Assembly (NCBI GenBank): GCA_937883785.1
Contig: CALGDE010000016.1
Coordinates: 1-54,654, forward strand
DNA length: 54,654 nucleotides
Reading direction: 5' to 3'
Source: an uncultured cyanobacterium
Lineage (GTDB): Bacteria > Cyanobacteriota > Cyanobacteriia > CACIAM-69d
Shown: one piece after another, positions 1-54,654 of the stretch
Layout of the letters: the number at the start of each line of letters is the position of its first letter
Position numbering within the stretch: the stretch's first letter is position 1
Notes under the pieces: model-generated
Databases searched by the model: none
Seen by the model: the letters and a program-made list of their open reading frames with translations, nothing else
What the model was told of the DNA's origin: nothing
Position numbers and translations under genes: made by a program

Positions 1-1157
1 GAACCCTCCGGTTCACGCCCCCAACCATTGGGGTCATCATCCCCATTACGGGCAAAATCATCCGAAAAACCATCAGCGCTGTTGGCATCAGAATTCTGCT
101 CCGCCCCCTCCGGTGCGTCCTTATCGTCAAAATCCGTCAGCGGTCTCACTTCCACTACCGGTCCCGATGGTGATGCAGAAAGGGGGCAGTTCAATGTGGA
201 ATCCATACCTCGATTGCCGACCGGGCGATCGCCCCGACGCTCCGGTGAAATGCTGCCCTGGATCGCTCGAGTAAACTGACGCGATCGCTGTTTACGCCTT
301 GGTCGCAGCCAGCTAAACCATCGCCGAAGCCGCGATCGCCGAAGGGGAAAACTTAATCCGTCCAAGGGTAAGCTGTTCCACCCAGCCACCCCCGACTCCC
401 GATCAGAGACCACGGAAAATCGCTCTTGCAGTAGCTCTCGCAGGCGACTACTGGTGAGGGGACGATTTAGCGCCCCCCGCTCCGCCAAGGAAATGGATCC
501 TGTTTCTTCGGACACCACCACGCACAGGCAATTTTCCACCCGCTCGGTAATGCCCATGGCCGCTCGATGGCGAGTTCCCAACTGGCGCGATGCTTGACGA
601 TCTGACAACGGCAAAATTGCGCCCGCTGACGAAATATTTGCCCCTTGGATTAACACTGCTCCGTCATGGAGCAACGTGGATGTTTGAAAGATTGTTTGTA
701 ACAGCTCCTTAGAAACCTGAGCTTGAAGCTGTACCCCCGGCACAGAAAAATCTCGCTCGTCAAAGGTGCCGTCAGTTTCTAGAACGATCAACGCCCCGGT
801 TCGATTTTGGGACAGCTCCTTCACTGCATCCACCAACTCATCAATGGTGTCATCAGATTTCGGGGCACTCACTCCCACAGGATTTAGCAGCCTCCAAATT
901 TCACCCCTTCCCAGTCGTTCCAGAAATCGTCGAAATTCTGCCTGGAGCAGTACCGCCATTGCCACTGAGGCTCCCAGGGTAAGGTAGGTCAAAAAAAAGC
1001 CCAACAGCACTAACCCCAAGTGGCGACTAATGGCGGTTATCAACATCAGCACCACAAAGCCCCTGACCATCCAGAGGGTGCGCCGCTCTCCAATCAGTAA
1101 AAGAACCGCGTAGGTCAGCGACAAAACTAGGGCAATGTCAATAAGCTGTCGCAGCAC
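1..1157 (-). CDS. cdaA: Diadenylate cyclase CdaA/DacA, 3' end cut by window edge
   Basis: Membrane-bound diadenylate cyclase that makes the second messenger c-di-AMP from two ATP. Reading leftward from about 1157 the frame is open to base 1. It begins with hydrophobic segments (LIDIALVLSLTYAVLLLI, then GFVVLMLITAI and LGLVLLGFFLTYLTLG) that match the N-terminal helices of the CdaA class. The DAC domain follows, with the catalytic HDGAVLI motif (near residue 163 from the GTG) and the RHRAAMG motif. After the domain comes an unusually long, charged, low-complexity tail of more than 120 residues that is still open at the edge. The start is uncertain: there is no ATG in frame. GTG at 1157 is the only ordinary start codon before the upstream in-frame stop near 1230, and it has no clear ribosome site. 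The family assignment is firm; the start is not. Confidence 0.88.
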   Translation of the reverse strand, partial: MLRQLIDIALVLSLTYAVLLLIGERRTLWMVRGFVVLMLITAISRHLGLVLLGFFLTYLTLGASVAMAVLLQAEFRRFLERLGRGEIWRLLNPVGVSAPKSDDTIDELVDAVKELSQNRTGALIVLETDGTFDERDFSVPGVQLQAQVSKELLQTIFQTSTLLHDGAVLIQGANISSAGAILPLSDRQASRQLGTRHRAAMGITERVENCLCVVVSEETGSISLAERGALNRPLTSSRLRELLQERFSVVSDRESGVAGWNSLPLDGLSFPLRRSRLRRWFSWLRPRRKQRSRQFTRAIQGSISPERRGDRPVGNRGMDSTLNCPLSASPSGPVVEVRPLTDFDDKDAPEGAEQNSDANSADGFSDDFARNGDDDPNGWGREPEG

Positions 1158-1671
1158 AGGATGGGGCGATCGCCAAGATCGAAGGGAAATTACGAAGACA
1201 AAAATACTGTCGCCAATGGGAGATCATCGCCAATTCAATCCCAAGGACTCGCGCCGTAGCTTTGAACGTCCCAGCCTATCTGTGAGTAGGTTGCAGTTCT
1301 AAGGCACAGAGCGTTTGTAGTTGCCCGGTAGTGTGTCTTGATCGTCGCAAGCCAGCATCATCATGGACTCACGCCACAACCCCAAGTGCCATGGGTGCAC
1401 ACCAATATCGCCATGGCGACATTCTTACCAGTCACTATATCTTTGCCATTGCCTTCAATCGCCAAACAATGCTTGGAAAGAAGGTCTAAGAACAGGATAA
1501 GGCGGTTACGACGCTGGATAGCAGTAACCACCTTATTGCTTTGGATTATTTGACTTGTTTTGACCGTGATGGTCCTTGAACGAAAGCGCCAGTAGACATA
1601 GCTCTACCCAGCATTCTCAGTTCATCCCTTGATAAGACTATTTGGTCTAAATCCCTTACGGACGCGGGGCT
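1158..1671. other. Intergenic, no gene recognised
   Basis: No convincing gene on either strand. A 71-codon plus frame (1338-1553) has no recognisable composition. The minus strand around 1340-1590 has an open stretch (containing QRRNRLILFLDLLSK) without a usable start and ending in double stops. It could be a gene relic, but I cannot assign it to a family. Confidence 0.4.
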
Positions 1672-1809
1672 TTAGACTGCGTATGCTGAACCAAGAGCCC
1701 ACCAAATCAATGCGGCGATACTGCCTAGGATCAGTAAGCCAGATAGGGTGACGGCGAGGGGGCTATCCGCGCCTTTAAATTTCATAATGCCGCGATTCAG
1801 GTCAGACAT
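1672..1809 (-). CDS. Small single-helix membrane protein, 45 residues
   Basis: A 45-codon ATG frame beginning MSDLNRGIMKFKGADSP and followed by one hydrophobic helix (LAVTLSGLLILGSIAALIWWAL) and a short tail GSAYAV. The polar N-terminus, single helix with a WW pair and tiny size are typical of the small thylakoid proteins that accompany photosystems. I have an impression of similar unnamed proteins in other cyanobacteria and cannot name this one with certainty; a photosystem II accessory subunit of the Psb35 kind is a possibility, not a call. No strong ribosome site precedes the ATG. Its neighbours (cdaA and an SGNH hydrolase) say nothing about function. Confidence 0.7.
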   Translation of the reverse strand: MSDLNRGIMKFKGADSPLAVTLSGLLILGSIAALIWWALGSAYAV

Positions 1810-2070
1810 AAGCGCTAATCTTGTTGAAGTTCAATAGGATAGACGGTTTGCGATTCTTTGCGGCGGGGTTGCCACCACAGAGCTTATGCTCTTCTTTTAT
1901 CTTACCCAGTCTCGGCGGTGGTTGTGCGGCTTGAGGAGAGAATCTATCCCTTGAATTCTGTAATGGTAGGCTTTGCAAATATTTATAGAACTGGGTTGGC
2001 TAGGATAGCGGCGGCTGGCAAACAGAATTAGGCACAGTAAAGGGCAGATTCAGCTCGGGAAGGTGTGGGC

Positions 2071-3066
2071 GTGAAAGGGGTTTGGATTGGAATTGCCCTG
2101 GCGGTGGGGGTGGCGATCGCGGTGGAACTGGGATTGCGGTGGGTGTTGGGGTTGGGCACGCCGCCCCTGTACGTAAAAGATGAAAAAACCGGGTATCGTC
2201 TCAAGCCTGGGCAAAGTATTCGGCGCTTTGGTAATCGCATTGCGGTGAATCGATTTTCCATGCGGGGCGGCGCGATCGCCCAGTCAGGCTCCACCTTGCG
2301 GGTGCTGGTGCTGGGGGATTCCATTGTGAATGGTGGCTGGTGGACGGACCAGGACGATACGTTAACGGAACGGCTACGGCTGAAGTTGGGCAAAGGGCTG
2401 GCGCCGCGAGTGTTTGAAGGGTTGGTGGCAGATCCAGAAGCGAAGCCGGAGGCGGGGCGATCGCGACCGTTAGAGGTGCTGAATGTGTCGGCAAACTCCT
2501 GGGGACCGCGCAATGAGCTAGGATATTTGGAACAGTTTGGGGTGTTCGATTCCCAAGTGTTGGTGTTGGTCATCAATACAGATGACTTTTTTTCGAAGCC
2601 TCCCACGTCAGTTCCAGTGGGGTTGGATCCCAACTATCCCAGTGAGTTGCCGGGGTTGGCTTGGGTGGAGCTAATTCAAATGGTGTTGCCCACAAAGCGA
2701 GATCCGTTGCTGGGGGAAATTGAGCGGGAAGACGGAGATATTGTGGCTAAAAATTTAAGGGCGATCGCCCAAATCCAAGCGATCGCCGCTGCTAACAATA
2801 TGAGTTTTATGGTGGTGATTACTCCCCTGAAGCGGGAGGTGGTGCCCAATACCCAGCGCGATTACGAACAACGAGCGCGACAGCGGCTGGTGGATTTAAC
2901 CCAAGATCTACAGGTGCCGTTGGTGGACGTTTTAGAGGAGTTCCGCGCCGTGGGGGATCCGGATAGCCTATTTCGCGACAATATTCACCTCAGTATTGAT
3001 GGCAATGAACGGGTTAGTGAAGCGATCGCCCAACGACTCCAAGGACTACTGCTGGATAGAATTTAG
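2071..3066 (+). CDS. SGNH/GDSL-type hydrolase-like protein, membrane anchored
   Basis: A 331-residue protein with an N-terminal signal anchor (VWIGIALAVGVAIAVELGLRW) followed by an SGNH-hydrolase fold outside the membrane. Visible motifs are block I LVLGDSIVNGG (nucleophile Ser), an Asn-containing stretch NVSANSWGPRNELG, and the C-terminal DNIHLS, which supplies the Asp-x-x-His of block V. Such proteins remove or transfer acyl groups on polysaccharides or lipids; the substrate is unknown here. I prefer GTG 2071 because GGGAAGG sits about 8 bases upstream; GTG 2065 would be only two residues longer and overlaps that site. It stands alone, with long spacers on both sides. Confidence 0.7.
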   Translation: MKGVWIGIALAVGVAIAVELGLRWVLGLGTPPLYVKDEKTGYRLKPGQSIRRFGNRIAVNRFSMRGGAIAQSGSTLRVLVLGDSIVNGGWWTDQDDTLTERLRLKLGKGLAPRVFEGLVADPEAKPEAGRSRPLEVLNVSANSWGPRNELGYLEQFGVFDSQVLVLVINTDDFFSKPPTSVPVGLDPNYPSELPGLAWVELIQMVLPTKRDPLLGEIEREDGDIVAKNLRAIAQIQAIAAANNMSFMVVITPLKREVVPNTQRDYEQRARQRLVDLTQDLQVPLVDVLEEFRAVGDPDSLFRDNIHLSIDGNERVSEAIAQRLQGLLLDRI

Positions 3067-3402
3067 CTGCCGTGGTCATTTTGCCTGACTTTTCCTGGCA
3101 TAGTTTGATGGCCTTCTTCTGAGAACTTTTTCAGCAGTTAAGGGGTGAAGATTCCTACGCGCTCGATGCTCGTTATTTGGCGGAAAAAGAAGATGACGCA
3201 CACCAGTGAAAATTAAGGCGCATTTCTATCGGCAGGGCTTTGTACTTTGTGTTTTCAATAACGTTTCAGGGACGGTCTTTCCTTGCAATAGTGCTCAGTT
3301 TTTTGACGATTTCATAGGCTAAATCGCGCCCTAAACTCCGTGGACAGCGATCGCACGCTATTATCCACACCAGTGTTCTAAGGAAGAAACAGCCGAGCTG
3401 CC
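3067..3402. other. Intergenic upstream of glmS
   Basis: 336 bases with no supported gene. A short minus-strand open stretch near 3266-3330 (ending AYEIVKKLSTIARKDRP) looks protein-like but is not attached to any recognisable domain. Confidence 0.4.
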
Positions 3403-5361
3403 ATGTGTGGAATTGTGGGTTATATCGGAACGCAAACCGCAACGGGAATCCTGTTGGAAGGGTTGCGCAAGCTGGAGTATCGCGGCTACGACTCGGCGGG
3501 CATTGCCACGGTGGGGGAGGGGGTGCTGAGCTGCGTGCGGGCAAAGGGCAAGCTGTTTAATTTGCAGGAAAAGCTGGAATCGTTGGAAAACCCGGCGCGT
3601 ATTGGCATTGGTCACACTCGCTGGGCCACCCACGGTAAGCCGGAGGAGCACAACGCCCATCCCCATTTGGACGGGGGCGGTGCGGTGGCGGTGGTGCAAA
3701 ACGGCATTATTGAAAATTATCGCGAGCTGCGGGATGAGCTGAAGGGGCAGGGGTTTGAGTTTCGCTCGGAGACCGATACGGAGGTGGTGCCCCATTTGAT
3801 TTCGCGGGAGTTGAAGAAGCTGGCGGAGGCGGGGGGATTGCCGGGGGGTGACCCGATGCCGTCGGTGTTGATGGGGGCGGTGCGGCGGGCGATCGCTTTG
3901 CTGGAGGGAGCCTTTGCCCTGGCGGTGATTTGCCAGGATTATCCCGACGAGTTGGTGGTGGTGCGACAGCAAGCTCCGTTATCCATTGGCTTTGGGCAGG
4001 GAGAATTTTTCTGCGCTTCCGATACCCCGGCGCTGATTCCCCACACCCGCGCTGTGTTGACGCTAGATAATAGGGAGCTGGCGCGATTGACGCCGTTGGG
4101 GGCAGAAATTTATAGCTTTGAGGGAAAGCGCCTCACAAAGTATCCTCACACATTGGATTGGAATCCGGTGCTGGTGGAGAAGCAGGGATTTCGCCACTAT
4201 ATGCTGAAGGAAATTTACGAGCAGCCCGGTGTGGTGCGCGATTGTTTGGAGGCGTATACAGCGGTGGATCGGTTGGATACGCCGGTGACGCCGGAGCATC
4301 CCGCTAGCGAAATTCAGGACCAGGATTCGGTGCGATCGCCCTTCAACCTCAACGCCCCCACGGAGCTATACGGCGATTTACAGCAGATTCATATCCTGGC
4401 GTGCGGCACCAGTTGGCACGCGGGATTGGTGGGTAAATATCTGCTGGAGCAAATCGCCCAAATTCCCACCACGGTCCACTACGCCTCGGAATTTCGTTAC
4501 GCCCCCACTCCCCTGACGCCGAACACTCTCACCATCGGCGTCACCCAGTCCGGCGAAACCAGCGATACCCTGTCGGCGTTGGAGGCAGAGCGCGATCGCC
4601 GTGCCAACCATCCCGACCCCGCCTATAAAGCCCACTTGTTAGGCATCACCAACCGCCCGGAAAACACCATTAGCCGGGTGGCTGACTATCTAATCCCCAC
4701 CCACGCGGGCATTGAAATTGGGGTGGCAGCCACCAAAACCTTTATTGCTCAGCTAATGTCTTTTTACGCGTTGGCGATCGATATTGCTTGCCATCGGAGA
4801 ACTTTGAGTGGTGATCGCGCTGAGGAATTGCTGGGGGGACTGCGCCAGTTGCCTGCCCATATTGAGGCGATCGTGGAGCAGCAAAATGGGGCGATCGAGG
4901 CGCTGGCCCACGACTTTACGGAAACCCAGGACTTTATTTTTATTGGGCGCGGCATTAATTTTCCCATCGCCTTGGAAGGGGCGCTGAAGCTCAAGGAAAT
5001 TAGCTATATTCACGCGGAAGGCTATCCCGCTGGGGAAATGAAACACGGTCCCATCGCCCTGCTGGATGCGAAAGTGCCTGTAGTGTCCGTCGCCGTTCCC
5101 GGCAGCGTGTATGAAAAAACCATCTCCAACACTCAAGAAGCCAAAGCACGGGATGCAAAGCTGATTGGCGTCGTGGTGGAAGGGGACACAGCGGCAGCAG
5201 AACTTTTTGATACGGTCTTAACCGTCCCCGCCGTGGATGAAATTTTGTCGCCGCTGCTGACCGCAATTCCCCTTCAACTGCTGGCGTATCACATCGCAGC
5301 CCGCCGGGGCTTAGACGTGGATCAACCGCGCAACTTGGCAAAATCCGTCACCGTCGAATAG
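3403..5361 (+). CDS. glmS: Glutamine--fructose-6-phosphate aminotransferase (isomerizing)
   Basis: Makes glucosamine-6-phosphate from fructose-6-phosphate and glutamine, the entry step to UDP-GlcNAc for peptidoglycan and lipopolysaccharide. 652 residues. Met1 is followed by Cys2 (MCGIVGYIG), the nucleophile exposed after Met removal. The glutaminase domain shows GHTRWATHG, NGIIENY and SETDTE motifs. Two SIS domains follow (ILACGTSWHAG ... QSGETSDTLSALE; FIGRGINFPIALEGALKLKEISYIHAEG), and the protein ends NLAKSVTVE, the conserved C-terminal tail. It is longer than E. coli GlmS (609) because of small insertions such as the Gly/Pro-rich stretch around residue 147. The ATG is fixed by the required Cys2. 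A decayed copy of its last 54 codons lies at 6790-6951. Confidence 0.98.
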   Translation: MCGIVGYIGTQTATGILLEGLRKLEYRGYDSAGIATVGEGVLSCVRAKGKLFNLQEKLESLENPARIGIGHTRWATHGKPEEHNAHPHLDGGGAVAVVQNGIIENYRELRDELKGQGFEFRSETDTEVVPHLISRELKKLAEAGGLPGGDPMPSVLMGAVRRAIALLEGAFALAVICQDYPDELVVVRQQAPLSIGFGQGEFFCASDTPALIPHTRAVLTLDNRELARLTPLGAEIYSFEGKRLTKYPHTLDWNPVLVEKQGFRHYMLKEIYEQPGVVRDCLEAYTAVDRLDTPVTPEHPASEIQDQDSVRSPFNLNAPTELYGDLQQIHILACGTSWHAGLVGKYLLEQIAQIPTTVHYASEFRYAPTPLTPNTLTIGVTQSGETSDTLSALEAERDRRANHPDPAYKAHLLGITNRPENTISRVADYLIPTHAGIEIGVAATKTFIAQLMSFYALAIDIACHRRTLSGDRAEELLGGLRQLPAHIEAIVEQQNGAIEALAHDFTETQDFIFIGRGINFPIALEGALKLKEISYIHAEGYPAGEMKHGPIALLDAKVPVVSVAVPGSVYEKTISNTQEAKARDAKLIGVVVEGDTAAAELFDTVLTVPAVDEILSPLLTAIPLQLLAYHIAARRGLDVDQPRNLAKSVTVE

Positions 5362-5503
5362 ATGTTTCCCAAATAACCGCCCTGCTTCATCTCTGCTTCA
5401 CAGAAGATCGGCGCAGCTTCACCAAATCTTCAAGAAACACTGTGGAAATCGGCAGTCATCGAAGTTATGAGGAAAGCAGTAGAACAGTATAAAAAATTAA
5501 GTT

Positions 5504-6169
5504 ATGCGCCTCCCAACCTCCCTTAAGTCCCTTGCGGCGCCCGTTGGCATTTCACTCACGGCTGCGGCAATTCTCACGGCTCCCGCCCATGCCTTCACCA
5601 AGTACAGCTTTTCTGGGTCGGGTCTCACCGCAGACGGAGAAGACTGGTCTTTAGATGGAATGTTTGAAGTTGATCAGGATACCAGGGAGGTGCGCAATGA
5701 TGTGTTCACCCTCACAATTGGTGATACTGACATCCCTGTTTCTGATGACGACTTTTTCCCTAGTCTTTCACCTTTCTTGATATTCGATGACGCGACCGAC
5801 GCGATTATTCAGGCTGAGATTTTCCTATCGGATACTGGGGTCAATGAATTCAACCAGTATGCTGTTTCATATTTTCTAAGCTTTAATCTAGGTGATGAAT
5901 CATTATTCGAAGAAGAATTTGTAATATATGAAATCGATCCTGAGGGCGAGACACAGGTCAACGGAGTTCGTGCATCTTTCCTGGTGAGCGAATTCACAGA
6001 CGATGTGGAGCAGCCCATGTATCTGTCTCTGTTCGATGAGACGGAGATGCCAGATGATGGGGACGGTGGGCAGAAGGTGCCGGAACCCAGCACGATGTTT
6101 AGCTTGCTGGGCTTAGGTCTGGGCGCCCTTGCAACCAAGCGCAAGCTATTGGTTTCGACCAAAAACTAA
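5504..6169 (+). CDS. PEP-CTERM sorting-domain protein
   Basis: A secreted protein of 221 residues with a Sec signal peptide (LAAPVGISLTAAAILTAPAHA) and a C-terminal PEP-CTERM tripartite signal: VPEPST, a hydrophobic helix (MFSLLGLGLGALA) and basic TKRKLL. Such tails are recognised and cut by an exosortase (EpsH/XrtA type), which is not encoded in this window. The middle domain is acidic, predicted mostly beta, and not recognised. A strong stem-loop terminator follows at 6212-6254, so this is probably a single-gene transcript. Confidence 0.85.
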   Translation: MRLPTSLKSLAAPVGISLTAAAILTAPAHAFTKYSFSGSGLTADGEDWSLDGMFEVDQDTREVRNDVFTLTIGDTDIPVSDDDFFPSLSPFLIFDDATDAIIQAEIFLSDTGVNEFNQYAVSYFLSFNLGDESLFEEEFVIYEIDPEGETQVNGVRASFLVSEFTDDVEQPMYLSLFDETEMPDDGDGGQKVPEPSTMFSLLGLGLGALATKRKLLVSTKN

Positions 6170-6211
6170 AGCGCCTATTCCAGATAAAGACAGACAAAAT
6201 AAGAAATAAAG

Positions 6212-6254
6212 AACGACTGTTCGCCGTAATTGGTACAGTCGTTTTCTTATTTTC
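6212..6254 (+). terminator. Rho-independent terminator after the PEP-CTERM gene
   Basis: Perfect 9-bp stem AACGACTGT (6212-6220) / ACAGTCGTT (6235-6243) with a 14-base loop, then TTCTTATTTT. Confidence 0.8.
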
Positions 6255-6282
6255 AGCACTGCATCCCACCCTCTAACCAATC

Positions 6283-6723
6283 ATGAAAATCTATATTGCA
6301 GGTCCATTATTTACCTGCGCCGAGCGGGAATTTAATCAACGCTTGGGGAAACTGCTGGCGGACAAAGGCTACACCGTCTTTTTGCCCCAGGATTTTGCCC
6401 CCGGCACCGCACAAGACAAAGACTTTTTTGTGAATACGTTTAAGGCGTGTATTGATTATTTGGACCAAGCCGATGTGGTGGTGGCGATCGCCGATGGAGC
6501 CGATGCGGACTCGGGCACCTGCTTTGAAATGGGTTACGCCTACGCTAAAAATATCCCCATCGTGTGCGTTAGGACAGACTTTCGCATCTCCGAAGAAGAC
6601 GGGTTAAATTTGATGCTCACCCAGTCCGCCAGCGGCTATATTCAAGACTTTTCTGGTGGTGTGCAGGAAATTGGTGAGGCAGTTGCTAATTGGCTCGACG
6701 ACTACCAAAGTCCCCCAGAGTGA
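6283..6723 (+). CDS. Nucleoside 2-deoxyribosyltransferase-like protein
   Basis: A 146-residue protein starting MKIYIAGPLFT, the signature start of the nucleoside 2-deoxyribosyltransferase/DNPH1 family. It also has the later DADSGTCFEMGYAYAKNIPIV stretch, in which the Asp-Ser-Gly-Thr and Glu-Met-Gly-Tyr elements match the active-site region (nucleophilic Glu). Family members cut or transfer the deoxyribosyl-base bond in nucleotide salvage or cleansing. The specific substrate cannot be read from the sequence. The ATG is directly followed by the conserved strand, so the start is secure. Confidence 0.85.
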   Translation: MKIYIAGPLFTCAEREFNQRLGKLLADKGYTVFLPQDFAPGTAQDKDFFVNTFKACIDYLDQADVVVAIADGADADSGTCFEMGYAYAKNIPIVCVRTDFRISEEDGLNLMLTQSASGYIQDFSGGVQEIGEAVANWLDDYQSPPE

Positions 6724-6789
6724 TTCTCCTTAAGGGAGCGATCGCCTTGGAAGGACTCCTAAACCACAAAAGAGAATCGAGCCTTGACC

Positions 6790-6951
6790 GAACCTTTTAA
6801 TACCGTATTAACCGTACCTGTTATTGATGAGTTATAGCCGCCCCTGATTGCTGCAATCCCTCGCCAATTCTGAGTTTGCTCTATTTAAAACTGGCGCGAA
6901 TTGGAAGTGAATCAGCCTTGGAATTTAGCAAAATTGGTCACCGTAGAATAG
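6790..6951 (+). pseudogene. glmS: Decayed 3' fragment of a second glmS copy
   Basis: This 162-base stretch aligns codon for codon, without gaps, to the last 162 bases of glmS (5200-5361). The first ten codons read EPFNTVLTVP against ELFDTVLTVP, and the end reads NLAKLVTVE followed by TAG against NLAKSVTVE followed by TAG. Three in-frame stops (TAG at 6835, then TGA and TAA) and many substitutions show it is dead. Because no net indel has accumulated, the fragment was probably a full-length copy whose 5' part has been deleted or replaced. Confidence 0.88.
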
Positions 6952-6999
6952 GAGGGGTAGACCAGATAAAACGAACTTGATGGTTCGTCCTCACACACA

Positions 7000-7545
7000 A
7001 TGATCTCCAAATCCAATTCTGCTCGCTCCAACGATCAACTTGGTGGAACCGGTACTCCCGTACTTCGACAGTGGACCCGCCGCGCTTTGGCATTAGGTGC
7101 TGCTTCAGTTCTAGCCGTGGGCGCTATCGGAAATCAGGCTCGCGCTGCCGAGGCAGAGATACTTGCAGCGTCGCGTAATGGTGCAGCTTCAGAAACTATC
7201 AAAGCCGCAGCCAAAAATCGCAGTGGAAATTTCCGTCGCGTTGACCATCCCACCACGGGCTCAGTTTCTGTGGTGACCAATTCTGGCGATCCCTATCTAA
7301 CCTTAAGCGGCGACTTTAAAACAGATTCTGGTCCCGCATTGGAGATTATTCTCTACACCGGCTCTCGCGTACCCCGTAAAGTTGAAACGGCAGGGGGACG
7401 ATACTACCGTTTGGCGAAGTTGCGGAAAGTTCGTGGCAGCGATCGCTACGCCCTGCCCAAGAACTTGAACCTATCTCAGTACAACAGCGTTGCTATTTGG
7501 TGTGAAGAGTTTGATGTCACCTTTGGCTACGCGCCGTTAAATTAA
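7000..7545 (+). CDS. DM13 domain protein, exported
   Basis: A 181-residue protein with a signal sequence that carries a twin Arg and a hydrophobic stretch (TRRALALGAASVLAVGAIGNQARA); it may be exported by Tat or Sec. The mature part is a DM13 domain: FRRVDHPTTGSVSVV, DFKTDSGPALEIILY, a central basic loop, then the conserved C-terminal WCEEFDVTFGYAPL with the invariant Cys. DM13 domains are linked to redox or electron-transfer roles near cytochrome/DOMON domains, but none of those is nearby. A strong terminator follows at 7606-7641. Confidence 0.82.
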   Translation: MISKSNSARSNDQLGGTGTPVLRQWTRRALALGAASVLAVGAIGNQARAAEAEILAASRNGAASETIKAAAKNRSGNFRRVDHPTTGSVSVVTNSGDPYLTLSGDFKTDSGPALEIILYTGSRVPRKVETAGGRYYRLAKLRKVRGSDRYALPKNLNLSQYNSVAIWCEEFDVTFGYAPLN

Positions 7546-7605
7546 TATCTGCCGCTGTTGATTTTTGAAGACAGCAAGACACCAGATAGCGATTTCTCAT
7601 CAACT

Positions 7606-7641
7606 GCCCCCCTATTTTTATCCAATAGAGGGGCTTTTTTT
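7606..7641 (+). terminator. Rho-independent terminator after the DM13 gene
   Basis: Stem GCCCCCCTATT (7606-7616) / AATAGAGGGGC (7624-7634), one mismatch, 7-base loop, followed by seven T. Confidence 0.88.
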
Positions 7642-7766
7642 GGTATCAACAAGGTGTCTCCAGAAAAGAAATTGTCGTTACAAAATTCACATGCTTACTG
7701 TTTGGGTGCGCTATAACCGGACTGTCTACTTCACAAAGCCTGTTTACTGAAAAGCAGTTTTAATCT

Positions 7767-9095
7767 ATGGAAACTACTAGCTTTGATATTTTCTGGGAAG
7801 GCGATCGCGGTTATTTTGCACTGGGTGAATTCTCATATGACTCGGATTTAAACGGGTCGATTATTACCCGAGATAACCTAGAAGATTTACAGATTTCTTT
7901 CTTTGACCCAACGGGCTTTTTGGTGGGATTTTTTGACTATGATTTCCCCCTAGACTCAGATAATGAATTTCTTTTCACCTTTGACTCCAGTACCCGAACG
8001 CTGATTCAAACGGGCAACTTTGATCAGCCAGACGGATTAGATTTAGGCATTAATTTTTCCACTGAAACGGGGCTGGATTTTATTACGTTCTTCGATGAAG
8101 GAAATACGCCGCCTTCCTTGGAAATCAACCTCGATTTGAGCACGGTTGTTAATTCAGAAGACGACATCATTGAAATTGACGAGAACGGGCCTGTTGAAGT
8201 ATTTCCGGCAGAAACTCCGGTGGATTTCTTCTGGTCTGGCGACGGAGGCTACAAAGCTTATGGGAGTATCTTTTACCCCTCGGAGTTGGAAGGTCAGCTT
8301 ATTTCCCGCGATAATCTAACCTTCGCCAACTTGTTTATCACTAACCCTGCCGGTGCATTAATTGGCGAGTTTTTCTATGAGCCTCCATTTTCGGAAAGTG
8401 ATGAATTTCGTTTAACTTACAATTCAGCCACGGGAGAAATTTTACAAGGCGGTAGTTTTGATAGTCCGTTGGGATTTGATTTAGGAATCAATTTCAATGA
8501 GGAAGCAGGGCTAGATTTTATTACCTTTGTGGATCCTGAAATTACAGATAATGCTCCCGTTGAAATCAACTTGGATCAAATTACTATTCCAGGGGACGAC
8601 GTTAACGGGTTAAATGAGCTGGATTCTGGGGGCGAAGTTGTTGCTTTGCCAGAGAACCTAGATGCAGAGTCGAACTTTTCCTTGTCTGATCTTGTGGACG
8701 CCAGTTTTTATGTGGCGAATAATCCTGATGTGGCTGCGGCGATCGCCGACGGCAGCGTTCCAGATCCCTTGACTCATTACTCTGAATTTGGTCAATTTGA
8801 AGGACGTGATCCTAATGGCGCTTTTGACGCCTCTTATTATGTGGAAAACAACCTAGATATTGCTGGGTTGCTATTAACGGGACGCCAGGGAATTGGCGAC
8901 CATTATGTGTCTATTGGACACTTGGAACAACGGGAATTTGATGGCTTTTTTGAGCCTTTGATTTATCTGTCTAATAATCCAGATGTGCTAAGTGCGGTGC
9001 GTTCAGGGGAATTTGCCAGCGCCGGCGAACATTACTTTAAGTTTGGCGCCGCAGAAGGGCGCTCCGGCTTTTTCACGGGCGTTGATTTAATTTAA
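7767..9095 (+). CDS. Acidic repeat protein, two tandem domains plus three NPDV-type repeats
   Basis: 442 residues. An internal duplication is clear: residues about 5-125 (FDIFWEGDRGYFALGEF ... GLDLGINFSTETGLDFITF) repeat at about 152-272 (VDFFWSGDGGYKAYGSI ... GFDLGINFNEEAGLDFITF). The C-terminal third carries three copies of a motif of roughly 45 residues of the form YVANNPDVAAAI ... HYSEFGQFEGR, known from large cyanobacterial and alphaproteobacterial surface or secreted proteins. No signal peptide or membrane helix is seen, so export would need a C-terminal or other signal. Its function is unknown. It stands alone between a terminator and a 95-base spacer. Confidence 0.75.
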   Translation: METTSFDIFWEGDRGYFALGEFSYDSDLNGSIITRDNLEDLQISFFDPTGFLVGFFDYDFPLDSDNEFLFTFDSSTRTLIQTGNFDQPDGLDLGINFSTETGLDFITFFDEGNTPPSLEINLDLSTVVNSEDDIIEIDENGPVEVFPAETPVDFFWSGDGGYKAYGSIFYPSELEGQLISRDNLTFANLFITNPAGALIGEFFYEPPFSESDEFRLTYNSATGEILQGGSFDSPLGFDLGINFNEEAGLDFITFVDPEITDNAPVEINLDQITIPGDDVNGLNELDSGGEVVALPENLDAESNFSLSDLVDASFYVANNPDVAAAIADGSVPDPLTHYSEFGQFEGRDPNGAFDASYYVENNLDIAGLLLTGRQGIGDHYVSIGHLEQREFDGFFEPLIYLSNNPDVLSAVRSGEFASAGEHYFKFGAAEGRSGFFTGVDLI

Positions 9096-9190
9096 ATCTT
9101 GACTTCACAGCCTAGTTTTACGGCATGATTATTTCACTGCTGCTGTCTTAAATGACTTTTGACGTAACTAGAGCTTGAATCTCTGGGAAC

Positions 9191-10237
9191 ATGGACCGAC
9201 TTCGGCGCGATCGCCATCACCAGCAAATTTTCCTGGACCTGGGCTACGACGATGCCCTGCCCATGGATGCTGTACTGGAGCGATCGCACCGGGGCGAGTG
9301 GTATTTTCGGCGCTTGAATTTAACTGAACGGCAACTAAGCGGCGTAAATTTTGCGGCGGCGGATTTCAGCTACTGCCACGCCCCTCGATCCAACTGGGCA
9401 TCGGCCTATTTAGCTCGCGCTCGATTTTGTAATGCCAACTTGACGGGGGGAGATTTACGCGGGGTTTATTGGCGGGGGGGCGATTTGCGATCGCTCCACC
9501 TTCAGGGCGCAGATTTGCGAGGGGCAGACCTATCCCAAACCGATGTGCGCGGAACGGATTTTCGCGGGGCAGATATTGCCGGAGTGTGCTGGCACCAAAG
9601 CCGTGGCGATCGCTCCACCCAACTGCCCGCCGGTTTAACCTTTGTCGATTTGGGCATTCAAGCCACTCAGCCCAATGCTCAATGGTCTGGCTTGACCCTT
9701 AGCCGAGCTGATTTGCGCTATCTGGATTTACGCAACGCTAATTTAACCCAGGCGATCGCCCTCCGCGCCGACCTGCGTGGTACCAACCTGCGCCATGCCA
9801 ACCTGTCCGATGCCCAGCTAACGGGCTGTGTTTACGACGATGAAACCGAGTTTCCCGCCGAATTTAATCTAAAAAAGGCGGGCTGTGTTGGGTTAGGGAG
9901 CGGCGCTGATTTAATTGCTGCGGATTTAAGTCATTTGGATTTGGGTGGCGTTGATTTGCAGGGGGCGGATTTGTCGGGAGCGGATTTGGGGCGATCGCTC
10001 CTCACCAACACCAATCTCCAAGACGCTAACTTAACCCGCGCCAATTTATCCCACGCCTTTGCCCTGGGCTGCGATTTCACCAACGCCAATTTGGGCCAGG
10101 CGACTCTGGACGGGGTGGATTTTCGGATGGGGCGATCGCCGTCGGGAAAAATTTACGATGCTGGGCGATCGCCCTTTGACCGCACTGCCCTCGCCAACGC
10201 CCTAGCCATTGGCGACCCGAATCTGCGACGTGGATAG
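9191..10237 (+). CDS. Pentapeptide-repeat protein
   Basis: 348 residues. After an N-terminal segment of about 50 residues, runs of A(D/N)LXX pentapeptides begin (for example GADLRGADLSQTDVRGTDF and ADLSGADLG), interrupted by two non-repeat inserts around residues 137-172 and 215-240. Such repeats fold as a right-handed quadrilateral beta-helix. No signal peptide is seen, so it is probably cytosolic. The function cannot be inferred; cyanobacteria encode dozens of these. Its 3' end overlaps the 3' end of convergent cupB by 36 bases. Confidence 0.85.
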   Translation: MDRLRRDRHHQQIFLDLGYDDALPMDAVLERSHRGEWYFRRLNLTERQLSGVNFAAADFSYCHAPRSNWASAYLARARFCNANLTGGDLRGVYWRGGDLRSLHLQGADLRGADLSQTDVRGTDFRGADIAGVCWHQSRGDRSTQLPAGLTFVDLGIQATQPNAQWSGLTLSRADLRYLDLRNANLTQAIALRADLRGTNLRHANLSDAQLTGCVYDDETEFPAEFNLKKAGCVGLGSGADLIAADLSHLDLGGVDLQGADLSGADLGRSLLTNTNLQDANLTRANLSHAFALGCDFTNANLGQATLDGVDFRMGRSPSGKIYDAGRSPFDRTALANALAIGDPNLRRG

Positions 10238-11347
10238 CCGCTCCATCCAGCCCGCCAAATATTCTTCATTTGCCGCCCGCTCCGCCGGATCCGTAGAATC
10301 CAACGGATGGGGAGCCAACCCCTGAATAGCAGCCGTGGTGACGCAAAACATGGACTTTTGAAAACTTTGGCAGCACTTAATTAGAATATCGCCTTCTTTT
10401 CGCCCTTCTTCTTGATAATGCTTCAACAAATAATCGGGCAAATAACGCCGCATATCTTCCATTAACAAGGTGGGCGGAATTCCCGCAGACCCAATAGGCA
10501 GCGGGTCAGCGTAAAGGGCACCGTAAGTAAACGTAGAGGGTTGGGAATCAATTTGCTTCGCTTGGGCGTTGTAGGAAACGGTGCCAGGGAAGGGCGCTCC
10601 CCGGAAGAAAATTGCCTCCACATAGGGCACGCCAGTATCCATTAAAAATGTCAATTCCGCTGACTCTGGCATTAGGTCATAGGTCTTTCCGCCGATATTG
10701 ACGCTATAGGTAATAGGTCGAGCCGCATCAGCCACCAGCCCATTTAAAATATGGGTCACCACGTCGGGAATAACTTTGATATTGCCCTGATTATATTCAT
10801 CCGCCAACGATATAAAAATATCGCTCATAACTCGCCAAAACTGACCCAAACCGCTGTAGTAAGCCAGCTGTCGCACCTGTTCTAAGGCAAAGTCTGGAAA
10901 TAGCCCGTCAACGAATTTCAAAAGGGGATTGCCTACTTTTTTGGCTTTGATTGCCTCCCGAGCATTGGCTTCAAATTCATCACTATCTAAATAAGTATCC
11001 AATCCACCTCCACCGTGCCAAAGCATTCCTTTCATGCAATATTCAGCGTATTCGTAATTGATGCGGTTGTGTTGCAGATGGCGCAGTAATTTATCGCGAG
11101 AAACGTCACCGTTGAAATATTTGAAGAAGGGAAAGAAATCTAAAAACGTATTTTCCGCAATAAAGTTCAAGTTATTGGAATAGGCATCTAAAACTACGCC
11201 GTAGCTATCAAGAATCCCCACCACTTCCATCACGTGGGTGGGCGTATGTTTTAGCAGCGCGTCGCCGTTAAATAGATTGTCAATCACATCCGATAAGGGC
11301 AGCGTCGGACTAGGGTTTAGGTTTTGCACAACGTTTTGAGTAACCAT
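10202..11347 (-). CDS. cupB: CO2 hydration protein CupB (ChpX)
   Basis: Subunit of the constitutive-type CO2-uptake complex NDH-1MS', where Cup proteins act as a vectorial carbonic anhydrase coupled to the NDH-1 membrane arm. 381 residues, the expected CupB length and shorter than CupA. It is clearly related to CupA (18895-20199) through shared motifs: YSVNIGGKTYDLMPES, PYVEAIFFRGAPFPGT, SYNAQAK, LYADPLPIGSAGIPPTLLMEDMRRYLPDYL. The HLQHNRINYEYAEYC segment matches HHLWHDRVNMEFAEAC of CupA, the region assigned to zinc binding in structural work on CupA (from memory). It is third in the ndhF4-ndhD4-cupB operon, 68 bases after ndhD4. Confidence 0.95.
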   Translation of the reverse strand: MVTQNVVQNLNPSPTLPLSDVIDNLFNGDALLKHTPTHVMEVVGILDSYGVVLDAYSNNLNFIAENTFLDFFPFFKYFNGDVSRDKLLRHLQHNRINYEYAEYCMKGMLWHGGGGLDTYLDSDEFEANAREAIKAKKVGNPLLKFVDGLFPDFALEQVRQLAYYSGLGQFWRVMSDIFISLADEYNQGNIKVIPDVVTHILNGLVADAARPITYSVNIGGKTYDLMPESAELTFLMDTGVPYVEAIFFRGAPFPGTVSYNAQAKQIDSQPSTFTYGALYADPLPIGSAGIPPTLLMEDMRRYLPDYLLKHYQEEGRKEGDILIKCCQSFQKSMFCVTTAAIQGLAPHPLDSTDPAERAANEEYLAGWMERLSTSQIRVANG

Positions 11348-11415
11348 TGCTTTCTACGATGATAAGCGGCGGGTTTGGACGGGGGGAAATGCTCCGTTGG
11401 ACATAGGAGGGTGGG

Positions 11416-12921
11416 TTAGTTGACTGTTTGGAGCAGGGTGGCGATCGCCCCAGTGGACGAGTCACTCCACAGCACCAGCCATTGGGGAATTAAGCCGAAG
11501 AGAACAATGGGGACGGCTAGGGCGATCGCCGGGGTGCGTTCGGACCAGGTGACGGCAGGTAAATTCGAAGTGCGTCCCCCAAGGCGTCCCAGGAAAGTGC
11601 GATTAATCAGAATCAGGAAATACACCGCCGTTAAGCCCGTGCCCAACATGGAGGCGAGGGTGTAAACGGGAAACACGGAAAAGCTGCCTTGGAAAATCAG
11701 AAATTCAGCCACAAAGCCAGCCATGCCCGGAATGCCGCTGCTGGCCATCACCCCCATAATCATCAAAATGCCAATGAGCGGTAGCCCCCGTTCTGGGTTG
11801 AATAGCCCCCCCAGCACTGACAGTTCGCGGGTGCCGGTTTTTTTATAAATAATGCCCACCAGCAGGAACAGCAGCCCGGAAATTAAACCGTGGGCCACCA
11901 TTTGATATTCCGCTCCCATCAGACTTTCGGGAGTGGCAGCGGCGGCGGCGAGCAGGATAAAGCCCATATGACCTACGGAGCTGTAGGCCACCATTTTTTT
12001 CATATCCCCCAGGGCGATTCCCTGGGAAATGGCGGCGAAGGATCCGTACAGCACGCTGATGGTTGCCCACAAGGCCAAAATCGGCGCAATTTCATGCCAT
12101 GCCGCCGGAAATAGCTGTAAGCCAAATCGCAGTAAGCCGTAGGTGCCCAGCTTTAGCAACACCCCCGCCAGCAACACGGAAATGGGGGTGGACGCCTGCA
12201 CGTGGGCATCGGGAAGCCAGGTATGTAGGGGCACCAGCGGGGTTTTGATGCCAAAGCCAATGAGAATTAACACCAACAAGATGAGTTGGCTGCTGGCGGC
12301 GATCGCCCCACCCCCTTGCCCAGCGGTAAAGTCCTGGAGCACATCGTAGGAAAAACTGGCGAATCCGGTGCTGGCGGCTAAACCTAAAAATGCGGCGAGG
12401 ATCAGAATGCCAGACAATGCCGTATAAATCAGAAACTTCGTGGCGGCGTACCCTCGGCGATCGCCTCCCCAAATAGCAATCAGGAAATACAGGGGGATAA
12501 GCTCCAGTTCGTAAAACAGGAAAAATAGCAGTAGATCCTTCGCCACAAAGGCACCGGCCACCCCAGAAGTAAGCAGCAAAATCATCGTGTAGTAAAAGCG
12601 ATGGCGCGGAGTTTCCCGCTTGGTGCAGTAAATTGCCACCCCCACTAGCAGGGTGTTGAGCACCAGCAGGGGAAACGATAGACCGTCCACCCCCAGACGA
12701 TATCCCAGACCCAAACCGGGAATCCAATCCACTGACTCCACTAGCTGCCAGCCCGCTTGGGTAGGGTCGTACTGGGCAATCGCCACCACCGTCACCACCA
12801 CTAAACCCCAGAATGTGGAGATCGCGCCCTGCCGTGCCTGATTGGGCGTAATTTCACCGGGGCAGGTGCTAATAATCAGCGCCCCAATGATCGGAATCCA
12901 AACAATTAAACTTAAAATCAT
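11416..12921 (-). CDS. ndhD4: NDH-1 subunit NdhD4
   Basis: Antiporter-like membrane subunit (ND4/NuoM family) of the NDH-1MS' CO2-uptake complex. About 501 residues and 14 predicted helices. The signature KDLLLFFLFYELELIPLYFLIAIWGG carries the conserved membrane Glu, and PLVPLHTWLPDAHVQASTPISVLLAGVLLKLGTYGLLR the central Lys-containing helices. I place the start at ATG 12921; an upstream in-frame GTG would add two residues. The D4 rather than D1/D2/D3 assignment rests on its position between ndhF4 and cupB. Confidence 0.95.
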   Translation of the reverse strand: MILSLIVWIPIIGALIISTCPGEITPNQARQGAISTFWGLVVVTVVAIAQYDPTQAGWQLVESVDWIPGLGLGYRLGVDGLSFPLLVLNTLLVGVAIYCTKRETPRHRFYYTMILLLTSGVAGAFVAKDLLLFFLFYELELIPLYFLIAIWGGDRRGYAATKFLIYTALSGILILAAFLGLAASTGFASFSYDVLQDFTAGQGGGAIAASSQLILLVLILIGFGIKTPLVPLHTWLPDAHVQASTPISVLLAGVLLKLGTYGLLRFGLQLFPAAWHEIAPILALWATISVLYGSFAAISQGIALGDMKKMVAYSSVGHMGFILLAAAAATPESLMGAEYQMVAHGLISGLLFLLVGIIYKKTGTRELSVLGGLFNPERGLPLIGILMIMGVMASSGIPGMAGFVAEFLIFQGSFSVFPVYTLASMLGTGLTAVYFLILINRTFLGRLGGRTSNLPAVTWSERTPAIALAVPIVLFGLIPQWLVLWSDSSTGAIATLLQTVN

Positions 12922-13036
12922 CGTCACTTACGGTGGCTTAATGGGATCCGGTCAACACAGGTAAACGCAAACAGACAAATGCAGAAAACAAACTCGATTG
13001 ATGACACGCCCTAGACACAAACCGAGCCAACCCCCG

Positions 13037-14935
13037 TCAAAATCCCAAGGAAGACAGGCTAGCCAGAAGCACCATCGCTCCGATGCCAATAAGCAATACC
13101 AACACGTAAGCTTGCGATCGCCCGTTGGTGCTGTATTTCAATCCTTCGCCGCCCATCAAGGTAGCCAATCCCACCAGGTTCACCGCACCGTCCACCACAA
13201 AGCGGTCCACCCAGGCGATCAGTTGGGAAAACAACCCCACCGTGGCGGCGATGGTGACCTCGTAGATTTTGTCGATGTAGAAGTCGTAGGACAGCAGGTT
13301 TTGTAGCGCTTGTGATGGCAGCGTCACTGGGCGGCGATTTTTGCGGAAATACAAGCTGCCGGCGATCGTTGCCCCCGCCACTCCGGACACCATCATCATT
13401 CCCAAATACAGCTCCGACAGGGCTTGGGAGCCAGCGCTGATCAAGGTGGAACTTAAAGCCAATTGCCACTGTTCCATCATTAATGGCACCAGCAAATTTA
13501 AAATTCCCAGGGACACCATGGGCACCGCCATGGGCCAAGGCATTTCGGGAGCCCGGCGGGTTTTTAAGGTGCGATCGCCAGCAAACACCAGCCCATAAAC
13601 CCGCACCACATTAATGGCTGATAAGCCGTTGATCACCAAAGCTAGCCCCACGGTCCATAGCGGCAGCCCCGGCTCACAAATCCATCGGTACATTACCCAA
13701 AAGGTGCCAAACGGCAACACGCCCACCAAGCCCAAGGCACCGCTGACATAGGCAAAAGTGGTGGCTGGCATGGACCGCGCCAGCCCGCCCATTTCCCGCA
13801 GGTCTTGGTTATTGGTGGTCAAAATCACCGAGCCGAAGCTGATAAAGATGCTGGCTTTGGCAATGCCATGGGTGAGTAACAGCAACAACGCAATATCGTG
13901 CTGCTGAAAGCCCACCGCCACAAACACCAAACCCAGGTAAGCGCTGGTGCTGTGGGACATGGCTCGCTTAATATCCACCTGGGCGATCGCCACCAATGAA
14001 GCGCAGATTGCCGTAATCGTGCCCAAGGCGATCGCCATATCCAGCGCCGTTTGGGACAGGGCAATCACCGGCATCATCTTTACCAGCACATAAGCCCCAC
14101 AGCCCACCACCACCGAATTCCGCATAATAGACGCCGGGTTGGGACCCTCCATGGCCTCATCGAGCCACAGGTGCAGCGGGAACTGGGCGCACTTACCCAA
14201 AGGTCCCGACAGCAGCGCCAATCCCAGCAAAGTCGCCTGCCAAGCTGGCAAAGGATTGGTTGCCGCCCACGCCTCCAGCTCCACAAAATTCAGGGTGCCC
14301 GCCAACGACGACACGGCAATAATGCCCATCAGCATTAAAATATCCCCCACCCGCTTGGTCCAAAACGCATCCCGCGCCGCCTTAGGAGCCAGGGGCTGAG
14401 AATACCAAAAGCCCACAATTAAGTAAGTGGACAGGGTGAGCATTTCCAACAGGGCGTAGCTGAGCAGCAAAGAATCGCTTAGCACCAAGCCGGTCATGGC
14501 AAAGCCAAAAAATCCCATCAGCCCGAAAAAGCGCCCCATGCCCCAATCTTTTTCCAAATATCCCAGGGCATAAAGCTGAGCCAAAAATACCAGCAGGGCA
14601 ATCAGCTCCATTGCCCCCACACTGACGGGAGAAATTTCTAAGCTAAAGTCCAAAACCAAATCACCCACCCGCAGCCACGGCCAATCGATATACCGCACTT
14701 CGTGGCTGTAGGTGGCGAAGAAGGCAATTCCGCCGTGAATACAGGCGATCGCCGTAGCCAACAAATTTAAGTAAGCAGGTAAACGCGGACCCTGCCCTCG
14801 GGTCATCGCCGTGGACCAGGGCAAGGTGGCGATGGAGCCAAACAGACAATAACAAGGAGCTAGCCACACCGTATTGAGCAGCACCGTATCGAAACCGACC
14901 AAGGTAAAATCGGCAACCGTCGAAAAATTATCCAT
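13037..14935 (-). CDS. ndhF4: NDH-1 subunit NdhF4
   Basis: ND5/NuoL-type antiporter subunit of the constitutive CO2-uptake NDH-1MS' complex and first gene of ndhF4-ndhD4-cupB. 632 residues from ATG 14935 (MDNFSTVADFTL). A longer in-frame start at 15019 adds 28 non-conserved residues and was not used. Typical segments are FFGLMGFFGFAMTGLVLSDSLLLSYALLEMLTLSTYLIVGFWY, KRVGDILMLMGIIAV, GPLGKCAQFPLHLWLDEAMEGPNPASIMRNS and DIKRAMSHSTSAYLGLVFVAVG. The C-terminal YDFYIDKIYEVT and GLKYSTNGRSQAYVL elements are characteristic of F3/F4-type subunits. It diverges from ndhF3 across a 483-base intergenic region. Confidence 0.95.
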   Translation of the reverse strand: MDNFSTVADFTLVGFDTVLLNTVWLAPCYCLFGSIATLPWSTAMTRGQGPRLPAYLNLLATAIACIHGGIAFFATYSHEVRYIDWPWLRVGDLVLDFSLEISPVSVGAMELIALLVFLAQLYALGYLEKDWGMGRFFGLMGFFGFAMTGLVLSDSLLLSYALLEMLTLSTYLIVGFWYSQPLAPKAARDAFWTKRVGDILMLMGIIAVSSLAGTLNFVELEAWAATNPLPAWQATLLGLALLSGPLGKCAQFPLHLWLDEAMEGPNPASIMRNSVVVGCGAYVLVKMMPVIALSQTALDMAIALGTITAICASLVAIAQVDIKRAMSHSTSAYLGLVFVAVGFQQHDIALLLLLTHGIAKASIFISFGSVILTTNNQDLREMGGLARSMPATTFAYVSGALGLVGVLPFGTFWVMYRWICEPGLPLWTVGLALVINGLSAINVVRVYGLVFAGDRTLKTRRAPEMPWPMAVPMVSLGILNLLVPLMMEQWQLALSSTLISAGSQALSELYLGMMMVSGVAGATIAGSLYFRKNRRPVTLPSQALQNLLSYDFYIDKIYEVTIAATVGLFSQLIAWVDRFVVDGAVNLVGLATLMGGEGLKYSTNGRSQAYVLVLLIGIGAMVLLASLSSLGF

Positions 14936-15418
14936 TTTGAAAAACACTGGAATGTGGGCAGCCCCCAGAGCAGTGGCGCTTTCGAGCAATCTCCTTTGGT
15001 CGCGCTCACATTGTTCCAAGGGACACGGCTACTTCAGAGAAACATCGACGGTTTCTACATATTTCGTTGGAACACGCAATAAATTTCCACTCGCTTAGGA
15101 GGGTTTTTAACACTAAAACCGCCGAAAAATTTGTTTGTGGGTGACCTTTCTCTGGGCGGTGTCCGATTACATTTAGGTGCCTTGGAGTTTGGGAGCCCTT
15201 TGGCGTAACCCGAAACTCATAAGTAAAGCAAATCGATTTCCCAGTATTTCATAAAGCCTGCCTAGAGCATATCCTGCCCATTCCATAGGGATTTTTCGAT
15301 ACACTTCCAATATTAATTGGGATTACCCAATTGCTGTTCTTGATCCGTTAGCTTCTGAGCATCACTTTGTTCATTTTTTAATCATCACCTTTTTCGTTAT
15401 TTTCAGACCGCCCTGTTT
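14936..15418. promoter_or_regulatory. Divergent regulatory region between ndhF4 and ndhF3
   Basis: 483 bases with no gene, serving both CO2-uptake operons. The inducible NDH-1MS operon is classically controlled by a LysR-type repressor (NdhR/CcmR) in cyanobacteria. The best regulatory candidate in the region is the double palindrome at 15307-15332. The last 60 bases before ndhF3 are very T-rich. Confidence 0.6.
15307..15332. promoter_or_regulatory. Overlapping palindromes, candidate LysR-type operator of ndhF3
   Basis: Three half-sites in a row: CCAAT (15307-15311), ATTGGG (15316-15321) and CCCAATT (15326-15332), separated by ATTA on both sides. The first pair is a 5-bp palindrome with a 4-base centre. 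The second, AATTGGG-ATTA-CCCAATT, is a perfect 7-bp palindrome. ATTGGG-N4-CCCAAT fits the T-N11-A rule for LysR-family boxes. It lies 87-112 bases upstream of the ndhF3 ATG. Confidence 0.55.
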
Positions 15419-17275
15419 ATGACTGATTTTTTTCTCCACACCGGCTGGCTTATTCCCCTCTATCCCTTAATAGGGGCACTGCTTACGATTCCCTGGGCTC
15501 CGGGGATTACCACTAAAACGGGACCTCGACCGACGGGGTATATCGCGATCGCCATGACGGTGGTGGCCTTTGCCCACAGTGTGTTGGGATTAACGGCAGT
15601 GTGGGGGGGCGATCCCCTGTATTTAGAACTGCCTTGGCTGTCGGTGGCAGATTTAAATTTGGTGATCCCCACGGAACTGTCCACCTTGTCCCTGGGGGCG
15701 GCAGCGGTGATCACGGGGCTGAACATCCTGGCGCAAATTTATGCGGTGGGCTATATGGAAATGGACTGGGGCTGGGGACGATTTTTTGCCCTGATGGCCC
15801 TATTTGAAGCGGGGATGTGCGCCCTGGTGCTGTGCGATTCCCTATTTTTCTCCTACATTCTGCTGGAAATCCTTACCCTGGGCACCTATTTACTGGTGGG
15901 GTTCTGGTACAACCAATCCCTGGTGGTTACCGGCGCTCGCGATGCATTTCTAACGAAGCGGGTGGGGGATTTGGTGCTGTTGATGGCGGTGTTGGCCATT
16001 TATCCCCTGGCGGGTACCTGGGATTTTCAAGAGCTAGCGGCGTGGGCTCAAACGGCCAATGTGGATCCCACGGTGATGACCTTGGTGGGATTGGGGCTGG
16101 TGGCGGGTCCCATGAGTAAGTGCGCCCAGTTCCCGTTGCACCTGTGGCTCGATGAAGCCATGGAAGGGCCGTTGCCCAGTTCGATTTTGCGGAATGCGGT
16201 GGTGGTGGCCGTTGGCGCTTGGGTGTTGGTAAAGCTGGAGCCGGTGTTGGCGTTGTCTCCCACGGCTTCTGCTGCCTGTGGAGTGATTGGCGCGGTAACA
16301 GCCATTGGAGCCACGTTGGTGGCGATCGCCCAAACGGATATCAAACGGGTGCTGTCTTATCTCAGCAGTGCCTACATGGGGTTGGTTTTCGTGGCGGTGG
16401 GGGGATATCAACCCCAGGCGGCGCTGCTGTTGGTGATGACCTACGCCTTTGCTATGGCGCTGCTGATGATGGGGGCGGGGTCAATTATTCTAAGCGTGGT
16501 GACCCAGGATTTGACCCAAATGGGGGGACTGTGGAGCCGTCGCCCGGTAACTGGTTTTTCGTTAATTGGGGCGGGACTTGCCTTTGTGGCGCTGCCTCCC
16601 TTCGGCGGTTTTTGGTCGTTACTTAAGCTCACCACGGGATTATGGGAGCTGGGCAATATTTTCTCCGTGGCGGTGGTGGCCCTTACCAGTGGGCTGGCGG
16701 CGTTGGCGATCGCCCGGATGCTGGGGCTAATTTTTGCGGGGGAATTTAAAGAAATGACCGGTCGCGCGCCCGAGCCCATTTGGTTGATGGTAATGCCCAT
16801 GACTATTGGCTTGGGGCTGTGTTTACACCTGCCGATGATTTTGTCCGCGTTGGGGCTGTTGCCTGCCTGGGTAGATTTAAACCTCACCATGGCGTTGTTA
16901 ATTACCGGCACCACCATGGCGGGGGGCGGTTTAGGCGTTTGGCTGTATTGCACTGAAGGGGGCAAATCCCCCAGCGAACTGGTGCAAAAGCCCCTGCGGG
17001 ATCTATTGGCCTACGACTTCTACACCCCCACCCTGTATCGCAACACGGTGGTGGCAGGGGTGGGGAAAATTTCCCAAATCACTGACTGGCTCGACCGCTA
17101 TGTAATTGACGGTTTGGTGAACGTGGTGGGACTAGCGTCGTTAATTAGCGGCGGTTCCCTGAAATATGGCAATACCGGTCGCGCCCAAACTTATGTGCTC
17201 ACCATTGCCATCGGCGTCATTGCGATCGCCCTGTATATCAACTGGCAAACCCTGCTATCCCTGTTTAATTCCTAA
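15419..17275 (+). CDS. ndhF3: NDH-1 subunit NdhF3
   Basis: ND5/NuoL-like subunit of the low-CO2-inducible, high-affinity CO2-uptake complex NDH-1MS. 618 residues, many helices. It has the F3-type landmarks seen also in ndhF4: FFALMALFEAGMCALVLCDSLFFSYILLEILTLGTYLLVGFWY, KRVGDLVLLMAVLAIY, GPMSKCAQFPLHLWLDEAMEGPLPSSILRNA, DIKRVLSYLSSAYMGLVFVAVG, and a C-terminus with YDFYTPTLYRNTVV and SLKYGNTGRAQTYVL. First gene of ndhF3-ndhD3-cupA-cupS, followed after 45 bases by ndhD3. F3 rather than F4 is decided by the cupA/cupS neighbours. Confidence 0.96.
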   Translation: MTDFFLHTGWLIPLYPLIGALLTIPWAPGITTKTGPRPTGYIAIAMTVVAFAHSVLGLTAVWGGDPLYLELPWLSVADLNLVIPTELSTLSLGAAAVITGLNILAQIYAVGYMEMDWGWGRFFALMALFEAGMCALVLCDSLFFSYILLEILTLGTYLLVGFWYNQSLVVTGARDAFLTKRVGDLVLLMAVLAIYPLAGTWDFQELAAWAQTANVDPTVMTLVGLGLVAGPMSKCAQFPLHLWLDEAMEGPLPSSILRNAVVVAVGAWVLVKLEPVLALSPTASAACGVIGAVTAIGATLVAIAQTDIKRVLSYLSSAYMGLVFVAVGGYQPQAALLLVMTYAFAMALLMMGAGSIILSVVTQDLTQMGGLWSRRPVTGFSLIGAGLAFVALPPFGGFWSLLKLTTGLWELGNIFSVAVVALTSGLAALAIARMLGLIFAGEFKEMTGRAPEPIWLMVMPMTIGLGLCLHLPMILSALGLLPAWVDLNLTMALLITGTTMAGGGLGVWLYCTEGGKSPSELVQKPLRDLLAYDFYTPTLYRNTVVAGVGKISQITDWLDRYVIDGLVNVVGLASLISGGSLKYGNTGRAQTYVLTIAIGVIAIALYINWQTLLSLFNS

Positions 17276-17320
17276 TTTCTTCTCCGTTATTTTCCATCCC
17301 TGCATCAATTCCTGTGACCT

Positions 17321-18844
17321 ATGCTTAGCGCACTGATTTGGATACCCATTGCCGGGGCGATCGCCATTTTCCTTCTGCCGTTAACCGGGGCAAAGGCAAA
17401 ATCCGCCGCGATCGCCGTTGCCACCGTTCCCCTGCTGTGGAGCATTTACCTATTTACCCAATTTGATCTGGGGAACGCCGGTTTCCAGTTCCATGAATTC
17501 CTGCCGTGGTTGACCGCTTTGGGGCTGAACTACGACCTCAGCATGGACGGGTTGTCACTGTTGATGGTGGGGTTGAATGCCCTGCTGACCCTAGTGGCGA
17601 TCGGCAGCACGGCACAGGACACCAAGCGCCCCCGCCTGTTTTATGGGCTATTGCTACTGGTAAGCGGTGGCATTGCTGGAGCCTTCCTAGCCCAAAACCT
17701 TCTGCTGTTCTTCCTGCTCTATGAAATCGAGCTGGTGCCCCTGTATCTCCTTATTGCCATTTGGGGTGGCGACGACAAGCGGTCCTACTCCGCCATGAAA
17801 TTCCTGATCTACACCGCCCTGTCCGGCGCATTGATGTTGGCGGGTTTCCTGGGCACCGTGTGGTTCAGCAACGCCAGCGACTTCACCTACAGCGCCGTGA
17901 TGGGGCAATCCCTTCCCCTCCAATGGCAGCTGGGATTAATGGTCCTACTGCTGGTCGCCTTCGCCATAAAAGTGCCCCTGGTGCCGTTCCACACCTGGCT
18001 CCCCGACACCTACGTATCCGCCTCCACCCCCGTCGCCATTATGCTCGGCGGCGTCCTGGCAAAACTGGGCACCTATGGACTGTTCCGCTTTTGCCTGGGG
18101 ATCTTTCCTGACGCCTGGGCCTTGGCGTCCCCCTACCTCGCTATTTGGGCCACCGTTAGCGTGCTGTACGGAGCCATTACGGCGATCGCCCAAAAGGACA
18201 TCAAGCGCATGGTAGCCTACAGCTCCATCGGTCACATGGGCTACGTGCTTCTGGGGGGCGCAGCAATGACGGACCTGGCATTAACCGGAGCCGTGAGCCA
18301 AATGGTCTCCCACGGTTTAATCCTCGCCCTGCTGTTCAACTTGGTAGGCATCGTGGAAACGAAAGTGGGCACCCGCGAACTGGATGTGCTGAACGGACTG
18401 ATGAACCCCGTGCGCGGTTTGCCCTTAGTCAGCGCCCTGCTGGTTCTGGGAGGCATGGCCAGCGCTGGCATCCCCGGCTTAGTGGGCTTTATTACTGAGT
18501 TCCTAGTATTCCAAGGGTCCTACCGCGTGTACGGCATCCAAACTCTTCTGTGTGTATTGGGTAGTGGTTTAACGTCGGTGTACTTCGTGATCCTGTTAAA
18601 CCGCACCTGCTTCGGCAAGTTGGACAATAAAATTGCCTACTTCCCCAAGGTGACCTTTAGCGAGAATTTGCCGGCGATCGCCCTAGCAGCCCTGGTGCTA
18701 TTCCTAGGCATCCAACCGAACTGGCTGGTGCGCTGGGGCGAACCCACCGCCACCGATATGATCGCCGCCCTCCCCGCCACGCCCCCCACTTTGACAGGGT
18801 CGGTGGAACTAGCGGACCTTCCCCCCGCACCGCCCCTGCCATAG
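17321..18844 (+). CDS. ndhD3: NDH-1 subunit NdhD3
   Basis: ND4/NuoM-type proton-pumping subunit of the inducible CO2-uptake NDH-1MS complex. 507 residues. It shows QNLLLFFLLYEIELVPLYLLIAIWGGDD with the conserved membrane Glu, KVPLVPFHTWLPDTYVSASTPVAIMLGGVLAKLGTYGLFRF, and QKDIKRMVAYSSIGHMGYVLLG. The C-terminal about 25 residues (TPPTLTGSVELADLPPAPPLP) form a proline-rich cytoplasmic tail absent from NdhD4 here. It is followed after 50 bases by cupA. Confidence 0.96.
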   Translation: MLSALIWIPIAGAIAIFLLPLTGAKAKSAAIAVATVPLLWSIYLFTQFDLGNAGFQFHEFLPWLTALGLNYDLSMDGLSLLMVGLNALLTLVAIGSTAQDTKRPRLFYGLLLLVSGGIAGAFLAQNLLLFFLLYEIELVPLYLLIAIWGGDDKRSYSAMKFLIYTALSGALMLAGFLGTVWFSNASDFTYSAVMGQSLPLQWQLGLMVLLLVAFAIKVPLVPFHTWLPDTYVSASTPVAIMLGGVLAKLGTYGLFRFCLGIFPDAWALASPYLAIWATVSVLYGAITAIAQKDIKRMVAYSSIGHMGYVLLGGAAMTDLALTGAVSQMVSHGLILALLFNLVGIVETKVGTRELDVLNGLMNPVRGLPLVSALLVLGGMASAGIPGLVGFITEFLVFQGSYRVYGIQTLLCVLGSGLTSVYFVILLNRTCFGKLDNKIAYFPKVTFSENLPAIALAALVLFLGIQPNWLVRWGEPTATDMIAALPATPPTLTGSVELADLPPAPPLP

Positions 18845-18894
18845 CCCTTTCCGACCCATTGCCCGTTTAGAGACCACTGCCCCGTTACCACACC

Positions 18895-20199
18895 ATGGCC
18901 ACCCTCACCGAACCCACCCCAACCAAGAACGTTATTCCCCCGTCTACCCACCCCTTCGCCGACATTATTCATCGGCTAGAGGCAGGGGGCTCCATGCTGC
19001 CGGATACGCCGGAAAATCTGAAGCAAATCATCGGTATTTACAAGGCATATGCCGTGCCCATGGACTTCTACTGGCGGGACCTGCTGTATATTGCCGAGCG
19101 CGTCTTTCTGGATCCCCTGCCTGCGTTTAAATATTTTCTGCCCCAGTCCTACCTAGATCTGCCGAACCACTACGCCGGAGACACCGCCGATCTGCGCATT
19201 TGGCGGGGGGAAGCGGAAGCCCATCCCGAGCTGTTGGAATTTATGGAAAAGGGGGAGCTAGGGAAAAAGCTGCCGAAAATCTTCCACCATCTCTGGCACG
19301 ATCGCGTAAATATGGAATTCGCCGAAGCGTGCAAACAGGCAATGCTGTGGCACCAAGGCATGGGCGGACGCTTTAACGATTACCTGTACACGGACGAATA
19401 TAAAGCCAACTGCGATCAGGCGATCGCCGCCTACTTCAAAGGCAATCCCCTGATGCTCACCCTGCACAAACACTTCCCTGATCTGTTCTACGAAAAATGC
19501 CGGGACCTATCCTATTACTCCAACCTGGGGCTGTTTTGGGAAGTGATGGCACCGGTGTTCTTCGAAATGTCGGACATTTACGACGAGGGCGGCTTTAAAG
19601 GCGTACCCGACGCCATGGATTTCCTCGTCAATGGCATCTTCGCCGTCGCTGGTCGCCCCATTTATCACCATGTGTATGTGGGGGACGAATGCTTCGAGCT
19701 AGTGCCTAAATCCAAAGCCTTCACCTGGCTTTATGAGGCGGCGCTTCCGTACGTAGAAGCAGTGTTCTACCGCACCGCCCCCTTCCGAGGAACCAAATCC
19801 TACAACGCCCAAGCCCACGAAGTTCCCGGCGACCAAAAAGATTTCCACTATGGCATCCTCTACGCCGACGTCTTCCCCGTGGGCAGCGCCGGCATCCCCC
19901 CCACCTTGCTGATGCAGGACATGATGCACTTCCTGCCGGACTATCTGCGGGACTATTACGACGACTATTGCCGAGGGGATGACGACGTACTGATCCAATT
20001 GGGCATTACCTTCCAACGGTCCATGTACAACGTCACCTCCGCGGTCATCCAAGCCCTACGCACCGCCTTGCTGTATCCCTTGGATGACCCCAACCCGGAA
20101 CATCGCCTCGCTAACCGCCAATTCTTTGAGGCGCAAATGGATCGATTCCTACGCCCCGAAGCGCGATTGCGAGATATCCAAAGTCAGGATTACCGTTAA
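18895..20199 (+). CDS. cupA: CO2 hydration protein CupA (ChpY)
   Basis: Peripheral subunit that hydrates CO2 to bicarbonate at the NdhF3/NdhD3 arm of NDH-1MS. 434 residues, longer than CupB as expected. The region HHLWHDRVNMEFAEAC (residues 131-146) contains a His and an Arg five apart (His132, Arg137), as in the zinc site reported for thermophilic CupA (recalled, offset by two). Other shared CupA/CupB stretches are YVGDECFELVPKSKAF, PYVEAVFYRTAPFRGTKSYNAQA and DVFPVGSAGIPPTLLMQDMMHFLPDYL. The ATG is preceded by a weak ribosome site, and translation may be coupled to ndhD3. Confidence 0.96.
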   Translation: MATLTEPTPTKNVIPPSTHPFADIIHRLEAGGSMLPDTPENLKQIIGIYKAYAVPMDFYWRDLLYIAERVFLDPLPAFKYFLPQSYLDLPNHYAGDTADLRIWRGEAEAHPELLEFMEKGELGKKLPKIFHHLWHDRVNMEFAEACKQAMLWHQGMGGRFNDYLYTDEYKANCDQAIAAYFKGNPLMLTLHKHFPDLFYEKCRDLSYYSNLGLFWEVMAPVFFEMSDIYDEGGFKGVPDAMDFLVNGIFAVAGRPIYHHVYVGDECFELVPKSKAFTWLYEAALPYVEAVFYRTAPFRGTKSYNAQAHEVPGDQKDFHYGILYADVFPVGSAGIPPTLLMQDMMHFLPDYLRDYYDDYCRGDDDVLIQLGITFQRSMYNVTSAVIQALRTALLYPLDDPNPEHRLANRQFFEAQMDRFLRPEARLRDIQSQDYR

Positions 20200-20236
20200 C
20201 GTTTCTAGGGCGATCTGAACTGGATCCACCAATGCT

Positions 20237-20262
20237 GCAGTGCGTTATGACGCACCCTACCG
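20237..20262. repeat. GTAGGGTGCG-type short palindromic repeat, copy 1
   Basis: TGCAGTGCGTTATGACGCAC followed by CCTAC. On the minus strand it reads GTAGGGTGCGTCATAACGCAC, a compact hairpin (GTGCGT/ACGCAC) of the family widely scattered between cyanobacterial genes (recalled). A divergent second copy lies at 24402-24424. Confidence 0.6.
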
Positions 20263-20301
20263 TTTCTCTTCTTTTGCTTCTCTGATTTGCGTCTTTAAAC
20301 T

Positions 20302-20709
20302 ATGGCGACCATTGTTGATATTGCTGTAAATACTGAGGGATTTTCCACCTTGGTGGCGGCGGTTCAAGCGGCAGGGCTGGTGGAAACACTACAGACCCCT
20401 GGTCCTTTCACCGTTTTCGCCCCCAACGACGATGCCTTTGCCAAGCTGCCCCCCGGTACGGTGCAAACCTTGGTGCAGAACCCGCCCCAGCTTGCCCGGA
20501 TTCTGACCTTCCATGTGGTGGCGGGGAAATATACCCAGGCGGAGCTGCTGGAAATGGGGCAAATTGATTCCATTGAGGGGGCTCCCATTCCCGTGCGCAC
20601 CGGCTTGAACAACACCTTTGAAGTTAAAAACGCCACAGTATTAGCGGCGGATATTGAAGCCGAAAATGGAATTATCCACGTGCTGGACAACGTAATTTTG
20701 ATGGGGTAG
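20302..20709 (+). CDS. cupS: Fasciclin-domain protein CupS
   Basis: Small subunit of the NDH-1MS CO2-uptake complex. 135 residues consisting of a single fasciclin (FAS1/beta-Ig-H3) domain: H1-type motif [16 protein letters not shown] and H2-type motif [12 protein letters not shown]. No signal peptide, consistent with a cytosolic subunit rather than a secreted adhesin. Its place immediately after ndhF3-ndhD3-cupA (103 bases) matches the conserved order in other cyanobacteria and decides the name over a generic FAS1 protein. Confidence 0.9.
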
Positions 20710-21124
20710 TAAAGAACGGAGACGGGTGGCGTTTGGGGCGATCGCCGTTGCTCAGGAACCGATTAGTTGACCGTTATCACTCGGATTAAATTTCAAAAAC
20801 TAGCAGCGTCCCCCCATTCGATAAACTTATGAACAAATCTTGACTGATTTGTCGCACTGAAACACCAACGGCGCCTGTGGCTCCGATTATGGTGAAAAGC
20901 TTTAGCAAGGAAGAATGATGGCTGGCTGTGCCGTTATCCTGAGTCTCTGACGAACTTGTGTCAGTCGATGTTCTCAAATAATGAGAGAATTAGTAGCCAA
21001 GATTACTGATTGTCCCTTCGGGGACCGTATCTCGGCGGACCGGGGATCGCAGCAGTGGTGATCCGAGTCCAAGAAAGAAGAAACAAGCAAAATCGTCCTT
21101 TAGACCCAGAGGAGCTCGACGAAA
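20710..21124. other. Intergenic leader region upstream of ccmK
   Basis: 415 bases without a supported gene; a 63-codon minus frame at 20786-20977 with a TTG start has no recognisable family. The region should hold the ccm promoter. The most striking element is the UUCG hairpin at 21012-21025. A Shine-Dalgarno AGAGGAG lies at 21108-21114, 10 bases before the ccmK ATG. Confidence 0.5.
21012..21025 (+). promoter_or_regulatory. UUCG-tetraloop hairpin in the ccmK leader
   Basis: GTCCC-TTCG-GGGAC, a perfect 5-bp stem closed by the very stable UUCG tetraloop, 100 bases before the ccmK start. No T-run follows, so it is unlikely to be a terminator. An mRNA-stabilising 5' structure or processing signal is possible. 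Confidence 0.5.
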
Positions 21125-21433
21125 ATGCCCATCGCAGTTGGAATGATTGAAACCCGCGGCTTTCCCGCAGTTGTAGAAGCGGCTGATGCCATGGTGAAGG
21201 CTGCCCGCGTAACCCTAGTGGGCTACGAGAAAATTGGTAGTGCCCGCGTTACCGTAATCGTCCGTGGCGACGTATCTGAGGTTCAGGCTTCCGTTGCAGC
21301 GGGTAAAGAGTCTGTGCGCCGTGTTGATGGTGGCGAGGTCGTGTCCACCCACATCATTGCCCGCCCCCACGAGAATTTAGAGTACGTGTTGCCGATTCGC
21401 TACACCGAGGCGGTGCAGCAGTTCTCCGAGTAA
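21125..21433 (+). CDS. ccmK: Carboxysome shell protein CcmK (CcmK2-like)
   Basis: Hexamer-forming BMC-H protein that tiles the facets of the beta-carboxysome shell. 102 residues, a single BMC domain starting [50 protein letters not shown]. The pore-lining KIGS motif is intact, and the protein ends [19 protein letters not shown], as in CcmK1/CcmK2. Only one ccmK is present here, whereas many beta-cyanobacteria have a tandem ccmK1-ccmK2 pair. A stem-loop 56 bases after the stop and a 460-base spacer separate it from ccmL. Confidence 0.97.
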
Positions 21434-21488
21434 TTTGCAAAATAATTTGCGAATTTTGGAGGTGCTTCAGCACTGAAAAACTTCTCTA

Positions 21489-21525
21489 GCTTGGCTGGTA
21501 TATCGTTGCATGTTGCCAGCCGAGC
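21489..21525 (+). promoter_or_regulatory. Stem-loop downstream of ccmK
   Basis: Arms GCTTGGCTGG (21489-21498) and CCAGCCGAGC (21516-21525) pair over 10 bp with one G-U and a 17-base loop. No T-run follows, so it is more likely a 3' stabiliser/processing hairpin than an intrinsic terminator. Confidence 0.5.
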
Positions 21526-21865
21526 AACAAAACTAGTGCGTAGCTAGCTAAAAATAACCAGCCACCGCATTGGATACTGCCCCAAGCCAATCCTTGGGAT
21601 GTCTTGAGAAAGACGTCAGTTTTTCGAGGCTGTTACGAAGGTGCTTGCGGTAGCGGGTGATCTAATGGATGAGATGTGATTACTGGACAGGCAAATTGCT
21701 TAGTCTGGTGTTTCTCATTGTGGAGAACTTAGGGACTTTCATTAAGATTTTTGGTTTGAGTAAACGATTATTTGAGTCCAGACTGAATGGGTAACCTTTG
21801 GTCGATGATGGACTCAATTAGTTTCTATCGTCTAGTTTTAATCCCTGAATACACGTTATCGGCGC

Positions 21866-21892
21866 TCAGTGGTCCACTGATGCACTGTTTTT
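21866..21892 (+). terminator. Hairpin plus T-run immediately upstream of ccmL, candidate attenuator
   Basis: TCAGTG-GTC-CACTGA (21866-21880) forms a 6-bp hairpin; the 15-base stretch is palindromic. Seven bases later comes TTTTTT (21888-21893), running directly into the ccmL ATG at 21894. There is no Shine-Dalgarno between hairpin and ATG. It is a weak intrinsic terminator or a translation-limiting structure. Confidence 0.4.
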
Positions 21893-21893
21893 T

Positions 21894-22214
21894 ATGCAGA
21901 TTGCCCAAGTACGCGGCACCGTTGTTAGCACTCAGAAGGAGCCCCGATTAAGGGGCTTGAAACTGCTGTTGGTTCAGTTAGTTGATGATTCTGGGCAGTT
22001 AACGGACCGTTATGAAGTGGCAGGAGACGGTGTTGGTGCTGGTGTGGAAGAATGGGTGCTGGTCAGCCGAGGCAGTGCAGCTCGATGTGTGGATGGTGGT
22101 GAGGGGCGTCCCATTGATGCCGCCGTGGTGGCGATTATCGACACAGTCAGCGTTGAAAAAATGCGTCTGTACGACAAGAACCAGGAAGAGCGATCGCTGT
22201 TACCTGAATCTTAG
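21894..22214 (+). CDS. ccmL: Carboxysome vertex protein CcmL
   Basis: Pentameric BMC-P protein that caps the vertices of the carboxysome shell. 106 residues: MQIAQVRGTVVSTQKEPRLRGLKLLLVQLV at the start, VAGDGVGAGVEEWVLVSRGSAAR in the middle and DAAVVAIIDTVSVE, all typical of the EutN/CcmL family. A short C-terminal extension follows (RLYDKNQEERSLLPES). There is no visible ribosome site, and a hairpin with T6 abuts the ATG, which would limit its yield; only about 60 copies per carboxysome are needed. It is followed after 12 bases by ccmM. Confidence 0.96.
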   Translation: MQIAQVRGTVVSTQKEPRLRGLKLLLVQLVDDSGQLTDRYEVAGDGVGAGVEEWVLVSRGSAARCVDGGEGRPIDAAVVAIIDTVSVEKMRLYDKNQEERSLLPES

Positions 22215-22226
22215 GAGGGAGTCACG

Positions 22227-24248
22227 ATGCAGGTTTCACACTCTAGTGCCGCTTCTTCCGTGAGGGGGGAGCCCAGTATTCATCCGTCAGCGTCGGTTCA
22301 CCGCTTTTCCAATGTGGTAGGGCCAGTCACTGTGGGGAAGGGGGCTGTTTTAGGTCCCGGTACGTCCCTTCGTGCTGAAGCAGATACGCCATTTCATTTG
22401 GGGCAACAAACTCGCGTCAATGACGGGGCTGTGATTCACGGTTTAGGTCACGGACGGGTTTTGGGGGACGATGATCGCGACTATGCCGTTTGGGTTGGCG
22501 ATCGCAGTGTTATTAGCCATCTGGCTTTGGTGCACGGTCCTGCCTACATCGGTGCTGAGTGCTTCATTGGTTTCCGCTCAACAATTTTTAATGCCCGCCT
22601 TGGCAATGGTTGTATTGTCATGATGCACGCCCTCGTCCAAGATGTGGAAGTCCCTCCAGGGCGTTTTGTGCCGTCAGGTTCGGTGGTGCTAACTCAGGAG
22701 GCGGCCGATGCGTTGCCTACGGTGCGCCCCCGTGATCGCGAGTTTGTCAGTCAGCTTGTGGGCAGCGACCAAGGGTTTAATCAGCTATCCCAGTCCAATT
22801 CGGGTGCTCCTGGCGGAACCCGTGAGTCCCGTTCCCATTTCAGTTCGTCTTCCAGTCCAACCAGTCAAAATCAAGTTTCTAAGTCCAGGGGGTCCGTGGT
22901 GAGCACGTCTCTTAGCCCAGCGCTAGTTCAACAGGTTCGTCAGCTTTTGTCGCAGGGCTACAAAGTTAGCGCCGAATCAGCCGATAAGCGTCGCTTTCAA
23001 ACGGCGTCGTGGAATAGCTGTTCTATGCCCCAGTCCTCCTATGAAGGGGAGGTGCTGTCGGCGCTGGAGTCGTGCCTGTCTGACAATGGCGGCAATTATG
23101 TGCGGCTAATTGGGGTAGATACGACCAATAAAAAGCGAGTGTTCGAAGATATTGTGCAGCGACCGGGCGATCAACCCGGCGTGGGCAGCACCAGCACTAG
23201 CTTCACCCCCTCCCACAACGGCAACGGCAGCTATCGAAACGGATCCGCCAGCCAGTCTCCCGGGCGCGTCGATGGGGACATTGCCCAGCAAATTCAGCAG
23301 CTAGTGTCTCAGGGCTACGGTATTTCCCTCGAGTTCACCAGTCGCCGCCGATTCCAGGTGAGCGCCTGGACGAGCTGCGGCTCCTTTACCAACAACCCTA
23401 GCGTTAGCCAGGTGATGGGGGCGTTGGAAAGTTGCATGGCGGACAACCAAGGCAATTATGTGCGGGTGTTGGGCGTTGACACGGTGAATAAGCGCCGGGT
23501 GTTTGAGCAGATTGTGCAGCGCCCCGATGGTCCTGTCAGCAATGGCAGCGGCAAGGGCAGCGCCGGCTCTAATGCCACTTGGACCAGCGGGGTGGTGCCC
23601 ACGGCGGCTGGTTTAAGCGGCGAAGTGCTGGGACAAATTCGCAGCGCTTTGGCCAGTGGCTGCAAGATTACTGCTGAGTTCACCGATGCTCGCCGATTTA
23701 AGGTGAGTGCTTGGACGTCCTGTAGCGGCGTTAGTGCCACGAGCGAATCCCAGGCGATTAATCAGGTGCAGTCTTGCATGGCGGACCATCCTAATGATTA
23801 CGTGCGCATTTTGGGGGTGGATCCTAAGGCGAAGCGTCGGGTGTTTGAGGCGATCGCCCAGCGTCCCGGCGGTCAGAAAGCTCAGCCTCGCCCTGCGGCA
23901 GAGCCTGCCCCGTCCTATGGTGCTTCATCCAGCAACGGCAGTGGCTACAGCAGCAACGGTTCCAGTTCCTATGGCGGCGGCGCGAGTAAGTTGTCTTCCG
24001 ATGTGGTGAACCAGGTGCAGCAGTTGCTTTCCCAAGGTTACAAAATTGGTACGGAACACGTGGACCGTCGCCGGTTCCAAGCCAATGCTTGGTATAGCTG
24101 CAAGCCTATTGAAGCACGCAGTAATTCCCAGGTGATTTCTGAGCTGGAGTCTTGTTTGGTGGACCATAGCGGCGAATATGTGCGGGTAATTGGTATTGAT
24201 ACTCAAAACAAGCGCCGGGTTTATGAGGAAATTGTGCAGCGTCCGTAA
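22227..24248 (+). CDS. ccmM: Carboxysome scaffold CcmM, gamma-CA domain plus four SSUL modules
   Basis: Organises Rubisco in the beta-carboxysome and links it to CcmN and the shell. 673 residues. The N-terminal gamma-carbonic-anhydrase-like left-handed beta-helix (about 10-180) keeps all three zinc His ligands (His71, His98, His103; spacing 27 and 5 as in active homologues). However, the segment after the domain (VSQLVGSDQGFNQLSQS) lacks the Cys pair that activates the Thermosynechococcus enzyme, so activity is uncertain. A Ser-rich linker leads to four RbcS-like (SSUL) modules at about 228-312, 349-433, 463-548 and 589-673. Each has the two Cys of the redox switch (WNSC/ESC, TSC/ESC, TSC/QSC, YSC/ESC). 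A strong AGGAGGGAG ribosome site precedes the ATG. An internal GTG start for the short form is listed separately. Confidence 0.97.
   Translation: MQVSHSSAASSVRGEPSIHPSASVHRFSNVVGPVTVGKGAVLGPGTSLRAEADTPFHLGQQTRVNDGAVIHGLGHGRVLGDDDRDYAVWVGDRSVISHLALVHGPAYIGAECFIGFRSTIFNARLGNGCIVMMHALVQDVEVPPGRFVPSGSVVLTQEAADALPTVRPRDREFVSQLVGSDQGFNQLSQSNSGAPGGTRESRSHFSSSSSPTSQNQVSKSRGSVVSTSLSPALVQQVRQLLSQGYKVSAESADKRRFQTASWNSCSMPQSSYEGEVLSALESCLSDNGGNYVRLIGVDTTNKKRVFEDIVQRPGDQPGVGSTSTSFTPSHNGNGSYRNGSASQSPGRVDGDIAQQIQQLVSQGYGISLEFTSRRRFQVSAWTSCGSFTNNPSVSQVMGALESCMADNQGNYVRVLGVDTVNKRRVFEQIVQRPDGPVSNGSGKGSAGSNATWTSGVVPTAAGLSGEVLGQIRSALASGCKITAEFTDARRFKVSAWTSCSGVSATSESQAINQVQSCMADHPNDYVRILGVDPKAKRRVFEAIAQRPGGQKAQPRPAAEPAPSYGASSSNGSGYSSNGSSSYGGGASKLSSDVVNQVQQLLSQGYKIGTEHVDRRRFQANAWYSCKPIEARSNSQVISELESCLVDHSGEYVRVIGIDTQNKRRVYEEIVQRP
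22887..22901 (+). promoter_or_regulatory. Internal ribosome site and GTG start for short CcmM
   Basis: AGGGGG (22887-22892) lies 6 bases before GTG 22899-22901 (Val225), in frame just ahead of the first SSUL module at SLSPALVQQ. A neighbouring GTG at 22896 is too close to the site. Synechococcus makes its short CcmM35 from an internal start in the same place. Here the product would be about 449 residues carrying four SSUL modules and no carbonic-anhydrase domain. Confidence 0.65.
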
Positions 24249-24401
24249 GCGCCCATAAATTAATAAGACCCGTTAACGATTAATTGGCTCCGTTAACGTT
24301 CTCTTACGCCATATTTCGATTGCCTCGGTGTTCGGTCGCTGGGGCAATTGTTGATTTATCCTAAGTGGGCCCTTAGGAATTTGCTAAATGTAATTCCCTG
24401 A

Positions 24402-24424
24402 ACCGTAGGGTGCACCGCGATGCG
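24402..24424. repeat. GTAGGGTGC-type short palindromic repeat, copy 2
   Basis: CGTAGGGTGCACCGCGATGCGCC in the ccmM-ccmN spacer; it shares GTAGGGTGC with the repeat at 20237-20262 and can form a small hairpin (GGTGCACC or GGTGC..GCGCC). It is the only landmark in the 201-base spacer apart from a direct repeat CCGTTAACG at about 24270 and 24290. Confidence 0.45.
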
Positions 24425-24449
24425 CCGAAAAAAGATTTAGATTTCACCC

Positions 24450-25190
24450 ATGAGTTTGCTGCCCCTTCACCCCATTAGCGATCGCGATTCTTGGATCGCG
24501 GGGGAAGTGGTGGTGGATTCTACAGCGGTGGTGGCTCCTGGGGTACTGCTCCAGGCGGAGCCGGGCTGTCGAATTCGTATTGGCCCCGGCGCGGTGGTGG
24601 GCATGGGAACGGTGATTCATGCCTATAACGGCGCAATAGAAGTGGGCGCTGGGGTGAATGTGGGGGCGGCGGTGTTGCTGGTGGGTCGGGTGACAGTGGG
24701 TGATCGCGCCTGTGTAGGTGCTCAGACCACGGTGATGAACGCAGTGGTGAATATGGGGCAGGCGATCGCCCCCGGTAGCCTTATCGGCGTTCCCTACGAT
24801 TCCGGTCCAAGTCCTAGCAGCACCACCAGCTCTAGCTATTCCCAAACTTCCACCGTTTCTCAAGCCACCAGTTTGGACGACGCCTCCAAATCCTGGAACT
24901 ACACAGCCTCATCGTCAGAAACTTTTACCGCGTCGGGCTCCGCTTCATCGCCTGGCAATTCGCAATCTAATCATCAGTCAATGTCGTCACCGAGGGAGAA
25001 CGGTGGCACCATGGCACGTCCTATGCCCCAGGGAATTGTTTATGGCAAAGTACAGCTAGAGAAATTGATGGTGACAATGTTTCCCCATCGCTATTCCCCC
25101 AACGACGACGCCAGTGATCGTTCCGGCAGCTGGGACAATGGAGCCTTTAACAATAACCAGGACCTACACCGGGACGAATGGGAAGACTAG
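24450..25190 (+). CDS. ccmN: Carboxysome assembly protein CcmN
   Basis: Adaptor that binds CcmM with its N-terminal domain and CcmK shell facets with its C-terminal encapsulation peptide. 246 residues: a short left-handed beta-helix of hexapeptide repeats (about 20-120, for example VVAPGVLLQAEPGCRIRIGPGAVVG), a Ser/Thr-rich linker (about 125-185), then the amphipathic peptide IVYGKVQLEKLMVTMFPHRY at about 194-213. An unusual acidic tail of about 33 residues (SPNDDASDRSGSW ... DEWED) continues after the peptide, which in most CcmN proteins is near the very end. Last gene of the ccm cluster. Confidence 0.95.
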   Translation: MSLLPLHPISDRDSWIAGEVVVDSTAVVAPGVLLQAEPGCRIRIGPGAVVGMGTVIHAYNGAIEVGAGVNVGAAVLLVGRVTVGDRACVGAQTTVMNAVVNMGQAIAPGSLIGVPYDSGPSPSSTTSSSYSQTSTVSQATSLDDASKSWNYTASSSETFTASGSASSPGNSQSNHQSMSSPRENGGTMARPMPQGIVYGKVQLEKLMVTMFPHRYSPNDDASDRSGSWDNGAFNNNQDLHRDEWED

Positions 25191-25408
25191 GGCATTTCAT
25201 CAATTAAGTGCCAGAAGCCTTACACAGTGGGGAGTCAACGCCCTTTCAAAACAAAGCATATTAAGGGCTGACACCAATTCGCTTAATTCAAGCGACATTA
25301 ATCACCTTTGAAATCCAGTTTCAATGGGCAGTCAATGCCTCTTTGATTCGGAGAATTAGCATGAAAACCTTGTAGTTACTGGCTTTGAGGTTTAAATGGC
25401 GACAGCCC

Positions 25409-26503
25409 CTAGGATGCGGCCTGGGCTAGGGACGGTTTAGAAGCGGCGCATTTTTTATCGAACCAGTCCAAGGTGCGGTTCCAGGACCACCAGGGATCAG
25501 GATCTTGAGCTAACGTCTGGCCCTGGGTGCTGCTCATATGTCCCACGTGTCCGCCGTGTTCCGTGATTAGCAAATCGATATTGGAATTGGGGGCGCAGGC
25601 GTTGCGTAAGTCAGAAATTACGTCCGGCGAGAAGAGCGGATCATCGGCAGCATAAATAATTAACGTAGAACGAGTTAGGTGTGGCAAAAACGGTAGGGGC
25701 TTGCTGGCTTCGTAATAGTCTTCTACCGTTTCAAACCCTAGGCGGGGAATCACCAGCTCATTATCGAAATTCCAAATGCTGTCGGCTCGCTCTAGGGCTT
25801 CATCGCTGATGGTGCCGGGGTGGGTGGCTTGTAGCTCGCGGCTTAATTCGCGCAGTCCGCTGGTGATGCGCTGTTCTACGTATCGACCCAATGGCTTGCT
25901 CACCAGATAGCGGAGCGATCGCGTCGAATCTAAATTGGGGCAAATCACGCTGGCTCCAGCAACATCTCTCGGGTCAAACCTACGCAGTTCGCCAGTTGCC
26001 CACTGATCAAAGCTAGCAAGGTAATTAATTCCCCAAAGGGCAAGCTGTCCGCCGAGGGAGTAGGCGGTGAAAAATAATGGCGCGGGACAGCCTAGGGGCT
26101 GAGACTGGGCGGCGATATGGATAAAGTCTTTGCCCTCGTTTAAGCCGTCGGATGTGAGCGTGGAGGACATTTGCCCCGTTTTGCCGTGGGCGCGCCAGTC
26201 GAATAGCACCACCGCATAGCCTTGGGCATAGGCTTTACGTCGCAAAAGTTTCAAAAACCATTGGTTATCCAGGTCCCCGACGATGCCGTAGGTGCCAACG
26301 ATGGTGCCCTTAGGATTGGGGGGAATGGAGATTTGCCCGTAAATAGGAACGCCATCTGCGCCTTGAAAGGTGTGCTCTTGGTAGGGCGGGGCAGGGAGCG
26401 ACGTGGTAGAATCCCAGGTTTTGCCGGCTTGCAAAGCGATATAGGCGGTCATCGCCATGCCGTTGCGGAGGTACCAGGGGGCAATGTAAGGAGGAATCGG
26501 CAT
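25409..26503 (-). CDS. Alpha/beta hydrolase, YheT-like
   Basis: 364 residues with an alpha/beta-hydrolase fold. It shows TYGIVGDLDNQWFLKLLRRKAYAQGYAVVLFDWRAHG (oxyanion region and beta5), the nucleophile elbow AYSLGGQLALW (Ser), Asp in IYAADDPLFSP and a catalytic His in TEHGGHVGHM. This pattern resembles the YheT/EMB8-type hydrolases. The substrate is unknown. No signal peptide. It lies 18 bases downstream of the dihydroorotase-like gene on the same strand, so the two are probably co-transcribed. Confidence 0.8.
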   Translation of the reverse strand: MPIPPYIAPWYLRNGMAMTAYIALQAGKTWDSTTSLPAPPYQEHTFQGADGVPIYGQISIPPNPKGTIVGTYGIVGDLDNQWFLKLLRRKAYAQGYAVVLFDWRAHGKTGQMSSTLTSDGLNEGKDFIHIAAQSQPLGCPAPLFFTAYSLGGQLALWGINYLASFDQWATGELRRFDPRDVAGASVICPNLDSTRSLRYLVSKPLGRYVEQRITSGLRELSRELQATHPGTISDEALERADSIWNFDNELVIPRLGFETVEDYYEASKPLPFLPHLTRSTLIIYAADDPLFSPDVISDLRNACAPNSNIDLLITEHGGHVGHMSSTQGQTLAQDPDPWWSWNRTLDWFDKKCAASKPSLAQAAS

Positions 26504-26521
26504 GGGGGATGGGAAATTGAT

Positions 26522-27853
26522 CTAGGACTGTGGCTGGGGCGATCGCCACTGTCTGACTATGGTGCCAGGGATAGTGCGGTTAAGCCAGGGAGTATTTGCC
26601 GCCCGAGTTTTCAGAGTGTCAGCGGTGACGGTCCAGGTTTCAGCAGGATTGAACAAAATTAGGTCTGCGGGATTGCCGGGGGCGATCGCCGCCAGCTCCA
26701 TCCCCAAAATTCCAGCCGGTCCTGCACTTAACACCCGCCACAAATCCAGTGCCGCCAACTCTCCCGTTTCCACCAGCCCTTGCCATAGCAACGGTAGGGC
26801 TAGGGCATAGCCTAAGGTTCCGACGGGCGCTTCACCGAAAGCCACAGTCTTTTCTTCGTAGGTGTAGGCATGATGGTCGATGGCGATCGCATCCAGTGTC
26901 CCGTCCTTTAGCCCTTGGATCAGCCCATCGCGCTGGTGGGGCAGGGGCAGGGGTGGATAGCAGTGGAAGTTGGGATCATACGGAGCGGCGGGGGCGTCGC
27001 TACCTACCAAATTTGTTTCTCCGGTAATATGCCCGCTGTGGGCAACGAGGGATAGCCAAGTGGTGCTGGCGGTCAGGGTGGCATCGCGAGTTTTGCCTTG
27101 GCGAATGAGCTGGATAGCGCGATCGCTCCCGATTCTCATTAAATGCAGCGGGGCAGTGTGGGCATCGCTCAACTCCAAAACGCCGGCAACGGCAGCAGCT
27201 TCAGCGGCAACGGGAATTTTGATCAGCCCGGCTCGCAGGGTTTCGGCACCTTCAAAGAGATGACCGCCCCCTGCCAGCGTTGGATTCCATGCCCATAGGG
27301 CGATCGCACAGTTCAGTGGAGCCGCGTATTCCAACAGGCGACGACACAGCACCAGATCAGTGGCGGGTTGAGCATCGGTAAAGCCCACGGCTCCAGCGGG
27401 GCGTAATTCCCCTAGCTCCGTAAATTGTTTGCCTGCTCGATCCACGGTGGCGCTGCCCCAGGGTACACATTTAGCCAGGTGGGGATTGGTGCGTTGTAAT
27501 GTTTGAACGCGCTTGTGGAGGTCGTAAATTTGGGCGGGGGTGGCGATCGCCGGTTCCGTGTGTGGCAGCACCGCCACATGCCCAAAACCGCCCGCCGTCG
27601 CTGCGTCCAAAAATTCTGTCAGGGTTTCCCGTGACTCGTAACCCGGATCGCTGAGAGTGCTGTACAAGTCCACCAACGCCGGTCCTAGAATGCACCCTTG
27701 TCCGTCAATCACTTCAGTCGTACCGGGTACCTCGGAGGGGGCAGGGTCAATCGCTTCAACCCTACCGCTGGCAATCCACACTGTGGCTTGGCGATCGCTG
27801 TGGGCAACGGGATCCAGCACCCGCACATTTTCAATTAGGGCATCTTGAGTCAA
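26522..27853 (-). CDS. Dihydroorotase-like protein lacking the HxH metal motif (PyrC')
   Basis: 443 residues of the class I dihydroorotase family (start MTQDALIENVRVLDP, TTG codon). The domain order is normal: ILGPALVDLYSTLSDPGYESRETL, ATAGGFGHVAVLPHTEPA, HLMRI, DAIAIDHHAYTYEEK, GILGMELAAIAPGNPADLILFNP. But the family motif VDxHVHxRDPG is here VDLYSTLSDPG: both His of the HxH zinc site are gone. Such non-catalytic paralogues (PyrC' in some bacteria) bind aspartate transcarbamoylase as structural partners. A catalytic dihydroorotase would then be elsewhere in the genome. Role in pyrimidine synthesis is therefore inferred only. Confidence 0.78.
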   Translation of the reverse strand: MTQDALIENVRVLDPVAHSDRQATVWIASGRVEAIDPAPSEVPGTTEVIDGQGCILGPALVDLYSTLSDPGYESRETLTEFLDAATAGGFGHVAVLPHTEPAIATPAQIYDLHKRVQTLQRTNPHLAKCVPWGSATVDRAGKQFTELGELRPAGAVGFTDAQPATDLVLCRRLLEYAAPLNCAIALWAWNPTLAGGGHLFEGAETLRAGLIKIPVAAEAAAVAGVLELSDAHTAPLHLMRIGSDRAIQLIRQGKTRDATLTASTTWLSLVAHSGHITGETNLVGSDAPAAPYDPNFHCYPPLPLPHQRDGLIQGLKDGTLDAIAIDHHAYTYEEKTVAFGEAPVGTLGYALALPLLWQGLVETGELAALDLWRVLSAGPAGILGMELAAIAPGNPADLILFNPAETWTVTADTLKTRAANTPWLNRTIPGTIVRQWRSPQPQS

Positions 27854-27915
27854 AGTCAGTTCAATCCTCGCTATTTTTCAAATTGCGGCGGAAATGATTG
27901 CGGAGACTTGATTTT

Positions 27916-29277
27916 CTACAGAGCACCCGCGGCGGTTTTATCCAGAATTTCGCCAGATAGGTGGTGGGTAATATTCATGGTTTGGAGCATGGGCAGCCCG
28001 TCGACACCGTAGGGATAGGAAATAACGCTGACGCCGCCGTTTCCTTGCTTAAAGTTCCAGAAATTTTCCGGTCCCAATCCCGTCACCTGACACAACAGCG
28101 CCTTATTCACCGCATCGTGGGCTGCCACCAATCCCCGCAGCGATCGCCCCTCCGCCTTCTGTTGGGTCGCCACGCTGTCCACAATTTGCCGCCAGGTCAC
28201 ATCCACCCGGTCCCACACATCCTGAAGATTTTCACCATCAGGCATTTGCACTGTCTCCGGTTTGGTCTGCCACTGTTCTAGCAAACCCGGATAGCCCTCT
28301 TCGATTTCCGCCTCAAACTTTCCTTCCCATAGCCCATGGCTAATTTCCTTCATGCCATCCAGCAGGGTCAATTCCATCGGCGGATGTTCTTTGAGGATGG
28401 CCTCTGCCGTTGCTTTAGGGCGGGACATGGAACTACTAAACGCCATATCCAGCTTCACATCCTTCAGGAATGCACCTGCTTTCGCCGCCTGCGCCAAACC
28501 GTTTTCATTAAGCGGAATATCGATTTGCCCTTGGAACTGCCCCTTACGATTCCATTCCGTTTCTCCGTGACGAACCAACACCAGCTGAGGACCAGCATCG
28601 CCCGCCTTCATTTCTGGAATTGGCGTTGCCCCCTCTAATCCTGCCAGGTGAGCTGTCAAATTCATTGACTCAAGCTGCACCTGATCCTGGTAGCCGCCCT
28701 TAAAATTCAGCACGCTGATGGCGCAGTTGTTTTGCAGCAGTGACTGGTAGCGAGCGGCTTCAATGCCCAGCGCCGTGGAAATCAGGCAGCGATTAATGCC
28801 GTTGTGCCCCACGATCGCGATCGTTTCGCCGGCATGTTTCGCCAGGGTGGCCTCCCAGAATGCTTTAGCCTGCTCCCGCAAATCCAGCACCGGGAAATAT
28901 TCTCCCTCCGGCAACGCCATAGAAAACTTCTCGGGCTGGCGCTTCCAAATCTGATAGGACTCGGGAAACTTGTCCTGCACCTCCGACACCGACATCTTTT
29001 CCCACAGGGGCAAATTCACCTCCCGCAGCAGGTCGCTGGTGGTGGGTGCTGGCGCTCCTTCCAATTTGCTGGCGACGATGTCTGCCGTTTGCTTCGCCCG
29101 TTGCAGGGGACTGCAATAAATCGCCGCCAGGGATAAGCCCTCAAGTGCCTGCCCTGCTCGCGCTGCCTGCTGTTGCCCCAAATCGGTCAGAACAGACTCA
29201 TCGCACCGCCCCTGGATAATTCGACGGGTATTGAAATTGCTTTGACCGTGACGAATGATAATTACTCGGGTAGCCAG
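27916..29277 (-). CDS. Two-domain phosphoglycerate-mutase-family (histidine phosphatase) protein, CTG start proposed
   Basis: 453 residues with two histidine-phosphatase domains in tandem. Domain 1 has TRVIIIRHGQSNFNTRR (His10) and IAIVGHNGINRCLI (His158). Domain 2 has LVLVRHGETEWNRKGQFQGQIDIPLNENG (His237) and VAAHDAVNKALLCQVTGLG. Cyanobacterial proteins of this layout are annotated as phosphoglycerate mutase; a broader phosphatase role is possible. The conserved N-terminus extends upstream of the first ordinary start codon (TTG 29181). The frame has no ATG, GTG or TTG there. A perfect AAGGAGG (29286-29292) lies 8 bases before CTG 29275-29277, which reads M/L-ATRVIIIRHG, exactly where homologues begin. 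The start is therefore CTG, or a recent ATG-to-CTG change. Confidence 0.85.
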   Translation of the reverse strand: MATRVIIIRHGQSNFNTRRIIQGRCDESVLTDLGQQQAARAGQALEGLSLAAIYCSPLQRAKQTADIVASKLEGAPAPTTSDLLREVNLPLWEKMSVSEVQDKFPESYQIWKRQPEKFSMALPEGEYFPVLDLREQAKAFWEATLAKHAGETIAIVGHNGINRCLISTALGIEAARYQSLLQNNCAISVLNFKGGYQDQVQLESMNLTAHLAGLEGATPIPEMKAGDAGPQLVLVRHGETEWNRKGQFQGQIDIPLNENGLAQAAKAGAFLKDVKLDMAFSSSMSRPKATAEAILKEHPPMELTLLDGMKEISHGLWEGKFEAEIEEGYPGLLEQWQTKPETVQMPDGENLQDVWDRVDVTWRQIVDSVATQQKAEGRSLRGLVAAHDAVNKALLCQVTGLGPENFWNFKQGNGGVSVISYPYGVDGLPMLQTMNITHHLSGEILDKTAAGAL

Positions 29278-29312
29278 GGGTCCATCCTCCTTGGGGTCGG
29301 GTAAAGTTGTCG

Positions 29313-29382
29313 AATTTGAAACGTTGAGTTTGGAACGTTGATTTCGAAACGCTGAGTTTGAAACGCTGATTTCGAAACGGAG
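29313..29382. repeat. Five tandem copies of a 14-bp repeat
   Basis: Units at 29313, 29327, 29341, 29355 and 29369 follow the consensus AKTTYGAAACGYTG (the last ends GAG). They fill the gap between doxX and the phosphoglycerate-mutase-family gene, just upstream of the latter's ribosome site. Confidence 0.85.
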
Positions 29383-29390
29383 GCAGCTTT

Positions 29391-29774
29391 TTAAGCGGAC
29401 CTGTCTAAGCTTATGGGTCCTGATTTGTATGCGAACACCATTAACAAGCCGCCGATAATAGCCAGATTTTTTAGAAACTGGGTCATTTCCGCTGCATCAA
29501 CGATGGGATTGTGGAAAACCAAAGTGGCAGGCACTAAGAAGGCAATCAGCAAGCCTGCTCCGATACGCACCTTGTATCCCAAAATCAATGAGATGCTTCC
29601 CAACAGCAGAAAGGCGATGGTGAATACCGTCACAACCGGTGCGATGGGCAGTCCGGCTCCTGCGATCGCCTGTTGGGTACCGGCGAAATTAGAGATTTTG
29701 CCAATGCCGCTGTTGAGGAAAATGACTGCGATCGCGATACGAGCCACCAGCGGAACATATTTTTGAAGCACCAT
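29391..29774 (-). CDS. DoxX family membrane protein
   Basis: About 127 residues from MVLQKYVPLVARIAIAVIFLNSGIGKISNF. It has four predicted helices (LVARIAIAVIFLNSGIG, VVTVFTIAFLLLGSISLILG, GAGLLIAFLVPATLVF, NLAIIGGLLMVFA), the typical DoxX layout, and the conserved F-x-x-x-G-x-x-K start of the family. Function is not defined for most members (some act with thiol/redox proteins). A start 8 residues upstream (29798) is possible but adds polar residues without conservation. The 3' end is 9 bases from the 14-bp repeat array. Confidence 0.85.
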   Translation of the reverse strand: MVLQKYVPLVARIAIAVIFLNSGIGKISNFAGTQQAIAGAGLPIAPVVTVFTIAFLLLGSISLILGYKVRIGAGLLIAFLVPATLVFHNPIVDAAEMTQFLKNLAIIGGLLMVFAYKSGPISLDRSA

Positions 29775-29924
29775 AAAACTGTCTCCCGGCTGCTGCAATA
29801 GATCAATAAAAATTGATTGCTAAATACAAATTTTGAACTAAGTCACTGGTGGGAGGCTTTCCCAACTGCTACATCACTAAACATAAGCGTCTAAATATTT
29901 CAAAACCAGATGAATTGTACCGTG

Positions 29925-30443
29925 CTAGGGGGAGTTGGTCGTAGCGGGTTCAGGGCTCGCGCCAGCTCCAGTGTCGGCAGCTTCGGGGTAGCAGCGACGG
30001 TTTAATTGCTCCAGCACATCCTTCTCCTGGGTTGCCAATGCTTCCAGTCGTTTCACCGCTGTTTCCGCCTGGGCGCGATCGCGAGCCTCCAGCGCCGTCA
30101 AAAACTCATTGGTGGCCTCTCCGGAGTTGCCATAAATATTCCGCAGCGCCACCTGCACTACCGTTAAATCTTCGTCCAAGTCCCCAAGCTGATTGAGCTG
30201 ATCAATGGCTGTTGTGAACCCCGTTGCCGCCCGGGCGATCGCTTGGGTCCGTCCTGACACCGCTGGCTGGGCTGTCTCTTGCACGGTTCGGGCAATTTCG
30301 CTTAGCCGCTGACATTGGATGGCGCGACTGGGTGCACAGCTTGCCAGGAACGTACCAATGCCAACCATTGCCAAGAGTTTTTGGGCCAGGGGAGAAAGAG
30401 GCAAACGCCGAAAAAATACCGTGCTAAAAATACTGTCAGCCAT
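29925..30443 (-). CDS. Hypothetical lipoprotein-like protein
   Basis: 172 residues, ATG start. A basic/hydrophobic N-terminus (FFRRLPLSPLAQKLLAMVGIGTFLASC) ends in a lipobox-like LASC, predicting a lipid-modified Cys at about 36. The rest is helical and charged, rich in Ala/Glu/Gln (ATGFTTAIDQLNQLGDL, VKRLEALATQEKDVLEQLNRRC), with a Pro/Ala/Thr tail. I do not recognise a named family. It diverges from cynS. Confidence 0.65.
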   Translation of the reverse strand: MADSIFSTVFFRRLPLSPLAQKLLAMVGIGTFLASCAPSRAIQCQRLSEIARTVQETAQPAVSGRTQAIARAATGFTTAIDQLNQLGDLDEDLTVVQVALRNIYGNSGEATNEFLTALEARDRAQAETAVKRLEALATQEKDVLEQLNRRCYPEAADTGAGASPEPATTNSP

Positions 30444-30758
30444 GATTTAAGAAATGCCTTCTCTCTCAGAATTTACTGAATATTGAGTGAATATTTGCCG
30501 TCCACAGCATAAATTGCTGCATTTTTTCGTCAAAAATAATTTTCCATTTATTTTCAAAAAAAGTATCTAGCTTTACAGAGCTGTTCAGTATCTGTTGGTT
30601 TTATAGAGCGTGAAAAACCTAAATGCGCAAGAATAAATTGCGGACAATAACGGTCTTGGTATTGTCTAACGCCTGTTGGAAAAGTGCTGAAAAGCTTTCC
30701 GATTTGTGTATTTGTTGTTGCTTCAAAGGCGCTTCTAAAAACGTTAAAGGAGTAAACC
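30444..30758. promoter_or_regulatory. Intergenic region upstream of cynS
   Basis: 315 bases, AT-rich, no gene. It contains the NtcA site at 30563-30576 and an AAAGGAG ribosome site just before the cynS ATG. Confidence 0.6.
30563..30576 (+). promoter_or_regulatory. NtcA-binding site of cynS
   Basis: GTA-TCTAGCTT-TAC, an exact match to the consensus GTA-N8-TAC of the cyanobacterial nitrogen regulator NtcA. An A/T-rich -10-like TTTATA (30600-30605) lies 23 bases downstream, the spacing of class II NtcA-activated promoters, in which the site replaces the -35 box. The predicted transcript begins near 30612 with a leader of about 145 bases. Confidence 0.75.
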
Positions 30759-31202
30759 ATGGCTGTTTCTGAGATTACCCAAAAGCTACTGGATGCGAAG
30801 AAAGCGAAAGGTGTTAGCTATGCCGAACTGGAAGAAGTTGTTGGGCAAGATGAAGTTTGGATCGCGTCGGTGATTTTCCGCCAAGCCAGTGCTGATGCCG
30901 ACCAGGCTGCAAAGTTGGTTGAGGCGTTGGGATTGCCCGCAGAAATGGCTGAGCCCCTGACCGTTCCTCCTTTGAAAGGCGGTTTAGACCCCGTTATTCC
31001 TACGGATCCTCTGATTTATCGTCTGTATGAAATCATGCAGGTCTTTGGAATGCCGGTAAAAGATGTCATCCATGAAAAGTTTGGCGACGGTATCATGAGC
31101 GCCATTGACTTCTCCATTGAAGTGGACAAAGTGGAAGATCCCAAAGGCGATCGCGTTCAAATCACCATGTGCGGTAAATTCTTGCCCTATAAGAAATGGT
31201 AG
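30759..31202 (+). CDS. cynS: Cyanate hydratase (cyanase)
   Basis: Breaks down cyanate with bicarbonate to ammonia and two CO2, both detoxifying cyanate and feeding nitrogen and CO2 to the cell. 147 residues, full length for the family. The catalytic triad is intact: Arg88, Glu91 and Ser114, with the same 3 and 23 spacing as Arg96/Glu99/Ser122 of E. coli CynS ([19 protein letters not shown]). It ends in [15 protein letters not shown]. It is a single-gene transcript, with an NtcA site upstream and a strong terminator downstream. No cyanate/nitrite transporter genes accompany it. Confidence 0.97.
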
Positions 31203-31239
31203 ATAGTCTGTCTTTCTCCAGCTAAGAACCTTCCCAAAT

Positions 31240-31286
31240 AATGCTTAGGAGCCACATTGTGCATCACATCCTAAGCATTTTTTATT
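31240..31286 (+). terminator. Rho-independent terminator after cynS
   Basis: Perfect 11-bp stem AATGCTTAGGA (31240-31250) / TCCTAAGCATT (31269-31279) with an 18-base loop, followed by TTTTTATTGTTT. Confidence 0.88.
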
Positions 31287-31310
31287 GTTTACTTTTTCTA
31301 AACAACAAAG

Positions 31311-31800
31311 TAGACCTCTTGCATGAATCAAGGTGAGGATAAAGCCAAGCCAAAGTTGATGATGCCTGCCAATAGGTGGACCCTCAGCCCAAATCGGTGA
31401 CGACGATTGCGGTAGCACCCAGGCAAGGTTAGGCAGTACCCGGACAAGACATGACATCTCTTCAAGTGACGGATACTGGACTCCACTCCCAACATCAGAC
31501 GAACCAAGCTTCGACTAGGATATTTTTCGTCCTGGGGTAATGGTTTGTTTGGGGGCTTGCGCTAGGGAGTAATGCTGTTGTCGTGAAGGTGGCGAATACC
31601 CTGATGTCCCTATCAACCAAGCAGAGCAATAGCTTTTTGAAATGCGCCTGACTTTGGCGAAACAAGCGTAAATTATGGGTTTGCCCCTTCCCGCAAAAAG
31701 ACAATGTGAAATTGAGTGGGGTATTCTCGCCAGCATTGAAGGGCTAATGCCCATTCGTCCTGCATATTCATCCTGCCTAGGGCGCGAGTGACCAGACTCC
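31311..31800 (-). pseudogene. Degenerate IS5-family (DDE_4-type) transposase remnant
   Basis: Read leftward across frames, the region gives the C-terminal half of a DDE transposase. In order: GENTPLNFTLSFCGKGQTHNLRLFRQ (before 31650), then GIRHLHDNSITP, an in-frame TAG, a stretch ending VESSIRHLKRCHVLSG, and YRNRRHRFGLRVHLLAGI ending at TGA 31328. Intact cyanobacterial members read KGYQGIxxLH ... ITPIKKPK and YRNRRRRFGLRxNLIAGIYN, as I recall. At least one frameshift (near 31600) and a stop make it dead. The edge TAGACCTCTTGCATGAATC (from 31311) looks like a terminal inverted repeat. No partner is visible on the other side, so the element is truncated. Confidence 0.72.
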
Positions 31801-32003
31801 CTGACGTTGAGAGTCTCTAGAAACATTGTCTAGAAGTATTGATATTAAGCTTAGGCGTAACAGATCGAGGCAATTAAGAGCAGCGGCAGCTTGGAATTTC
31901 GATGAAGATTTAAACTTTCGTCGCCGTAAAGGATCAAGTTCGTTATGCTGTTATTTGGCCCATTTCCCGGAGGTCAATTTTCGGGATTCGATTTAGAGTG
32001 TTG

Positions 32004-32033
32004 GGCTACGGTTGACGTTCAGCCGTCGTAGCC
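32004..32033 (+). other. Stem-loop upstream of uppS
   Basis: GGCTACG (32004-32010) / CGTAGCC (32027-32033), a perfect 7-bp stem with a 16-base loop, 51 bases before the uppS ATG. No T-run. Its role is unknown; the rest of the 31801-32084 spacer holds nothing recognisable. Confidence 0.5.
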
Positions 32034-32084
32034 AATGCTGAGGGCATTGAATCATTATTGTTGCTGGCAATTAAGTGCAATTCT

Positions 32085-32849
32085 ATGAGTGCTACCTCGA
32101 CTGCGCTGCGTCAATTACCGGCGGATTTAAATCGCGACGCCCTGCCCAAACATGTGGCAGTGATTATGGACGGCAACGGGCGGTGGGCGCAAAAGCGAAA
32201 ATTGCCGCGAATTATGGGGCACCATCGGGGAGCAGATACCCTTCACGACCTGGTTTTATGCTGTAAAGACTGGGGCATTGAGTCTCTCACTGTGTATGCA
32301 TTTTCCACGGAAAACTGGCGGCGCCCTGAGAAGGAAGTGAATTTTTTAATGTTGCTTATTGAGCAAATGCTGCGGCGGGAAATGCGGTTTATGGAGGAGG
32401 AGGAAGTGCGCCTACGGGTGGTGGGTAATGTGGCAGCACTACCGAAAGCATTGCGTAAGGAAGTGGAAGAGTCGATGGAGCGGACGGCACACTTTAAATC
32501 ACTGAATTTTAATGTGGCGACGAATTACGGTGGGCGCCAGGAAATTGTGCAGGCGTGTCAGGCGATCGCCACTCAGGTTCAAGCGGGACAGCTAGCACCG
32601 GGGGAGATCACGGAGCAACATTTTGAACAGGTATTGTACACGGCGGGGGCAACGGATCCCGATTTGCTAATTCGCACCAGCGGGGAAATGCGAGTAAGTA
32701 ATTTTTTGCTTTGGCAGTTGGCTTATTCTGAATTTTACGTGACGGATACGCTGTGGCCAGATTTTGATCGCGAGGAGTTTCACAAGGCTTTGGTGGCTTA
32801 TCAAGATCGCGATCGCCGTTACGGAAAAGTGACCGGCTCGGCGATTTAA
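32085..32849 (+). CDS. uppS: Isoprenyl transferase (undecaprenyl diphosphate synthase)
   Basis: Cis-prenyltransferase making undecaprenyl diphosphate, the lipid carrier for peptidoglycan and other polysaccharides. About 254 residues. Motifs: [20 protein letters not shown] (catalytic Asp of DGNGRWA), [24 protein letters not shown] and the C-terminal [25 protein letters not shown] chose ATG 32085 ([12 protein letters not shown]); an in-frame start at 32058 adds nine residues without family support. In many cyanobacteria uppS follows cdaA, but here the two are 31 kb apart. Confidence 0.96.
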
Positions 32850-32892
32850 TGGGATAGCTGAAGCGGAATCAAACGCGCGAAGTTAAACAAGA

Positions 32893-34122
32893 TTAGTCGA
32901 CCCGTAAAGCAATGTGATTATCGCAAAATTTGATTTGGTTATTGTGCGATCGCACCCCAAAATTTTCACAGTAATCACGAATTTTACGGGGCAAATTGGG
33001 AAACGATAATTGTTGATCACCGCGAGCCATATCAGCCCATAGATATTGAATTTCCTGGCTATAAAATTCGGATTCTTCTAAAGACAAACCCAGGGAGCTT
33101 TTTGCTAATAACTGAGTCATAAATGCTCCGCTATGATTGCCCGCCCACTGACGAGACACTGACGTTAAATTCTCCCAGTCCGGCAAAGTTTTAATATTAT
33201 GCGTTTCAATTTCTAGCCATCGCTGCCTCGATACTTCCCCATCCATGTCAGGCTCACGAGAAGTTATCTCATGTAGCGTCAGAATTCGATACGGATGGGG
33301 ATAAGCAATTAAGGACCCTGTGGTGATAGCAAATAACCCATTGGCATCTACGATATTTTGTACATGAAGATGTCCGGTAAAAACAAACTTGACGCCAGCA
33401 TCTCGCAGCTTATTTTGAAGACCAACAGCCTCAGGCAGAATATATCGTTGCCCTAAGGGATGGGTGGACTGGTTAGGAATATGTTCAGCAACATTGTGAT
33501 GCACCATTACCATCACAATTTCATCTGATCTTTGATCACCGTTTTTATTGCTTTCTTTATTGCTTTGATTGTGATTGACTTTTAGTTCCTGAAGCTGCCG
33601 GTCTAACCATTCCATTTGTGGCAAGTCAATCCTGCCATCAATATATTGACCATCCGCTGAAAGCTGATTGGAATTTAATCCAATTAAGCGAATTCCCGGA
33701 AAAATTTGTTGATTGTAGTAGGGGCGATCGCCCGACCCTTGGTAACCAAACTTTCGATACAGGTCAATGAACTCTTCTTGGGTAGTTTTACTTTTATAAA
33801 ATGAGCGCGCCGGAAAGTCGTGGTTGCCTGGAATGACGTAGGTGGAAAATGGCAGTTGGGCAAGGCGATTCGCCAACCAATGATGATTTTCTGGCTCGCC
33901 ATGTTGGGTCAAGTCGCCAGGCATCAGCAAAAAATCCACATCTGCTGACTGCAAATGCTCGAACACCTGCTCCAAAGCCGGAATTCCCACTTCCACTAAA
34001 TGCAGGCGATTAGGACCCTGCCAAACAGTTTGGGGTAGCGCCACATGGGAATCACTAATAACCCCAAAGCGACACTGACGCACTGAAGTCGCTGAAGAAT
34101 TTTCCAACCCGAAATTAGACAT
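32893..34122 (-). CDS. Calcineurin-like metallophosphoesterase
   Basis: About 409 residues. The five metallophosphoesterase blocks are in order: FGVISDSHV (D-x-H), LLMPGDLTQHG (GD), YVIPGNHDFPAR (GNHD), VMVMVHHNVAEH (H) and VFTGHLHVQNI (GHxH). The spacing resembles the CpdA/class III cyclic-nucleotide phosphodiesterase group, but the C-terminal 130 residues are extra and unrecognised. The substrate (cAMP, another phosphodiester or a phosphoprotein) cannot be fixed. ATG 34122 (MSNFGLEN) is preferred over an in-frame TTG three codons upstream. Confidence 0.85.
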   Translation of the reverse strand: MSNFGLENSSATSVRQCRFGVISDSHVALPQTVWQGPNRLHLVEVGIPALEQVFEHLQSADVDFLLMPGDLTQHGEPENHHWLANRLAQLPFSTYVIPGNHDFPARSFYKSKTTQEEFIDLYRKFGYQGSGDRPYYNQQIFPGIRLIGLNSNQLSADGQYIDGRIDLPQMEWLDRQLQELKVNHNQSNKESNKNGDQRSDEIVMVMVHHNVAEHIPNQSTHPLGQRYILPEAVGLQNKLRDAGVKFVFTGHLHVQNIVDANGLFAITTGSLIAYPHPYRILTLHEITSREPDMDGEVSRQRWLEIETHNIKTLPDWENLTSVSRQWAGNHSGAFMTQLLAKSSLGLSLEESEFYSQEIQYLWADMARGDQQLSFPNLPRKIRDYCENFGVRSHNNQIKFCDNHIALRVD

Positions 34123-34300
34123 CGCTACCAAACATCACCCTAAATACGGTGCCGCCCATACAGTGCGGTAGATATTTCGCACCGTGTTCCGAAGATATTC
34201 ACGCCAGCAGCTACATCTATCTGGCAATGACCCTTTAACTGTATCGAGAGACTGGCCGATTAAAACGGACCTTGGCGAGGATCAGCGGATGCTTTAACTT

Positions 34301-34879
34301 TTGTTGCGACAAGTCTTTGATCGTACTTCACGGAAACTTTATACAAAACAGAATCGTCTTTATCGAATCTTTAAAAATGGGACCGGTTTTAGTCGTTATA
34401 TTTGGCGAGCAGTAAACGACCAATCAGAACAAAGTTGGGGTTCGTTAGTTAAGAATTGGTCGCAGGTTAGATACGCACTCAAAGGTCACGCGGGTCTCTA
34501 CGCCATGTTTAAAGCACTTTCTTCAGGACGGTCTCGTCTCAAACTTTCTAAAGCCTCTGCACCAGAATTTCGGCTATGCGCTCTGGCGATCGCGGCAATT
34601 CTAGCTGGAGGAGCGCTAGTTGAGCAGCAGCTTGGCTCGCGGGTTAGTACGGCTGATTCATGGACACCAGATCCATCTGTAGAGGTGGATCCGTCTCCAG
34701 AGATTTATTTTGCGCCCGTGTCCGATATCAATGATTTGCCTCAGGATGATCCTTTGCAAACGAGTAGCAAGGGGCAAACTTACACTTCAAAAGAACAGTG
34801 TGAAGCGGATGCTGCTGCCCAGGACGCGTCTCCTGATGCGTGGGAAACCCTCTGTTGGGGCTTGCCGAGCACGGATTAG
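34301..34879 (+). CDS. Hypothetical protein with one membrane segment
   Basis: 192 residues if begun at TTG 34301, or 124 from ATG 34505 (MFKALSSGRSRLK), which may be the true start. One hydrophobic segment (FRLCALAIAAILAGGALVEQ) precedes an acidic, Pro-rich outer part that ends with two Cys (EQCEADAAAQ and ETLCWGLPSTD). No family is recognised. Such proteins are often cell-envelope or signal-anchored factors. Spacers on both sides are of moderate length and give no operon hint. Confidence 0.5.
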   Translation: MLRQVFDRTSRKLYTKQNRLYRIFKNGTGFSRYIWRAVNDQSEQSWGSLVKNWSQVRYALKGHAGLYAMFKALSSGRSRLKLSKASAPEFRLCALAIAAILAGGALVEQQLGSRVSTADSWTPDPSVEVDPSPEIYFAPVSDINDLPQDDPLQTSSKGQTYTSKEQCEADAAAQDASPDAWETLCWGLPSTD

Positions 34880-35034
34880 TTTTTTAGGGCGACTTTTAGT
34901 GATCGCAATGATCGCATTGCCTAGATCAATCGCAAAAGAATCTTGAACGGTGGGCGCTGGGCTTCTACAATTTCACTTGATTTGGACTAGCTGGCATTGG
35001 CTTGAACAAATCGGCGGTGAAATAGGAGACAGCT

Positions 35035-35670
35035 TTGGCTATTGTTCGAGTTCGAGAGCACGTTAATCCCCTAGGTATTCGGTTCAGTAAGGCGATCGCC
35101 CCGCCGAAATGGGAAGAGATTTTTGATGCAATGGATCATCCGTGGCATCTGGATATTGGCTGTGCTCGGGGATATTTTCCGCTGAAGATGGCAACGGAAC
35201 GCCCTGACTGGAATGTGGTGGGGCTAGAAATTCGTGAGCCGTTAGTGGATCGGGCAAACCAGTGGCGCGATGAAGCTGGGTTGCGAAACTTGCATTACCT
35301 GTCCTGCAACGCCAACAACTCGGTGCGTCCAATTTTAGAATCGCTGCCGAAGGGGGCAGTGAAGTTGGTGTCCGTGCAGTTTCCTGACCCTTGGTTCAAA
35401 AAGCGACACCAAAAACGGCGAGTGGTGCAGCCGCCTTTGGTAGACGAGCTAGCGACATTTTTGCAGGTGGGAGCGCAGGTGTTTTTGCAGTCCGATGTGG
35501 AAGAAGTGGCGCGGGAAATGGGCGATCGCTTCGCCGCTAATCCGGCATTTCAGAAAACCCACGATGGCGATTGGCTACCAGACAACCCACTGCCGGTGCG
35601 CACGGAGCGAGAAATTTCAGTCATTAAACAGGGGCTGCCAGTATATCGAACCCAGCTAGAACGGGTTTGA
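35035..35670 (+). CDS. trmB: tRNA (guanine-N7-)-methyltransferase
   Basis: Methylates G46 of tRNAs using S-adenosylmethionine. 211 residues, the usual size. Motifs: HLDIGCARGYFPLKMA (SAM-binding; usual DIGCGxGxF with Ala for Gly), VVGLEIREPLVDRA, and the family hallmark QFPDPWFKKRHQKRRVVQP. The start codon is TTG at 35035, with AGGAG (35024-35028) 6 bases upstream, and homologues begin at this point. Downstream lies the inverted-repeat cluster at 35686-35978 rather than a clear terminator. Confidence 0.9.
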   Translation: MAIVRVREHVNPLGIRFSKAIAPPKWEEIFDAMDHPWHLDIGCARGYFPLKMATERPDWNVVGLEIREPLVDRANQWRDEAGLRNLHYLSCNANNSVRPILESLPKGAVKLVSVQFPDPWFKKRHQKRRVVQPPLVDELATFLQVGAQVFLQSDVEEVAREMGDRFAANPAFQKTHDGDWLPDNPLPVRTEREISVIKQGLPVYRTQLERV

Positions 35671-35685
35671 GACGACACAAGCAAA

Positions 35686-35853
35686 ACTTACGCAAGACAT
35701 GCTGTTTGAGCCAAAAAACAGTTGCCTCGACTTCCCCACGAACCAAGGGTGGACTGAGGGGGGATCCTTACCATTGAGGCGTTTTGTTTGAAGTTGGGAT
35801 GATGGGGTAAGGGCGATGGGAGCCCTCTGTTGGTAAGGGGGCTTTGCGTAAGT
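35686..35853. mobile_element. MITE-like element with 10-bp terminal inverted repeats
   Basis: ACTTACGCAA (35686-35695) and TTGCGTAAGT (35844-35853) are perfect inverted repeats that bound a 168-base non-coding unit. A 78-codon minus-strand frame fills it but has no protein-like composition. No transposase is present, so it would move in trans. A clear target duplication could not be seen. Confidence 0.55.
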
Positions 35854-35978
35854 GCTGACAAAGTTCCCGACCTCTGGAAATAGGCAAAACGAAATAATCC
35901 GACCTGGAGGCGAGATAACTCCACGTTGGGTGACTTTGTCTTTTGCGATGTCGAAGACAGCTAAGGATTTCTCAGCAC
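35851..35978. repeat. Second inverted-repeat unit nested with the MITE-like element
   Basis: AGTGCTGA (35851-35858) matches TCAGCACT (35971-35978), and GACAAAGT (35857-35864) matches ACTTTGTC (35933-35940). The left arm is continuous (AGTGCTGACAAAGT). The right arm is the same sequence split by about 30 bases, as if something was inserted into one end. Confidence 0.45.
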
Positions 35979-36046
35979 TAAGGGGAAAAGCTGGCGTCAG
36001 CCCTTATTTTTGACGCCGAATATTTTCAACGCTGAATTAAGTCTGC

Positions 36047-36571
36047 CTACCACCAGCGCAGTTGCAAAACAGACTGCCGCGCTAGGGCAATCTCTTCTTC
36101 ATCAATCCAATCCACTTGCTTGTAGGTACCAAATACCCGGTCCCACCAGTCCACAGCCAAACCAAAGTTGTGGTTCCACATGCCGTACTTGTGGTGTACA
36201 TAGTGAACGGGCATGGGCATCCAGAAGCATTTCATGGGGTTTTCGTGCTGAAGCTGGTGGGCATAGGCGGAAAAGGCAGCGAAGACCAATGCCCCCAAAG
36301 ACCAGCCCAGTCCGACGGGGACCGCAATCAAAAACGGCAGAAACATGACCACCAAACTGCCCTTGACATAATCACGGAATTCCCACAGCACCCCTTGTCC
36401 TTCGTTGCGCTTATGGTGGTCCCGGTGGCGCACCAGTAGTTTGCCGTCGCCGGGTTTGTGCATCACTCGGTGCAGCCAATATTCCACTAGGCTTGCCAGC
36501 ACAAAGGCAATGGTGAAGGCGATCGCCCCCCAAATCCAGGCTCCACGGCTAAAAAATTCAGCAAACAGCAT
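36047..36571 (-). CDS. Sterol desaturase / fatty acid hydroxylase family membrane protein
   Basis: 174 residues with helices around residues 10-30 and 75-105 and the three-part His-box array of di-iron membrane hydroxylases: HRVMH (about 34-38), HRDHH (about 49-53), HQLQHEN, then HYVHHKYGMWNHNFG. The final VDWWDRVFGTYK is typical of the fatty-acid-hydroxylase superfamily. The substrate is unknown: a carotenoid, lipid or sterol-like molecule. Being short, it may be a minimal member. The ATG begins with a hydrophobic segment, and homologues usually start so. Confidence 0.82.
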   Translation of the reverse strand: MLFAEFFSRGAWIWGAIAFTIAFVLASLVEYWLHRVMHKPGDGKLLVRHRDHHKRNEGQGVLWEFRDYVKGSLVVMFLPFLIAVPVGLGWSLGALVFAAFSAYAHQLQHENPMKCFWMPMPVHYVHHKYGMWNHNFGLAVDWWDRVFGTYKQVDWIDEEEIALARQSVLQLRWW

Positions 36572-36781
36572 TGGTCACTCCTAACACGTTTCTCCTGACT
36601 GCTCCAAGGGCAGACTCAGGCTATTTTAAGGCACATTTTTCTAAGATGCGTTCTCCCGGGACATTTCTCGATTTGGCAAGGGCGTTTTGAGGGGAGCGCT
36701 GGGGAATGCTTACCAAAACGCTATGGTGAACTGTAGACCGCGACGAAAGATAGACCGCATCAGGGGTAAGAAGGCTTAACC

Positions 36782-37438
36782 ATGGCAATCAATGGGCAAC
36801 CTCAGGTAATTTTTCTCGACGCCGTCGGGACCCTCTTTGGGGTGGCGGGGTCCGTGGGAGAGCAGTACGGCTATATGGCGCGGCAGTTTGGGGCGATCGT
36901 GGATGACTCCCGTCTGAATAGAGAATTTTTTAAGGCGTGGAAAAAAGCATCCCCTTGTGTATTTCCTGGCGTAACCGGCGAAGATCTACAGCGCTGTGAG
37001 TACAGATGGTGGAAAGAGATCGCCCTAACCACTTTCGAAGGGGCAGAGGTGCGCGATCAACTCAAGGATTTCGACGCATTTTTCCAAGACTTATTTGAGT
37101 ATTTCGCCACCGCTGCTCCGTGGTTTGTGTATCCCGAAACGGTGAAAACCCTACGCACTTGGCAAGGTTTGGGCATTGAGCTGGGGATTATTTCCAATTT
37201 TGATACGCGCCTTTACCATGTTTTGAAAACCCTGGAGCTGGTGGACTTTTTCCAAGGCATTACCCTGTCAACGGAGGTGGGGGCGGCAAAGCCCAGCCCG
37301 ATGGTATTTACGGCGGCGCTTCATCGCCATCGCTGTGAGCCAGCGGCGGCGATGCATATTGGCGATAGTTACGAAGACGATTATTTAGGGGCGAAGGGAA
37401 TAGGGATGCAGGCGCGATGGATTCGCCGCAGCTATTAA
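36782..37438 (+). CDS. HAD-superfamily hydrolase (Reg-2-like)
   Basis: 218 residues. HAD motif I reads FLDAVGTLF (nucleophile Asp; the usual second Asp is replaced, as in Reg-2/HDHD3-like proteins), motif II IISNFDTR, motif III GAAKPSPMVF (Lys) and motif IV MHIGDSYEDDYLGAKGIGM. The cap domain contains EYRWWKEI. Probably a small-molecule phosphatase; the substrate is unknown. Its last four bases overlap the end of convergent rsmE. Confidence 0.85.
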   Translation: MAINGQPQVIFLDAVGTLFGVAGSVGEQYGYMARQFGAIVDDSRLNREFFKAWKKASPCVFPGVTGEDLQRCEYRWWKEIALTTFEGAEVRDQLKDFDAFFQDLFEYFATAAPWFVYPETVKTLRTWQGLGIELGIISNFDTRLYHVLKTLELVDFFQGITLSTEVGAAKPSPMVFTAALHRHRCEPAAAMHIGDSYEDDYLGAKGIGMQARWIRRSY

Positions 37439-38208
37439 TTGTCCCGGCTTTCCCATACTGACGCCGCGATCGCCCCCACTGTTATCGCCGCCGTCACGGC
37501 CCGTAAAATCCGCCCGCCCAAGGAAACCGCTTCAAATCCCGCCGCGATCGCCTGATGTTTTTCCCCTTCTGTCCATCCCCCTTCTGGGCCAATGGCGATC
37601 GCCCAATGGGTTGGATTAGCCTGATCGTCCAAAGTGGCTTGCAATGCCGTCAGTAGCGGTCGCCCTTCACCGTATCGCGCCGCGCAAATCAGTTTCTCAA
37701 TGTGCTCATCCCCTTCAATCCACGGTAGTGTCAGCGCCTCAGACCAGGGCATCGGGTCGAGCAACCTGGGTAGAGGCGATCGCTCGCACTGCTCGGCAGC
37801 TTCGGCAATAATCCGCTTCCAGCGCTTGATTTTATTGGAGCCGGGCACCACTACGGTGCGCTCCGTTTGGAGGGGGGCGATCGCCTCTACCCCTAACTCC
37901 GTTAGCTGGCGCAACACCTCATCAAAACCGCCACCTTTAGTAATTGCCACCAACACCGTTACCGGCACCGTGTTATTGGGCTCTTCCAACTGGCCTAAAA
38001 TCTGCCCGCCCTGGTCTAAAAGCTGTACCAGCCACCATCGCCCTGGTCCGAGCTTGTCCAAAGGCTGCACCGGATTTTCAAATATCGCCACAAAGGAATC
38101 TCCCGCCGCCAACCGCAATACCCGCGTTAGGTAGTGACTTTGGTCTGGAGATAGTGCCAGGCGATCGCCCTGAAGCTGATCAGGCGTTACCAGTATCCGC
38201 TGGGGCAT
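37435..38208 (-). CDS. rsmE: 16S rRNA (uracil-1498-N3)-methyltransferase
   Basis: SPOUT-class methyltransferase acting on 16S rRNA U1498. 257 residues. N-terminal PUA-like part (QSHYLTRVLRLAAGDSFV), then LVAITKGGGFDEVLRQLTELGVEAIAPLQTERTVV, and the knot motifs AIAIGPEGGWTEGE and SLGGRILRAVTAAITVGA (the canonical Thr-Glu-Thr is here Val-Thr). Its start lies 29 bases inside the 3' end of the upstream lipoprotein gene, so translation is likely coupled. Confidence 0.93.
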   Translation of the reverse strand: MPQRILVTPDQLQGDRLALSPDQSHYLTRVLRLAAGDSFVAIFENPVQPLDKLGPGRWWLVQLLDQGGQILGQLEEPNNTVPVTVLVAITKGGGFDEVLRQLTELGVEAIAPLQTERTVVVPGSNKIKRWKRIIAEAAEQCERSPLPRLLDPMPWSEALTLPWIEGDEHIEKLICAARYGEGRPLLTALQATLDDQANPTHWAIAIGPEGGWTEGEKHQAIAAGFEAVSLGGRILRAVTAAITVGAIAASVWESRDN

Positions 38209-39760
38209 TGGTCAACTCTGGATAGGAGGCAGTGGGTGCGGTTTCGGGCTCAGCCATTTCCATCTCACCGTCAAGGGCATCGTCAGATTCTTCTGCCGCC
38301 TCAACGGGCATTTCAGAGTCGAGATCCTCTGCCACGGGATCTACCGGCTCTATATCTTGAAACTCTTCATCCTGAGATTCTTCATCCTGAAACTCTTCAT
38401 TTTGAGACTCTGCCGCGATCGCCGCCTCCGGTTCTTCCATATTTGATTCAGTCACTTCTGGCTCAGCAACTTGCGGCTCCACGGGTTCAGGGGCAGCGAT
38501 CGCCGGTTCAACAACCTCTTCATCCGCCTCACGCTCATCCTTTAACGCTGGCTCAATCACTGCCGATGCATCCTCCTTTTCCACCTCGTCGTCTATGTCA
38601 GCCGAGTCAGCCGACTCAGACTCAGTCGCCAGGTCAGCATCGTTATTGTCAACACCAACGGCGGGCGCTGGTTCCGGCGCCGTCACGGATTCTGGCACCG
38701 CCTCAGGTTCAACCGCCCTTTCTGGAACAGTTTCAGGCTCAGAAATGATCTCAGGTTCAGGCTCAACCACAGGATCAGGCACTGGACGTTTGTAATCCGG
38801 GTCGATAATTGCCAAAGCGTCTTCGTAGGGCAGCTCTCCACTTAACAGCTGAGTCAAACCGTCTGCCGCCATTGGGTCAATGTCCACCATTCCAACGGTG
38901 TCGTTGTAAACGTTATCCAAAGGTTCACCGCCGTCTCCCAGCAGTTCCAGCTCCACCCAGTTTTTGCCCTGCTTCAGCCCCTGCAAATACACCGGCTGCC
39001 AGGAGTCCATCACAAAACTTTCCCCATTCACCGTCACCTGCACCCGCCAATCTTCCACCGTCTCATCCTGGCGAGCCACTAAATGCAGCGGCGCATTGGT
39101 TAAATAAAAATCCAGCAACACAGGCTCGCCGCTCACCGTTCCCGCCGGCTGGCTATAGGTCAACAGAGGTTTGCGATCGCTCGGATTATTGCGACGGCTC
39201 GGCTCAAAAATATGGAAGGTGGTTTGAGCATAGGCCCCTTCGTTTTTAAAGCTTTCGTGCCAAGGACGATCCGCAAATGCGCGCAAAGTGTGGGTTCCTG
39301 GCGATAGGTCCCCTAAGCTAATTTCCTCATCCCCATCAAAAATCTCCCCGTAAAACTCATCGTCCACCCACAGATTTAAGTGGGGACCCAGACCTAATTT
39401 TGCATCTTTAAACAGGGGCAATTCCTGCACCGAAAACTTCACCGTCACCGCCGTTGACTTTAGAGTTTCCCCGGCGCGGGGCTCCAAAATTTTCACCTGG
39501 GGCTGGTACCGGTTGAGCTGTTGATTTAATCGTTGAATAAGCTCCGGCGGCGCCGTTTCCTTCACCCGAGTGCTGCGCCGCTCTGCCTTCAGCACCGTTC
39601 CCCCATCATCACGGATGGCATCCACCACCTTCGTCCCGCATCCACTTAAGCCAAACACCAAAATCGCGATCGCCCCCACCAGCACCACGAATCGCCCAAG
39701 CCACCGAAATCCGCTACGTCCCACGTCATCGCGCCAAAACTGCTGCATCATATCCACCAA
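38180..39760 (-). CDS. Lipoprotein with acidic low-complexity C-terminal half
   Basis: 526 residues. An N-terminal signal with lipobox LSGC (FVVLVGAIAILVFGLSGCGTK) predicts lipid anchoring. Residues about 70-310 form a structured beta-rich domain (KILEPRAGETL ... YGEIFDGDEEISLGDLSPGTHTLRAFADRPWHES) that resembles the beta-sandwich surface domains conserved next to rsmE in cyanobacteria, without a named function. The last about 210 residues are highly acidic, with repeated Glu/Pro/Ala/Asp and a 15-bp DNA repeat encoding EEFQDEESQDEEFQDIE. The start may be at Met1, 4 or 5. Confidence 0.75.
   Translation of the reverse strand: MVDMMQQFWRDDVGRSGFRWLGRFVVLVGAIAILVFGLSGCGTKVVDAIRDDGGTVLKAERRSTRVKETAPPELIQRLNQQLNRYQPQVKILEPRAGETLKSTAVTVKFSVQELPLFKDAKLGLGPHLNLWVDDEFYGEIFDGDEEISLGDLSPGTHTLRAFADRPWHESFKNEGAYAQTTFHIFEPSRRNNPSDRKPLLTYSQPAGTVSGEPVLLDFYLTNAPLHLVARQDETVEDWRVQVTVNGESFVMDSWQPVYLQGLKQGKNWVELELLGDGGEPLDNVYNDTVGMVDIDPMAADGLTQLLSGELPYEDALAIIDPDYKRPVPDPVVEPEPEIISEPETVPERAVEPEAVPESVTAPEPAPAVGVDNNDADLATESESADSADIDDEVEKEDASAVIEPALKDEREADEEVVEPAIAAPEPVEPQVAEPEVTESNMEEPEAAIAAESQNEEFQDEESQDEEFQDIEPVDPVAEDLDSEMPVEAAEESDDALDGEMEMAEPETAPTASYPELTNAPADTGNA
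38358..38413. repeat. 15-bp tandem repeat inside the acidic tail
   Basis: Units start at 38358, 38373 and 38388, with a partial fourth at 38403 (TGAAACTCTTCATCC consensus). They encode Asp-Glu-Glu-Phe/Ser-Gln on the minus strand, so copy number can change in frame. Confidence 0.75.
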
Positions 39761-39802
39761 ATCCCATCAAAACGTCCGACGGTAATTCCAAAACCACTCA
39801 AC

Positions 39803-39922
39803 TTTTTACATCCAACTTGTTATATCGGTTTCTACACTGGTTCTTAACTTCGAATGCTTAAATTCGTTTTCTACACCGGTAATTTTTACATCGGGAATCA
39901 GCACCGTCTTTCCACACCAGCA
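39803..39922. repeat. Three diverged 40-bp direct repeats in a divergent promoter region
   Basis: Units at 39803, 39843 and 39883. The first and third share TTTTTACATC at the start, and all three end with TTTCYACACYRG (39829, 39868, 39909). Just beyond, TACCT-TATATAT-AGGTA (39936-39952) is a small palindrome that includes a -10-like TATA. Possible repeated regulator site between the lipoprotein and the 2TM gene. Confidence 0.55.
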
Positions 39923-39969
39923 CGTCTATATCAATACCTTATATATAGGTAAAAGAAAATCAATCTTCC

Positions 39970-40512
39970 ATGAGCCAGCTTGACCCCCAGCCCGATCCTG
40001 CCAATCTTACCCCCAGCGATCGCTCCGCCGTGTCTCCATCCGACTGGTCCTCACCAGATTTAGCCCCCACCGACTTAGCCACCTACGACCAGGATGCGGT
40101 GCAGGAAATCTTGCAGCTTGCCCTGGCAAAACGGGGCGACATTGAAGGCTATTCGCGATCGCAACTCCTAGAGATGGGTCAAGAATTGGGGCTATCCGAA
40201 GCGGATATCACCGCCGCCGAAACAAAATGGCAAGAAATCTACGGCGACCAGGGGGACCGGGCGCGCTTCCAAGCCAGCGAAAAAGCACGGATTCAGCGGC
40301 GGGCAGTAAAGGTGGCGATCGTCACCTTATTCCTCAGCCCAATTAACTGGATTTTGGCCCATCACCTGGACTGGTCACTAATCGTCGCCCTCGTGTGGGG
40401 CTTATTTATCGCCCTCGATGCCTGGAAATCTCAACAGCCGGGCACCGACACCTTTGAAAAGCGCTTCCAGAATTGGCAAAACGACCAGAAAACCATAGAC
40501 GATTGGACCTAA
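39970..40512 (+). CDS. 2TM domain-containing protein
   Basis: 180 residues. A Pro/Ser/Asp-rich N-terminal 35 residues lead to a helical segment (VQEILQLALAKRGDIEGYSRSQLLEMGQELGLSEADITAAETKW) typical of cytosolic shelf-like domains. A 2TM module of two close hydrophobic helices follows (VKVAIVTLFLSPINWILA and LIVALVWGLFIALDAW). The role of 2TM proteins is unknown; some are fused to sensor kinases. The ATG immediately follows AT-rich promoter-like sequence. Confidence 0.8.
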   Translation: MSQLDPQPDPANLTPSDRSAVSPSDWSSPDLAPTDLATYDQDAVQEILQLALAKRGDIEGYSRSQLLEMGQELGLSEADITAAETKWQEIYGDQGDRARFQASEKARIQRRAVKVAIVTLFLSPINWILAHHLDWSLIVALVWGLFIALDAWKSQQPGTDTFEKRFQNWQNDQKTIDDWT

Positions 40513-41259
40513 AAGCCCAATAAAATAAAGGTCTTGTGCCCCAAGCATTATCCTCACCCTAAATTCCACGCTTTACGGATGAAGAGGACTCAAAATATTT
40601 GCAACCCAGACACCTTGTCTGACGCCCCTTTTTCCTGGGAAAAAGCATGTCCCGATCAGAGCTGTGAGGAAGCCGGGGGATTAGGGCTTCCAGCGGCGGT
40701 CACTTATTAGATGGCACTGCCCTAAGGCTCTTGTGCCGTGAAGCATTGACGGCAGGCAAACGAAACAATTCGTTAATATTTCGGCACACCTGTAGGAACC
40801 TCTTTAGGATTGGCACGTCTCTTGTGGAAGAAGAAACTAAGTAGCAGAAATCACATCCTTGCTGATTAGGGAATCTAATCACCACTTAAGAGGTTCAAAT
40901 GTCGCCAGAATCCTTATCTGGCAAGACGTTGCAACACCTTGTTTCAGTAGTGGTTAAGTTATAATCCGCCCAGGCGGAATCTGTTAAGCTCTCCTCGAGA
41001 GTGTCTGCAAGGAAGAGGTGTAGCCTGCTTGATTCTGCTCTCCCCATCTCTGTAGCTTTCACCGTTTCAAAGGTGGATGTTTTGTTTCCCGTTCATTCGT
41101 AGGGAACAGCAAAATTTAAGGCTACAGTGATGGGCAGTAGTTACATCCGATAAACCAAAACCGGTTTAAGACATCGGCACTGGTCACCAATATGACTTCC
41201 GAAAGGAATGGTGAGAGCTCGCTGGTAATTTTCAGACAGTTGATGAGTTGATAAAACCT
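40513..41259. other. Long intergenic region upstream of the giant DUF4347 gene
   Basis: 747 bases with no supported gene. Stable small hairpins: AACGAA-ACAA-TTCGTT near 40759-40774, TCCGCC-CA-GGCGGA at about 40965-40978, and CTCTC-CTC-GAGAG at about 40990-41002. Partial duplications of CTTGTGCC..AAGCATT occur near 40532 and 40730. A 61-codon minus frame (40700-40885) is not convincing. Possibly a long structured 5' leader or an unrecognised small RNA. Confidence 0.4.
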
Positions 41260-44200
41260 ATGGTACAGAACACGGCTCTATTGAAGACTCCTACCGCGAT
41301 CGCAGTAGATCAGGGTAGCTTTTCCGCGCGCCACCTGATTTTCGTTGACGCCAACGTTGACAACCGTCAAAGTTTGCTGGCTAACGTTCCTGCTGGTGCA
41401 GAGGTTGTCGTTCTACAAGACAACGGCATTGGTCAAATTACAAAGGCGATTCAAGCCGAAACTGCGCCCGTTGGCAGCATCCACATTTTCAGTCACGGTA
41501 AGCCTGGTCAATTATTCTTAGGCAATGGCGTCTTAAGTGCAGCCACTCTGTCCCAGGTTGCTCCTCAACTACAAAGCTGGCGCGAGTTCCTAGCCGCCGA
41601 TGCTGACATTCTGTTCTACGGTTGCGAAGTGGCCGCCACCGAAGCCGGTGAGGCGTTCCTAGGTCGCATCCATGAGCTAACTGGCGCAAACATTGCAGCG
41701 TCCAAGACCCTAACCGGTTCCCCCGCTTTGGGTGGAGACGCTGAGCTAGCGTTCCGTTTGGGCGATGTGCGCACTGCCGCCATCAACACCGAGCAGTACG
41801 AGGGTGTGTTGGTTCCTCCCTTCATTACCAGCATTCAGACCTCTGCCGCAGACGGAACCTATGGTCCTGGTGGAACGATTCCCATCACCATTAACTTCAA
41901 CGAGGCTGTTGATATCACCACTGACCTAACGCTGACGTTAGATTCCGGTGGAACGGTTGTTATTCCTGCGGCATCGGTTAATAACAACACCTTTACCCAA
42001 ACCTACACGGTGCCCACTTCAGGCGCAGGTGGAGTAACGATTACTGATGGTATTGACGTTACTGCTGTCACCGGTGCTGTAATTAGTCTGCGGGGTGGTG
42101 GTGCAACAGAGGAAGCAGCAACAACCTTTACAGTGCCGATGGTTGCAGGTACAGACAATATTTCTGGCGATATCAACGTTGATGTCACCACGCCTGTAAT
42201 TGCCACCATCACCACCACGGCGACTAACCCCAGCACTTTGGGTCCTGGCAATCCGATTCCCGTCACCATTACTTTTGATGGTCCCAAGACCTTGGCTGGC
42301 GGCAACTTGGATGTGCTGCTGAATTCTGGCGAAACCATCACGATCGCTCCTTTCACCAACCAAACCTCCGTTTCTGGAACGGTTAACGTTGGCGGAACGG
42401 GTACCGGTACCACCGTTCCTAATCTATCGGTCACCTCTGTGACAGTAGGTGGTGGCGCCACCCTGTCAGATGTGTTCGCCTCCACGACTCTTGCCAACCC
42501 TGTCCTAGCTAACCCGTTGGCTGCTGGGGCGACTGTACCCATCACCACCAATATTCCGACGGGTGTTGGTGTTGATAAGACCGCGCCAGTTGCGCCCTCT
42601 GTTCCTGACCTAGCTGATGCCTCTGACACAGGTCAACTCAACAACGACAACGTTACCAATGACACCACCCCCACCTTCACAGGAACGGCGGAAGCAGGTG
42701 CAACGGTTCAGCTTCGTCTAGGTGGCACCAACATTACTGGTGCAACTGCAGTTGCCGATGCTGGCGGAGCTTGGTCAATCACGGTTCCTACCGCTCTGGC
42801 GCCTGGAGCTGCGTTGGCAATTGATGCGATCGCCACAGACGCTGCGGGGAACGTTAGTACCGATTCGGGTGATTTGGCGGTTAACCTCGACACCACTGCT
42901 CCGCTAGCGCCTGGTGCCCCTGACCTGCAGGTTGGTTCAGACTCGAACGTCAATAATGACAACGTCACCAACGTTGCCAACCCCATCTTTGATGTGACCA
43001 CTAACGTGGTTGCCACTGATACGGTAGAGATTCTTAATGGCGCCACAGTGCTGGGAAGTGTCGTATCCGGTGGTACCACTGCCAACGTAACGGCCACTGG
43101 AATTGCCGAGGGTACTTATTCCGTGACGGCACGGGTTACGGACCTAGCAGGTAACGTAGGTCCTATTGGGACTGCTTTAAACCCTGTTGTAATTGACCGT
43201 ACAGCACCGGTTCCCACGATTACTGTTGCAGCGGGTCAAGCCGATCCCACCAACGTGGCGACCCCCGTCAACTTCACCGTTACCTTCACCGAAGATGTGA
43301 CGGGATTCGATAACGCCGATATTACTGGTGAAGGCTTTACTAACCTGGGCGGCACAGCCGCTGGAGCTGTAACCGGCGGACCCAGCGTATACAACGTTGC
43401 GGTCACTGGCGCCACCGGAACTAACAACAACGCCACTGTAACGGTGGGCACTATCGCAGCAAATGCAGCGATCGACCTGGCAGGAAACAACAGTGCCGCA
43501 TCGGTCAACACCGACAACACTGTTGCTGTTGACAACCAGGCTCCTACGGTTACAGACGTGGCTGTAGCCCCGACCACTGGCACCCTGGGCATTGGCGGTA
43601 CTGCAGCCTTGACAGTGACCTTCGATGAAGCCCCGATTTTGTCGGCAGGCGCCACCCTTTCTCTACCAATCGATCTTGACACCGCCACGGGTGTTAATCC
43701 TCGATTGGTGCCTTTGACGATTGCTGGAACCACCGCAACGGGAACCTACACCGTTGAGGCTGGCGATGTAGAAGATGACTTGAAATCTGCTAATGCCTTG
43801 GTGTTGACCGGCGGGACGCTCCAGGACGCAGCAGGCAATGCTGTCAACCTAGCCCTTGCCACTGGTAATGGTGATGCTGCAGCTCTGGAGAACTCCAGCA
43901 ACACTGTTGTCATTGACGGTACTGCACCTACAGTTACCAACATCGACTCGACTACCGCTGCTGGCACCTTAGCGGTGGGCGGAACTGCCAACATTACGGT
44001 CACCTTCAGCGATGCCGTGACCTTATCCACTGGTGGCAGCTTGACGGCGACCGTTGATGCCTCGTCGACGCCTATCCCTTTGACTGTTGCTGGAACTACT
44101 GCAACGGGAACCTACACCGTAGTGGCTGGCGATTCGAGCCCTGACTTGAACGTTACAGCGTTGAACTTAACTGGCACACTGACTGAAGCCAGTGGTAACG

Positions 44201-46122
44201 CCGTTAGCAACATCGCTACTATCCCCACATCCGGCGCTGGCAGCTTCATTCAAAATGAAGCCATTGTCATTGATGGCGTTGTGCCAGTGCTGAACACCGT
44301 TGTCCCGGGGACGGGTCAGGCAAACCCTGCTGGCGATGGTCCTCTGGTATTCGACGTCACCTTCACCGGGGTGGATCAAGACCTGACAGCGGCATTGCAG
44401 GCAGCAAATGTGGTAGTTCCTGTGGCTCGAACCACCACTACTGGCAGCCCAGCATTTACGTTGCCCACGGTTGGAGTAACAAACGGTGGAGACGCCAACG
44501 ACAATACCTACCAGATCACCTTAACGGGCGGTAACTTAAACGCATTTAGCGGAACTGTAGGGTTGAACTTTGTTAATGCCACCCTAGAGGATGCTGCTGG
44601 TAATGACGCTACGGTTACGGCGTTGACCCCGCCGGTTGCTGGTACTGGTACTGCTGCCACCGAGACGGCGATCGCAGTGGATAACATTGGACCCACCGCA
44701 GTGTCCATCACCCGTAAGGTACCCACCGACGCCATCACCGCAGCGCCCACCGGTGTTGTATTCCAGTTGGTCTTAAGTGAGCCCGCAGCTGGCTTGGCTG
44801 CTGACGACTTTACGGTAGCTGGCACCACTGCAACGGTGACTCAGGTGAGTCCTTTGGATACCATCACGGTCGGTGGCAACACCTTTGCCACCACCTATGA
44901 TGTTGTGGTTTCAGGCGGCGACATTGCCACCGTTGACGGAGCAACCGTTGGTCTAAACTTCTCCGGAACCTCTGCAGTTACCGACGTTCTAGGCACCGCA
45001 TCCACAACTCCGATTGCTGAGCCTGCCACTGATGAAACCTTCACCATTCAGGCAAATGCTGGCGTTGGCGCGTTCCTACCTCCCCCGGCTCCCGCTCCTG
45101 CTCCCCCGCTAGTCCCGACCCCGGTTCCCACCCCGACCCCGACTCCTTCGGTGGCGCCTACCTTGGTGGTTCCTTCCGAGCCCTCTGTACCTAGCCCCTT
45201 GCCCACCTTGATTCCTGGCGCAACGGATGGCAACGACATCCTAGCTGGCGATGCTGGTGCTAACGGTGCTCAAGGTGCTGACGGTGCTGACGACATTGAC
45301 GGCTTCGGCGGCAACGACGTCCTAGAAGGCAACGCTGGCGACGACACCGTTAACGGCGGTATGGGTGACGACTTCGCAGCCGGTAGCCCTGGCGACGACG
45401 TGGTTTCCGGTGACGCTGGTAACGACACCGTGACCGGTAACGAAGGTAACGACATCTTGAACGGCGACGGTTCTGCACCGATGCCTGGTGATGACCTAAT
45501 CTTTGGTGGTGCTGGCAACGACACCGCATTCGGTGGTCAAGGAGCTGACACCATTGCTGGCGGCATCGGCAGCGACCAAGTGTTCGCAGGTCAAGGAGAT
45601 GACCTAGTGTTCGGCGAAGATGGCGACGACTTGCTAAGCGGCGACGTGGGCAACGACACCATCGACGGAGGCGCAGGTAACGACACCTTGATTGGTGACA
45701 GCCTAATCGAAACCTCCGACAGCGCCGACGTGCTAATTGGCGGCACCGGCAACGACCTATTGTTCGGTCAGCGAGGCAACGATAGCCTGTTTGGTGGTGA
45801 CGACAACGACATCCTGCTGGGTGGTCGAGGCGACGATACCCTATTCGGGGACTCTGGCGACGACACTCTCAACGGCAACCTAGGTAGCGACGTGCTCACC
45901 GGTGGCGACGGCGCCGATATCTTCCAAATCGGTCAAGATTCCGTTGTGATTACTGACTTCGTAGACGGTACCGACCGACTACAGGCAGTAAACGGCGTCA
46001 CCGTTGCTAGCTTGAGCTTCGCTGTATCCGGCGGCAACACCGTCATTACCACCACCGGTGGAGTGACCATCGCCACCTTGAACGGCATCACCTCCGGCAT
46101 CGACTCCGCAGACTTCGTATAA
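41260..46122 (+). CDS. Giant DUF4347 - Ig/SwmB-like repeats - RTX calcium-binding protein
   Basis: 1620 residues from ATG 41260 (a TTG 12 bases upstream is also in frame). Residues about 18-185 are a DUF4347 domain (LIFVDANVDN ... IHIFSHGKPGQLFLGNG ... DILFYGCEVA). The middle, about 190-1265, consists of many Ig-like/SwmB-type repeats rich in Thr, Val, Gly and Ala (motifs such as TVTFSDAVTLSTGGSL and AGTTATGTYTV). A Pro-rich linker (about 1270-1320) precedes RTX repeats GGxGNDxxxG (about 1325-1550) that bind calcium in a beta-roll, then a C-terminal DFVDGTDRL...GIDSADFV module typical of type I secretion substrates. No Sec signal; export by a type I ABC system is likely, but none is encoded here. 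Probably a cell-surface or S-layer-like adhesion protein. Confidence 0.88.
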   Translation: MVQNTALLKTPTAIAVDQGSFSARHLIFVDANVDNRQSLLANVPAGAEVVVLQDNGIGQITKAIQAETAPVGSIHIFSHGKPGQLFLGNGVLSAATLSQVAPQLQSWREFLAADADILFYGCEVAATEAGEAFLGRIHELTGANIAASKTLTGSPALGGDAELAFRLGDVRTAAINTEQYEGVLVPPFITSIQTSAADGTYGPGGTIPITINFNEAVDITTDLTLTLDSGGTVVIPAASVNNNTFTQTYTVPTSGAGGVTITDGIDVTAVTGAVISLRGGGATEEAATTFTVPMVAGTDNISGDINVDVTTPVIATITTTATNPSTLGPGNPIPVTITFDGPKTLAGGNLDVLLNSGETITIAPFTNQTSVSGTVNVGGTGTGTTVPNLSVTSVTVGGGATLSDVFASTTLANPVLANPLAAGATVPITTNIPTGVGVDKTAPVAPSVPDLADASDTGQLNNDNVTNDTTPTFTGTAEAGATVQLRLGGTNITGATAVADAGGAWSITVPTALAPGAALAIDAIATDAAGNVSTDSGDLAVNLDTTAPLAPGAPDLQVGSDSNVNNDNVTNVANPIFDVTTNVVATDTVEILNGATVLGSVVSGGTTANVTATGIAEGTYSVTARVTDLAGNVGPIGTALNPVVIDRTAPVPTITVAAGQADPTNVATPVNFTVTFTEDVTGFDNADITGEGFTNLGGTAAGAVTGGPSVYNVAVTGATGTNNNATVTVGTIAANAAIDLAGNNSAASVNTDNTVAVDNQAPTVTDVAVAPTTGTLGIGGTAALTVTFDEAPILSAGATLSLPIDLDTATGVNPRLVPLTIAGTTATGTYTVEAGDVEDDLKSANALVLTGGTLQDAAGNAVNLALATGNGDAAALENSSNTVVIDGTAPTVTNIDSTTAAGTLAVGGTANITVTFSDAVTLSTGGSLTATVDASSTPIPLTVAGTTATGTYTVVAGDSSPDLNVTALNLTGTLTEASGNAVSNIATIPTSGAGSFIQNEAIVIDGVVPVLNTVVPGTGQANPAGDGPLVFDVTFTGVDQDLTAALQAANVVVPVARTTTTGSPAFTLPTVGVTNGGDANDNTYQITLTGGNLNAFSGTVGLNFVNATLEDAAGNDATVTALTPPVAGTGTAATETAIAVDNIGPTAVSITRKVPTDAITAAPTGVVFQLVLSEPAAGLAADDFTVAGTTATVTQVSPLDTITVGGNTFATTYDVVVSGGDIATVDGATVGLNFSGTSAVTDVLGTASTTPIAEPATDETFTIQANAGVGAFLPPPAPAPAPPLVPTPVPTPTPTPSVAPTLVVPSEPSVPSPLPTLIPGATDGNDILAGDAGANGAQGADGADDIDGFGGNDVLEGNAGDDTVNGGMGDDFAAGSPGDDVVSGDAGNDTVTGNEGNDILNGDGSAPMPGDDLIFGGAGNDTAFGGQGADTIAGGIGSDQVFAGQGDDLVFGEDGDDLLSGDVGNDTIDGGAGNDTLIGDSLIETSDSADVLIGGTGNDLLFGQRGNDSLFGGDDNDILLGGRGDDTLFGDSGDDTLNGNLGSDVLTGGDGADIFQIGQDSVVITDFVDGTDRLQAVNGVTVASLSFAVSGGNTVITTTGGVTIATLNGITSGIDSADFV

Positions 46123-46138
46123 GTCGAACAGTGAGTCC

Positions 46139-46176
46139 TTTCAAGGGATCTGGATATTCATTCAGCCCCCTTGAAA
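46139..46176 (+). terminator. Stem-loop after the DUF4347-RTX gene
   Basis: Perfect 9-bp inverted repeat TTTCAAGGG (46139-46147) / CCCTTGAAA (46168-46176), 20-base loop. It lacks a T-run, so termination would be weak. Confidence 0.5.
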
Positions 46177-46231
46177 CGAACTAGGATAGGGGAAAGGAAT
46201 ACTGACCACGAATCCTAATTCGGAAGCTGGA

Positions 46232-47428
46232 ATGCGATCGCTCGCAGAAATCAACGAAAAAATTCGCCAGGGTACCGCAACGGTCTGGACCATCGAGGAA
46301 TTCAAAGCTCGATCCCAACAGACAGCACCGGAAACCCTGGCGAATTTTGTTGATGTGATTACCACGGGCACCTTTGAGCCCATGGAATCATCGGGGGCAA
46401 TTTTAAACTTAGGCCACACAGATCCACCGATTAAAATCCGCCGCTGCTGGCTCGACGGCGTGTCAGCCTATGCCGGATTTGGCGCGGTGGATTTATATTT
46501 GGGCGCCAGCCATGCCGTAGATCCACCCCAAGGGGAAGCGTTGGATGAGCCCCTGCGCGATCGAGGTGGCGGTCATGTTATTGAAGCGTTAATTGCCGGA
46601 AAGCCAATACAGGTGCGCGCCCTGGGACAGGTGACCGATTGCTATCCTTGCCCATCCTTGGAAACGACCATTACCAAGGACACCATCAACCAGTTTTATC
46701 TATTTAACCCGCGCAATCTCTATCAAAATTTTATTGTGGGCGTTAACGGGGGCGATCGCCCGCTGAACACCTACCTGGGTCCTCTACAACCCCAGTTGGG
46801 AAACGCCGTGTACGCCTGTTCCGGCGCACTATCCCCCCTTTTAAACGATCCTCATCTACAGCTAGTGGGCATCGGTACCCGTATTTTCCTCGGGGGCGGT
46901 ATTGGCTATATTTCCTGGGAAGGCACCCAGCATTTTCCCCTCCAGCGGCGGCTACCCAACGATGTGCCCATCGGTCCCGCAGCCACGGTGGCAGCGATCG
47001 GCGATGCGAAGCAAATGAATCCTAAATGGGTGCGAGGGTGCTACTTCAAAGGTTATGGTCCCTCGTTAATGATCGGCGTTGGCTTAGCCCTGCCGGTGCT
47101 GGATAAAACGGTGGCTCAACGATGTGCCGTGCGAGACGAACATATCACTGCGCCCATTATTGATTTTTCCATTCCTCGCCGCGTGCGCCCCACGTTTAAC
47201 TCCGTCAGCTACGCCCAGCTAAAATCGGGAGAAATTTCCATTGAAGGGCGGCGGGTACGTACAGCACCATTAACGAGCATTTTTCTAGCCCGCCAGGTAT
47301 CGGAAGAATTAAAGCGATGGATCGAGGCGGGCAAATTTGAACTGACGGAAGCCGTAGCCTCATTGCCTAGCGATCGCACTTTTATTCCCCAAGATCGCTG
47401 GGGGAGCCAAATTGCCCTGGATCCTTAA
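46232..47428 (+). CDS. Homocysteine biosynthesis protein (DUF39/HcyBio family)
   Basis: 398 residues, full-length DUF39. Methanogen members help make homocysteine by putting sulfide onto aspartate semialdehyde, with two conserved Cys forming a persulfide and an NIL-ferredoxin partner. Here the family stretches NFVDVITTGTFEPMESSGAILNLGHTDPPIKIRRCWLDGV, DCYPCPSLET, GTRIFLGGGIGYISWEGTQH and WVRGCYFKGYGPSLMIGVGLALPVLD are visible with several Cys. A role in sulfur assimilation is thus inferred, and no partner protein lies nearby. The ATG is preceded by the stem-loop region of the upstream gene. The 3' end is only 10 bases from the convergent CHAT gene. Confidence 0.85.
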   Translation: MRSLAEINEKIRQGTATVWTIEEFKARSQQTAPETLANFVDVITTGTFEPMESSGAILNLGHTDPPIKIRRCWLDGVSAYAGFGAVDLYLGASHAVDPPQGEALDEPLRDRGGGHVIEALIAGKPIQVRALGQVTDCYPCPSLETTITKDTINQFYLFNPRNLYQNFIVGVNGGDRPLNTYLGPLQPQLGNAVYACSGALSPLLNDPHLQLVGIGTRIFLGGGIGYISWEGTQHFPLQRRLPNDVPIGPAATVAAIGDAKQMNPKWVRGCYFKGYGPSLMIGVGLALPVLDKTVAQRCAVRDEHITAPIIDFSIPRRVRPTFNSVSYAQLKSGEISIEGRRVRTAPLTSIFLARQVSEELKRWIEAGKFELTEAVASLPSDRTFIPQDRWGSQIALDP

Positions 47429-47438
47429 CGTCGAGCTC

Positions 47439-50400
47439 TTACCAAGGACTCCCCACAGAGGTAAATGCCGACCAGAAATAGGGATGCTGGAAATCCGGAG
47501 CACCGCTATTAACTAGCTCATCCGGTAAGTCGACCGCCCCGAAGCTACCCACCATTTGTCCATTTTCCACCCGCACCTCGCCGCGCATCATCGCCAATTG
47601 AGTTTGGCGTAGCGCCTCCGCCTTAATGGGAGCCTCCCGTAGCTGTTGATAAAACTCCCCCATAAAGCCCAAGGTGCCGCGATCGCTCACGTACCACAAA
47701 CTGGCGATCGCCGTTTTCACCCCCGACGCCACCGCCAGTCCAGCAAAACCCAGTTCTGCGCTGGCATCACCCACTGCCGTTCTGCAAGCACTCAGCACCA
47801 ATAAATCCACTGCCGGTAAATTGAGCTGTAGCTCATCCAGACGATCCAACGTAACCCGCTCCTGCCCCCACAGCTGAATAAAGGACTCTGAAGCCTTACC
47901 CGGTCGAAACTCAGCATGGGTCGCCAAGTGAACAATGGGCGTATCCGCAGTGCTACGGGCAGCTTTCAAAGTGGACGCCGTAAAAGACTCGTTTAAAAAC
48001 GTCTGTCCCGGTCGCCGCTCTTGCGTGACCAACTGCAGTTCCTGGGGCACCGCCGGCAGAGGATTCAAGGAAACAAACTCCGACGCCCCCAGCGCCAATA
48101 CCGGAGCATCTTTAATATTCTGATACTTCGTATTGGTCAGGGATAAGCTCGGCATTAACCCAACGCTAAAGTTTTCAATTACAAATTGCTCCCCATCATG
48201 GAGGGCAGCCAACGGTAACCCTCGCAGTCCCGGTCCTAGAACAAAGGTCAAGTTATCAATCCCCTGTGTTTTCAGCTCCTCGCGCAACGGTTCCACAAAC
48301 CATCCGTATAGCTCTTGGGAAAGTGATAAATATTGGTTGGATTGTCGAAACACTGGGTTCGTCAGCACTTCGCGCAGCTGGTTAACCTTCCGGGTGGCAA
48401 TGCCACGGGTTACTCCTCGCACCGTCACCAGCTTTGGATCTCCATCAGCAGTAACCAGCAATATTTCTAGGGTATCTTCGCTGGATTCCTGAAGCACCGA
48501 AGAACCTTGCGCCACAACCTGGCTCGCGCCAGGATCTAGGTCACCCACCTCATCGCTGCCGACCAGTTGTCCCCCTTCACTCACGCCATCAGCAAGATTT
48601 TCAAGATTTACTTCTGCTGACTTATCCCGGTTTGCTGTGCTGCTGCTGGCAGAGGGGCGGAATTGGGCGTAAATAAGTGCTGGTTTTACCCCCGTTGCGG
48701 TTTCGATATTTTGTAGGAGCGATCGCGCCTCAGGAATGCTCACCTCCGGCTGGGGTTCCACCCCGAGGAACTCAGCAAACTCCACCACCAAAGCCTGTTC
48801 CGTGGCTTGCAAATTTGAATTCGCTGCCGTTTCTGACAACGTTACGGGGGTGAAATCTAAGGGAATATCCAAGGGATCCGTCAAGCCCGCCTCTCGGGGG
48901 CGATCCGCAGAGAGAGAAGGATCACGGTCGATATCCGCTGTAGCTTCAGACTCAGGCTCTTCCAAAGGCTGGTCAACCACCTCTAACACCTCTAATAATT
49001 CCGGTGGCGGTGCCAGGAAGGTGTCAGACTCCACATTGTCCTCGTTCACCTCGTCCACAACTTCATCCAAATCCGTATCTTCATCCAGGTCGTCAATAAC
49101 GTCCGAGGGCACTTCCCCCGCCATCAAAGTGATGTTCCCCTCATCCAAAGGACCAAAGAAATCTTCAGGGGGACTGATGGTTAAATTACCAACAGAAATC
49201 CCGCCAGCGGTGCCGTTAATGCCACCATTACCGACGGAGAAAGGCAACGGCACTGCCGTATCTGATCCACCGTGGGACAGGGACACTTGACCGTCCCCTT
49301 GCCCACCAGAAGCGGAAATACTCACTAACTGTCCGCTGGCGTCGGGAAATGTATTGAGCACCCGCACGAACCGCTGAGACTCAATGTCAACGGTACCTCC
49401 CACGCCAGTGGCGCCACCATCGGCCCTCACCTGATTCAGCACCACATCTCCCAAGGGGTCAATGACGACCGTACCGCCACTACCCAAGGAGCCACTAGCC
49501 TCGATCGCACCGCCAGTAATTCGCGTGCGAGCTTCAACGGTGATTGAACCTCCGCTGGCTCCTGACGCCGCCAAGTCGCCCACCACCACATCTCCCGGCA
49601 ATGTGCCTAACGGAGCGCCAGTGACCAAAGATTCGGGGTCTAGAACCCCTTCCTCGTCAAAAACCAAAGCATTGATGCCAGCCAGGTCTTCAGCCGTGAG
49701 ACCAGCACCGGGAGCCAGGATAGAAATAGTGCCGCCAGGACCATTGGTGCTGGTAACGTTCAGGTTGCCGGTGGCGATCGCACCGCCAGCACTATTCAAC
49801 GAAATGGTACCGCCGCCATCGATACCTTGGGCACTAATATTAGCCGTCGACAAATTTCCCTGGGTGGTAATTTGCACCTGACCGCCCACGCGATTTGAAA
49901 TTGTTTCCCCCTCCCCAGCAGCCGTCACCGCACCGCTAGCATTGATATCGGCAGTGGCAGTGAACGTGGGTGCCGTAAAACTGAGATTTCCCCCTTGAGT
50001 AACAATTGGGTTTGAAACGGTGATGTCACCGGCAGCATCTAGGCTAATGCTGCCGCCTACAGTGTTGAGAGCAGCATTCAATGTCACCGGACCGCCCACG
50101 GTCAAGGTGAGGTTTGTATTTGAAGTGGATAGGGGCTCTATACCAAAACCAACGCTGCCAACGGGAGACTCTCCCCCTACCACCACTCCAGCGCCTAATC
50201 CTTCAAACTCAGCGTTACTAAAGTCCACATTACCAGGGGTGTTAAGAGTCACCCCCGGTTGAGGCGTTTCAGAATCTGACGGGCTAACGGAACCAAACTC
50301 CAAATTACCCACGGTGATCTCGCCACCGGCACGAATGGCGATCGCCCCGCCAATCCCCGACTGGGACTGACTGTTAATGGAGTCGAAGGACACCGACCCT

Positions 50401-52436
50401 CCGCCACCATCCAGCACAACGGCACCACTGTTACCGCCCCCTAAAGCAGCCGTATCGATACCCGACACATTCAGTTCAGTGTTGGCCGTGATGTTGACCG
50501 ATCCCCCCTGACCGCCAACGCTGTTAGTTAAAACCGTGTCCATCTCGACAGCGCCGTCACCTCGAATAAACACCACACCTCCGTCAAAGGTTCCGGCACT
50601 CAGGGTGAGCAGCGTATCCGCAGTAATATCCCCCCCCGTTGCCTCGAGGGTAATTCGTCCTCCGGCGTCTGACTCTGAGCTGGTGTCCAGCAGTCCCGCC
50701 ACCACGTTTCCGGCACTGGATCGCAGAGTAATATCGCCACCAGCTCCCTCCACAGACCCAGTCAACACATCACCCACCGTCACCGACGCCCCAGACACTG
50801 ACACATTTAAATCACTAGCCACGATCGCCTGGTCACGATCCATGGAGAAAGCCCCCACGCCGTTTTGATCCGCGTCAGCAGTGAAGGTCACGGTTTGACT
50901 AACCCCGGTGCTGCTGGGCTCCCCCAAAAACACCAGAGAGACCCCGCTATCAACGGTGATGTTGTTATTCGCCTCCAGGGTGACGTCACCAATAATGGTC
51001 TGTAGCGTGAACTGGGAAATGGAGAGCGTTTCCCCCGCCGCATCCCCAGCAAAGATACTGCCGTCGCTTACCTCGCGATCCCCTACCTGGGTCGTGTCGT
51101 TGGGCGTGCCCGCCACAATTAAAATATTTTCCGGATCAAATAGCACTGACCCAGGGGTGCCGAAAGAAGCCCCCACATCTACCGAGCCTGCCACCTGAAG
51201 GCGATCACGCCCAGAGATTTCCACAAAGCCGCCATCACCGCCGAAGGCACCACCCGTTGCGGCGATCACCCCGTCAAATAGCGTGGCTGACTCGGACCAA
51301 ATCAGCACCTCGCCGCCGTCGCCCGTACCTAAAGCGCTGGCGTCTAGCTTACTAAAGCGATTAACCACCGTTTGCTGAGCCACCGGCAGCGCCGTGCCCC
51401 CAGCCCCTTCGCCACCGATCCAAACGGTGCCGCCTGCAGTCCCCGTAGCCGATACGGTTCCGTCTAAAACTGCCACGCGATCGCCCAAGATCGCCACCTG
51501 TCCGCCGTCAGAGCTGGAGGAACTAACGCTAATGGAGCCCGACGCGATCGCCGTTCCAGCCCCTAAGTCGCCGTCGTCAATTCTGGTTCCCTCGCCCAAA
51601 GTAATCGTCCCGGACGCTGCCACGTCCACCCCCGTCGCAGTGCTTACTTCGCCCCCCGTCAGCAGTTCTGGCAATGTTAACGGCGACGGTAAATCTCTAG
51701 CCAGTGCTGGCGATGCCCCTGGCACAAACTCCAGTCCCAACACCATGCCCGTTGACGCCAATCGTAGCCAGCCACTGTCAGGCACTGCTTCTAATACGAT
51801 ATTTCCCCCTGGCGCAATGAGCTGACCACCATTCAGCACCGCCATACCCAGCAGACTTAGTCCTTGCCCCGGCGCCACCGCTAGCGTACCGAAATTAGCA
51901 ATATTGCCCGACACGCCCTCTTCAAAGTAAAAGCCAGCGATCGCCCCACCGTCCGAGACTAAATCGGAACCCACACCCCAAAGACTTCCCCCATCAAGCG
52001 CCACCGTCGTCGCAGTCGTTGCCGTAAACGCCCCAGGCACATCTAGCCGCGCTCCACTGCCAAAAACCCATCCCGCCGGATTTAGCAAAAACAAGTTGGC
52101 ATCGGAACCGCTCACTTGAATCGTGCCGTTCACGAGAGAAGCTTGCCCCCCGATAACCCGCCCCAGAATATTTTCCAGCGTCGTAGCGCCTACAAACTCT
52201 GCTGTTTGTCCCGTGCCAACCCCAAACTCCGTAAAACTGTGAAACCCATTGGCGCCCGATACCTGCCCCCCGGAAATCACCGCCCGATTGCCTTGCAGTT
52301 CCACAACCGTTCCCGTCCCGTCCTGGGCAGGAACAACGGGAACCTCCGCCGTCGTCGTCTCTGACAACAGCAACCCTAAACCAACGGCGATCGCCCCACC
52401 CGTCGCAGCCCGACTTATAAAACTTAGGTACGTCAC
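47439..52436 (-). CDS. Two-partner-secretion hemagglutinin repeat protein fused to CHAT protease domain
   Basis: 1665 residues, GTG start at 52436 with AGGAG 7 bases upstream. A signal peptide (AATGGAIAVGLGLLLSETTTAEV) and a TPS/FHA N-terminal domain (about 30-170: GTVVELQGNRAVISGGQV, LFLLNPAGWVFGSGARLDV) direct it to a TpsB outer-membrane pore. About 800 residues of Gly/Ser/Thr-rich beta-helix repeats follow (ISVSSSSSDGG ... ITLEATGGDITADTL). An acidic linker leads to a C-terminal CHAT domain (about 1330-1665) with caspase-like His (VHLATHAEF, about 1503) and Cys (VLSACRTAVGD, about 1548), and the typical end QHPYFWSAFTSVGSPW. TPS-CHAT fusions are common in cyanobacteria but of unknown target. 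No TpsB partner is in the window. Confidence 0.88.
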   Translation of the reverse strand: MTYLSFISRAATGGAIAVGLGLLLSETTTAEVPVVPAQDGTGTVVELQGNRAVISGGQVSGANGFHSFTEFGVGTGQTAEFVGATTLENILGRVIGGQASLVNGTIQVSGSDANLFLLNPAGWVFGSGARLDVPGAFTATTATTVALDGGSLWGVGSDLVSDGGAIAGFYFEEGVSGNIANFGTLAVAPGQGLSLLGMAVLNGGQLIAPGGNIVLEAVPDSGWLRLASTGMVLGLEFVPGASPALARDLPSPLTLPELLTGGEVSTATGVDVAASGTITLGEGTRIDDGDLGAGTAIASGSISVSSSSSDGGQVAILGDRVAVLDGTVSATGTAGGTVWIGGEGAGGTALPVAQQTVVNRFSKLDASALGTGDGGEVLIWSESATLFDGVIAATGGAFGGDGGFVEISGRDRLQVAGSVDVGASFGTPGSVLFDPENILIVAGTPNDTTQVGDREVSDGSIFAGDAAGETLSISQFTLQTIIGDVTLEANNNITVDSGVSLVFLGEPSSTGVSQTVTFTADADQNGVGAFSMDRDQAIVASDLNVSVSGASVTVGDVLTGSVEGAGGDITLRSSAGNVVAGLLDTSSESDAGGRITLEATGGDITADTLLTLSAGTFDGGVVFIRGDGAVEMDTVLTNSVGGQGGSVNITANTELNVSGIDTAALGGGNSGAVVLDGGGGSVSFDSINSQSQSGIGGAIAIRAGGEITVGNLEFGSVSPSDSETPQPGVTLNTPGNVDFSNAEFEGLGAGVVVGGESPVGSVGFGIEPLSTSNTNLTLTVGGPVTLNAALNTVGGSISLDAAGDITVSNPIVTQGGNLSFTAPTFTATADINASGAVTAAGEGETISNRVGGQVQITTQGNLSTANISAQGIDGGGTISLNSAGGAIATGNLNVTSTNGPGGTISILAPGAGLTAEDLAGINALVFDEEGVLDPESLVTGAPLGTLPGDVVVGDLAASGASGGSITVEARTRITGGAIEASGSLGSGGTVVIDPLGDVVLNQVRADGGATGVGGTVDIESQRFVRVLNTFPDASGQLVSISASGGQGDGQVSLSHGGSDTAVPLPFSVGNGGINGTAGGISVGNLTISPPEDFFGPLDEGNITLMAGEVPSDVIDDLDEDTDLDEVVDEVNEDNVESDTFLAPPPELLEVLEVVDQPLEEPESEATADIDRDPSLSADRPREAGLTDPLDIPLDFTPVTLSETAANSNLQATEQALVVEFAEFLGVEPQPEVSIPEARSLLQNIETATGVKPALIYAQFRPSASSSTANRDKSAEVNLENLADGVSEGGQLVGSDEVGDLDPGASQVVAQGSSVLQESSEDTLEILLVTADGDPKLVTVRGVTRGIATRKVNQLREVLTNPVFRQSNQYLSLSQELYGWFVEPLREELKTQGIDNLTFVLGPGLRGLPLAALHDGEQFVIENFSVGLMPSLSLTNTKYQNIKDAPVLALGASEFVSLNPLPAVPQELQLVTQERRPGQTFLNESFTASTLKAARSTADTPIVHLATHAEFRPGKASESFIQLWGQERVTLDRLDELQLNLPAVDLLVLSACRTAVGDASAELGFAGLAVASGVKTAIASLWYVSDRGTLGFMGEFYQQLREAPIKAEALRQTQLAMMRGEVRVENGQMVGSFGAVDLPDELVNSGAPDFQHPYFWSAFTSVGSPW

Positions 52437-52760
52437 TTAAAAACTCCTACCCAAACAAGGACTGCATAAACGCCAAATAGATAAACAGTCATCACGCCAG
52501 AGACAATAATTCAACAACCATCAATTCAACAATCATTGAACCGCGCAACCCGACATAACCCACGCTTCAAAATCATCTAGCAGCGTTTTCATTTAACAAA
52601 GCTTGCGTCAAGCTTAATGAACTGTCACCAATCTTCCTGGACATCCAAGAAAATCATAATTAAGCTCAGAAAAAGCATCAGGTTGTTCACTACGCCTCTG
52701 GCTTACACCTAACAACACTGTTCTAAACGATCTATCTCCGGATCGGCTGAAGATTTCCCC
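52437..52760. other. Divergent intergenic region with AAGCTTG palindrome
   Basis: 324 bases between the CHAT gene and the SPOR-like gene. AAGCTTG-CGT-CAAGCTT (52599-52615) is a perfect 7-bp inverted repeat, a candidate operator or hairpin. Direct repeats of TCAACAA/CAATTCAAC lie around 52509-52532. No gene is seen. Confidence 0.45.
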
Positions 52761-54167
52761 ATGACGAAGCCCTTTTTTTTCCATCACCAACAGCTAATCA
52801 ACAAGCAATTAGCTTTCACCAGCAAAGCAATCGGGCTAATCATTGGACTCAGCCTGTTTTCCTCTAGCGCTAGCGCCAGCCCATCTCTACAGTTTGGTCA
52901 GCCGCTACCCGGGAGCCCAGCGCCAGCGGCGTCTGAGCCCGTACCTCAACAACCACCGTCCGCATCTCAGTCCACTGCTGAGTCCTCCCCATCGCGTCGT
53001 TCCACCTCCAGTTCGCAGCGAGAGCGCCCCGCCGCTACCGGAAATCGGCGACGTCGCAACAGCCAGAGTGCCAACACGCAACCTCGTAGAGCTAGAACCA
53101 CCGCTTCATCACAGGTTTCCAGCTTAGGAAGCTCTACGGACAGAAGATCCACAACAGCTCAACGCACCTTTCGTCCCGCCCCATCAGCACCACAAAACGC
53201 AGGGGGTTGGGATGTTCCCCAAGACACTAACGGCGTTTATTTCAGCCCCGAAACCACCAACTTAGATCCCCCCATCTCCAGAGCGGCTAATCGAAATCAA
53301 TCCATATCTCCCGCTCGATCCTTAGTTCAACCAGGTCCTAGGACGACCAACATTTCAGCCCAGCGCTACACCGTGTACGTTTTGGGAGATCAGCTGAGCC
53401 TGCTTGATAAAGTCAGCCAGCTTACACCCAGTGCTGCTTTCACCACCTATAACCAACAGACCGCTGTTAGCGCTGGTTACTTTAATCGTGAGATTGATGC
53501 TCAAGCTCGTGTTCGTGAACTATCTCAGATGGGATTGAGGGGAATCGTTGCACCAGTGGCTCCCACCTCCACAACCCCTATTCCTTCCTCATCATCGGGC
53601 TACTTCGGCGCTCCCGATGGTCCAGTCGATCCCGGAGCAATATTTGACAACTTTGATAACAGCTCCTCTGGGGACAATGCTTACCAAGCCCATGCGATCG
53701 TCAACAGTCTTCCAATCCCTTCCCACGGAACCCGCCCACCAGTTTCGAGAAAACACAAAAACCGTCGCTTACCCCAACCCCCACCGACTTTAGAACAACA
53801 ACAGGTGATCGCTCAGCGAAGTACGACCCCTCTTCCAGCTGTGTCACCGCTTTTTCGGCAAACTTCAAGTCAACAATTAGTCCCCTCAAGTCCTTCTAGC
53901 ATCAACAATCTATCCGCGCCAACTCTCGATGCGGGCGTCTACTACCTCAACCTAGATCCACAGGAACATAGCTACGGCCAGACGATTAGGAAGCTAGCCA
54001 CACTAGGAGTGTCAAGGCAACAAATCTTTCGCACCGACAACATATTCAATGGAATAGTCATAGGTCCATTTACGACATTGTCTGAGGCTAAACAGAGATC
54101 AAGACAGCTCCAAGCTCATCAACTTAAAACCGACATAATCCATAGCGGCTGGGGAAATGGTGGTTAA
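52761..54167 (+). CDS. Secreted protein with two SPOR-like domains
   Basis: 468 residues. A signal peptide (KAIGLIIGLSLFSSSASA) is followed by a long low-complexity Ser/Pro/Arg/Gln-rich region (about 40-195). A first SPOR-like segment (about 200-267: RYTVYVLGDQLSLLDKVSQ ... AGYFNREIDAQARVRELSQMGLRGIVAP) and a second at about 391-462 (GVYYLNLDPQEHSYGQTIRKLATLGVSRQQIF ... GIVIGPFTTLSEAKQRSRQLQAHQLKTDII) match the VxVGPFxxxxxAxxxxxxL pattern. SPOR domains bind denuded peptidoglycan glycans at division sites. Function here is inferred from that pattern only. Confidence 0.7.
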   Translation: MTKPFFFHHQQLINKQLAFTSKAIGLIIGLSLFSSSASASPSLQFGQPLPGSPAPAASEPVPQQPPSASQSTAESSPSRRSTSSSQRERPAATGNRRRRNSQSANTQPRRARTTASSQVSSLGSSTDRRSTTAQRTFRPAPSAPQNAGGWDVPQDTNGVYFSPETTNLDPPISRAANRNQSISPARSLVQPGPRTTNISAQRYTVYVLGDQLSLLDKVSQLTPSAAFTTYNQQTAVSAGYFNREIDAQARVRELSQMGLRGIVAPVAPTSTTPIPSSSSGYFGAPDGPVDPGAIFDNFDNSSSGDNAYQAHAIVNSLPIPSHGTRPPVSRKHKNRRLPQPPPTLEQQQVIAQRSTTPLPAVSPLFRQTSSQQLVPSSPSSINNLSAPTLDAGVYYLNLDPQEHSYGQTIRKLATLGVSRQQIFRTDNIFNGIVIGPFTTLSEAKQRSRQLQAHQLKTDIIHSGWGNGG

Positions 54168-54225
54168 GTTTCTGGATGCTCAGCAATCTCGATTGCCCTA
54201 TCGCCAACATCACGGCCAATCTTAA

Positions 54226-54450
54226 TCAGCTTCCAAGGTTCCGTTCATCAGAGACGGCTTGCCCTCGCTGCCACACAACCAACACCAAGCCAAGAACAAT
54301 AACGGGAAACAAAGCAATAACCAGTGCAAGCTCTGAACCATTCCAGCAATCCACATTGGCAGGCAAAAATTGCCCAGAATACTTTAGCGCAGACGCTCCA
54401 AGAGCCGAATAGACCAGAACCTTAAGAACAATCAACGCTTCATCCATCAT
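54226..54450 (-). CDS. Small two-helix membrane protein
   Basis: 74 residues from ATG 54450 (MMDEALIVLKVLVYSALGASALKYSGQFLP) with a TTGGGG-type ribosome site just upstream; an upstream in-frame TTG (54501) would add 17 polar residues. Two hydrophobic segments (LIVLKVLVYSALGASAL and LALVIALFPVIVLGLVLVV) flank a short Cys-containing loop, and the tail is charged. Similar anonymous small membrane proteins are common in cyanobacteria. No function can be given. Confidence 0.7.
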   Translation of the reverse strand: MMDEALIVLKVLVYSALGASALKYSGQFLPANVDCWNGSELALVIALFPVIVLGLVLVVWQRGQAVSDERNLGS

Positions 54451-54570
54451 TTCCCCAAGGTAAAAGGCTGCATACGGATTGAGAGTTTGAGCAGTTGTCA
54501 AAAAAGATTTATTTCGGTGTTCACCACCCCCTCAAACCTTTACCAAGCAGGGCTTTCAAGCCGTTCCAGA

Positions 54571-54606
54571 TTGTCAACAAAAAAACTTTCACTTTTTTGT
54601 TGACAA
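54571..54606. promoter_or_regulatory. 14-bp perfect inverted repeat overlapping a -35 box
   Basis: TTGTCAACAAAAAA (54571-54584) / TTTTTTGTTGACAA (54593-54606), 8-base centre. The right arm contains the -35 box TTGACA of the promoter at 54600-54628. Confidence 0.85.
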
Positions 54607-54628
54607 GGTAATGGAGTGTGCCTATATT
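54600..54628 (+). promoter_or_regulatory. Near-consensus sigma-70-type promoter for the gene beyond the window
   Basis: TTGACA (54600-54605), 17-base spacer, TATATT (54623-54628). Transcription would start near 54635 and run off the right edge; nothing can be said of the gene. Confidence 0.8.
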
Positions 54629-54654
54629 AGTAAAGCGCTGAACGGCACACCACC

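Follow-up and report, generated by a model that had tools for sequence, protein, structure and literature searches.

A predicted TpsA-type exoprotein ending in an intact CHAT protease module from an uncultured cyanobacterium, and a possible CHASE2/DUF928 partner system

Results

Architecture of the window gene

The window, by which we mean the entire 54,654-nucleotide stretch of uncultured cyanobacterial DNA that was analysed, carries at 47439-52436 an open reading frame of 1665 residues that starts with GTG and lies on the minus strand, as do all of its features described below. The first-pass annotation had placed an exported-type TPS-CHAT gene at exactly these coordinates without giving a strand. 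The protein begins with a hydrophobic, signal-peptide-like stretch (residues 1-30, 52347..52436; modelled with pLDDT <50) whose hydropathy over 12 residues reaches its maximum of 2.16 at residue 13, the hydrophobic residues being 13-24. This is followed by a TPS secretion domain (residues 29-282, 51591..52352) recognized by Pfam (PF05860, residues 41-226, 8e-29, far above the curated cut-off), by NCBIfam as an NPXG haemagglutinin/adhesin domain (TIGR01901, 1.6e-19) and by Foldseek. Modelled with AlphaFold2 (mean pLDDT 72.6), residues 1-1190 form beta structure throughout until about residue 1055 and are disordered beyond. The best Foldseek matches of this model in the PDB are TpsA proteins: EtpA (8vbb, 2.5e-18), HxuA, HMW1, HlyA and FHA. 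These two methods place a beta-helical stalk at residues 283-1055 (49272..51590), so that the earlier estimate of about 800 residues of beta-helix was a fair one. The stalk leads into an acidic, disordered linker of 135 residues (1056-1190, 48867..49271; pLDDT ~30). Together with the C-terminal module these features support classification of the protein as a TpsA-type exoprotein, with predicted export, that carries an intact CHAT protease module.

The CHAT module is complete and highly constrained

Pfam assigns CHAT (PF12770) to residues 1372-1663 with an E-value of 1.1e-65, again far above the curated cut-off, and finds no TPR domain in the protein. AlphaFold2 modelled residues 1160-1665 with a mean pLDDT of 87. 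Foldseek searches with this model return Csx29/TPR-CHAT as the top match (3e-12), followed by separases, RgpB and caspases, and VIA-align 2 gives Z scores of 28.1 to TPR-CHAT, 24.9 to separase (ctSPD) and 18.4 to RgpB; searching by sequence, we found no related solved structure up to E 0.1. The structural alignments to TPR-CHAT and separase begin at model residues 39-44, so the functional module starts at about residue 1193, well upstream of the boundary drawn by Pfam. It consists of a first alpha/beta lobe N-terminal to that boundary (residues 1193-1276, 48609..48860) and a catalytic domain (residues 1321-1665, 47442..48476) delimited by Pfam, AlphaFold2, Foldseek and structural alignment. 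CHAT is thus a complete two-lobed module of the separase/Craspase type and a putative peptidase.

Both catalytic residues that the first-pass annotation reported are present, His1507 in the motif VHLATHAEF (codon 47916..47918) and Cys1551 in LSACRTAVG (codon 47784..47786). That annotation had made its proposal depend on conservation of the two residues among orthologues, and both are intact in 36/36 TPS-CHAT fusions, three of which have the cysteine in the context LSSC; the complete dyad rules out a degenerate catalytic site. In a comparison with one same-genus homologue, made at dS ~1, dN/dS was lowest in CHAT (0.049), followed by the stalk (0.092), the TPS domain (0.108) and the linker (0.22); CHAT (92% identity to that homologue) is the most constrained part of the protein and the linker the fastest evolving. 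The distance from TPS to CHAT in the fusions ranges from 394 to 2251 residues (median 779): the stalk is free in length and lies between two conserved ends.

TPS-CHAT fusions are widespread in cyanobacteria

The genome from which the window comes has 23 CHAT matches and 11 TPS domains, eight of them fused to CHAT, and matches to the window protein were obtained in 51 of the 59 related genomes, a count that takes in CHAT-only and TPS-only matches. A scan of genome contigs for relatives yielded a single real relative. The idea that the window protein might be unique was rejected on these counts; the TPS-CHAT fusion is an ordinary, widespread cyanobacterial architecture, and the window protein belongs to a large family that is essentially unstudied. 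In the open-licence literature we found nothing on the function of TPS-CHAT proteins, no report of proteolysis by one and no firm proteomic proof of export. The peptide SLSLLGGTVV, which was reported from a water extract of Nostoc and attributed to a "CHAT domain-containing protein" with a weak reported value of 0.012 (PMC9895726), resembles the GQxLSLLGG motif of the TPS domain.

Neighbours at the window locus

The gene order DUF4347-RTX, HcyBio, TPS-CHAT, SPOR (window 41248-54167) is kept in one same-genus genome (L241 and L039, G001) and is absent around the closest same-family homologue (L091). HcyBio, a homocysteine-biosynthesis enzyme gene, lies downstream of TPS-CHAT and convergent to it, separating it from DUF4347-RTX, and in the same-genus comparison is better conserved than either TPS-CHAT or SPOR. 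The suggestion of the first-pass annotation that the SPOR and DUF4347-RTX proteins might be partners or substrates is not borne out by this genus-limited synteny and the intervening gene, and we rejected SPOR, HcyBio and DUF4347-RTX alike as functional partners.

The DUF4347 domain itself (residues 30-184 of the gene at 41248-46122, plus strand) has a caspase-like pattern, IFSHG ... LFYGCEVA, in which the cysteine is kept in 31/31 sequences and the histidine in 28/31. Alignment with hhalign superposes this His and Cys on those of CHAT, yet with a probability of 2%, which is not significant, and DUF4347 was not retained as a remote CHAT relative. One PDB entry, 9qpe, is named DUF4347. In genome G039 two genes (L242:3365-6304 and L243:2906-5548) encode TPS domains followed by DUF4347 where CHAT would be; the DUF4347 histidine is replaced, and the L243 copy contains a run of N.

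TpsB pores are present and mostly unlinked

A TpsB gene next to its TpsA is usual, not obligatory. The first-pass annotation had proposed locating the TpsB gene; the window genome has two ShlB-type homologues, at C167 and C103, neither of which is linked to the window gene, and ShlB was not found on the window contig. In these genomes a TpsA is as a rule an orphan (the same-family genome G002 has four fusions and a single unlinked ShlB); linked ShlB copies occur at L098, L119 and L120. ShlB nevertheless tracks TPS at the level of the genome, being found in 12/12 TPS-bearing genomes and missing from 9/9 genomes without a TPS or TPS-CHAT match (G018 and all eight without a match to the window protein). 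Since TpsB specificity is known to be relaxed in Burkholderia (PMC10449530), it is plausible by analogy that one pore serves many stalks.

A proposed recurrent cassette with ShlB, DUF928 and CHASE2

We tabulated TPS, CHAT, DUF928, ShlB and CHASE2 in 13 mostly complete genomes and compared their distances with random placement, an expectation that ignores gene clustering and shared ancestry. On that basis 9 of 23 TPS-only genes have an unfused CHAT gene no more than 10 kb away (1.15 expected); at the same range DUF928 is found near 7/23 (0.57 expected), CHASE2 near 6/23 (0.73 expected) and ShlB near 4/23 (0.35 expected). Two of the TPS genes share one G026 locus, and the G039 pair among the nine CHAT pairs resembles a broken fusion, so that the independent cases are fewer. 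Fused TPS-CHAT genes are near ShlB in 3/14 cases (0.16 expected) and near CHASE2 in 3/14 (0.41 expected); their proximity to DUF928 is weak (2/14, 0.30 expected).

The linkage takes two forms. Around a fused gene it is seen at L119, where a CHASE2-kinase, a LysM-DUF928 protein, TPS-CHAT (the sole TPS gene of that genome) and ShlB follow one another on one strand, and at L120, where a CHASE2-cyclase, DUF928 and TPS-CHAT are followed by a convergent ShlB. In split form it is seen at L116, at L071 in the window's own genome (DUF928, TPR-CHAT and TPS, with CHASE2 adjoining), at L112 (a single-chain TPS-ShlB, then CHAT and DUF928) and at L117 (TpsA, ShlB, CHAT, DUF928, a CHAT-CHASE2 fusion and DUF1822). 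Like most fused copies, the window gene is an orphan without cassette partners: its locus has no ShlB, DUF928 or CHASE2. CHASE2 and DUF928 occur together more often without TPS than with it, so these two may form a system in which TPS-CHAT is a guest. The ShlB, DUF928 and CHASE2 proteins are better partner candidates than SPOR or DUF4347-RTX, and the four-part CHASE2/DUF928/TPS-CHAT/ShlB cassette appears to be undescribed.

Further genes were noted at these and other TPS loci. The L112 chain (L112:4933-9324, G026) joins TPS, POTRA and ShlB, that is, TpsA and TpsB, in one protein, and L117:15007-17394 encodes CHAT (a weak match) and CHASE2 in one protein next to DUF1822. An NB-ARC-TPR (STAND NTPase) gene lies upstream of TPS-CHAT in two genomes (L075:3838-5799 and L107:112-2658, the latter identified by clustering only), and large hybrid histidine kinases or CheA-like proteins adjoin TPS-CHAT genes at L076:3175-7593, L092:14654-18748 and L104:2519-6931.

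Descent of the fused and neighbouring domains

In the CHAT tree, one group with 97% local support holds 35/36 fused CHATs, all nine CHATs that neighbour TPS-only genes and 21/86 other unfused CHATs. The CHATs adjoining TPS-only genes are thus the nearest kin of the fused ones, with a hypergeometric P of 1.2e-5 that is optimistic because we could see which CHATs were labelled as neighbours when we chose the group in the tree. Short CHATs of about 440 residues nest among the fused ones, some having no TPS partner. The TPS tree places all 36 fused TPS domains in one group with 100% support, fully apart from the unfused domains; this sequence pattern is consistent with one old fusion event, and two independent fusions, a reading first taken from the CHAT tree, were dropped because the TPS tree unites all 36. 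One gene (L121_7; L121:7900-11889, G029) pairs a TPS domain of the fused type with a CHAT of another clade that resembles two flanking CHAT genes, which, given the single TPS group, points to a CHAT swap within the locus.

All eight true neighbour CHATs have a strong N-terminal hydrophobic stretch, as against 26% of background open reading frames, so that location outside the cytoplasm is likely to be the rule in this group of fused and neighbouring CHATs. In the split cassettes CHAT would be exported on its own, as a protein lacking a TPS domain, and it therefore probably works in the periplasm there. The outward-facing arrangement proposed by the first-pass annotation is accordingly a possibility rather than a finding.

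Discussion

The computed architecture and fold, the conserved dyad, the strong constraint on CHAT and the co-location of the parts lead us to favour, if narrowly, a model in which an extracytoplasmic CHAT protease module is coupled to a TpsA stalk and to a CHASE2/DUF928 sensing system. The Sec pathway would carry the TPS-CHAT protein out of the cytoplasm, the TPS domain would dock onto a ShlB-type TpsB, and the beta-helix would fold beyond the outer membrane. The two-lobed cysteine protease, held at the C terminus by a flexible linker, would stay in the envelope, either displayed at the tip of the stalk or kept in the periplasm behind the pore like the prodomain of FhaB; TpsA shafts exit N-terminus first, and their C-terminal parts may remain periplasmic (PMC8263021). 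The 135 disordered residues that precede CHAT would permit either fate. On a signal, CHAT would cut a specific envelope or surface protein. The putative system would comprise the stalk, the protease (fused to the stalk or encoded alongside it), the pore, a periplasmic DUF928 protein and a CHASE2 membrane receptor with kinase or cyclase output; the window copy would be a dispersed member, dependent on a TpsB encoded elsewhere in the genome. A fuller version of this model, in which the separase-like CHAT and its stalk cleave a protein of the envelope (DUF928 and the ectodomain of CHASE2 are conceivable targets) upon an event at the surface, and CHASE2 kinases or cyclases relay this inward as a widespread, undescribed cyanobacterial envelope signalling system, is speculative and rather unlikely to hold in all its parts.

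The main rival is self-processing, in which CHAT serves as a maturation protease whose cut, in its own linker or in a neighbouring TPS protein, sets a beta-helical adhesin free or anchors it. We regard this as possible though doubtful. Bordetella offers a model, as FhaB is processed there by SphB1, CtpA and DegP. The C-terminal prodomain of FhaB stays periplasmic until proteases remove it (PMC8263021). Both the position of the long, least constrained linker, exactly between stalk and CHAT, and the proximity of TPS-only genes to exported-type CHAT genes fit this reading. Constraint on CHAT is, however, the highest in the protein and beyond what would be expected of an enzyme that cleaves itself once, closely related short CHATs exist without any TPS partner, and we identified no cleavage motif in TPS-CHAT.

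A contact-dependent (CdiA-like) or other polymorphic toxin with CHAT as its toxic tip is a weak rival and, to our mind, quite improbable. The layout of TPS domain, long helical stick and C-terminal enzyme is indeed that of CdiA, caspase-like domains have been listed among the C-terminal toxins of polymorphic toxin systems (PMC3482391) and L121_7 looks like a swapped tip, but CHAT is conserved between same-genus genomes rather than polymorphic or hypervariable, stands as a separate gene without a delivery domain at the split loci, and is followed by no immunity gene or other small co-directional gene in the window, where HcyBio is convergent, nor by a small gene that recurs downstream in relatives. 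The silence of the open-licence literature on proteolysis would also suit an ordinary adhesin on which CHAT has a structural or binding role and no proteolytic one; the invariant His and Cys in every fusion and the lowest dN/dS in the protein make this very improbable.

If the fuller, speculative version of the model is true, it would be an extracellular counterpart of the partner-activated cytosolic CHAT systems. CHAT proteases are known as cytosolic enzymes switched by a partner, in CRISPR and other defence systems and also, with HetF, in cell division. Here a large cyanobacterial CHAT group seems to leave the cytoplasm and to be linked with a stalk of the two-partner secretion type, and its recurrent neighbours, a pore, DUF928 and a CHASE2 receptor, suggest a testable pathway. 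The cassette offers the first concrete candidates for the export and control of TPS-CHAT proteins; through it DUF928, many CHASE2 receptors and most of the two-partner secretion proteins in these genomes would gain a function. The interest rests with the family-wide cassette; what the first-pass annotation saw in the window was correct and ordinary in frequency, and it misjudged the neighbours.

Among known systems, the window protein shares with the type Vb TpsA exoproteins (EtpA, HxuA, HMW1, FHA/FhaB) a TPS domain followed by a right-handed beta-helix, but it ends in CHAT rather than in an adhesin cap, a prodomain or a CDI toxin, and has no adjacent TpsB. Csx29/TPR-CHAT of the type III-E Craspase has the same two-lobed CHAT with a His/Cys dyad, aligning over 329 residues with Z 28.1 and rmsd 3.0; it acts in the cytosol, where an RNA-guided effector switches it, whereas the window protein lacks TPR and has a fused export domain. 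Separase shows the same fold of pseudo-lobe and catalytic lobe (Z 24.9 to ctSPD) yet is eukaryotic and intracellular, with 12-13% identity. Gingipain RgpB is likewise an exported cysteine protease of caspase fold (Z 18.4) but belongs to another family and uses type IX secretion in Bacteroidota. A cluster of WD40, CHASE2 and DUF928 has been noted in one Nostoc (PMC5587647), in a passage that mentions no TPS, CHAT or TpsB. HetF of Anabaena is a membrane-associated CHAT protein from the same group of organisms (PMC8406250); its CHAT is N-terminal and accompanied by TM and TPR segments, and it is a divisome component that, unlike the window protein, has neither a TPS domain nor a beta-helix.
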